36,633 nt of DNA from Paracoccaceae bacterium (GTDB taxonomy: Bacteria > Pseudomonadota > Alphaproteobacteria > Rhodobacterales > Rhodobacteraceae): NCBI GenBank assembly GCA_013214635.1, contig JABSSC010000046.1, forward strand, positions 1-36,633, read 5' to 3'. The stretch's first letter is position 1, and the number at the start of each line of letters is the position of its first letter. Of this stretch, positions 1 through 36,633 are shown piece by piece. The position numbers were made by a program, and so were the translations under genes. The notes below the pieces were generated by a model. The model searched no databases. It saw only the letters and a list, made by a program, of their open reading frames with translations, and was not told the DNA's origin.

Positions 1-1
1 A

Positions 2-85
2 GTCGCAAAGGCGCAACATGCCGAAATGCAGGCGGGCGTTGGCGATGCCAAGTCGGTAGGAATGATGGCTCAGAACCGGGCATAG
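2..85 (+). CDS. Possible 3' end of an unidentified gene (partial)
   Basis: An open frame enters from the left edge and stops with TAG at 83-85, giving about 27 residues rich in Ala, Gln and Met and ending in AQNRA. It would converge on the MarR gene, whose stop is at 94. The fragment is too short to place in a family, and the opposite strand is also open over much of this stretch. It may be the tail of a real gene or chance. Confidence 0.2.
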   Translation, partial: VAKAQHAEMQAGVGDAKSVGMMAQNRA

Positions 86-93
86 TTCGTTTC

Positions 94-537
94 TTAGGGT
101 CGCGCGCGTTTGGCGGTCATTCTTCGTAGCGTTGAGAGCAACCGCTTTAACTGTGCCATGTCCTGCGGGCCGAGCACGGTTTCAAGACTGCGCTCATAGT
201 TTGTAGCGACTTTGGACAAGTCCGCAAAAACCGCGCGTCCGCTTTTGGTCAGGCTGAGTATTTCAAACCTCTGATCGGTGTCCATTGTCCGGCGAGACAG
301 GTATCTTTTTCGTTCCAACGCCGCCACTGCACGGCTTACCTTGGTCTTGTGCAGCGCGGCTTGATGGCAAATCTCTTTGGCTGTCATGTCACCCCGGCGT
401 CCAAGATGAAACAGGACCCTCCACTCCGGTCTGAGCATCCCGTAGCGATCTTTGTAGTGTCTCGCGAACTCGCGACCGACATCCTCGGCTGTGATGTTGA
501 GCAAGTAGGGAAGGAAATCGGAAAGATCATCGGCCAT
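94..537 (-). CDS. MarR family transcriptional regulator, likely regulator of hmgA
   Basis: A 147-residue winged-helix protein of normal MarR length. The DNA-binding part spans about residues 36-95: the stretch from MTAKEIC (51-57) through TKVSRAVAALE (65-75) is the recognition-helix region, and the wing carries the usual Asp-x-Arg (D88, R90). I start at the ATG at 535-537 (MADDLSDF), because the open frame further upstream would run into hmgA and looks non-coding. It is divergent from hmgA, with an 80-base gap that contains a perfect inverted repeat, an arrangement typical of a MarR repressor controlling its neighbour and itself. The ligand is unknown; homogentisate or another aromatic acid is an inference. 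The fold is confident, the target is inferred from position. Confidence 0.85.
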   Translation of the reverse strand: MADDLSDFLPYLLNITAEDVGREFARHYKDRYGMLRPEWRVLFHLGRRGDMTAKEICHQAALHKTKVSRAVAALERKRYLSRRTMDTDQRFEILSLTKSGRAVFADLSKVATNYERSLETVLGPQDMAQLKRLLSTLRRMTAKRARP

Positions 538-567
538 TTCATCACGTGCGAAGAGATCAAAGTTGTT

Positions 568-583
568 AGTTACAAAAGTAACT
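568..583. promoter_or_regulatory. Perfect inverted repeat between the MarR gene and hmgA, candidate operator
   Basis: AGTTAC-AAAA-GTAACT is a perfect 6+4+6 palindrome, extendable with one mismatch on each side to TTAGTTAC/GTAACTGA. It lies 30 bases upstream of the MarR start and 34 bases upstream of the hmgA start, where one dimer could repress both promoters. MarR dimers usually bind 16-20 bp palindromes of this kind. Binding itself is inferred. Confidence 0.55.
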
Positions 584-617
584 GATAGCCCGTTCGTCAA
601 CAAGCGAGGAGTATTAA

Positions 618-1979
618 ATGACCATCCAGTCGCTGCCATCGGGTATGGTTCAAGCACCTTCAGCGCCCGGTCCCCACGCAGGCTACATGCCGGGATTTGG
701 GAATGACTTTGAGACTGAAGCGCTGCCCGATGCCCTGCCGCAAGGCATGAACAGTCCACAGAAATGCAACTATGGCCTTTATGGCGAGCAGCTTTCGGGC
801 ACGGCATTCACGGCGCCCAGTCATCAGAACGAACGCACGTGGTGTTACAGAATTCGCCCCTCGGTTAAACACTCGCATCGGTACCACAAGGTGGATTTTC
901 CCTACTGGAAGAGTGCGCCTTGCATCGTGGATGACGTGACTTCGCTGGGGCAATATCGCTGGGATCCGGTGCCACACACCGATAGCGCGCTAACATGGGT
1001 GTCGGGCATGCGAACCATGACGACCGCCGGTGATGTGAACACGCAGATTGGCATGGCGAGCCACATCTATCTTGTCACACAAAGCATGGTGGACAGTTAC
1101 TTCTTTTCTGCCGATAGCGAGCTTTTGATTGTGCCTCAGGAGGGTAAGCTGCGCTTCTGCACCGAATTGGGGATAATTGACCTTGAACCCAAGGAGATCG
1201 CGATCATTCCGCGGGGGTTATTGTACCGCGTCGAAGTGTTGGACGGTCCGTGTCGCGGCTTTGTGTGCGAAAACTACGGGCAAAAATTCGAGCTTCCCGG
1301 ACGCGGCCCAATTGGTGCAAATTGCATGGCCAACCCGCGAGACTTCAAAGCACCTGTTGCCGCGTTTGAGGATCGGGAAGTCCCGTCAACCGTTACAGTC
1401 AAATGGTGCGGGCAATTTCACGAGACCCAAATTGACCAAAGCCCGCTCGACGTAGTCGCCTGGCATGGCAACTATGCACCGTTGAAATACGACCTGCGGA
1501 CCTATTGCCCGGTTGGGGCCGTTCTGTTTGATCACCCCGATCCCTCGATATTTACGGTGCTTACAGCGCCGTCCGGGGTTCCGGGTACGGCCAATATCGA
1601 CTTCGTGCTCTTTCGTGAACGCTGGATGGTGGCTGAGGCGACATTTCGCCCACCTTGGTACCACAAGAACATCATGTCCGAGCTTATGGGCAATATTTAC
1701 GGGCAGTATGATGCCAAGCCGCAGGGGTTCGTCCCCGGCGGCATCAGCCTGCACAACATGATGCTCCCACATGGGCCTGACCAAGAAGCATTCGAGAAGG
1801 CGTCGAACGCAAATCTTGGGCCGGACAAGCTGGACCGGACGATGTCCTTCATGTTTGAAACCCGCTTCCCTCAGCATCTGACTGAGTTCGCAGGTCGAGA
1901 GGCACCGTTGCAGGACGACTACATCGATTGCTGGACAAGCATCGAGAAGAAGTTCGACGGGACGCCCGGCGCTAAGTGA
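618..1979 (+). CDS. hmgA: Homogentisate 1,2-dioxygenase
   Basis: Non-haem iron(II) enzyme that opens the ring of homogentisate to maleylacetoacetate in tyrosine and phenylalanine catabolism; cytoplasmic. The 453 residues match the family length. The iron ligands are visible as H349 and E355 in WYHKNIMSE and H385 in LPHGPD. The catalytic base corresponds to H306 in [10 protein letters not shown]; the spacings of 43 and 36 residues match the known enzyme. GAGGAG six bases before the ATG supports the start. It is divergent from the MarR gene and converges with a flavoprotein gene 15 bases away. The usual partners, maleylacetoacetate isomerase and fumarylacetoacetase, are not in the window. Confidence 0.97.
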
Positions 1980-1994
1980 TTGGTATTGGCAAGC

Positions 1995-3206
1995 CTAGAT
2001 GACGGCCAGTTCAACCTCAGGCGTCCCGGTCCGCAACCTATCAAAGTGGAAGGGCCTAAGGTCGATCGTGCGGTAGTCGCCATAGATCAACCACTCGGCC
2101 GTCCCGCGGCCCATTGCCGGGGCTTGTTGTGACCCGTGACCAGAAAAGCCATTGAGAAAGATGAAGTTCTCAACCTCGTCATGCGGTCCTAAAATGGCGT
2201 TATGATCGACCGTATTCATCGCGTAATGCCCGGCCCATTCCGATATAACCTTGATGGCCTCAAACTGAGGAATGCGGTCGGCGAGGGTGGGCCAGACATG
2301 TTCCTCCCAAAGTGAATGATCCATCGCAAAGTCGTCAAACGCGACCGCCGGGTCATAGTGGCCATGTCCACCCGCCTGATAGGTTCCGCCACCGTTTTCA
2401 CGGACGTGGATGCCGGAAGGATCAACGGTCAGAGGAAGATCCTGGTCGAGAGGTTGCTCGGCCCGGAACACCCATGAAAAGCGCTTTCTGGGCTCAACTG
2501 GAATTTCGATACCGGCCAGTGCCGCAGTTTGCGCGGCCCGTGGACCAGACGCGTTGACCACCACACCACATCCGATCCGTGAACCCGAGGCGAGTGTTAC
2601 CGCGGTGACGCGCGCCTCACTAGCGTGCTTCGACATTTCAACGACTTCACCCTGGACGAACTCAACGCCTGACTCATGCGCTTTTCGACGCCACCATTCG
2701 ACAATCGTTGCTGCGTCAAAGTACCCCTCGTCCACGGTATTGATTGACCCAAGCACGACATCGTCGACCTTATAGAACGGATACCGTGCCGCAATTTCGT
2801 CCGCCGACAAAAGCTGTGTTCGCGCACCACATGCTTGCTGTATCTCCGCATTCTTGCGCAGCGTGTTCGCAAAGGCAGGGTCGCTGGCGAGGTACATGTA
2901 TCCAAACGATCGAATTCCGAGATCGGGAATTCTAGGGTCTCCCCCCATGTGTATGCGGAAGTCCTTTATATATCCTGCGGCGAATTGAGAGATTTTGACG
3001 TTCAGGGCCGTGCTGAACTGTTGGCGGATGCATGATGTCGTGTGGGAAGTTGACGCAAACTCAAACGTCGGGTCGCGCTCAACCACCAGAACAGTGCCAT
3101 CAAAGTCAGGGTTGCTTGCCAGAAACCACGCTGTCGCGGAACCCATCGCCGCGCCGCCCACGATCACGACGTCATACGACGAATGGGCTGGTGCAGAAAT
3201 AAACAT
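1995..3206 (-). CDS. FAD-dependent oxidoreductase, DAO (D-amino-acid oxidase / sarcosine oxidase) family
   Basis: A 403-residue flavoprotein. The N-terminal Rossmann segment YDVVIVGGAAMGSA (11-24) binds the ADP part of FAD, with Ala replacing the middle Gly of the usual GxGxxG; an acidic residue ends the second strand (E43 in VVERD). The C-terminal stretch NGFSGHGSQQAPAMG is the flavin-contacting motif of the DAO family. Such enzymes oxidise the C-N bond of N-methylated or D-amino acids, and the substrate here cannot be read from sequence. It lies on the same strand 81 bases after the universal stress protein gene, so it may be the last gene of the sulfonate operon or stand alone. AAGGG lies about ten bases before the start codon. 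Confidence 0.85.
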   Translation of the reverse strand: MFISAPAHSSYDVVIVGGAAMGSATAWFLASNPDFDGTVLVVERDPTFEFASTSHTTSCIRQQFSTALNVKISQFAAGYIKDFRIHMGGDPRIPDLGIRSFGYMYLASDPAFANTLRKNAEIQQACGARTQLLSADEIAARYPFYKVDDVVLGSINTVDEGYFDAATIVEWWRRKAHESGVEFVQGEVVEMSKHASEARVTAVTLASGSRIGCGVVVNASGPRAAQTAALAGIEIPVEPRKRFSWVFRAEQPLDQDLPLTVDPSGIHVRENGGGTYQAGGHGHYDPAVAFDDFAMDHSLWEEHVWPTLADRIPQFEAIKVISEWAGHYAMNTVDHNAILGPHDEVENFIFLNGFSGHGSQQAPAMGRGTAEWLIYGDYRTIDLRPFHFDRLRTGTPEVELAVI

Positions 3207-3287
3207 GTCCGGCGACCCTTGTCCTCTTGGTGCGAGGTCACGGCGTTGCGCCGCTATCCGACGCGTATTTCAACGGAAGATCAGACG

Positions 3288-3695
3288 TTATCGCAAGATG
3301 TAAACTGAGCACAGGGCGCGCCGCGCAACCCGTGCCGCGGTCGAGCCCAGAAAATAGTCCTCTGCCTCGGGGTGGTGCGAACCGACGATGATCAGGTCTG
3401 CTCCGATTTCCTTGGCATAGGCGGTGATAACGACGCCCGCTTTGCCCGAGCGTACATCCGTTGAGATATCACCGGCTCCGGCAGCGACAGAGGCAAGGCT
3501 GTCCCGGACGTGGTTTGTGACATGATCCTTGGGAAAATCGCCCACGAGTTCGGACACGAAACCGGGAATGTTCTCTAGAACAGTCAGCAGAGAGATCTTG
3601 CCACCGTCGTTTAGCATCGTACGCGCGATATCAATCTTCTGCCGTGCGATGTCCTCATGGTCTAGGGCAACAGGTATCAGGATATGTGAATGCAT
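3288..3695 (-). CDS. Universal stress protein, UspA family, TRAP-operon associated
   Basis: A single-domain UspA-fold protein of 135 residues. It starts with the typical strand HILIPVALDHE and ends with the nucleotide-binding part IVGSHHPEAEDYFLGSTAARV, where ATP-binding Usps have G-x2-G-x9-G-(S/T). Here the second Gly is replaced by His, so ATP binding is uncertain. It begins 17 bases after the Ldh_2 gene with AAGGA before the ATG, so it is co-transcribed with the sulfonate genes. Usp proteins are known partners of TRAP transporters (TeaD of the Halomonas ectoine system), and this operon encodes a TRAP transporter upstream. A regulatory role on transport is therefore the likeliest reading, but it is inferred. 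Confidence 0.9.
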   Translation of the reverse strand: MHSHILIPVALDHEDIARQKIDIARTMLNDGGKISLLTVLENIPGFVSELVGDFPKDHVTNHVRDSLASVAAGAGDISTDVRSGKAGVVITAYAKEIGADLIIVGSHHPEAEDYFLGSTAARVARRALCSVYILR

Positions 3696-3712
3696 ATTCG
3701 TTCCTTTCGGGA

Positions 3713-4717
3713 TCAGGCGGATGCGGCGAGATCCCGCGCGCCATCCAGATAGTGTTTAGGGACAGTAAGGCCGTCGCGCTGCGCGGTTTCACGTGCCGCA
3801 ATCCGCCGCGTTCCCGGAAGGCGCGCGCCTTCAAGGCCCGCGATCATCGAGAGCAAGGGTTCAAGCCGTGCAGTAAATGCGGGGCCGTCATGCGGCTTTA
3901 ATGCGAGCAGAAATTGCCCGGCGCCCGGCGGTGGGCCATCTGCCGTGAAAAATGACGAGATGCCAGTGCTAGGGTTCGCAGAGGTAAACGTTGCCGATAG
4001 GATTTCGACAACAAGAGCGAGAGCCGTACCCTTGGCCTCTCCGATTGGAACCATAGATCCCGCAAGCGCCGCGTCCGCGTCGGTTGTTGGGTTGCCGTCT
4101 GAATCTAACGCCCAACCTTCCGGGATCGATTGTCCGGATTTCTTGGCATGCATGACTTTGCCGCGCGCCACGCGACTTAACGACAGATCAATGACAAGTG
4201 GTGGACCAGCGGCGCGTGGCGCGGCAAACGCAATTGGGTTGGTTCCAAACATCGGTGTGTTTGATCCCCATGGCGCAATCGCGGCTGGGGCGTTCGCCAC
4301 CATCATGCCGACAAGGCCAGCCTCCGCCAAGCGTTCAACCTGAACCGAGAGCGCACCGCAATGATGGGAGCTTGTAACTGACATTGATGCGGTGCCGGTT
4401 TCGGTCGCAGTTGATATGCCCCATTCGACCGCTCGGTCCAAAGCGGGAAATGCGAAACCGTTGTGCGCGTCTATTAGTGCTGCTGAACTGCCGGTCTCTG
4501 ATAGCGATGGTCTGGCATGCCCTTGTACTTTTCCGGACCTAGCCTGCGCGGCATAGTCAGCGAGCCTTGAGAACCCGTGGCCGACCTGGCCCTCGGCCTC
4601 TGCCGCGACCAGCGCTTTTGCAACTGAGTCTGCGTTGTCCTTGGAAACGTCGCTTGCCAGCAGCGCCATTGAAATGAGGCTCTCGGCATCGGCGATTGAG
4701 ATCGTTTCCGTGGTCAT
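3713..4717 (-). CDS. comC: Ldh_2-family (malate/lactate-type) dehydrogenase, probable (R)-sulfolactate dehydrogenase
   Basis: A 334-residue NAD(P)-dependent 2-hydroxyacid dehydrogenase of the Ldh_2 family, which is unrelated to classical lactate dehydrogenase. Family signatures are GHGFSRL near 46-52, the catalytic SSHHCGA near 116-122, and FGTNPIAFAAPR at 157-168. ComC of this family interconverts (R)-sulfolactate and sulfopyruvate, and the position directly after suyAB supports that substrate. Together with a second, (S)-specific dehydrogenase (SlcC) it would make a racemase, but no SlcC-like gene is in the window. The start codon has no clear ribosome site; a 9-bp hairpin lies just upstream. 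It could be another Ldh_2 enzyme such as malate or ureidoglycolate dehydrogenase; family confidence is high, substrate moderate. Confidence 0.8.
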   Translation of the reverse strand: MTTETISIADAESLISMALLASDVSKDNADSVAKALVAAEAEGQVGHGFSRLADYAAQARSGKVQGHARPSLSETGSSAALIDAHNGFAFPALDRAVEWGISTATETGTASMSVTSSHHCGALSVQVERLAEAGLVGMMVANAPAAIAPWGSNTPMFGTNPIAFAAPRAAGPPLVIDLSLSRVARGKVMHAKKSGQSIPEGWALDSDGNPTTDADAALAGSMVPIGEAKGTALALVVEILSATFTSANPSTGISSFFTADGPPPGAGQFLLALKPHDGPAFTARLEPLLSMIAGLEGARLPGTRRIAARETAQRDGLTVPKHYLDGARDLAASA

Positions 4718-4727
4718 CAGAGTGTGA

Positions 4728-4752
4728 GGCGGCCCAATTTTAGGGCCGCCTT
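4728..4752 (-). terminator. Hairpin between suyB and the Ldh_2 gene
   Basis: A perfect 9-bp stem, AGGCGGCCC / GGGCCGCCT, around a 7-base loop fills most of the 44-base gap. In the direction of transcription no T-run follows, so it is not a classical rho-independent terminator. It may stabilise the upstream mRNA or partly attenuate expression of the downstream gene, whose ATG lies ten bases beyond and lacks a good ribosome site. Confidence 0.5.
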
Positions 4753-4761
4753 CCTTTGCGC

Positions 4762-5943
4762 TTAGGCGCTGCGATAGAGCTTGGTCATCGAGAATTCACG
4801 ATGCCCCAAAGCTTCCGCAGCAGTGTTGCGGCCATTGGCGGTGCGGCGGATCATTTCGATCAGCGCATCACCGGCTTCGTCAATCGTCTGTTCACGGCGC
4901 AGGATGCCGGAAACATCTACGTCGATGTGTTCGCCCATTGTACGAACGGTGCGCGGGTTCGCCGTAATCTTGATCACTGGAACGATTGGGTTGCCGACGA
5001 CGTTACCTTGCCCGGTGGGGAAGGTGTGGATCACAGCACCACCGGCAGCCATCAGTGTCACGCACTCTGCTGCAGCCGAGGACGAGTCCATGAAGTACAG
5101 TCCGTTGCCTGATTTTGGCGCCTCGGCGGGTTCAAGGATGTCGATATACTGCGACGTGCGCCCGATCTTCTCGAGGTTGCCAAGCGCCTTTTCTTCGATC
5201 GTCGTCAAACCGCCCAGGATGTTGCCTTTGGTCGGCTGACTGTCAGAAAGGTCATCGGTCTGGTGCGCAAAAATCACTTCTTCCTGATAGGCCTTCCACA
5301 TCTTGTACCAGCGCTCACCAACTTCTTCGTTGATCGCACGCTTTTGGCAGATGTGTTCTGCACCAGTGATCTCGGACGTTTCACCGAAGAAGCCGGTGAT
5401 GCCTTCGGGCAGGAGCTTGTCGTACATGTTGCCGACCGTGGGGCAGGACCCAAGGCCAGTTGTCGTGTCACTTTCACCGCATTTGGTCGAAACCCAGATC
5501 TCGCTGATCGAACATTCTTCGCGCTGAATTTCGGTGGCTTTGTGAACGAAGTCCTTTGCCGCCCAGCTGGCCGCACGGATCGTTTCAAAATCGCCCTTTT
5601 GTTCGATCGAAAACTCGGCAACTTCTTTGCCGGTTTCGCGGATGCCATCGGCGATGCGCTTGGTCCAATCGGGTTCGATCCCGATCACGACGACGGAGTG
5701 CACGTTTGGATTTGCGCCGGTGCCGATGATTGTGCGGAAGTGTGTCTCGAGGTCTTCGCCAAACTGCAAGCGACCATAGGCATGCGGGATCGCCATTGTC
5801 CCTTTCACGTTGTTCGCAACAGCCTCACAAGCCGCGTTAGAGATATCGTCGACAGGCAGGATCAGGACATGGTTGCGTACGCCGACGCGCCCGTTCTCCC
5901 GACGATAGCCCATGACGGTCATGTTTGAATATTTCGATGCCAT
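4762..5943 (-). CDS. suyB: (2R)-sulfolactate sulfo-lyase, beta subunit
   Basis: The large subunit (393 residues) of a UxaA-type dehydratase family enzyme. With SuyA it cleaves 3-sulfolactate to pyruvate and sulfite. Family marks are the N-terminal [15 protein letters not shown] (12-26), [14 protein letters not shown] (51-64), and [10 protein letters not shown] near 154-163, where metal-binding residues lie. Altronate dehydratase (UxaA) and galactarate dehydratase share this fold. The split into a separate SAF-domain small subunit, and the HpsN, TRAP and Ldh_2 neighbours, favour the sulfo-lyase. suyA ends 11 bases upstream, so the two are translated together. Family is certain; the sulfolactate assignment rests on family resemblance plus context. 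Confidence 0.88.
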
Positions 5944-5954
5944 CTGAGCGTTCC

Positions 5955-6260
5955 TTACCAGCGTTTCGTTTTGCAGTTATGTGTGTGGACGTGACCGCCC
6001 TGCGGGATGTTGGCGATGATCTTGCCGATATCCTCGCCGTATTTCATGGCTGTATCGCCTTCGGCGAGGTCCTTGAGCGCGATCTTATGGCCAATGGGCA
6101 CATCCGCACCGGCGGTTAGGCGGAAGGTCGAATTGTCGTGGGTGACACAGCACAGCATATCTGTGCCAGCGGTCAGCCCTTCGACAACAACCACACCGAC
6201 ATTGTCGTCGTGCTCGTGAACGAGCAGATGGGGGATTTCATTTGGTGCTGGATTTGACAT
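5955..6260 (-). CDS. suyA: (2R)-sulfolactate sulfo-lyase, alpha subunit (SAF domain)
   Basis: A 101-residue SAF-domain protein equivalent to the N-terminal part of UxaA altronate dehydratase. The C-terminal sequence [14 protein letters not shown] is the hallmark that caps this family, and the middle part ([19 protein letters not shown]) is the SAF core. It is the small partner of SuyB in the enzyme that splits sulfolactate into pyruvate and sulfite. The gene lies between the zinc-type dehydrogenase (20 bases upstream) and suyB (11 bases downstream). Length agrees with stand-alone SuyA proteins. Confidence 0.88.
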
Positions 6261-6280
6261 CAGCGTCTCCGGTTCTTGAG

Positions 6281-7255
6281 TCAGGGTTTCAGAATGATCT
6301 TCGGGGGAAGGACCTCACCCGCTTTGATCTGGGCAAACGCACGGGCGCCGTCGCGCAAGGGGCGTTCTTCGATCCAGTTCAGCGGGCCAAGGCGGCCGTC
6401 CCACATCGCTTGGGCGCAGTCGCGGAAGTCCTGGTTGGTATAGGTGTAGGTGCCGATGAAGGTGATTTCCTGCAGCGTCATGCGCCGTATATCCAGCCCA
6501 CCGGCGTCCTCGCCAAGTCCGATGTGAACAATCACGCCACCGGGCGCCGCAAGAGCGGACGCCGTTGCGCGAGTGACCGAGTAACCAACGGCGTCCACAA
6601 TCAAGGGCGCCATTTCGTTGGTTTCGGTGCGGGCATCCATACTCAGTTGATTGGTCAGATAGTCCCTGCGCGTGGGATTTGGTTCAATCAGGATCACGTC
6701 TTTCACGCCCATTCCCTGTAGCGCCAGATAGGCGGCCACACCAATCGCGCCGCCGCCCAGGACAACGGCCCGTCGCTCCATGGAAGGGTGGAGTGCCTCA
6801 AGACCCAGGCGCACCGCGTGCCAGCTGACGGCAAGCGGTTCGGCAAGAGCGGCTTGCGAAAAGCTTACACCGTGAGGGACTTCCACAAGATTTCGTTCGG
6901 GCATCGTGACGTATTGCGCAAACGCCCCTTCACGCGGCGGCATGGAAATGATCTGGCGGGATGGATCAAGGTTTTCGCGCCCCGCGCGGCTCTCGGCGCT
7001 GGTCGGATTGGTAACAAGCGGGTTGATGGTGACACGTACGCCGTCTCTGGCCCCGCCAACGATCGTTCCTGCTGCTTCGTGACCAAGGATCAGAGGGGCA
7101 GGGCGTCGATCGTCATGGCCAAGATAGGCATGCATGTCCGATCCGCAGATGCCGACACTGTCGATGGCCACAAGGACTTCTCCCGCGCCCGCTGTCGGGT
7201 CTGGGGCATCTCGCATCTCGAGTGTCTCGGGCCCTGTGTAAACAAGCGCCTTCAT
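6281..7255 (-). CDS. hpsP: Zinc-type medium-chain alcohol dehydrogenase, probable DHPS 2-dehydrogenase
   Basis: A 324-residue MDR-family NAD(P)-dependent dehydrogenase. The catalytic zinc site is present: C37 in GICGSD, H59-E60 in LGHE. The nucleotide-binding Gly motif is VVLGGGAIGVAA. The structural-zinc lobe is degenerate: the stretch NPLVTNPTSAESRAGRENLD (residues 78-97) has none of the four cysteines normally found there, so the enzyme probably binds only one zinc. In known clusters hpsN, hpsO and hpsP are adjacent and in that order, and HpsO/HpsP oxidise or reduce the C2 of 2,3-dihydroxypropane-1-sulfonate to interconvert its enantiomers. Here it is third in that order, with an ATGA overlap with the SDR gene. 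The symbol is assigned by context and order. Confidence 0.75.
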   Translation of the reverse strand: MKALVYTGPETLEMRDAPDPTAGAGEVLVAIDSVGICGSDMHAYLGHDDRRPAPLILGHEAAGTIVGGARDGVRVTINPLVTNPTSAESRAGRENLDPSRQIISMPPREGAFAQYVTMPERNLVEVPHGVSFSQAALAEPLAVSWHAVRLGLEALHPSMERRAVVLGGGAIGVAAYLALQGMGVKDVILIEPNPTRRDYLTNQLSMDARTETNEMAPLIVDAVGYSVTRATASALAAPGGVIVHIGLGEDAGGLDIRRMTLQEITFIGTYTYTNQDFRDCAQAMWDGRLGPLNWIEERPLRDGARAFAQIKAGEVLPPKIILKP

Positions 7256-8013
7256 TTTGCTGTGTACCCCCCGTCGACCATCAGGATCTGCCCCGTCACG
7301 TATCTTGACGCCTCAGAACACAAGAAAAGCAGGGGACCATCCAGATCCTCTGGGACGCCGTTGCGTCCGATGCAGGTCTGGGCGGCGTTGCGTGCGGCGC
7401 GATCTTTGTCGTCGAACACAGGCGCGGTCAACTCGGTCGGGAAGAAACCCGGGCCAAGGGCGTTGGCTGTGATCCCCTGTTCAGACCATGCTTGTGCCAT
7501 GGCACGTGTGAGTTGTGCGATACCACCTTTTGTTGCGCCATAAGCAATCCCACCAGGAAATGCGCGGGACGATTGTAATGAAGCAAAGTTCACAATCCTC
7601 CCCCATCTCTGAGACTTCATAGCCGGAACGAAAGCCTGACTGAGAAAGAATGGGGCCGACAGATTGATGGCCAGTGTCGCGTCCCAGCCTTCGGCCGTCA
7701 CGTCGTCCGCGGCCTCGCGCATGTTAAGCCCTGCGGCGTGCACAAGAATATCCGGCGATCCGAAAGGCTCTGAGATTTTCGCGACAAGTTCGGGCAAGTT
7801 CGCCTGATCAGCGATATCTCCCGTGACGTAGGCGCCGTTGTTGCCAACACCGGCCTGCCACTCCTCCAACGCATCTTGGCGTCGGGCGATACCCACCACC
7901 TTGGCACCCGCAGTGGCAAGAACATCTGCTGCGCGGCGCCCAAGCCCCGAGCTTGCACCCGTCACACACGCCACGCGGCCTGTGACAGAGAAAAGATCGC
8001 CGTTCAGTGTCAC
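7252..8013 (-). CDS. hpsO: Short-chain dehydrogenase/reductase, probable DHPS 2-dehydrogenase
   Basis: A 253-residue classical SDR. It shows the cofactor motif TGASSGLG (18-25), N117 in AINLSA, and the catalytic S145, Y158 and K162 (Y-x3-K). I use the GTG at 8011-8013 as the start: it lies one base after the hpsN stop, and GAGGGG sits just before it; an upstream extension of the frame would overlap hpsN by over 100 bases and is not SDR-like. It ends in an ATGA overlap with the zinc-type dehydrogenase gene. With that enzyme it would interconvert (R)- and (S)-DHPS through the 2-keto compound, feeding the stereospecific HpsN. The fold is certain, the substrate is inferred from the operon. Confidence 0.78.
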   Translation of the reverse strand: MTLNGDLFSVTGRVACVTGASSGLGRRAADVLATAGAKVVGIARRQDALEEWQAGVGNNGAYVTGDIADQANLPELVAKISEPFGSPDILVHAAGLNMREAADDVTAEGWDATLAINLSAPFFLSQAFVPAMKSQRWGRIVNFASLQSSRAFPGGIAYGATKGGIAQLTRAMAQAWSEQGITANALGPGFFPTELTAPVFDDKDRAARNAAQTCIGRNGVPEDLDGPLLFLCSEASRYVTGQILMVDGGYTAK

Positions 8014-8014
8014 G

Positions 8015-9322
8015 CTACCCCTCGGCGCTGAGATCGAAGTTCTCGGTGGGGAAATACTTGCGCAGGCGAATATCAGCTGTGCGCGCGTGCCCTTCCATCC
8101 CTTCAAGGCGAGAAATACGCGCCGTCGCCAGCGCCACATCGCGCGACCCCTGGCGTGTTGCGCGCTGCCACGTGACGATCTTCATGTATTTGTGGACGCT
8201 CAAACCGCCTGTGTAGCTCGCTGCGCCGGAGGTCGGCAGAACGTGGTTCGTACCGGATGCCTTGTCTCCAAAAGCAACGGTCGTTTCTTCACCAAGGAAG
8301 AGAGATCCGTAGCAGGAGAGGCGGCTGAGCCACCAGTCAAGGTCCTCCGCCTGCACAGTCAGGTGCTCTGGCGCATAATCGTCCGACGTTGCCGCCATTT
8401 CTTCGCGATCCGCGCAAACAATGACCTCAGCATAGTCGCGCCATGCCGCTGTTGCGTTTTCGCGGTTGGTTTCGGGTAGATCGTCGATGAGCTTTGGTAC
8501 TAGCGTCATGACCTCTTCCGCGAGTGGACGATGATCCGTGACCAGCCAGACCGGGGAGTTGTAGCCATGCTCGGCCTGTCCCACCAGATCGGCCGCGACC
8601 ACTTCGGGATCGGCGCTTGCATCGGCAAGGACGAGGCTATCGGTCGGGCCCGCGATCATGTCGATTCCGACACGCCCAAACAGCATGCGCTTCGCTTCGG
8701 CCACGAACTGATTTCCTGGGCCCACAAGAATGTTGGCCTTGGGAAGGCCAAAAAGGCCAAACGTCATTGCGGCAACGCCCTGAACGCCGCCCATGGCGAG
8801 GATCTTGTCCGCACCACAGGTGTGAGCGGTATAGATGATGGCAGGCGCAATGCCGACGTCTGGTCGCGGGGGAGAACAGGCGACGATATGATTGCAGCCA
8901 GCAACCTTGGCCGTTGTGACGGTCATGATCGCGCTGGCGATATGACTATAACGACCGCCGGGCACATAGCATCCCGCCGCATTTACCGGGATCGCCTTTT
9001 GACCAGCGATCAGCCCTGGCACGACTTCGGTCTCAAAGTCGGCAACCGTCGCCTTTTGCGCCTCTGCAAATTTCTTCACGTTGGCATGGCTGAACTCGAT
9101 ATCGCGCCGCAGCTTTTCAGGAACCTTTGCTGCCGCCGCCGCAATTGCCTCGGGCGACATCAGGATTTCGCCATCGTACTTGTCGAACTTGGCTGCGTAT
9201 TTCAACGCTGCTTCGTCCCCGCCGGCTTCGATATCTTCAAGGATATCCCGCACGATCTTTTGGGTTTCCGACGCATCGCTCTGGGCGGTTAGCGTCGCTT
9301 TCTTTAGGTACTCTCTCGGCAT
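8015..9322 (-). CDS. hpsN: Sulfopropanediol 3-dehydrogenase (HisD-fold)
   Basis: A histidinol-dehydrogenase-family enzyme of 435 residues that oxidises C3 of (R)-2,3-dihydroxypropane-1-sulfonate to (R)-sulfolactate with NAD+. The zinc and catalytic residues of HisD are kept: Q249 and H252 in GQAEHG, E319-H320 in APEHL, D353 in FGDKASG, H412 in EGHAR. It differs clearly from the true hisD at 31630: the Asp after QAEH is Gly, and the substrate-side segment GRYSHIASA replaces GLASYPSSV. The ATG at 9320-9322 follows AGGA by seven bases, and that site overlaps the TAG stop of the TRAP permease gene. A TTG one codon earlier is possible but less well placed. Transporter and suyAB neighbours support the sulfonate role. 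Confidence 0.87.
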   Translation of the reverse strand: MPREYLKKATLTAQSDASETQKIVRDILEDIEAGGDEAALKYAAKFDKYDGEILMSPEAIAAAAAKVPEKLRRDIEFSHANVKKFAEAQKATVADFETEVVPGLIAGQKAIPVNAAGCYVPGGRYSHIASAIMTVTTAKVAGCNHIVACSPPRPDVGIAPAIIYTAHTCGADKILAMGGVQGVAAMTFGLFGLPKANILVGPGNQFVAEAKRMLFGRVGIDMIAGPTDSLVLADASADPEVVAADLVGQAEHGYNSPVWLVTDHRPLAEEVMTLVPKLIDDLPETNRENATAAWRDYAEVIVCADREEMAATSDDYAPEHLTVQAEDLDWWLSRLSCYGSLFLGEETTVAFGDKASGTNHVLPTSGAASYTGGLSVHKYMKIVTWQRATRQGSRDVALATARISRLEGMEGHARTADIRLRKYFPTENFDLSAEG

Positions 9323-9331
9323 CAAACGGTC

Positions 9332-10660
9332 CTATTTGTAGATATCTGGCAGAAGCGCGGTCGAAATCGTTGGCACGTAGGCAATGAACAACGTCACGAT
9401 CAGCATAAAGAGAACGAAGGGGATAGCGCGATACGCGATCTTCAATATCGATTCCCCGGTTATTCCAGCCACCACAAAGAGATTAAGCCCAAGCGGCGGC
9501 GTAATGAAGCCCACACCCAGCGCCGTGATCATCATGATGCAGAACTGAATCTCATTCATTCCGATGTTGTCGGCCAAGGGCTTAAGGATCGGCGCAAGGA
9601 TCACGATGTTCGGTGTCGTTTCCATGACGCAGCCTGCAGCTATGAGGATGCAGAGCATCATGAGGATGATCACGAAAGGCTCTTCGCTGACCGAGGTTGC
9701 GGCAGAGACAAAGCCTTGGGGGACACCGATGATGGCGAGCGCTTCGGCAAGCGGCGCAGAGAATGCAATGATGGGGAGGATTACGCCGTTCACCTTGGCG
9801 GAACTGACCAGCATTGCGGGAAAATCGCTAAGGCGGAGCGTACCCAGCACGAACCCCATGACGATGGTGACGACAACAGCGGTCGCGCCAGCCTCGGTCG
9901 GGGTGAGGCGGCCCGAAAAAATCCCGTAGAAGATAATCCCGGGCACAAGGAACGCATACCAGCCGGACTTTAGCGCAGTCCCAAGGCGCGAGAAGTACTC
10001 GCCCATCGAGATGTTTCCGCCACCTTCCCAGCCATAGAGCCGGTTCATGATCACGTTGGTTGCAAGGATCGACACGAGGATCGCAATGCCCGGGATGAGC
10101 GCGGCAAGGAACAGGGTCGATGCCGAAATCCCCAGAACAAGCCCGATGATGATGTAGGCGATCGAAGGTGGGATCAGAATGCCGGTACATGCGCCGGCTG
10201 CTACAAGCGCACAGGCATATGGGCGTGGATAGCCGCTTTCAACGAGCCGATCGATTGTCATCCGACCAACCGCTGCCGCACCCGCGGCGTCCGAGCCAGA
10301 GATCGCTGCGAACATACCGCAGACAAGAACGGTCGCCGACCCAAAGCCACCCTTGGCAAATTGGGTCAACGCTTCGGCCACATCGAGAAACTTGCGACTG
10401 AGCCCGGTGCGGACCAGAACGTCCCCAGTCAGAATAAAGAGCGGCACAGCCGTTAGTGCGAAAAAGTCGATCCCGGAGAAAAGCTTCTCACCGACAAGGC
10501 TAAGCGGGAGCGCCCCCGACCACAGCAGCATGACAATCGCGGCTGCGCCGATTGATGCCCAGACAGGGACTGCAAGTGCAACGAGCACCACAAAAAGAAT
10601 GATTGACCCGTAGAAGTCCCAACCAAGGACGACGGTCTGTTCGAGTTGATTCCAGAGCAT
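9332..10660 (-). CDS. TRAP transporter large permease, DctM type (HpsKLM-like)
   Basis: A 442-residue integral membrane protein, hydrophobic along most of its length with about eleven or twelve spans, as usual for DctM. Family segments include PLFILTGDVLVRTGLSRKFLD, SGSDAAGAAAVGR, GILIPPSIAYIIIG and, near the C-terminus, GFITPPLGLNLFVVAG. It forms the Na+-coupled translocation channel of a TRAP importer. It is encoded 12 bases after the small permease and nine before hpsN. In Roseovarius a TRAP system (HpsKLM) serves DHPS, and the same role is inferred here. I leave the symbol empty because which letter belongs to which subunit is not certain to me. Confidence 0.92.
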   Translation of the reverse strand: MLWNQLEQTVVLGWDFYGSIILFVVLVALAVPVWASIGAAAIVMLLWSGALPLSLVGEKLFSGIDFFALTAVPLFILTGDVLVRTGLSRKFLDVAEALTQFAKGGFGSATVLVCGMFAAISGSDAAGAAAVGRMTIDRLVESGYPRPYACALVAAGACTGILIPPSIAYIIIGLVLGISASTLFLAALIPGIAILVSILATNVIMNRLYGWEGGGNISMGEYFSRLGTALKSGWYAFLVPGIIFYGIFSGRLTPTEAGATAVVVTIVMGFVLGTLRLSDFPAMLVSSAKVNGVILPIIAFSAPLAEALAIIGVPQGFVSAATSVSEEPFVIILMMLCILIAAGCVMETTPNIVILAPILKPLADNIGMNEIQFCIMMITALGVGFITPPLGLNLFVVAGITGESILKIAYRAIPFVLFMLIVTLFIAYVPTISTALLPDIYK

Positions 10661-10672
10661 TGTTCAGTCCCC

Positions 10673-11188
10673 TTAGTCGAACAGCTTGTCGCCTTCGTAG
10701 ACCGGACGCCCGGCACGAAGGTCCGCGATATCGCGGATGATGGATTGGATGAGGCGGAAAAGGATCAAGGCAAAGCCGATCGGAACCGCCATCAGGAACC
10801 AGACTCTGCTAATGCGAAGCCCGTCGGTTACGGAGCCAAACTTGGCTGCGATGTGGACTGTCTCGTAAGAGTAGTAGAGCGCCACGAGGGATACCGCGAC
10901 CATTACGAAGTCGCCGAACAGATAGAGCAGTGCCTTCGGTTTAGGGCCGACATATTGCATGATCACGTCGATGCGAATGTGACCCCGCTCGCGCACAGCG
11001 GCGGCGGCGCCAATCCAGGCGAGATAGATAAACGAGTATCGGACGATTTCCTCGCCCCAGATTGAGGAGTAGGACAGGACTTCGCGTCGCAGGACCTCGA
11101 TGAACATCGTCGCAACGAGCATCACGTAGAACATCAATAGTGCCCATCGCTCAGCGTTCTTGTTCAAAGCTTCGAATATGCGCTGCAT
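10673..11188 (-). CDS. TRAP transporter small permease, DctQ type
   Basis: A 171-residue membrane protein with four predicted spans (about residues 14-30, 48-65, 85-108 and 131-150), the standard DctQ layout. The first loop contains EVLRREVLSYSSIWGEEIVRY and the second AAAVRERGHIRIDV, both DctQ-like. GGAGGACTCC directly before the ATG is a good ribosome site. It works with the large permease as the membrane part of the TRAP importer. A hairpin and 117 bases of non-coding sequence separate it from the binding-protein gene upstream, so it is probably expressed below the binding protein. Confidence 0.9.
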   Translation of the reverse strand: MQRIFEALNKNAERWALLMFYVMLVATMFIEVLRREVLSYSSIWGEEIVRYSFIYLAWIGAAAAVRERGHIRIDVIMQYVGPKPKALLYLFGDFVMVAVSLVALYYSYETVHIAAKFGSVTDGLRISRVWFLMAVPIGFALILFRLIQSIIRDIADLRAGRPVYEGDKLFD

Positions 11189-11262
11189 GGAGTCCTCCCG
11201 ACGACAGGGGCGGGGCGTTGCCCGCAGCCTGTGAAAACCGTCTTTTCTTGAGCGTGTTGAAA

Positions 11263-11289
11263 GGACCGGCGCATACCTTGCGCCGGTCC
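11263..11289 (-). terminator. Intra-operon hairpin after the TRAP binding-protein gene
   Basis: A perfect 10-bp stem GGACCGGCGC / GCGCCGGTCC with a 7-base loop, followed in the transcribed direction by TTTC. It lies 17 bases past the dctP-type stop and before the permease genes. Such elements after binding-protein genes typically cause partial termination or protect the 3' end, giving more binding protein than permease. Confidence 0.6.
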
Positions 11290-11305
11290 CGTCGTCGTGG
11301 TGCGA

Positions 11306-12451
11306 TCAGGCGTCGTGAACGAAGTACTTGCCTTTTGTTCCGGCAGCTTCTTCGAGCTTGGCGAACACATCCATTGAGCCCGCGAGTTCGACCTTGAACT
11401 CGTCCCAATCCGGAAGCTGGTATCCGCCAGCGGCCTGCCATTCAGCGAGTTGATCGTCGGTCAGCGAGTGGAATTCGACGCCTGCCTTGCGAAGTTCGGC
11501 CATCGCGTAGGTGCGCGCGGACGGAACCTTGGCAAGGTTCTGGTGCGAGGTCAGCTCACCGGCAAACTCGATACCTTCCTGCACATCAGCTGGGAGGCTG
11601 TTGAACCATTCCAGATTCATCGAATACACCTGACTGTCTGGTACAGCCTGCGTGAAGGTTACGTGGCTCAGGATGTCCTTGAAGCCAAAGACGAACAGCG
11701 CACCAACCGACGGATCAAGCGCGTCTGCAACGCCCTGTTTGATGGCCGAAGGTGTTTCGCCCCACGCCACGGGTGTCGGGTTTGCGCCAACAAGTCGGTA
11801 ATACTGCTGGAGCATTTTTGAACCTGGTACGCGGAACTTGATGCCCGACATATCACCGGGTGTGATCACTGCATTGCCGCCCTTGCGCACAGCAACGACG
11901 CGTGGGTCGATGTTGATATAGAACAGCGCCTTGAAACCAGCTTGTTCGATCTTCGGGTGTACTTCGCCTTTCCAGGCATCCGACGTCACAAGATTGGTGA
12001 AGCGCTGGTTCGACCCGCAGAAGTACGGCATGTTGATCAGATCAGCAGCACTTGCAAACGGTGCGAAATTCGACAGCGAGTGCTGTGCACACTGAATGGT
12101 GCCGGCCTGAACCGCCTGAACCAGTGCGCCACCGGCGCCTAGCTGACCGCCCGGGGCGAGCTTTACGTAGACTTTGCCGTTTGTTGCGTTCTGGATGTTC
12201 TCTTTGAGATCCAGCTGCATGATCGGATAGCTGCGCGAGGCGCCAAGCACGTAAGCGGTGGCCAGCGTCATGGTATGATCAGCGGCCTGTTCACGTTCCC
12301 GTTCTTCCTTGGCAGTCTGTGCCGCAGCCTGTTCCGACCACAGCATCCCGCCCGCACCAGCGACAAGCGCCGCGGTAAAGCTGCCTGTTCCGGCCAGCTT
12401 GAGGAAGTTCCGGCGTTCTGTTGACACCAGTTCCTTGTCTTTGTGTTCCAT
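11306..12451 (-). CDS. TRAP transporter substrate-binding protein, DctP type, with Tat signal
   Basis: A 381-residue periplasmic solute receptor. The N-terminus carries a twin-arginine signal (TERRNFLKLAG, Arg13-Arg14), a hydrophobic stretch to about residue 37 and an Ala-rich cleavage region near 41-45, so it is probably exported folded through Tat. The mature part has DctP features: the conserved Arg of the carboxylate/sulfonate clamp probably lies in GIKFRVPGSKMLQQYYRLVGANPTPV (positions approximate), and PSAIKQGVADALDPSV is the helix that follows. GGGAGGAGC precedes the ATG. The 'LVGANPTPVAWGE' version of this segment is close to TRAP receptors for organic acids. DHPS as ligand is inferred from the catabolic genes behind it. 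Confidence 0.92.
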   Translation of the reverse strand: MEHKDKELVSTERRNFLKLAGTGSFTAALVAGAGGMLWSEQAAAQTAKEEREREQAADHTMTLATAYVLGASRSYPIMQLDLKENIQNATNGKVYVKLAPGGQLGAGGALVQAVQAGTIQCAQHSLSNFAPFASAADLINMPYFCGSNQRFTNLVTSDAWKGEVHPKIEQAGFKALFYINIDPRVVAVRKGGNAVITPGDMSGIKFRVPGSKMLQQYYRLVGANPTPVAWGETPSAIKQGVADALDPSVGALFVFGFKDILSHVTFTQAVPDSQVYSMNLEWFNSLPADVQEGIEFAGELTSHQNLAKVPSARTYAMAELRKAGVEFHSLTDDQLAEWQAAGGYQLPDWDEFKVELAGSMDVFAKLEEAAGTKGKYFVHDA

Positions 12452-12471
12452 AAGCTCCTCCCTATTGAGCG

Positions 12472-12657
12472 TTAGTGGCTGTCTTTGCTTTTCGCTTGTG
12501 CTTCGCGCTTCAGGATTGCGGCGACGAAAGCGATTGATGCCGCAAACAACAGCAGCATCTCTGAAACGTCATTCAGGATTGGGGATCCGGTCATCGCGCC
12601 GAGCAAAACATTTCCAAAGAACGCGAGAAACAGAACTGCAGATATCAAAAGCGCCAC
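12472..12657 (-). CDS. Small two-span membrane protein leading the TRAP operon, function unknown
   Basis: A 61-residue protein starting at a GTG (12655-12657) with an excellent ribosome site, GGGGAGG, seven bases before it. It has two hydrophobic segments, about residues 2-22 (LLISAVLFLAFFGNVLLGAM) and 32-49 (SEMLLLFAASIAFVAAIL), and a basic, polar tail. It is the first gene of the sulfonate operon: it begins 38 bases downstream of the nearer LacI-type palindrome and ends 20 bases before the binding-protein gene. I do not recognise a named family. Candidates are an accessory subunit of the TRAP permease or a small regulator of it. Coding is supported by the ribosome site, the hydrophobic pattern and the operon fit. 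Confidence 0.7.
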   Translation of the reverse strand: MALLISAVLFLAFFGNVLLGAMTGSPILNDVSEMLLLFAASIAFVAAILKREAQAKSKDSH

Positions 12658-12694
12658 GATCGACCTCCCCTTCGAGCATGCGATTCGCCTAAGA

Positions 12695-12708
12695 TGTAAG
12701 CGCTTACA
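12695..12708. promoter_or_regulatory. LacI-type operator, sulfonate locus, site 1
   Basis: TGTAAGCGCTTACA is a perfect 14-bp palindrome with the central CG typical of LacI-family operators. It lies in the 89-base gap between the operon's first gene and the divergent LacI gene, 22 bp centre to centre from site 2. Confidence 0.75.
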
Positions 12709-12716
12709 TAATTCTA

Positions 12717-12730
12717 TGCAAGCGCTTACA
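12717..12730. promoter_or_regulatory. LacI-type operator, sulfonate locus, site 2
   Basis: TGCAAGCGCTTACA differs from site 1 at a single base, leaving one mismatched pair in the palindrome. It sits 16 bases before the LacI start codon, so binding here would also repress the regulator itself. Confidence 0.7.
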
Positions 12731-12746
12731 TTTTGAGGGAGCGACT

Positions 12747-13853
12747 ATGCCAGTTTCAGGATGGCGCTTGACGGCGCAGAAACGATATAACGTAGGCGTA
12801 TCGGAGGTTACGCAATTGTCGCTTGGTCGTGACACGACAGGATCTGTGCCTAAGCTCGAAGACGTTGCGCGCCGTGCGGGTGTGTCTACGGCAACGGTCT
12901 CGCGGTGTTTGAACGCGCCGACACGTGTGTCGCAATCGACCAGGGAACGTGTGTTGTCTGCCGTACGCGACCTTGGATACGCGCCAAATTTTGGGGCGCG
13001 CGCGCTGGCCGCAAAACGCACCAACACATTTGGCGCGATCATTCCGACGATGGACAACGCGATCTTTGCGCGCGGTCTTCAAGCATTTCAGGATGAGTTG
13101 AGCGCGCATGGCATCACACTTCTTGTGGCGAGTTCGTCTTACGAACGGCAAACCGAGGCCGAACAGATCGCGGCGCTCGTTGCGCGCGGTGCGGATGCGC
13201 TTTTGCTAATTGGCTATGACCGAACGCCCGAAACCTATGCCTTTCTCGACAAGCGCCAGATCCCTTACGTGGTGACATGGGTTTATGATCCGAAAAAGGG
13301 ACACAGATCGATTGGATTTGACAATCGGCACGCCATGAAACAGCTCGCGTTGGCTGTGGTCGATCAGGGACATACGGAGCTGGCCCTGATCACAGCAGAT
13401 CGTGCGGGAAACGACCGGGCCCGTGAGCGCGCGGAAGGGCTGTTTGACGCGATGCGGGAGCGCGGCATTTCAGTATCCAGTCTGCGCCTTATTGAGACGT
13501 CGTACTCGATCGACAATGGCGCGCGCGGGTTTGAAGAATTGATGGCGTCAGCCTCTCCTCCAACCGCAATCCTTTGCGGGAATGATGTTTTGGCGGCTGG
13601 GGCCCTGACTGCGGCGCATCGTTTAGGGATCCGGGTGCCTGAAGATGTCTCTGTGACCGGCTTTGACGATATTGAGCTCGCTAGTATCGTGACGCCCGCA
13701 TTGACGACCGTACATGTCCCACACAGGGAAATGGGGCGGCGGGCGGCAAAAATGCTCGTTGCCTTGCGCAATGAGAGGGAAGCGGGCGGGTCGGAAGAAC
13801 TCCCGACGCAGATTCAATGGCGCGCGTCGCTGGGGCCGGCCCCGCAATCGTGA
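12747..13853 (+). CDS. LacI family transcriptional regulator of the sulfonate operon
   Basis: A 368-residue LacI/GalR repressor. The HTH is LEDVARRAGVSTATVSRCLNAP (about residues 36-57), followed by the hinge region and a periplasmic-binding-like effector domain ending SVTGFDDIELASIVTPALTTVHVP. The ATG at 12747 has GAGGGAG five bases before it but leaves 32 residues before the HTH, unusually long. A TTG at 12816-12818 with GGAGG eight bases before it would give a conventional N-terminus of about nine residues. It is divergent from the TRAP/DHPS operon, with two palindromes between them, so it probably senses DHPS or a metabolite. It may be co-transcribed with the formylglycine-enzyme gene that follows 36 bases later. 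Confidence 0.92.
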   Translation: MPVSGWRLTAQKRYNVGVSEVTQLSLGRDTTGSVPKLEDVARRAGVSTATVSRCLNAPTRVSQSTRERVLSAVRDLGYAPNFGARALAAKRTNTFGAIIPTMDNAIFARGLQAFQDELSAHGITLLVASSSYERQTEAEQIAALVARGADALLLIGYDRTPETYAFLDKRQIPYVVTWVYDPKKGHRSIGFDNRHAMKQLALAVVDQGHTELALITADRAGNDRARERAEGLFDAMRERGISVSSLRLIETSYSIDNGARGFEELMASASPPTAILCGNDVLAAGALTAAHRLGIRVPEDVSVTGFDDIELASIVTPALTTVHVPHREMGRRAAKMLVALRNEREAGGSEELPTQIQWRASLGPAPQS

Positions 13854-13889
13854 CTTGCACTCGGCCCCGTGGTGGCTAGACCCAAAGAC

Positions 13890-14861
13890 ATGGCCATTGA
13901 ACATTTTCAACCAATGTCGGATGCGAAAACCTGCTGCGCCCCAGCGCGGGCGGAAACGCCAGTGCATTCAGTCGGTTCGCCTGTTGTGTCGGGGTCTTTT
14001 GAGGGGCGCTCAACCGCCGTCCACGTGCCCGGCGGTCTGGCATATGTCGGAACGGAAACGCAGCATCTGCCTGCCGATGGCGAAGGGCCGTTTCGAACCG
14101 CCCGGCTTCGCCCCTTCAGGATCGCACCAACGACCGTAACGAACGAAGAGTTCGGATCGTTCATCGAGGCCACGGGATATGTCACTGAGGCCGAGAGATT
14201 TGGCTGGTCGTTTGTTTTCTGGTCCGAAGTCGATGACAGCATTGGTGCAACGCAAGCTGTCGTTGGCGTGGAATGGTGGCGCCGGGTCGACGGGGCAACG
14301 TGGCGCTTGCCGAACGGTCCGGGAAGCGAAGACGCCTGCCACCCGGATCACCCGGTCGTGCAAGTATCGTGGAATGACGCGCGTGCTTATTGTGACTGGG
14401 TTAGAGGGCGTTTGCCAGCAGAGGCAGAATGGGAACATGCCGCGCGCGGTGGATTGGGAGATGTTGCTTTTCCGTGGGGTGACCAAGACCCGAACGATGC
14501 CGATTTCACGCCCTGCAACATCTGGCAAGGTCAGTTCCCGAACGTGAACACCGGAAAAGATGGTTTCAGGACAACCGCTCCGGCGCGATCGTTCGAACCC
14601 AACGGCTATGGGCTTTATAACATGGTTGGCAACGTTTGGGAGTGGACGGCGGAGCCATTTAAAATCAAATCGCTTCGGCGAGACGCCAAGGCCAACGCGA
14701 AAGCGCGGCGCGGACAAAAGCTTCTCAAGGGCGGGTCGTTTCTGTGCCATCGAAGTTACTGCTATCGCTACAGGATCGCAGCGCGTACAGGCAATACGCC
14801 AGACAGCACCACCACCCATCAGGGGTTTCGCGTGGTCTGGGATGTCGAGGACCGCACATGA
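13890..14861 (+). CDS. Formylglycine-generating enzyme (SUMF1/FGE family)
   Basis: Copper-dependent oxidase that converts a Cys (in CxPxR) of type I sulfatases to formylglycine. Counting from the ATG at 13890 the protein has 323 residues. The C-terminal active-site segment KGGSFLCHRSYCYRYR holds both essential cysteines (C286 and C291), and NTPDS and GFRVVWD follow as in true FGE; other motifs are RLPAEAEWEHAARGG and GNVWEWT. This separates it from ergothioneine EgtB and other SUMF1-fold proteins that lack the Cys pair. The start is uncertain: GTG 13869 and ATG 13914 are alternatives and none has a clear ribosome site. No sulfatase gene is in the window, so its client must lie elsewhere. Confidence 0.9.
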   Translation: MAIEHFQPMSDAKTCCAPARAETPVHSVGSPVVSGSFEGRSTAVHVPGGLAYVGTETQHLPADGEGPFRTARLRPFRIAPTTVTNEEFGSFIEATGYVTEAERFGWSFVFWSEVDDSIGATQAVVGVEWWRRVDGATWRLPNGPGSEDACHPDHPVVQVSWNDARAYCDWVRGRLPAEAEWEHAARGGLGDVAFPWGDQDPNDADFTPCNIWQGQFPNVNTGKDGFRTTAPARSFEPNGYGLYNMVGNVWEWTAEPFKIKSLRRDAKANAKARRGQKLLKGGSFLCHRSYCYRYRIAARTGNTPDSTTTHQGFRVVWDVEDRT

Positions 14862-16648
14862 CCTTTACCACCCGCCCTGAAATAACCGGAACGTTTGGTG
14901 TCTGTACCTCAACGCACTGGATCGCGTCGTCTGTCGGGATGCGGATGCTGGAAACCGGTGGGACGGCTTTTGACGCGGCAGCGGCCATGGGCTTTGTCCT
15001 GAATGTCGTCGAGCCGCATTTGAATGGGCCGCTTGGGGACATGCCTGCCCTGATCCGTCCGGCGGGTGCGGACACGCCCATTGTTGTGTGTGGGCAGGGC
15101 GTGGCGCCAAAGGGTGCCACGATCGCCCATTACCGCGACGAAGGCCTGACGCTTGTGCCGGGTTCGGGGCTGTTGGCGACAGTGGTTCCAGGAGCATTTG
15201 ATGCATGGATGTTGATCCTTCGGGATCACGGTCGGCTGACGTTGCGCGACGTGTTGGAACCCGCGATATACTATGCGCGGCACGGTCACCCGGTTTTGCC
15301 GCGCGTTGCGGATACCATCGCCGGGTTGGCGGACTTTTTTCGTGACGAATGGCCAACGTCGTTTGCGACGTGGTGCCCGGGAGGGGCTGCGCCGCAACCG
15401 GGCGCGTTGTTTCGGAACCCTGAGCTTGCAGACGCCTGGGAACGGCTCTTGTCAGAGGTTGAGGGCGAAAAAACGCGCGTGGCACAAATTGACGCCGCGC
15501 GGCGAATTTTCTCGCAAGGCTTCATTGCAGAAGCCATCGACACTTGGATGCGCGATGCATGCGTGATGGACGCAGCAGGTGAGCGGCGGCGTGGTGTCTT
15601 GACGGGGCAAGACATGGCCGATTGGCAAGCCAGTTATGAGCCCGCCTTGTCACTGGATTACAACGGCTGGACCGTCTGGAAATGCGGGGCGTGGACACAA
15701 GGACCTGTATTGCTTCAGTCGCTGCGACTGCTCGAAGCGCGTGGATTTGATGCAACGGAACTCACCAGTGCTGAGCATGTGCACGCTGTTACCGAAGCGC
15801 TAAAGCTCAGTTTTGCCGATCGCGAGGCCTATTACGGCGATCCGGACTTTAGCGAGATTCCCTTGGACGCTTTACTGTCGCGCGACTACGCCCGTGCGCG
15901 CGCAGACCTGATCGGTCCTTCTGCGGCGATGTCAGTTTTGCCGGGGCAGATTGCGGGGCTGGAGGATTGGGCGCTTGCAGCAGAAACGCGCGCAACGGCC
16001 GATACAGTCACCCCTGGCGGTGTCGGTGTTGGTGAGCCGACCATGGCGCATCTGACAGAGCGTCGCGGTGATACCGTGCATATCGATGTCATTGACCGTT
16101 GGGGCAACTCGGTCTCGGCCACGCCGTCGGGTGGGTGGTTGCAATCGTCACCGACCGTTCCCGGCCTTGGCATGCCGCTCAATTCGCGGGCACAGATGTT
16201 CTGGCTGGACGAGGGTTTGCCGACGTCCCTTGTGCCGGGGCGTCGCCCGCGGACAACCCTGTCGCCTTCCATGGCGCAGGCGCCAGACGGGACTCACTAC
16301 GCTTTTGGGACTCCGGGTGGGGACCAGCAGGACCAATGGCAGTTGATGCTTTTGCTTCGGTTCATCCATTCGGAGATGAATCTGCAAGAGGCGATCGATG
16401 GTCCGCTTTGGTATACGGGGCATCTTCAATCGTCCTTCTACCCGCGCAATATTGATCCCGGCCATATTCTGGTCGAGCCGAGTTTCGGGGACGCTGTGAT
16501 CGCAGACTTGCGCAACCGAGGGCACCGTGTGGAAGTGGCCGAGCCCTGGACCGTCGGGCGGATGACCGCGGCCAGCCGAAGTCCGGACGGAATGCTCAAG
16601 GCGGCTGCGACGCCGCGCATGATGCAGGCCTATGCCGTCGGGCGTTAG
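14858..16648 (+). CDS. Gamma-glutamyltransferase (Ntn-hydrolase family)
   Basis: A 596-residue self-cleaving N-terminal-nucleophile enzyme. The predicted nucleophile is T406 in GDTVHIDVIDRWGN, the segment where the family has TTHxSVVD, giving a large chain of 405 and a small chain of 191 residues. The GG oxyanion motif is at 484-488 (GTPGG). The start is the ATG that overlaps the FGE stop by four bases (ATGA); an upstream extension lies inside FGE. No signal peptide is visible, so it is probably cytoplasmic, unlike the periplasmic glutathione-degrading enzyme. The activating Thr-Thr-His is reduced to Thr-Val-His, which points to a divergent subfamily; the substrate is unknown. It ends in a four-base convergent overlap with the aldo/keto reductase gene. 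Confidence 0.88.
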   Translation: MTFTTRPEITGTFGVCTSTHWIASSVGMRMLETGGTAFDAAAAMGFVLNVVEPHLNGPLGDMPALIRPAGADTPIVVCGQGVAPKGATIAHYRDEGLTLVPGSGLLATVVPGAFDAWMLILRDHGRLTLRDVLEPAIYYARHGHPVLPRVADTIAGLADFFRDEWPTSFATWCPGGAAPQPGALFRNPELADAWERLLSEVEGEKTRVAQIDAARRIFSQGFIAEAIDTWMRDACVMDAAGERRRGVLTGQDMADWQASYEPALSLDYNGWTVWKCGAWTQGPVLLQSLRLLEARGFDATELTSAEHVHAVTEALKLSFADREAYYGDPDFSEIPLDALLSRDYARARADLIGPSAAMSVLPGQIAGLEDWALAAETRATADTVTPGGVGVGEPTMAHLTERRGDTVHIDVIDRWGNSVSATPSGGWLQSSPTVPGLGMPLNSRAQMFWLDEGLPTSLVPGRRPRTTLSPSMAQAPDGTHYAFGTPGGDQQDQWQLMLLLRFIHSEMNLQEAIDGPLWYTGHLQSSFYPRNIDPGHILVEPSFGDAVIADLRNRGHRVEVAEPWTVGRMTAASRSPDGMLKAAATPRMMQAYAVGR

Positions 16649-17637
16649 CGTTCGCGTGCCGGGCCTTCGGGCGGGCGGTCTATGATGCGCTCAAGCTCAT
16701 CCATTGCGGATTTTGGAAGGGGGCCCAGATCCATTGCAGCAGCATTTTCGACCGCTTGTGGCACGGTGCGCATGCCTGGAACGGGAAGAAGCGCATCGGA
16801 CTTTGCAAGGAGCCAACACAGGGCGCCTTGACCCACCGTGCGACCGCCAGCGGTCAGAATTTCGCGAATGCTGGCAAGCGTCTCGATCATCTCGGCCGAC
16901 ACAACACCGTCTTTGAAGTAGTCCATCCATTCAAACGTGTTTGACCGTACATCGTTTTCAGGAAGTTTCTGGCCAGCCGTGAATTTCCCGGTCAGCAATC
17001 CCATCGCAAGCGGCGAGCGGATGATCTGCGTCAGATCATGTGCAGCGGATGTCGTATTGATGGTTGCAGCATCGAAGAACACGTTCATCCCGTGCTCAAC
17101 GCTGTGGAAGCCAGGATAGCCAGCCGCAGCGTCAAGCCGCTCTGGGAAATCGGTGCTCCATCCGTAGCTACCGATCTGGCCGGCGGCGCGAAGTTCTTCC
17201 AATGTGTCGAACACCTCAGGGACTGCTGAAATCTCCATCGAATTGAGGTGGCACAGCAGCACATCAACACGATCCCGTTTAAGGCGGCGAAGACTGTCTT
17301 GTGTCACTTGCCGAATATAGTCGGGTGCATGTGAGGGTCCGTGAACCTTGCGCGAGGTGGGATCGAACACAAAGCCGAACTTGGTGACGATCAGTGACCC
17401 GTCGCGGTTTCCCAGTGTGTCCCCCAGCAGCTCCTCGGAGTGACCGGCGCCATAGACAGCCGCCGTGTCAAACACCCGCACTCCTGCGTCCCATGCGGCC
17501 TCAATCGTGCGACGGCTTTCATCATCTTCTGCGCCGGAATACCCAAGTGGCGTTTCATCGTTCCAGAACTCGCCACTGATCGCCCAACAGCCCATCCCGA
17601 TACGCGGCGCGCCTTTGAGTGGATCGGTTGATGTCAT
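16645..17637 (-). CDS. Aldo/keto reductase
   Basis: A 330-residue NADP(H)-dependent TIM-barrel oxidoreductase. The catalytic tetrad is complete: D57 (VFDTAAVYG), Y62, K86 (VTKFGF) and H130 (LLCHLN). The sequence resembles the AKR groups that act on sugars and sugar-like aldehydes, such as L-fucose or galactose dehydrogenase-like proteins. It is the last gene of the glycan operon; its ATG overlaps the GH43 stop by four bases. It would oxidise or reduce a sugar released by the glycosidases, but the actual sugar is not readable. Confidence 0.9.
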   Translation of the reverse strand: MTSTDPLKGAPRIGMGCWAISGEFWNDETPLGYSGAEDDESRRTIEAAWDAGVRVFDTAAVYGAGHSEELLGDTLGNRDGSLIVTKFGFVFDPTSRKVHGPSHAPDYIRQVTQDSLRRLKRDRVDVLLCHLNSMEISAVPEVFDTLEELRAAGQIGSYGWSTDFPERLDAAAGYPGFHSVEHGMNVFFDAATINTTSAAHDLTQIIRSPLAMGLLTGKFTAGQKLPENDVRSNTFEWMDYFKDGVVSAEMIETLASIREILTAGGRTVGQGALCWLLAKSDALLPVPGMRTVPQAVENAAAMDLGPLPKSAMDELERIIDRPPEGPARER

Positions 17638-19235
17638 GTCGCGGCCCCTTCGCTGTCTTTGGAGTACGCAAAGCTTGTAAAGCGCGCCTCTTGCCTCCGC
17701 CCGGTCGTGTCAAACGCCACCATCCCGACAAACGCACCGGTAAAGGATTGATGCTCGCCAGGGGCACCTTCGTCCGAAATCGGTGCAGCCGATAAAACGC
17801 CGCCAATCGGGTGCCATGCGCCACCCTGTTTCCAGAAGAACTGCTGCTTCGTGCCCGCGACCTCGACCGCCAAGTCGACCGGTCCGTCCTCGATTGGGAT
17901 AGGCTCCCCGATCAAGGCGAGTTGTGCTTTGGGGTAATCGTCAACGCAGGACATCACCTGTAACACGCGACCAAGTTGAGGGTCCAAAGTCAGTATCCCG
18001 GCGTGGAACTTGTAGCGATTGTAGTATGTGGTCAGACCCGCACCCTGTTGGTAGGTATCCGGCGCAAATTCCAACTGCGTCTCGGCATGGTACGCGGCGT
18101 GCTCTTGGCGGCGAGCGACCAAAGCCTGATCAAACCAGCTACCCAGGCTTTCGGCCCCTTTAAGGACTAAGGTACCCGGTTCCATCCGAAAGATCGCGTC
18201 TGGATACGGGGTGCGAAGCCATTGAAACTCATCAGGCAGTGTTCCATCGGCAAAGTCGTGGGCGACCCGCGCCGGATGGGCAAGGGCGGGCGCATTGATA
18301 GGGACAGTGTCACGAGGGACAAGGCCGCCGTCTTCGAGGTACAGCCAATCGTCTTCGCCCCAGACACAGCGCTCAATCCCTGTTTCGCGGCCCATGGGGC
18401 AGACACGTTCGGGCAGGGGACGTCCCATCAGAAAGGTATGGTAAACCTCGCCGTCTGGAGTTTCGACATACTGACCATGCCCTACACGCTGGATCGCGTT
18501 TTCAGGCGCCATCGCGGCCGTCATGACGTGCAGATTCGGATGGTCTTCGTAAGGCCCGCGAATATCACGGGACCGCGCAAGGCTGACGGCGTGCCTGTAC
18601 CCGGTGCCACCTTCTGCTGTCGTCAGATAGTAGTATCCGTTGCGTTTAAAGATGTGCGGCGCTTCGGTCAGGCCCCGAGAAGTTCCCGGATAAATGTTTG
18701 TAATCGGGCCAATCAGACCTTGTTCGGGTGACCATTCCTGAAGGTTGATCCCATCAAACGCCGTGTGGGCCGGATTGCATCCAGTTCCCGGGCCACGGTG
18801 GTTCCACTGGACGTTCATGAACCACTTGCGCCCGTCATCATCATGAAAAAGCGATGGATCGAAGCCTTGTGAATTCACATAAACCCGCTCGGACCAGTCA
18901 CCGTCGATGGTCTCGCAGGTCGTGATGTAGTTGTGGGCATCCTTAAAGCTGCCCTCAAGCCGTTTCACATCTGTGTAAACCAGCCAAAACTTTCCATCCG
19001 CATGGCTGAGGCACGGCGCCCAAATCCCACCGGAATCCGGGTTTCCCCGCATGTCGAGAAGGTCTGGTCGATTGAGTGGGCGTGCAACGAGCGTCCAGTT
19101 CACCAGATCGCGCGAGTGATGAATCTGGACGCCAGGATACCATTCAAACGTCGACGTCGCGATGTAATAGTCCTCTCCCACCCGGCAGATGGATGGGTCG
19201 GGGTTAAAGCCGGGAAGGATCGGGTTGGTTATCAT
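17634..19235 (-). CDS. Glycoside hydrolase family 43 (beta-xylosidase / alpha-L-arabinofuranosidase type)
   Basis: A 533-residue GH43 enzyme: an N-terminal five-bladed propeller (about 1-310) and a C-terminal beta-sandwich (about 325-530), the two-domain form seen in Selenomonas beta-xylosidase. Catalytic residues are D13 (general base, NPDPS), D126 (GFDPSLF) and E191 (general acid, TEAPH), spaced as in that enzyme. No signal peptide is present, so it acts in the cytoplasm on imported oligosaccharides. The start overlaps the upstream dehydrogenase stop by four bases (ATGA), and the end overlaps the aldo/keto reductase in the same way. Whether it removes xylose or arabinose cannot be told. Confidence 0.92.
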   Translation of the reverse strand: MITNPILPGFNPDPSICRVGEDYYIATSTFEWYPGVQIHHSRDLVNWTLVARPLNRPDLLDMRGNPDSGGIWAPCLSHADGKFWLVYTDVKRLEGSFKDAHNYITTCETIDGDWSERVYVNSQGFDPSLFHDDDGRKWFMNVQWNHRGPGTGCNPAHTAFDGINLQEWSPEQGLIGPITNIYPGTSRGLTEAPHIFKRNGYYYLTTAEGGTGYRHAVSLARSRDIRGPYEDHPNLHVMTAAMAPENAIQRVGHGQYVETPDGEVYHTFLMGRPLPERVCPMGRETGIERCVWGEDDWLYLEDGGLVPRDTVPINAPALAHPARVAHDFADGTLPDEFQWLRTPYPDAIFRMEPGTLVLKGAESLGSWFDQALVARRQEHAAYHAETQLEFAPDTYQQGAGLTTYYNRYKFHAGILTLDPQLGRVLQVMSCVDDYPKAQLALIGEPIPIEDGPVDLAVEVAGTKQQFFWKQGGAWHPIGGVLSAAPISDEGAPGEHQSFTGAFVGMVAFDTTGRRQEARFTSFAYSKDSEGAAT

Positions 19236-20362
19236 CTCAGCAGAGCCTGTGCTTGGTCCGGGGTCAACGCGGCAGGACGCTCACAGGTCGTCGAAAGTGT
19301 TATGAACTCACCGCGTTCGCCCGCTTCAAGAATGCTGGTCATCGCATCGACCGCATGAATGGCAAGGTCGAGACTGCACCGCTGTGGGCGGTCTTCTGCA
19401 ATTGCCGCGACCATGTCCGCGAGACCTGCCATACGATAGTTGGCACGAGGGTTCGCGCTTTCGACATCTTGGTTAGGTTGACCAAACGGGTGTGCCCATT
19501 GGTCGACCTCGTTGATCACGCCATCGTCGCCAGCCATCTCAAGATCGCCGCCGAAGAAGTTTGGATCTGGCACAAAAAGCGACCCGTCGGTGCCATAAAG
19601 CTCCATGGGGGCGTGCCGGTGTGCTTTGACGTCCCAGCTTGTACCCAAAGTAACGGTCGCGCCATTGGCGAACTCCAGCAGCGCGTGAATGTTGGTCGGC
19701 GTCTTAACCGGGATTTCTTCGCCCCTGCGAGGTTCAGAGAGGATCGTCCGCGTTGCCGACGCAGAGGACGTCAAAGCCCCCACCCTCCGGATTGGACCCA
19801 GCAATTGGATCAGGTTCGTAATGTAATACGGCCCGATATCCAAAACTGGGCCCGCACCGGGGAGGAAGAAAAAGTCGGGGTTGGGGTGCCAATGCTCCAT
19901 CCCCCGGCTCATGACATGTGCGGTCCCGCCGACGATCCGTCCGATTGCACCATCGTCAATCAATGCGCGGGCCTGCTGGTGCGCCCCACCCAAAAAGGTG
20001 TCGGGCGCCGACCCAACGCGCAAGAACTGAGCCGCAGCCAGCTCGCGCAGGGCCTCACCCTCTGCAAGCGTCAAAACGAGCGGTTTCTCTGAATAGACGT
20101 GTTTGCCAGCCTCGAGCACCCGTCGGCTCACATCAAAATGCGCCGCCGGTATCGTGAGGTTTACAATGACAGAGATGTCGTCCGCGTCCAGAAGGTCATC
20201 AACACTCGATGCACGCACGCCAAACTCGTCTGCCCGGGCTTGCGCCGCGGACAGATCAATGTCCGCGACAGCCCTGATTTCAAGTCCCGCAAAGAGCGGC
20301 GCGAGCCTGAGATAGGCGGCCGATATGTTGCCGCATCCGATAATTCCGACGCCAGTGGTCAT
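19232..20362 (-). CDS. Gfo/Idh/MocA family oxidoreductase
   Basis: A 376-residue NAD(P)-dependent sugar oxidoreductase. The N-terminal Rossmann motif is GIIGCGNISAAYL. The family's catalytic EKP is seen as HVYSEKPLVLTLAEGEAL. The C-terminal part has the GFO substrate fold, with GPVLDIGPYYITNLIQLLG. I start at the ATG at 20360-20362, preceded by GGAAGGA and leaving 16 bases after the upstream gene; a longer frame would overlap that gene. Such enzymes oxidise sugars, inositols or their acids and often partner an AP-endonuclease-type isomerase, which is the gene next to it here. Confidence 0.9.
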   Translation of the reverse strand: MTTGVGIIGCGNISAAYLRLAPLFAGLEIRAVADIDLSAAQARADEFGVRASSVDDLLDADDISVIVNLTIPAAHFDVSRRVLEAGKHVYSEKPLVLTLAEGEALRELAAAQFLRVGSAPDTFLGGAHQQARALIDDGAIGRIVGGTAHVMSRGMEHWHPNPDFFFLPGAGPVLDIGPYYITNLIQLLGPIRRVGALTSSASATRTILSEPRRGEEIPVKTPTNIHALLEFANGATVTLGTSWDVKAHRHAPMELYGTDGSLFVPDPNFFGGDLEMAGDDGVINEVDQWAHPFGQPNQDVESANPRANYRMAGLADMVAAIAEDRPQRCSLDLAIHAVDAMTSILEAGERGEFITLSTTCERPAALTPDQAQALLR

Positions 20363-20378
20363 TGCGTCAATTCCTTCC

Positions 20379-21134
20379 TTAGAACGTGCGGGCCGTGGCG
20401 AGCGAGCGTTCGGCAAATCGCCGGTCATCGCTGGGGTTGTCGTGTTCCATGATCAGATACTTGGCGGCGCTTTCATCCAGCGCTCCGATGATCGCGGGCC
20501 AGTCCATCACGCCGTGGCCAACATCGGCCCATCCGTCTTCGTCCGCGTTCTGACCTTCTGGCGCGATGTCTTTGACATGCGCCGAGATGATACGATCAGC
20601 ATACTTCGTGACCCAAGCAATCGGGTCCTGCCCGCCAACCTGAACCCACGCCACATCCAGTTCGAGAACCAGGTCATCGCCGCCCTGCATAATCAGGTCT
20701 AGCGGTAGATCTTCGCCCCCGAGATCCACAAATTCAAAGGCGTGATTGTGCCAGCCAAAGGCAAGGCCGGCATCTTGAAGCGGTTTGCCTGCATCAGCGA
20801 GCGCGCGCCCAAAGTCGGCCCAACCGGCGGCGTCCTTGTCACGCTCTTCGGCTGCGATCGCAGGGACAAACACTGCCTGTAGCCCAAGGCGCTTTGCGAT
20901 CTCGATGGCTTTGTCCGGCGTTTGCGACACCAGATCAAAGCTGAAATGACCCGTCGGCATCGACAAACCCGTCGCATCGAGGGCGCTAACGAGTTCGTTG
21001 ACGGCGGCGTCATCTCCGTAAAGGCCGCCAAAACCCTCAGCTTGCGCATACCCGAGGTCGCTGATCATGCGCAGTGTTTCGGTCAACGGGCCAAAGTTCC
21101 TTGAGGAATAGAGTTGGTAAGAGAAGTCACGCAT
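20379..21134 (-). CDS. Sugar phosphate isomerase/epimerase (AP-endonuclease-2 TIM barrel)
   Basis: A 251-residue TIM-barrel protein of the xylose-isomerase-like family. Probable metal ligands are seen in LVLELDVAWV (Asp), ISAHVKD (His) and YLIMEHDN (Glu). The ATG at 21132-21134 is chosen because GGAAAG precedes it; it overlaps the 3' end of the GH2 gene by eight bases. Relatives isomerise or epimerise free keto-sugars or inosose. Pairing with the Gfo/Idh/MocA enzyme downstream suggests a two-step conversion of an unusual sugar released by the glycosidases; the exact reaction is unknown. Confidence 0.88.
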   Translation of the reverse strand: MRDFSYQLYSSRNFGPLTETLRMISDLGYAQAEGFGGLYGDDAAVNELVSALDATGLSMPTGHFSFDLVSQTPDKAIEIAKRLGLQAVFVPAIAAEERDKDAAGWADFGRALADAGKPLQDAGLAFGWHNHAFEFVDLGGEDLPLDLIMQGGDDLVLELDVAWVQVGGQDPIAWVTKYADRIISAHVKDIAPEGQNADEDGWADVGHGVMDWPAIIGALDESAAKYLIMEHDNPSDDRRFAERSLATARTF

Positions 21135-23532
21135 GGGTCCGTCTTTCCTTGGTTGGGCCATAAGTGGCCGAATACAGATCGCGCGCTGTGGCGTTCGCCG
21201 TTGCGCCCGGGGTTTGGGGTAAAAAATTGAGCGTTACGTCCGCGCCTGGGAGGACCAACACTCCGTTGTCCGAAAAGCGCCCGGGGATGTCTGCCTCAAG
21301 CGCCGTGAAGAGTGCAGGCCGGTCACTTGAAAGAACAAATGTGTTGCCGTCTTGGGCGACGTTTAACCCGCTCGGTTTTAAGTCCAAAGATTTGTAGGGA
21401 CGCGGGGTATAATGATCTTGGCCCCGTCGGCCATCTGACCATTCCCAATCGAAAATCAGCAGTTCATCGGCACGTATTTCGGCCGTTGGGATGCAGGCAA
21501 CATCCCGTGCCGCATCTGTCAGAACCTGCGCTTTTGCAGTCGCAATGCTGCGCAGCGTGCCGTCGGTGCCAATCGCAGAAATACTCAAAGAAACTGAAGC
21601 TTCTGCGCGCATGTCATTTACGGCGACAAGCGCGATTTCGTCTCCACGAGGTACCGCTGTCACCATGCCGGGGGCAAAAGAATGCTGCGCAGCATAGTGC
21701 AGCAATTTCCACCCGCCTCCATAGTCTAGGGATGACCAACTGCACACGGGCCAGGTGTCATTTAGCTGCCAGATCAATGTGCCCATGCAGCGTGGTTTGA
21801 GGCTGCGCCAATGCGTGACCGCGGTTTTTATCGCCAGCGCCTGCTGCACCTGGCTGAGATACACAAAGTCCTCAAAACCCACCGGGAAGCGGAAGTACCT
21901 GAACATCGTTTCTGCGATGCGGGCGTTGCCGCCCCGGTTCTTCTGATGGCTCTCCAAAACGGGCGCCGCAATGTTGAAGTCCTCGGGCGCGCAGAAGCTT
22001 CGGATCTGGTCCATGGATGGGTAGGATTGAAACCCGAATTCTGAGCAGAAGCGCGGTCCAACATCGCGATAGTGGTCAAAGTCGCGACCCTCATGCCAGA
22101 CCGACCAGAAATGCATGTCGCCCGCCGTGTCGTCGTGCCATGCGTCCCCAAAGTCCAACCGACCACGTGACGGGGAGGACGGCCACCAGATCGCCTGAGG
22201 GTCTGCCTGTTTCAGTGCGCGCTCGCAGGCATAGTTCAGTCGATCATATGCGGCGAGGTATCGATCACGGTTTTGGCGGCTTTCTTCGAACCACGTCAGC
22301 GCTCCGACGTTCTCGTTGTCGCCGCACCAAAGCGCGATGGACGCATGATGATGTAGGCGCGCAACTGTTTGCGAAACTTCGATCTCGACCTCGCTGAGAA
22401 ACGCTTCATCTGACGGATAGAGCGCGCACGCGAACATCAGGTCCTGCCAAACCATCAGCCCAAGCTCGTCGCAAAGGTCATAGAACCAATCGGGCTCATA
22501 TCGCCCGCCGCCCCAGACCCGGATCATGTTCATGTTGGCGTCAACAGCGGATTGGAGCAGGTCGCGGATCTTTTCGCGCGATATGCGCGAAGGCAGAGCG
22601 TCCGCGGGTATCCAATTCGCCCCTCGACAGAAAACGGGGTGCCCATTCACGCGGAACGCAAAGCTCGCACCGATCTCATCGGGCGTGGTCACATGCTCAA
22701 ACTGCCTCAGGCCAATCTGGCGCGTTTCAACCTGCGCGCCCAAGGTTACGGTCAGGTCATAAAGGCGCTGCTCGCCCAGCCCTGCGGGCCACCAAAGCTC
22801 TGGATTTGCCACATCAAAGCTGGCCTTTGCCTCCGAACCAGCCTCAACAGAGATATCTTGCCCGTTGAACGCGAAGACGACGTCGCCCGCGCGATCGCCG
22901 GTGATTTGCGCAGTCACGTCAACTCGGACGGCACCGTCGCTGTGGTGCTGGGCAATGTGAAGGCTTTCGATCCGCGCTGTGGGCATGGGTTCAAAGAAAA
23001 TGTCGCCATAAACACCAAACGGGGCCAGTGCGATATTCCAGTCCCACCCGAAATCACATTGCGGTTTGCGCAGCATGTTTGGGTTGGGGATGACGCTGTT
23101 TTCAGCCTGAAACGGAACAAAGAAAGGCTGCGCCGCCTGTCGTTCGGCAGCCACGCGCACAGAAGATGCGAAGGTTATCTCGATCAGGTTTGTTCCAATC
23201 CGCGCCGCACCAGACACATCAACGCGGTGACACAAGAACGCGTTGTTGGCCTCAAGAACCATGACGCCGTTCAACCGTACCGTCGCGACCGTATCCAACT
23301 GATCAATGACCAAGGTCAGGTCGGTTCGATCCAACGTGACCTCGCGACGTAAGGTCCAGTCGCGTTCAGCCACCCAGCGGCAGTCGTACTCGTTTCTGCC
23401 CCAATACGGATCGGGCAAGACATCCGCATCCACCAACGCCGATATTGCATCGCCGGGCAGGGTCAGCGGGACATCATGGTCCCGCCCCGTGTCGCGCAAG
23501 CGCCACGGACCAGAGAGGTCAATTCTGTTCAT
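21127..23532 (-). CDS. Glycoside hydrolase family 2, beta-mannosidase-like
   Basis: An 801-residue GH2 enzyme with the order jelly-roll sugar-binding domain (about 1-180), Ig-like domain (about 185-280), TIM barrel (about 285-590) and C-terminal sandwich. It has the beta-mannosidase marks WDWNIALAPFGVYGDIFF, RVWGGGRYEPDWFYDLCDELGLMVWQD (split by position 338-364), and WCGDNEN with the acid/base E407; the nucleophile is E498 in RFCSEFGFQSYP. The length fits cytoplasmic beta-mannosidases, and no signal peptide is present. It would trim beta-mannosyl or related residues from imported oligosaccharides. It follows the ABC ATPase gene by 12 bases. Exo-beta-glucosaminidase is the main alternative in GH2, but the motifs favour mannosidase. 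Confidence 0.9.
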   Translation of the reverse strand: MNRIDLSGPWRLRDTGRDHDVPLTLPGDAISALVDADVLPDPYWGRNEYDCRWVAERDWTLRREVTLDRTDLTLVIDQLDTVATVRLNGVMVLEANNAFLCHRVDVSGAARIGTNLIEITFASSVRVAAERQAAQPFFVPFQAENSVIPNPNMLRKPQCDFGWDWNIALAPFGVYGDIFFEPMPTARIESLHIAQHHSDGAVRVDVTAQITGDRAGDVVFAFNGQDISVEAGSEAKASFDVANPELWWPAGLGEQRLYDLTVTLGAQVETRQIGLRQFEHVTTPDEIGASFAFRVNGHPVFCRGANWIPADALPSRISREKIRDLLQSAVDANMNMIRVWGGGRYEPDWFYDLCDELGLMVWQDLMFACALYPSDEAFLSEVEIEVSQTVARLHHHASIALWCGDNENVGALTWFEESRQNRDRYLAAYDRLNYACERALKQADPQAIWWPSSPSRGRLDFGDAWHDDTAGDMHFWSVWHEGRDFDHYRDVGPRFCSEFGFQSYPSMDQIRSFCAPEDFNIAAPVLESHQKNRGGNARIAETMFRYFRFPVGFEDFVYLSQVQQALAIKTAVTHWRSLKPRCMGTLIWQLNDTWPVCSWSSLDYGGGWKLLHYAAQHSFAPGMVTAVPRGDEIALVAVNDMRAEASVSLSISAIGTDGTLRSIATAKAQVLTDAARDVACIPTAEIRADELLIFDWEWSDGRRGQDHYTPRPYKSLDLKPSGLNVAQDGNTFVLSSDRPALFTALEADIPGRFSDNGVLVLPGADVTLNFLPQTPGATANATARDLYSATYGPTKERRTHA

Positions 23533-23544
23533 TTCGTCGTCGTT

Positions 23545-24615
23545 TCAGAGGCGGAGTTCAGTTCCCGCGTCAAAGAATGAGGCTCGTGCGGCATCAAATC
23601 CGATGGTGATCTGATCGCCGGTGCTGATGGCGGTTTGCCCGTCGATCCGGATGCGGAAACGATTGCCCGCGACTGGGGCCCAAACGAGCGTGTCTGATCC
23701 CATCGGCTCAACAATATCGACCGTCGTGTCGACCGTGTTCGGCATGGCCCGGGCCGCGTCGCCGATGACCACATGCTCGGGCCGTACGCCCATGCTGGCC
23801 TGACCGGATGCTGTACTTTTGAAGTTGTAGCCAACGGTCGAAAACGTCTGATCTCCGACGCGGAACGCGTCGCCATCCAGCACGCCCTCGAGGAAGTTCA
23901 TCGAAGGCGACCCAATGAAGTCGGCGACGTACTTGTTGCCGGGGCGGTTATAGATCTCTTCGGGTGAGGCCAACTGCTGGATCGCGCCACCCTTCATGAT
24001 CGCGATCCGATCCGCCAAGGTCATGGCCTCAACCTGATCGTGGGTCACGTAAATGATGGTGTTCTGAAGTTGCTGGTGCAGCCGCTTGATCTCGACACGC
24101 AGATCGGCGCGCAGTTTCGCATCGAGGTTCGACAGAGGCTCATCAAACAGGAACACATCGACGTCCCGCACAAGTGCCCGACCGATGGCAACGCGCTGCC
24201 GCTGGCCGCCGGAAAGCGCGCCGGGCTTCCGCTTAAGCAACGGTTCAATCTGAAGGATCTCAGCAGCCCGGGCAACGCGCTTGGCAATCTCGTCGCGCGG
24301 TGTACCAGCGTTTTTGAGTCCGAAAGACAGGTTCCCCTCAACAGTCATCTGGGGGTAGAGCGCATAGGATTGGAACACCATGCCAATGCCCCGCTCGGAC
24401 GGTTCTTTCCAGGTAACGTTGTCGTCCTTGATGAAGATCTGACCGTCGGAGACTTCCAAGAGCCCCGCGATGCAGTTGAGCAAGGTGGACTTGCCGCAAC
24501 CCGACGCGCCCAGCAGAACCAGAAACTCTCCATCATGGATATCGAGGTTCAAACCCTGAAGGACCTTTACAGATCCGAAGTTCAGGTCGAGGTCTTTGAT
24601 TTCAACAGAATGCAT
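23545..24615 (-). CDS. Sugar ABC transporter ATP-binding protein (MalK/UgpC type)
   Basis: A 356-residue ATPase of the carbohydrate-uptake CUT1 class. The Walker A is GASGCGKST, the signature LSGGQRQR, and the Walker B FLFDEPLSNLDAKL with the switch His in YVTHDQVEAM. The C-terminal TOBE/MDR domain (about 235-356) is where regulators or glucose-PTS proteins bind in MalK. It energises the two permeases encoded immediately upstream (four bases). The ribosome site AAGG overlaps the permease stop. Family is certain. Confidence 0.96.
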   Translation of the reverse strand: MHSVEIKDLDLNFGSVKVLQGLNLDIHDGEFLVLLGASGCGKSTLLNCIAGLLEVSDGQIFIKDDNVTWKEPSERGIGMVFQSYALYPQMTVEGNLSFGLKNAGTPRDEIAKRVARAAEILQIEPLLKRKPGALSGGQRQRVAIGRALVRDVDVFLFDEPLSNLDAKLRADLRVEIKRLHQQLQNTIIYVTHDQVEAMTLADRIAIMKGGAIQQLASPEEIYNRPGNKYVADFIGSPSMNFLEGVLDGDAFRVGDQTFSTVGYNFKSTASGQASMGVRPEHVVIGDAARAMPNTVDTTVDIVEPMGSDTLVWAPVAGNRFRIRIDGQTAISTGDQITIGFDAARASFFDAGTELRL

Positions 24616-24619
24616 GTGG

Positions 24620-25540
24620 TTAGCCTTTCACAGCACCCGCCGCGATGCCGCGGACGAAGAGTTTGCCGGAGATGAAATAGATGGCGAGCGGGACCAGACC
24701 GGTCAGCAGCGTCGCCGCCATGTTGACGTTGTATTCCTTCACGCCCTGCACCGAGTTGACGATGTTATTGAGCTGCACCGTCATCGGGTAGGTTTCAGGC
24801 TTGGTATAGATCACACCGAAGAGGAAGTCGTTCCAGATACCCGTGACCTGAAGGATGATCGCGACCACAAAGATCGGCAGCGACATCGGCAGCATGATCC
24901 GGAAGTAGATGCCCCAGAAGCCTGCGCCGTCGACGCGTGCGGCCTTGAATAGCTCTTCTGGTACCGAAGTGAAGTAGTTGCGGAACAAAAGCGTCAGGAT
25001 CGGCATCCCGAAAATCGTGTGAACGATCACCAAACCCCAGATGCTGCCCATCAACTGAACCCCGAGGAAACCGCCGGTTTCGCGCAGGATGATCACGATG
25101 GGATAGATCATCACCTGATACGGGATGAACGCGCCAAAGATCAGGATGGTGAAGAAGACTTCTGATCCTTTGAACTTCCAGTTGGCCAGTGCGTAGCCGT
25201 TCACGGACGCAATCGCGATAGAAAGAATGACCGATGGCACAAGGATCTGAACCGAATTCCAGAAGCCACGGCTCAGGCCGTCACAGTTGATGCCGGTACA
25301 GGCTTCGGCCCAGGCTTTGACCCACGGCTCAAAGGTGATGTCGACGGGCGGCGCAAATACGTTGCCCAGCCGGATTTCCGGCATGCCCTTCAGCGACGTG
25401 ACGATCATCACGTAGAGGGGCAGGGCATAGTAGACGGCCACCACGAACAGTGTGCCATAGAGCATGATGTTGGTCGGTGAGAACCGGCGCTTTGGCTTTG
25501 GCCCGCGCGGCCCGGTCATGGAGACAGTTGCATCAGCCAC
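24620..25540 (-). CDS. Sugar ABC transporter permease (MalG type)
   Basis: A 306-residue inner-membrane permease with six predicted spans; the EAA loop is seen in EELFKAARVDGAGFWGIYFRIMLP, which contacts the ATPase. I place the start at the GTG at 25538-25540 because GGAGG lies eight bases before it and the overlap with the upstream permease stop is then only eight bases; a TTG five codons earlier has no ribosome site. The periplasmic loop contains two cysteines (ACTGINCDG) that could form a disulfide. It forms the channel with the MalF-type partner. Confidence 0.94.
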   Translation of the reverse strand: MADATVSMTGPRGPKPKRRFSPTNIMLYGTLFVVAVYYALPLYVMIVTSLKGMPEIRLGNVFAPPVDITFEPWVKAWAEACTGINCDGLSRGFWNSVQILVPSVILSIAIASVNGYALANWKFKGSEVFFTILIFGAFIPYQVMIYPIVIILRETGGFLGVQLMGSIWGLVIVHTIFGMPILTLLFRNYFTSVPEELFKAARVDGAGFWGIYFRIMLPMSLPIFVVAIILQVTGIWNDFLFGVIYTKPETYPMTVQLNNIVNSVQGVKEYNVNMAATLLTGLVPLAIYFISGKLFVRGIAAGAVKG

Positions 25541-26468
25541 GTTTCTTGCCTCCAAATTCGAGATAGGCCCAAGGGATCAAAACGATCAGGACGCTCAGCA
25601 ACATCATGGTGGATGCGGCAAAGCCCTGCGCGAGGTTCTGAGATTGGAACATCTTTTCGATCACGTATTTGGCGGGCACTTCGGACGCGATCCCCGGGCC
25701 GCCAGATGTTTGCGCGACCACAAGGTCATACACCTTGATGATGCCGGATGTGATGATGACGAGCGCTGTGATGAATACCGGGCGCATCATGGGGATGATG
25801 ACGACGACATAGGTTTTCCAAACCGGGATGCCGTCAACGCGTGAGGCTTTCCAGATGTCTTCATCGATGCCCCGCAGGCCTGCAAGCATCAGGACCATGA
25901 TGAAGCCAGAGCCTTGCCAGATGCCAGCAATCAGGATGCCGTAGATCACGATGTCTGCGTTGTTGAGCGGGTCAAAGGCAAAGCTTTCCCAACCCCAGCG
26001 CTGAACTACGCTTTGAATTCCGAATTGCGGGTTCAGGATCCACTGCCAGACCAGCCCGGTCACGATGAAGGACAGGGCGAAAGGGTAAAGGAAGATCGTG
26101 CGGAAGACTGCCTCGCCGCGGATTTTTCGGTCGAGAAGTGCTGCAAGCGTGAAGCCGATCACAAAGCTCAGGATGAGCGAGCACACGCCATAGATGGCAA
26201 GGTTCTCAATCGACACCAGCCAGCGGCGGGTTTCCCAAAGGCGTTCGTATTGCTCGAAGCCCACGAATTCGAGGCGCGGAAGCAGGCGGGAGTTTGTGAA
26301 TGAATGAACAATCGTCCAGACCGTACATCCAACGAAGATCACCAAGGCGGTTGCCACCATAGGGATGGACGCAATCTTGGCGGTCATGTTCTTGAAGAGC
26401 CGGTTGGGCCGTTGTGTGCGTTCCCGCTGCACGGCGCTCGGACTCTGGGCGTCGTCGGCTATCGCCAT
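25533..26468 (-). CDS. Sugar ABC transporter permease (MalF type)
   Basis: A 311-residue permease with six predicted spans and a cytoplasmic N-terminus of about 35 residues. The EAA loop is DEDIWKASRVDGIPVWKTYVVVIIP. AGGGGGG precedes the ATG. It pairs with the MalG-type permease downstream, whose start overlaps its stop. A terminator-like hairpin separates it from the binding-protein gene. The family resemblance is to alpha-glucoside/glycoside CUT1 systems; the sugar taken up is inferred only from the glycosidases. Confidence 0.94.
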   Translation of the reverse strand: MAIADDAQSPSAVQRERTQRPNRLFKNMTAKIASIPMVATALVIFVGCTVWTIVHSFTNSRLLPRLEFVGFEQYERLWETRRWLVSIENLAIYGVCSLILSFVIGFTLAALLDRKIRGEAVFRTIFLYPFALSFIVTGLVWQWILNPQFGIQSVVQRWGWESFAFDPLNNADIVIYGILIAGIWQGSGFIMVLMLAGLRGIDEDIWKASRVDGIPVWKTYVVVIIPMMRPVFITALVIITSGIIKVYDLVVAQTSGGPGIASEVPAKYVIEKMFQSQNLAQGFAASTMMLLSVLIVLIPWAYLEFGGKKRG

Positions 26469-26519
26469 CGGTTCCCCCCCTGAAAAATATGGGATCGCGG
26501 TATTCTTATGCCCGCGTTG

Positions 26520-26549
26520 AAAAAGTCCCGGCCCTGATGAGCCGGGACC
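26520..26549 (-). terminator. Intra-operon rho-independent-type hairpin after the ABC binding-protein gene
   Basis: An 8-bp stem GTCCCGGC / GCCGGGAC with an 8-base loop is followed in the transcribed direction by TTTTTC. It lies eight bases past the binding-protein stop and before the permease genes. It should terminate part of the transcripts, keeping binding protein in excess over permease. Confidence 0.7.
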
Positions 26550-26557
26550 AAAGGCCT

Positions 26558-27790
26558 TTAGTCGGCGCGCGAAATGATCTTCGCGTAAGCCGCCTGAGCG
26601 TCAGCCGCCGAGTACGACGGATCGTTCCAGAATTCGACCATCAGGTCTTCGATCTGGCCCGACGTGTCCGGCGACAGCGTCTGGTTGCCGTCGGGCAGGA
26701 TCGCGCCGTTGGCGAGAATCTCCAGGCCCTTCTTCATGCAGTCGTTGGCCGCATCGAGATCGACGTCACCACGGATCGGCAGCGAGCCTTTCTTGAGGTT
26801 GAACGCAACTTGCACCTCTTTCGACACCAGCAGTGATGCCAACTCTTTCTGAGCGGCGGTCACGTCTGCATCGCCGTTGACCGGGAAGTAGAATGCGTCA
26901 CCACCGGTCGAGATGACCTCGTTTACACCCAGACCCGGCAAACAGGTGTAGTCTTCGCCAGCGACCTGACCGGCCACTTGGAATTCACCCTGCGCCCAGT
27001 CGCCCATGATCTGTGCGCCGGCCTGACCGGTGATCACGAGGTTTGTGGCCTGGTTCCAGTCCTGCACGTTCGAGTTCGCAGCAAGCTGACGCGCATTTGC
27101 GGCGGCTTCGAACACCTTTGCGTATTCAGGACCTGCGGCAACATCGGCGTTTTTGTCGATGTTAACGGCGCTCCACGCGTCGAGCCCGGCGATTGCAACG
27201 GTCATCACGCCAAACGCGCCAGACGACTGCCATGGCTGCTGACCCATGGCGAGCGGGATCTTGCCTGCGGCTTCAAGCGCCGGGGCTGCTGCGACGAATT
27301 CATCCCAGTTGGCTGGAACGTCCGTGCCAGCATCGGCAAACGCCTGATGGCTCAACCAGATCCACTGCCACGAGTGAATGTTGACAGGGGCGCAATATAC
27401 GCGTCCGTCAACCGTGCAGCTGTCGAGCAGCGAGACGGGGTGAATGATGTCGCGCCAGCCTTCAGCTTCAGCGACATCGGTCAGGTCCAGAAGGAGACCG
27501 GCTTCGATCAATTCTTCTGCCTGACGGCCGTGGTTGAGCTGGGTTGCGCCCATAGGATCACCGCCAAGGATGCGGCTGATGATGATTGGGCGTGCGGTAC
27601 CGCCGGAGCCGGCGATCGCGCCGTCGACCCAATTGTGATCGGTCTTTTCGTCAAAAGCCTTGGCGAATTCCGCCACGGCGGCGGCTTCACCGCCTGACGT
27701 CCACCAATGGGTGACCTCCAGATCTGCCGCCATCGCGCCGCTAGCGCTAACGATTGCAGATGCAGCCATAAGGCGTGCTATCGATTTCAT
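26558..27790 (-). CDS. ABC transporter extracellular sugar-binding protein (family 1)
   Basis: A 410-residue periplasmic binding protein. The Sec signal is short: MKSIARLMAASAIVSASGAMA with cleavage before ADLEVTHWW (about residue 21-22). The mature part opens with the typical strand EVTHWWTSGGEAAAV and has aromatic sugar-stacking residues such as HSWQWIWLSH. Cysteines occur in pairs (CTVDGRVYC), suggesting a disulfide. GGGAGGAAAC precedes the ATG. It is the first gene of the glycan operon and delivers an oligosaccharide to the MalF/MalG permeases. The sequence resembles glucose/mannose- and xylooligosaccharide-type receptors, but the ligand is not determined. Confidence 0.93.
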   Translation of the reverse strand: MKSIARLMAASAIVSASGAMAADLEVTHWWTSGGEAAAVAEFAKAFDEKTDHNWVDGAIAGSGGTARPIIISRILGGDPMGATQLNHGRQAEELIEAGLLLDLTDVAEAEGWRDIIHPVSLLDSCTVDGRVYCAPVNIHSWQWIWLSHQAFADAGTDVPANWDEFVAAAPALEAAGKIPLAMGQQPWQSSGAFGVMTVAIAGLDAWSAVNIDKNADVAAGPEYAKVFEAAANARQLAANSNVQDWNQATNLVITGQAGAQIMGDWAQGEFQVAGQVAGEDYTCLPGLGVNEVISTGGDAFYFPVNGDADVTAAQKELASLLVSKEVQVAFNLKKGSLPIRGDVDLDAANDCMKKGLEILANGAILPDGNQTLSPDTSGQIEDLMVEFWNDPSYSAADAQAAYAKIISRAD

Positions 27791-27806
27791 GTGTTTCCTC
27801 CCGGTT

Positions 27807-27820
27807 CTAAATCGTTATAG
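27807..27820. promoter_or_regulatory. Imperfect LacI-type operator, glycan locus
   Basis: CTAAATCGTTATAG matches the neighbouring perfect palindrome in 12 of 14 positions, with the right half identical. It is 20 bp centre to centre from that site and 17 bases upstream of the binding-protein start, so binding would block transcription of the operon. Confidence 0.55.
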
Positions 27821-27826
27821 GCCGAA

Positions 27827-27840
27827 CTATAACGTTATAG
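27827..27840. promoter_or_regulatory. Perfect LacI-type operator, glycan locus
   Basis: CTATAACGTTATAG is a perfect 14-bp palindrome with central CG, in the 169-base gap between the binding-protein gene and the divergent LacI gene. It is the best candidate site for that LacI protein. Confidence 0.7.
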
Positions 27841-27959
27841 ATTTTTCTGGCAAGATGGTTTAACTATCGAACGAACGCGCCATATCGACACGTATGTCGA
27901 ACGCGTTGCACAAGCCATTCGTGGCACAGGCGCGGCGGACTTAAGTTAAAGGATTTTCA

Positions 27960-28991
27960 GTGGTTACCGCGACAAAACGTTCGACCAAGCCAACCCTCCG
28001 CACCATCGCGGATCTAAGCGGTTTGGCGGTCCCGACCGTGTCGCGCGCCCTGAACGATGCTCCCGATATCGGGCAGGAGACAAAGCAGAAGGTTCGCGAA
28101 ATCGCGCGTCAGATCGGCTATGTGCCGAATCGCGCGGGCGTGAGATTGCGGACCGGCAAAACCAACGTGATTTCTCTTGTCCTCGGCACGGATAATGAGG
28201 TGACGGATCACACGGGGCAGCTGGTGTCCTCAATCGCTCGGGCTCTTCGGAACACGCGATACCACCTGAACGTGACGCCCTACTTTCCTACCGAGGATCC
28301 GATGATCCCGGTGCGATACATCGTGGAGACGGCTTCCGCTGATGCCGTCATTCTGAACCGGATCGAAGTTGACGATCCCCGCATCACCTATCTTCTGGAA
28401 CGCAACTTTCCCTTCGTCTGTTACGGGCGCGGGAAATGGCGGGCGCGGCACCCTTACTTCGATTTCGACAACGAATCTTTTGGCGAAATTGCTGCGCGCG
28501 CTTTGTCCGAAAAGGGCTGTAAGAATATCACGATCCTCGCCCCCCCACTGTCGCAAAATTATGCGCAGGATATGATCCGGGGCGCGTCGCGATACCTTGA
28601 AGCTCGGGGGATGAAACTGAATCTGCTCAAGGGTATTTCGGGTGATGATGAAGGGGAGCTGATCCAGCGGCGCATCGCCGAATACCTGCGCGGTACGCCG
28701 GATTACGATGGGATGATCTGCCCGTCCGCCACCGCCGCGATCGCCGCCGTTGTGGGGGCGGAACAGACGGGCAGGGTGATCGGACAAGACCTCGAGGTTT
28801 TCGCCAAGGAAGCTATTCCCTTCCTAGGGAAGTTTCGCGCCAAGGTGGAGACAGCTCGCGAAGATGTCCGTGAAGCCGGAACTTTCCTCGCCCAGGCCGC
28901 CATCCGCGCGGTGGAAACTCCGGACGAACCCCCAATGCAAAAGCTGGTAAGCGCAACGTGGGAAGGGACGACGAACGACGAGCCGACCTGA
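27960..28991 (+). CDS. LacI family transcriptional regulator of the glycan operon
   Basis: A 343-residue LacI/GalR regulator. The HTH is RTIADLSGLAVPTVSRALNDAP (about 14-35), then the hinge helix GYVPNRAGVRLRTGKT and an effector domain. The start is a GTG (27960-27962) with AAGGA seven bases before it. It is divergent from the nine-gene glycan operon, with two related palindromes in between, so it probably represses that operon until an oligosaccharide or monosaccharide appears. The effector domain is of the type seen with alpha-glucoside regulators, but specificity cannot be deduced. It is followed by a weak hairpin and tRNA-Thr on the other strand. Confidence 0.93.
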   Translation: MVTATKRSTKPTLRTIADLSGLAVPTVSRALNDAPDIGQETKQKVREIARQIGYVPNRAGVRLRTGKTNVISLVLGTDNEVTDHTGQLVSSIARALRNTRYHLNVTPYFPTEDPMIPVRYIVETASADAVILNRIEVDDPRITYLLERNFPFVCYGRGKWRARHPYFDFDNESFGEIAARALSEKGCKNITILAPPLSQNYAQDMIRGASRYLEARGMKLNLLKGISGDDEGELIQRRIAEYLRGTPDYDGMICPSATAAIAAVVGAEQTGRVIGQDLEVFAKEAIPFLGKFRAKVETAREDVREAGTFLAQAAIRAVETPDEPPMQKLVSATWEGTTNDEPT

Positions 28992-28997
28992 ACGGTC

Positions 28998-29018
28998 GCC
29001 TGCAGTGTGTTTGCAGGC
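28998..29018 (+). terminator. Short hairpin after the second LacI gene
   Basis: GCCTGCA / TGCAGGC forms a 7-bp stem with a 7-base loop, seven bases past the LacI stop. No T-run follows on either strand, so termination is only possible, not shown. It also lies just beyond the 3' end of tRNA-Thr. Confidence 0.3.
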
Positions 29019-29041
29019 ACACGGATTGATCCGGTTTGGAA

Positions 29042-29116
<75 letters not shown>

Positions 29117-29202
29117 ACGAAGTGGGCGCGGGATAATCCCAATTGTCATGACGCGCAAGCGCAATCTGGACGCTTTTCCGCTACTGGGATACAGAAGCCA
29201 TC

Positions 29203-29349
29203 ATGAGTGAGCAGCGCCAGAATTCGCCGTCGAAAAAACCAGATGACCCCCGCCAGGACCGCCTTAAGGCGGCTCTCAAGGCGAACCTCCAGAAACGCAA
29301 GGCGCAGGCGCGCAGCAGAAAAACAAAAACCGACAATACAGGCGCATAG
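29203..29349 (+). CDS. Small highly charged protein upstream of murA
   Basis: A 48-residue open frame starting MSEQRQNSPSKK and ending TDNTGA, three bases before the murA start. It is very rich in Lys, Arg, Gln and Ala, with a likely amphipathic helix (RQDRLKAALKANLQKRKAQ) and no hydrophobic core or membrane span. The ribosome site is weak (GAAG). The tight spacing to murA and the smooth codon use suggest a real gene, co-transcribed with it. No function can be read; nucleic-acid binding is possible from its charge. Confidence 0.65.
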   Translation: MSEQRQNSPSKKPDDPRQDRLKAALKANLQKRKAQARSRKTKTDNTGA

Positions 29350-29352
29350 AGT

Positions 29353-30621
29353 ATGGATTCCATTGTAATACAGGGCGGGCAGGAGTTAAGCGGTGAAGTT
29401 CCGATTGCAGGCGCCAAGAACGCGTGTCTCGCGCTTATGCCCGCGACGCTTCTGACCGACCAACCCCTGACGCTGACCAATGCGCCAAGGCTCAGTGATA
29501 TTCGCACAATGACCAGCCTTCTGACCTCGCTCGGGGCCGAGGTGTCGAGCCTTCAGAACGGTCGGGTGCTGGCGCTGTCTTCGCATGATCTGACCAGCCA
29601 CCGCGCCGATTATGACATCGTACGCAAAATGCGGGCGTCGATCCTGGTGCTGGGGCCGCTTCTGGCCCGTCATGGAGAGGCCGTGGTGTCTCTGCCCGGC
29701 GGTTGTGCGATCGGTGCGCGGCCTGTGGACTTGCATTTGCGTGCACTCGAAGCGCTGGGCGCAACGCTGGAACTGCGCGACGGATACGTGCATGCGACGG
29801 CAAATGGTGGGCTCAAGGGCGGACGTATCGCTTTTCCCTTTGTCTCCGTAGGGGCGACCGAGAATGCGCTGATGGCCGCGACGCTGGCCAAAGGCACGAC
29901 CATTATTGAGAACGCCGCGCGCGAACCCGAAATCGTCGACCTTGCGAATTGCCTGTCCAAGATGGGGGCCAAAATCGCGGGCGCTGGTACCACCAAGATT
30001 GAAGTGCAGGGCGTGGATCAACTTCATGGCGCGACCCATGAGGTCGTCCTCGACCGGATCGAACTCGGTACCTACATGATCGCTCCCGCGATCGCTGGCG
30101 GGTCGGTCGAATGTCTCGGCGGCCGTATCGACCTGATCGACGCATTTTGTGAGCGGCTCGACGCAGCGGGATTGTCTGTTGAGCAAACCAAGCGCGGTAT
30201 CAAAGTGTCGCGAAAAAACGGGCGATTAAACGCGGTCGACGTCAAGACCGCGCCATTTCCCGGCTTTCCCACCGACCTGCAGGCCCAGATGATGGCGATG
30301 CTGACAACCGCCGACGGCGTCAGCAACCTTGAAGAGCGGATCTTTGAAAACCGCTTCATGCACGCCCCTGAGCTACAACGCATGGGGGCCGAGATCGCTG
30401 TGAGCGGCGGAACCGCCACGGTGACGGGTGTCGCGCGCCTCAAAGGCGCGCCCGTTATGGCAACAGACTTGCGGGCCAGTGTCTCGCTGATCCTTGCGGG
30501 CCTCGCGGCCGAAGGGGAAACGGTCGTCAACCGCGTCTACCACCTCGACCGTGGTTATGAGCGCGTGGAAGAAAAGCTTTCGGGTCTCGGTGCCCGTATT
30601 GAACGGATGGCAGAAACATGA
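29353..30621 (+). CDS. murA: UDP-N-acetylglucosamine 1-carboxyvinyltransferase
   Basis: First committed step of peptidoglycan synthesis: transfers enolpyruvate from PEP to UDP-GlcNAc, in the cytoplasm. The 422 residues match the family. K22-N23 in GAKNA bind substrate, and C118 in [12 protein letters not shown] is the catalytic, fosfomycin-reactive cysteine. Other signatures are [15 protein letters not shown] and [17 protein letters not shown]. It overlaps the DUF2948 gene by four bases (ATGA) at its end. Confidence 0.98.
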
Positions 30622-31091
30622 GTGACGCAACGTTTGAGGATGGCGGAGAAGCCCCGCTGCGGCTCCGTGCCCTGGACGCGACGGACCTGGAGGTTATCGC
30701 GACCCTTGTGCAGGATGCGGTTTTGCCCGCGAACGAAATCAAGTTCCTCAAGCATCACCGCCGCCTCGCGCTTTTGATCAACCGCTTTCGCTGGGAAGAT
30801 GCGCAAGCCGCCGAACGCCGCGGGCGTCCGTTTGAGCGTGTGCAGTCCGTCCTGAGCGTCGAGGACGTCTCGCGCGTACAATCGCAGGGCGTCGCCCAAG
30901 GGGATGACGATACTGTGTTGTCGATCTTGTCGATTGATTTCGAACCCGGCGAAGATGGGACGGGTCGGCTTGTGCTGACGCTCGCCGGGGACGGTGCAAT
31001 CGCGGCCGAGGTCGAGACGCTTGAGGTCACGCTTGCTGACGTCACGCGCCCCTACCTCGCGCCGTCACGGCACCGCCCCGATCACGAATGA
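30618..31091 (+). CDS. DUF2948 family protein
   Basis: A 157-residue soluble protein recognised by its opening [24 protein letters not shown] and the following [20 protein letters not shown]. These are hallmarks of a family of unknown function found in alphaproteobacteria between murA and hisD. Its start overlaps the murA stop and its stop overlaps the acetyltransferase start, both by four bases, so it belongs to one transcript. No catalytic motif is visible. Confidence 0.9.
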
Positions 31092-31585
31092 TCGTCCGGC
31101 GATTGACGGACACGGACGTTAACGCGTTCAAATCCATCCGGCTTGAGGCGCTTAAAACCGAACCTGATGCCTTCGCCAGCAGTTATGATGAAGCACTGAA
31201 GCTCAGTGACGAAGATTGGCGCGCACGGCTGACCCAACCAATTGTGGTCGCGGCGTTTGACGACACCGGCACGCCGCGCGGTCTCATGGGTGTCATACGT
31301 CAGCCTTATACCCAAATGGCCCATCGCGGGTCGCTGGTCATGGTCTTTGTGGCACCGGATGCGCGTCGCGGCGGCACGGCGCGAAAAATGCTGGCGTTCA
31401 TCGAGGCCGAAGCGCGTCAGGCGGGCATCGATCAGATTGAACTGGAGGTGCGCGCCGACAACGCTTCGGCCATCCGGTTCTATGAAACTGCCGGTTATCA
31501 GACCTATGGCCAGTTGCCGCGCGCGGCACGCTCGCAGACGGGCGAATGCGATGATTTGCTGATGGTGCGCCACCTCGACGCTTGA
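31088..31585 (+). CDS. GNAT family N-acetyltransferase
   Basis: A 165-residue GCN5-type acetyltransferase. Motif A is seen as LVMVFVAPDARRGGTARKML, with RRGGTA as the acetyl-CoA pyrophosphate loop, and the C-terminal NASAIRFYETAGYQTYG is motif B. The acceptor substrate is unknown. The start overlaps the DUF2948 stop by four bases. Placement in the murA-hisD block is positional and says little about function. Confidence 0.9.
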   Translation: MIVRRLTDTDVNAFKSIRLEALKTEPDAFASSYDEALKLSDEDWRARLTQPIVVAAFDDTGTPRGLMGVIRQPYTQMAHRGSLVMVFVAPDARRGGTARKMLAFIEAEARQAGIDQIELEVRADNASAIRFYETAGYQTYGQLPRAARSQTGECDDLLMVRHLDA

Positions 31586-31629
31586 GCCTGTGCCGCACTG
31601 CAGCTATGTCGCCTGATCAGGAGACCCTG

Positions 31630-32940
31630 ATGCCGCAATTTCTTGATACCAAAGACGCTGGTTTCGACACGCAGTTTAGCGCGCTTCTTTCGGCCAAACG
31701 CGAAGACGCGCCCGATGTCGATGCCGCTGTGGCCGAGATCATTGAAGACGTGCGCGTGCGCGGCGACGAGGCAGTGATCGATCTGACATCCCGGTTTGAT
31801 CGGATCGATCTGTCCCCAAATACGTTGGCGTTTTCCGAGGCCGAGATTGACGCGGCCTGCGCGGCAGTCCCGGATCAGGAACGCGCGGCACTCGATCTCG
31901 CCGCTGACCGCATCCGCGCTTATCACGAACGCCAGATTCCGCAGGATGAGATGTGGACAGACGCCAGTGGTGCGACGCTGGGTTGGAAATGGACCCCTGT
32001 TTCTGCCGCTGGTCTGTATGTTCCGGGTGGCTTGGCAAGCTATCCATCCTCCGTTCTGATGAATGCCATCCCGGCCAAGGTTGCTGGTGTGGAGCGGCTC
32101 GTGATCACGGTTCCCACGCCCAATGGCGCGACCAATCCGCTTGTGCTCTATGCTGCACGGCTCGCCGGGGTCGACACGATCTATCGCATCGGTGGGGCGC
32201 AGGCGATCGCGGCGCTCGCCTATGGCACTAATACCATCCAACCCGTCGACATGATCACCGGGCCCGGAAACGCCTATGTCGCCGCCGCAAAGCGTCGGGT
32301 CTTCGGGCGCGTGGGCATCGACATGATTGCAGGCCCATCTGAGATTCTGGTCGTCGCTGACCGTGACAACGACCCCGACTGGATCGCGATTGATTTACTC
32401 AGTCAGGCCGAACACGACGCATCCGCCCAATCGCTCCTCATCACGACAGACGCCGACCTTGGCCGCGCCGTGGCCGCTGCGGTGGACAAACGCCTGGAAA
32501 CACTCGACCGGCGCGACATTGCGGGGGCAAGCTGGCGCGATTTCGGTGCGATCATCACGGTCCGCGACCTTGACGAGGCCGCGCGCCTCACCAACCGCAT
32601 CGCACCAGAACACCTTGAGCTTTGCGTCGACGATCCTGATGCGCTTGCCGCGCAGATTGACCATGCGGGCGCGATCTTCCTCGGTAAATGGACGCCAGAA
32701 GCCATCGGCGACTATATCGGCGGCCCCAACCACGTCTTGCCAACGGCCCGGTCCGCCCGGTTTTCGTCCGGTCTGAGTGTCATGGACTTCGTCAAACGCA
32801 CGACACTGGCCAAGATGACGCCTGAGGCACTGAAGGCCATCGGTCCCGCAGCCGAAACGCTGGCGACGTCCGAAAGCCTCGAGGCACACGGTCTTTCGGT
32901 TCGCGCGCGCCTCGATCAACTGAACGAGGGCGACAGATGA
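31630..32940 (+). CDS. hisD: Histidinol dehydrogenase
   Basis: Last step of histidine synthesis: zinc-dependent, two-step NAD+ oxidation of L-histidinol to L-histidine. 436 residues from the ATG at 31630, which follows AGGAGA by five bases; an upstream in-frame ATG overlapping the GNAT gene is rejected. All key residues match the E. coli enzyme in position: Q259 and H262 (SQAEHD), E327-H328 (APEHLEL), D361 (GDYIGGPNH) and H420 (EAHGLS). It is a paralogue of HpsN at 8015-9322 but keeps the histidinol-type substrate residues. It overlaps the UPF0262 gene by four bases. Confidence 0.97.
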   Translation: MPQFLDTKDAGFDTQFSALLSAKREDAPDVDAAVAEIIEDVRVRGDEAVIDLTSRFDRIDLSPNTLAFSEAEIDAACAAVPDQERAALDLAADRIRAYHERQIPQDEMWTDASGATLGWKWTPVSAAGLYVPGGLASYPSSVLMNAIPAKVAGVERLVITVPTPNGATNPLVLYAARLAGVDTIYRIGGAQAIAALAYGTNTIQPVDMITGPGNAYVAAAKRRVFGRVGIDMIAGPSEILVVADRDNDPDWIAIDLLSQAEHDASAQSLLITTDADLGRAVAAAVDKRLETLDRRDIAGASWRDFGAIITVRDLDEAARLTNRIAPEHLELCVDDPDALAAQIDHAGAIFLGKWTPEAIGDYIGGPNHVLPTARSARFSSGLSVMDFVKRTTLAKMTPEALKAIGPAAETLATSESLEAHGLSVRARLDQLNEGDR

Positions 32941-33416
32941 CCTCTCGGATCATTCGCATCGACATTGACGACAGCGCGCTCCCGCCGCCCACGCCGGAGA
33001 TTCAGCAAGAGCGCAAAGTCGCGATTTTTGATCTTCTAGAGGATAATAGCTTTACCTTGCCGGCGGCAGCGCGGGCGGAGTACGACGGGTCGTTCGCGCT
33101 GAATCTGTCGATCCGGGAACGTCGGCTCGTGTTCGATGTCAGGACCGAGGATGATCAGCCTATTACCGCCTTTCACCTGTCCCTTGGTCCCTTCCGGCAA
33201 GTCGTCAAAGACTATTATCAGATCTGTGAAAGCTACTTTGATGCGGTTAAGCGATTGCCGCCTAGCCAGATCGAGGCGATCGATATGGCGCGGCGCGGCA
33301 TCCACAACGAAGGCGGCCGCGTTCTGCAGGAACGGCTCGACGGGAAGGCTGAGATCGACATCGACACCGCCCGCCGCCTTTTCACCCTGATCTGCGTTCT
33401 GCATTTCGGAGGGTAA
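32937..33416 (+). CDS. UPF0262 family protein
   Basis: A 159-residue protein recognised by RIIRIDIDDSALPPPTPEIQQER at the start (given here split by family knowledge), by DLLEDNSFTLP, and by VKDYYQICESYFDAVKRLPPSQIEAIDMARRGIHNEG. This uncharacterised family is almost confined to alphaproteobacteria and is regularly found after hisD. It overlaps hisD by four bases and precedes the phosphatase gene by one. No catalytic residues or membrane segments are seen. Confidence 0.93.
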   Translation: MTSRIIRIDIDDSALPPPTPEIQQERKVAIFDLLEDNSFTLPAAARAEYDGSFALNLSIRERRLVFDVRTEDDQPITAFHLSLGPFRQVVKDYYQICESYFDAVKRLPPSQIEAIDMARRGIHNEGGRVLQERLDGKAEIDIDTARRLFTLICVLHFGG

Positions 33417-33417
33417 G

Positions 33418-33894
33418 GTGAGCCAATCGCTCCCATCCTCTGTTCTTTTCTGCTGCGACCACAATGCCGTCCGTTCGCCCATGGCCGAAGGGATGATGAA
33501 AAAGTTCTATGGTCACGACAGCTATATCCAGTCGGCGGGCGTCAAGAACGATCTGGAAATCGACGGTTTCTCAATCGCCGTCTGCGCCGAGATCGGCGTG
33601 CCGCTGGAACGACACCGGTCTCGGTCCTTTGACGAGATGGAGGAATGGGGAGACGACCTGTCGGGCTTTGATCTGGTGATCGCACTCTCCCCGGCGTCGC
33701 AGCGCCGCGCGTTGGAACTCACGCGGTATTACCATCTTTACGTCGAATACTGGCCGATCCTTGACCCGACCGGGTTGGGGGAAACCCGCGAAGCGAAACT
33801 CGCCACCTACCGGCAGGCCCGCGATCAGATCCGCGACCGCATTTTGGGGCGCTTTGGACCTCCCACCCAAAACGCCGACAATACTCCGACGTAA
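33418..33894 (+). CDS. Low-molecular-weight protein tyrosine phosphatase-like protein
   Basis: A 158-residue member of the LMW-PTP/arsenate reductase fold. The P-loop CX5R-S is C13-DHNAV-R19-S20, followed by PMAEG; a candidate general-acid Asp is D116 in YWPILDPTG. The usual Gly in the loop is His15, so catalytic behaviour may differ from classical enzymes. The start is GTG, one base after the UPF0262 stop with GGAGGG before it. The physiological substrate is unknown. Confidence 0.88.
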   Translation: MSQSLPSSVLFCCDHNAVRSPMAEGMMKKFYGHDSYIQSAGVKNDLEIDGFSIAVCAEIGVPLERHRSRSFDEMEEWGDDLSGFDLVIALSPASQRRALELTRYYHLYVEYWPILDPTGLGETREAKLATYRQARDQIRDRILGRFGPPTQNADNTPT

Positions 33895-33994
33895 TGCCGA
33901 CATTGTGCCGACGCGTTGCAGACGTGGCGCATCCCCGCGTCAAAGATACCCATTTTTCCCAATGGCCCTTGAATTATCGGTTGTTTGCGCGCAT

Positions 33995-34027
33995 CTAGGC
34001 GCCCGTCCACAACAGGTGGGCGCCTAG
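33995..34027 (+). terminator. Strong hairpin in the infA leader
   Basis: CTAGGCGCCC / GGGCGCCTAG is a perfect 10-bp stem around a 13-base loop. It ends just before the ribosome site (AAGGAG) of infA. There is no T-run. It may end transcripts from the upstream operon, mark a processing site, or form a regulatory leader structure of infA. Confidence 0.45.
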
Positions 34028-34040
34028 CGAAGGAGACACC

Positions 34041-34259
34041 ATGGCCAAGGAAGAACTGCTCGAATTTCCCGGCGTCGTGAAGGAACTCCTGCCGAATGCG
34101 ACGTTCAGGGTCGAGCTGGAAAACGGCCATGAGATCATCGCACACACGGCAGGCAAGATGCGCAAAAACCGCATCCGCGTTCTGGCCGGCGACAAAGTTC
34201 AGGTTGAGATGACGCCCTATGATCTGACCAAGGGCCGGATCAACTACCGCTTCAAGTAA
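34041..34259 (+). CDS. infA: Translation initiation factor IF-1
   Basis: The 72-residue OB-fold protein that binds the ribosomal A site during initiation. The sequence is the textbook form: [60 protein letters not shown] precedes the ATG. It follows a 146-base gap containing a strong hairpin and is followed nine bases later by maf. Confidence 0.98.
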
Positions 34260-34268
34260 GTCATTGAA

Positions 34269-34844
34269 TTGCGGCTGATTCTCGGCTCTGCAAGTCCGCG
34301 CCGACGCGAACTATTGGCTCAGATCGGGATTGTCCCGGACGAGATCCGGGCGGCCGATATCAACGAAGACCCACATCCCGGCGAGCTTCCGCGCCCCTAT
34401 TGCCGACGCATCACGCAAGAGAAAGCGCTGGCATTGGATATCGGCGACAGCGATGTCCTTTTGACCGCCGACACCACCGTCGCGGTCGGTCGGCGGATCT
34501 TGGGAAAACCTGCGGATGCGTCCGAATGCGAAGCGTTCCTGCGCCTGCTTTCTGGGCGGCGTCACAAGGTTATCACCGCGATCTGCGTACGCACCGTTAA
34601 CCAGATCCGTACCCGCGATGTTGTATCCACCGTGCAACTCAAGCGGCTATCCGATCAGGAGATTGCCGCATATCTCAAGACCGGCGACTGGCAGGGTAAG
34701 GCAGGCGGGTACGCCATTCAAGGACCCGCCGGCGCGTTGATTCCGTGGATCAGCGGATCATACCCTGCGATCATGGGTCTGCCCTTGGCGGAAACCGCAA
34801 ACCTGCTGAGCGCGGCGGGTTATGACGTTGCGGGGCTCGCGTGA
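34269..34844 (+). CDS. maf: Maf family nucleotide pyrophosphatase
   Basis: A 191-residue Maf/HAM1-like house-cleaning enzyme that hydrolyses modified or canonical nucleoside triphosphates. Signatures are the N-terminal [15 protein letters not shown], the catalytic [16 protein letters not shown], and [28 protein letters not shown] (known family pattern). The start is a TTG with no good ribosome site; it lies nine bases after infA, so translation is probably coupled. Its stop overlaps the GTG of the RNase E/G gene. Confidence 0.94.
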
Positions 34845-35848
34845 AAGGCGCATTGATCCTGTCCGGGTCGTGGCGCGGCCGGGACGCGGCGGCCTATCTG
34901 CTGGACGGGCAGTTAGAGGATTTTATTTGCGCGCCACCCAAAGGCGTTCCAAGCCCTGGCACCGTGTTGAGCGGAAAAATTGCCAGACCGGTCAAAGGTT
35001 TAGGCGGGTTCTTCGTTGACCTGCCCGGCAACCAGCGCGGCTTCATCCGCCAAACTAAGGGTATCTCGGCGGGTGCCAGCCTTCCTGTTCAGGTCACTGG
35101 CTTTGCGCGCGAAGGAAAAGCGATCCCGATCACGACAAAGATCGCCTACAAGGGACAGTTCGTCGTCATCACGCCCGATGCGCCGGGGCGCAACATTTCG
35201 CGAGCGATCACCGATCCCGATCGTCGAACTGACCTCGAGAGCGCATTAGCTAAGATCGACTTACCAGAGGGCTGTGGGATGGTCGTGCGATCCGCCTCCG
35301 CCGAAAGCCCCGTCCAACCAATTCTGGACGAGGCGCAATACCTCGTATCCCGACACCAAGCATTTCTCGACGGTGAAAACTCTGACCCAACACCCGAAGA
35401 CCTTTTGCTGGCAACCTGGCCCGATGCCCGGCGCGCAGCACCTGACGAGACGTTTGAAGCCTATGAAATCGAAGACCTTCTGTCGGATGCGCTTGGTCCG
35501 GTAACAAAACTCTCTGGTGGCGGGAGTATAGCGATTGAACCGACGCGCGCCTTGATTGCGGTGGATGTGAACACAGGCGCAGATACCTCACCCGCAGCTG
35601 GCCTCAAAGCGACGCTGGATGCAGTTCGCGACTTGCCAAGACTGTTGCGCCTGCGGGGGCTTGGCGGCCAGGTTATCCTCGATCCAGCCCCGTTTCCCAA
35701 AAAGGACCGCCGTACGGTCGAGAACAGCATAAAAGCCGCCTTTGCGAAGGATCCCATCAGCACAACCCTTGCCGGATGGACACCTTTGGGCCATTTCGAA
35801 CTTCAACGCCGCCATGCCCGCCTGCCTGTGTTGGAGCCTGACCAATGA
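34841..35848 (+). CDS. Ribonuclease E/G family protein, short form
   Basis: A 335-residue member of the RNase E/G family. It has an S1-like N-terminal part (about 38-100) and the catalytic core with two metal-binding acids, D242 in IAVDVNTG and D281 in VILDPAP. The Zn-link cysteines and the C-terminal scaffold of full RNase E are absent, so it is much shorter than E. coli RNase G (about 490). Such short forms are standard in the Rhodobacterales after maf. The start is a GTG overlapping the maf stop by four bases; the stop overlaps yacG. Confidence 0.9.
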
Positions 35849-36012
35849 CTTGCCCTGTGTGCAACAAACCAACATCCGAAAGCTATCGCCCGTTTTGTTC
35901 GCGGCGCTGCGCGGATGTGGACCTGGGTCGATGGCTAAAAGGGAACTATGTGATCGAAACGGATGAGGTCCCCGATCCGTTTGAAGATCAGCCTGACCAA
36001 AAACCACATTAG
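35845..36012 (+). CDS. yacG: DNA gyrase inhibitor YacG (zinc-finger protein)
   Basis: A 55-residue zinc-ribbon protein. The four zinc ligands are C3 and C6 (CPVC) and C18 and C22 (CSRRC), and the short helix [12 protein letters not shown] follows. YacG binds GyrB and inhibits DNA gyrase in E. coli. The ATG overlaps the RNase E/G stop by four bases. The position after maf and RNase E/G is the usual one in alphaproteobacteria. Confidence 0.92.
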
Positions 36013-36090
36013 AAACGTGGATTTGCCCTCTGGACACCCCTGACACACCCGTCTAAAACGCCGCGACCCGAAGGCGACACCTTCACCCGT

Positions 36091-36165
36091 GCCCGGGTAG
36101 CTCAGGGGTAGAGCAGTGGATTGAAAATCCTCGTGTCGGTGGTTCGATTCCGCCCCCGGGCACCA
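36091..36165 (+). tRNA. tRNA-Phe (anticodon GAA)
   Basis: A complete 75-base cloverleaf with encoded CCA (36163-36165). The acceptor stem is GCCCGGG/CCCGGGC; the anticodon arm GGATT-GAA-AATCC gives GAA, reading TTC and TTT. It lies 78 bases after yacG. The 3' end of this tRNA is a common integration site for mobile elements, and the DNA that follows is markedly AT-rich. Confidence 0.97.
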
Positions 36166-36304
36166 TTTAAAGTAATTTTTCCGTACGAAAACAGCGACTT
36201 ACGCATTATAAGGTGCGTTCGGTCCACCTTAGGGTCCCCTTTTGACCCGCCAGTGCTCCCTATCTGACACTCTCATAGGCACAAACCCAAAAGCAGAGAA
36301 TGCC

Positions 36305-36517
36305 ATGAGCAAAATTGACATGTACGCAGCCGAGGCGCGCGCCAAACACTATGCAAAAACCATCGGGGTTGCACCGCCATCCAAGTTAATGGACGCGGAA
36401 CGCGCACCAACTGACGAGTTGCTGACATTCTGCAATGAAAACGGAATGTCGCTGGATTGGGTGTTCCTGGGCGACGTCGCGCCCATGGTGCGAGCATCTT
36501 TTCGGGCGTCGATGTGA
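36305..36517 (+). CDS. Small protein of unknown function after tRNA-Phe
   Basis: A 70-residue open frame, from the ATG at 36305 (MSKIDMYAAEARAKHYAK); an in-frame start at 36242 would add a poorly supported leader. The C-terminal part, ELLTFCNENGMSLDWVFLGDVAPMVR, resembles the segment found just after the DNA-binding helices of phage-type Cro/CI regulators, but the HTH itself is missing or not recognisable. The ribosome site is weak (GAGA). It is the first gene past tRNA-Phe, on the boundary to AT-rich DNA. Function unknown. Confidence 0.55.
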   Translation: MSKIDMYAAEARAKHYAKTIGVAPPSKLMDAERAPTDELLTFCNENGMSLDWVFLGDVAPMVRASFRASM

Positions 36518-36633
36518 AATTATAGTATTGTTCAGTTGTAGTAACTGTATGGGAGCAAGATATTTTTGATTTTTCAAGTTCAAGAATGAGTTCGTCAGTA
36601 ACAGTAGATTTATTTAGAATTAACTGGCCTTGT
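36518..36633. other. AT-rich tail with no gene seen
   Basis: By hand count 35 of 116 bases are G or C (about 30%), far below the coding DNA before it. No open frame, tRNA or clear hairpin is seen except a short CAGTT/AACTG inverted repeat. It may be the left edge of a horizontally acquired segment or an ordinary AT-rich intergenic region cut by the window. Confidence 0.5.

Follow-up and report, generated by a model that had tools for sequence, protein, structure and literature searches.

A short two-span membrane protein as a probable fourth component of the Hps-type TRAP importer

The window analysed here is a stretch of 36,633 nucleotides of bacterial DNA, in which a small gene on the minus strand (12472-12657) encodes a two-span membrane protein of 61 amino acids. 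From homologue searches, AlphaFold and dN/dS analysis, we conclude that this protein is probably a dedicated transmembrane subunit of the Hps-type (DHPS) TRAP importer. DHPS, or dihydroxypropanesulfonate, is a marine organosulfonate. Such importers would then probably have a fourth part that is left out of textbooks. We regard the subunit reading as the best explanation because the gene stays with a single transporter clade when operons are rearranged, and even in an archaeon, and because its product is a predicted hairpin with patterned conservation. If true, the TRAP class would include small subunits particular to certain clades, overlooked because their genes have fewer than 100 codons, and transporter annotation would be missing short subunits.

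The small gene opens an operon that continues with hpsK, hpsL, hpsM, hpsN, hpsO and hpsP, all on the minus strand, with a LacI regulator gene divergent from it. The hpsK-like gene (11306-12451) encodes a TRAP binding protein (Pfam DctP) with a Tat-type signal, RRNFLK, the hpsL-like gene (10673-11188) a small permease (Pfam DctQ) and the hpsM-like gene (9332-10660) a large permease (Pfam DctM). Three enzyme genes follow: a histidinol-dehydrogenase-like, hpsN-like gene (8015-9325, Pfam Histidinol_dh), a short-chain dehydrogenase, hpsO-like (7252-8139, Pfam adh_short_C2 from residue 61), the true start of which is, by analogy with Leisingera, probably near the end of hpsN, and an alcohol-dehydrogenase-like open reading frame, hpsP-like (6281-7255). 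Identities to the R. pomeroyi SZCCDBG043 proteins were 85% for HpsK, 73% for HpsL, 87% for HpsM, 78% for HpsN, 68% for HpsO and 65% for HpsP. DctP, DctQ and DctM are thus encoded together, as in a TRAP transporter operon, and the HpsK, HpsL and HpsM orthologues with the HpsN, HpsO and HpsP enzymes alongside mark an hps importer. In R. pomeroyi, an hpsK (SPO0591) mutant with impaired growth on DHPS served as a positive control (PMC10130141, in part), and by analogy with this mutant DHPS would be the substrate here.

The GTG start codon of the small gene lies at 12657-12655 and its stop ends at 12472. The ribosome-binding site GGGGAGG (12664-12670, minus strand) stands 6 bases upstream of the GTG, and a gap of 20 bases separates the gene from dctP. 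An earlier note on this DNA had reported these signals, the 61 residues and two hydrophobic segments, and all of them were confirmed, the segments as 17-residue windows that begin at residues 3 and 33; that the gene is on the minus strand was absent from that note. Its placement of the gene directly after the operators also proved right, as the nearer palindrome, a perfect LacI-type operator with the sequence TGTAAGCGCTTACA (12695-12708), is 37 bases from the start codon. A second LacI-type operator with one mismatch lies at 12717-12730, followed by the divergent, hpsR-like LacI-family regulator gene (12747-13853, plus strand; Pfam LacI and Peripla_BP). Upstream of the small gene, 77 of 78 loci have operator-like sites (at most two mismatches) within 200 bases, and none of the 78 has one between the small gene and hpsK; among random 200-mers the background was 2 in 2000.

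AlphaFold, run with 80 aligned sequences, predicts a confident helical hairpin for the small protein, with helices at residues 2-23 and 30-59 (mean pLDDT 92.9, pTM 0.71). Near-invariant residues are N16, V17, G20, D30, V31, E33, M34, L37, F44, L49 and E52. Conservation follows an alpha-helical periodicity in both segments, a result reached in 0 of 20000 permutations for TM1 and with a permutation p=0.004 for TM2. The basic tail described before is a property of the family, with a mean net charge of +0.9 from residue 50 onward, and the loop at residues 21-33 has a mean charge of -1.9. Under the well-established positive-inside rule, this acidic loop and basic tail suggest that both ends are inside.

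Conservation of the gene was closely tied to hpsK. With tblastn, the small frame was present in 10 of 61 genomes including its own, the nine others (of 60) being 44-61% identical, and at all ten loci an HpsK-type dctP adjoins, once as a partial gene at a contig end. Profile A1, built from these ten proteins, was run against 394 genomes of the family and matched in 76, strongly in 73 (E<=1.4e-7) and weakly in 3 (E 0.002-0.007), where the matches sit within frames of 312-412 amino acids. An HpsK search of the same 394 genomes gave 74 genomes at E<=1e-90. The 73 with an HpsK of at least 73% identity are exactly those with a strong small-gene match, and the two genes are adjacent in 73 of 73: 71 pass a strict computed test, and two are adjacent by table coordinates (L023, with an estimated 20-base overlap, and L061, with a badly estimated K start in a 905-residue frame). 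Fisher's test on the resulting 2x2 table, which ignores the kinship of the genomes, gave p ~1e-79. Thus the homologue search upstream of dctP that the earlier note had proposed revealed co-occurrence with hpsK far above chance. The 74th genome, G111, has an HpsK at 57% and a divergent small gene that profile A1 missed. In 228 genomes of the family, HpsM at 74% or more turned up in 44, every one of which belongs to the 73 that carry hpsK and the small gene. When contigs were scanned starting from hpsK, the small gene was upstream in 79 of the best 80 of 428 loci; the 80th (L127) begins inside hpsK at a contig end. Nearness was counted in 91 of 93 loci, the other two being L127, cut at the contig end, and L184, where an estimated overlap of 2 bases led us to take the gene as present.

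Beyond the family, a sample of 289 genomes of the class contained 14 strong matches (E<=6.1e-15; 3 from the same family), which adjoin hpsK in 14 of 14 cases, two of them at contig ends with a partial hpsK; 8 weaker matches (E 0.013-0.08) were also found, 6 of these in frames of at least 365 amino acids. Of 299 genomes sampled from the phylum, 5 had hpsK (E<=1e-60); four of these belong to the same family and the fifth to the same class. A tblastn search of plasmids with the small protein gave 16 matching records, including one inside lspA at E 8. In five of these records (Leisingera caerulea, L. aquaemixtae, Sulfitobacter, Paracoccus and Rhodobacteraceae SC52) the gene is labelled 'hypothetical protein', with the TRAP genes on one side and a divergent regulator gene on the other; the regulator is annotated as LacI-type in four records and as 'substrate-binding domain-containing' in SC52. 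One contig from a metagenome-assembled genome labelled Gammaproteobacteria (L112, JABXHR010000247.1) carries hpsK to hpsP and the small gene; it is possibly mis-binned or transferred.

As controls, 95 other dctP regions were searched for a two-span frame of 45-110 amino acids ending at most 300 bases upstream of the DctP domain match. They comprised 89 top-listed dctP matches and, from the genome of the window, 6 of its 8 dctP matches, leaving out HpsK and a truncated one. Since these 89 came from the top of the list, the controls lean to strong Pfam DctP matches, HpsK itself scoring lower. A genuine two-span small gene was found upstream of 0 of the 95. Eleven gave an apparent one, and all 11 were pieces of open frames of 240-455 amino acids, by eye ten DctM C-termini and one other membrane protein (L283). 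Frame length alone is no proof, because a true small gene (L012) also lies within a 375-residue open frame. The same test found the small gene at 91 of 91 HpsK loci (93 in total, with L089 and L127 omitted), its window being shifted 130 bases upstream because the HpsK domain match starts at residue 81. A further TRAP system, that of G125 (36% P, 31% Q and 39% M), had no match to the small-gene profile in 11 kb (best 3.5 bits) and no two-span small frame among the frames listed around it. The small protein goes with the Hps clade and the closest relatives of that clade; as a statement on TRAP importers generally, the idea of a fourth component is not supported, given the 0 of 95 dctP genes and the G125 system at 36-39%. 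A general TRAP or Tat-linked helper is likewise ruled out by the control regions.

More distant relatives were found in rearranged operons. In Rhodovulum sulfidophilum, where HpsK is 70% identical, a 74-residue frame scoring 34-36 bits lies between LacI and hpsK. One record labels this small gene (L325:4709-4933) 'major facilitator superfamily MFS_1', likely a misannotation, and another 'hypothetical'. G111 has dctQ and dctM first, then four enzyme genes, the small gene (77 amino acids) and dctP. A second locus of G206 has dctQ, dctM, three genes of matching size, the small gene (78 amino acids) and a dctP cut at the contig end. The DctM of G111 and G206 is 58-60% identical to HpsM and the DctP 57% to HpsK. 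The enzyme genes of G111 (L089, L328; G206 counterpart L339) include Pfam SDR, E1/transketolase and 3-hydroxyisobutyrate-dehydrogenase types, and the fourth is glyoxalase-like by eye; the substrate of this type of operon is perhaps not DHPS.

The most distant case is a plasmid of the archaeon Haloarcula pelagica (NZ_CP126163.1, 135585-146544; L326) with an Hps-type TRAP cluster. Here two UxaA-type proteins, which we infer to be SuyAB-like, and a hisD-like gene precede dctP (47% to HpsK), dctQ (47%) and dctM (50%), followed by a 93-residue two-span protein labelled 'hypothetical'. This looks like a DHPS/sulfolactate catabolic cluster on an archaeal plasmid. The cluster also has a putative sulfate exporter family protein. 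The 93-residue protein scored 17.9 bits, and hhalign gave a probability of 92.6% with profile A2; for the window DctQ the value was 0.2%. When blocks were shuffled so that the hydropathy pattern was roughly preserved, the real score was reached in 0 of 5000 trials each for Haloarcula, G111 and Rhodovulum. Of 809 two-span frames in the loci covered, 200 had 16 bits or more. Of these, 196 exceeded 40 bits, many being one gene retrieved repeatedly, and the other four were those of G111, Haloarcula and two Rhodovulum records. Below them, the best two-span frame had 13.2 bits and was in a 365-residue frame. A tblastn search of plasmids with the Haloarcula protein returned only itself. The proposed homology of the archaeal and G111/G206 proteins rests on 17.9-21 bits plus gene context, scores that alone would be weak in a whole-proteome search.

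Where the gene order changes, the small gene is thus retained: next to dctP but four (G111) or three (G206) genes away from dctQM, and after dctM in Haloarcula. Its neighbour is dctP in the bacteria seen and dctM in the archaeon, so that the position 'ahead of DctP' given in the earlier note holds in the Alphaproteobacteria examined, where the gene adjoins hpsK, but is not universal. These arrangements bear on an alternative in which the small protein serves HpsK rather than the permease, by helping with its Tat export, its membrane retention or its docking. We consider this rather unlikely. It would fit a gene that is the immediate neighbour of hpsK in those Alphaproteobacteria and that stays by dctP when dctQM are three or four genes off, and a Tat-like motif is found in 92 of 93 HpsK-like proteins (the one miss is cut at a contig end) and also in the Rhodovulum and Haloarcula binding proteins. 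However, in Haloarcula the gene comes after dctM rather than dctP, and by eye the binding protein looks like a Tat lipoprotein, which would need no tether. Moreover, 12 of the 95 control regions have a Tat-like motif, and the two apparent small genes there, both among the 11 mentioned above, are pieces of longer frames.

Selection on the protein was consistent. Among 148 distinct sequences, dN was below dS in 60 of 60 disjoint pairs, with a median ratio of 0.35; pooled pN/pS over these pairs was 0.53, synonymous sites being near saturation, and this value tells against the subunit reading. In 352 overlapping pairs with 0.05<dS<1, the median dN/dS was 0.19. The earlier note would have given up its proposal for a frame that was unconserved or under no selection; instead the frames are conserved and dN lies below dS throughout the disjoint pairs. 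Conservation and dN/dS rule out a chance or untranslated frame. The gene could still be read as a leader frame only, acting in translational coupling or attenuation with a peptide that has no role, as it immediately precedes hpsK and the gaps are small (median 23 bases, 71 loci). Selection on the amino acids, the near-invariant polar residues and the Haloarcula copy, which follows dctM and does not lead, make this explanation highly improbable.

Evolutionary rates gave a more ambiguous picture. Mean distances were 0.67 for the small protein, 0.54 for the LacI regulator, 0.15 for K, 0.23 for Q and 0.13 for M; that the small protein evolves faster than K, Q and M counts against the subunit reading. 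Partial correlations of distance matrices (69 loci) singled out no partner, with -0.07 for K, 0.20 for Q, 0.08 for M, 0.16 for N and 0.43 for the fast-evolving regulator. A rate nearer to that of the LacI regulator than to that of the permease, and the operator-like sites directly upstream in nearly all loci, could point to a regulatory membrane peptide, one that would sense substrate or the state of the transporter and adjust either the operon or transporter activity. Against this, Pfam and NCBIfam revealed no known signalling or DNA-binding domain, and the relatives in Haloarcula and G111/G206 are placed elsewhere in their operons. We therefore regard a regulator as quite improbable.

Returning to a subunit of the importer as the preferred reading, the earlier proposal of a conserved fourth small membrane component stands in so far as a conserved, selected two-span protein is linked to hpsK in all 73 genomes. 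Its status as a physical component, by contrast, is something we infer, as are its topology, physical association, partner and effect on the permease or docking face. The protein would be a helical hairpin whose two ends lie inside and whose short acidic loop lies outside, and one conserved face per helix would pack against a membrane partner. This partner would most likely be the DctQ/DctM permease (HpsLM), near the docking site of HpsK. Made first from the LacI-controlled operon, the small protein would be present when the permease and the binding protein are made, and it may stabilise the permease or shape its docking face for HpsK. In a bolder version, which we put forward tentatively and hold to be somewhat doubtful, Hps-type importers could be four-component machines in bacteria and archaea, with an obligatory two-helix subunit that completes DctQM and helps couple HpsK docking to transport.

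The small protein was also compared with known families. The window protein has no Pfam or NCBIfam match at E<=0.1, and one weak PHROG match (E 0.044). Together with the hhalign value of 0.2% against the window DctQ, this rules out a degenerate DctQ. For 80 family members, no Pfam family fell below E 0.001; the commonest weak match, Herpes_LMP2 (21 of 80 members, best E 0.0017), was taken as hydrophobic composition. A fold comparison gave 19 matches, none at E<=0.001. The profile match, two predicted helices and a gene within an HpsK-type TRAP operon place the protein in a family of its own, that of small Hps-TRAP proteins. Small two-span transporter partners are known elsewhere, namely DUF485/YjcH with ActP and DUF4212 with sodium:solute symporters. 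They are similarly short, with two helices and a gene adjoining the transporter, but their associated transporter families differ, and DUF485 was matched by 2 of 80 members (best E 0.15) and DUF4212 by 0 of 80 at E<=1. The ectoine TRAP system TeaABC likewise has a fourth protein of its own, the UspA-type TeaD; this is, however, a soluble ATP-binding regulator, whereas the small protein is a predicted membrane hairpin.

In the passages available from a TRAP review (PMC5812351), the components are given as DctM, DctQ and DctP or TAXI, and TeaD is unmentioned there. VcGluQM, a TAXI-TRAP permease, has a claw domain (DUF3394) that is also an addition in one kind of TRAP permease, but this domain is periplasmic and part of the permease polypeptide itself rather than a small membrane protein of its own (PMC11574862). 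The closest described system is hpsKLM of R. pomeroyi, as the neighbours here are the HpsK, HpsL and HpsM orthologues; three parts are described there, whereas the small protein here is a fourth conserved gene. Literature passages on hpsKLM name three components only, which counts against a fourth subunit. In R. pomeroyi DSS-3, hpsR is SPO0590 and hpsK SPO0591, and given these consecutive tags, taken from part of the source, the small gene is probably untagged (PMC4334477). Among the matches listed in open-licence PMC literature on a fourth or small TRAP component, hps and DHPS, the small protein was not recognised. If it is indeed a fourth conserved gene in the DHPS clade, a reconstituted HpsKLM may be incomplete.

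Two side observations concern the assembly and the window. Another contig of the window's own assembly (C224:1-5360, L341) carries at its edge a second HpsM (84% over 210 residues) and HpsN (79%), reflecting either a second hps cluster or a mixed assembly. In the window itself, a gene for a formylglycine-generating-enzyme-like protein (Pfam FGE-sulfatase, 13869-14861) starts 15 bases past the LacI regulator gene.
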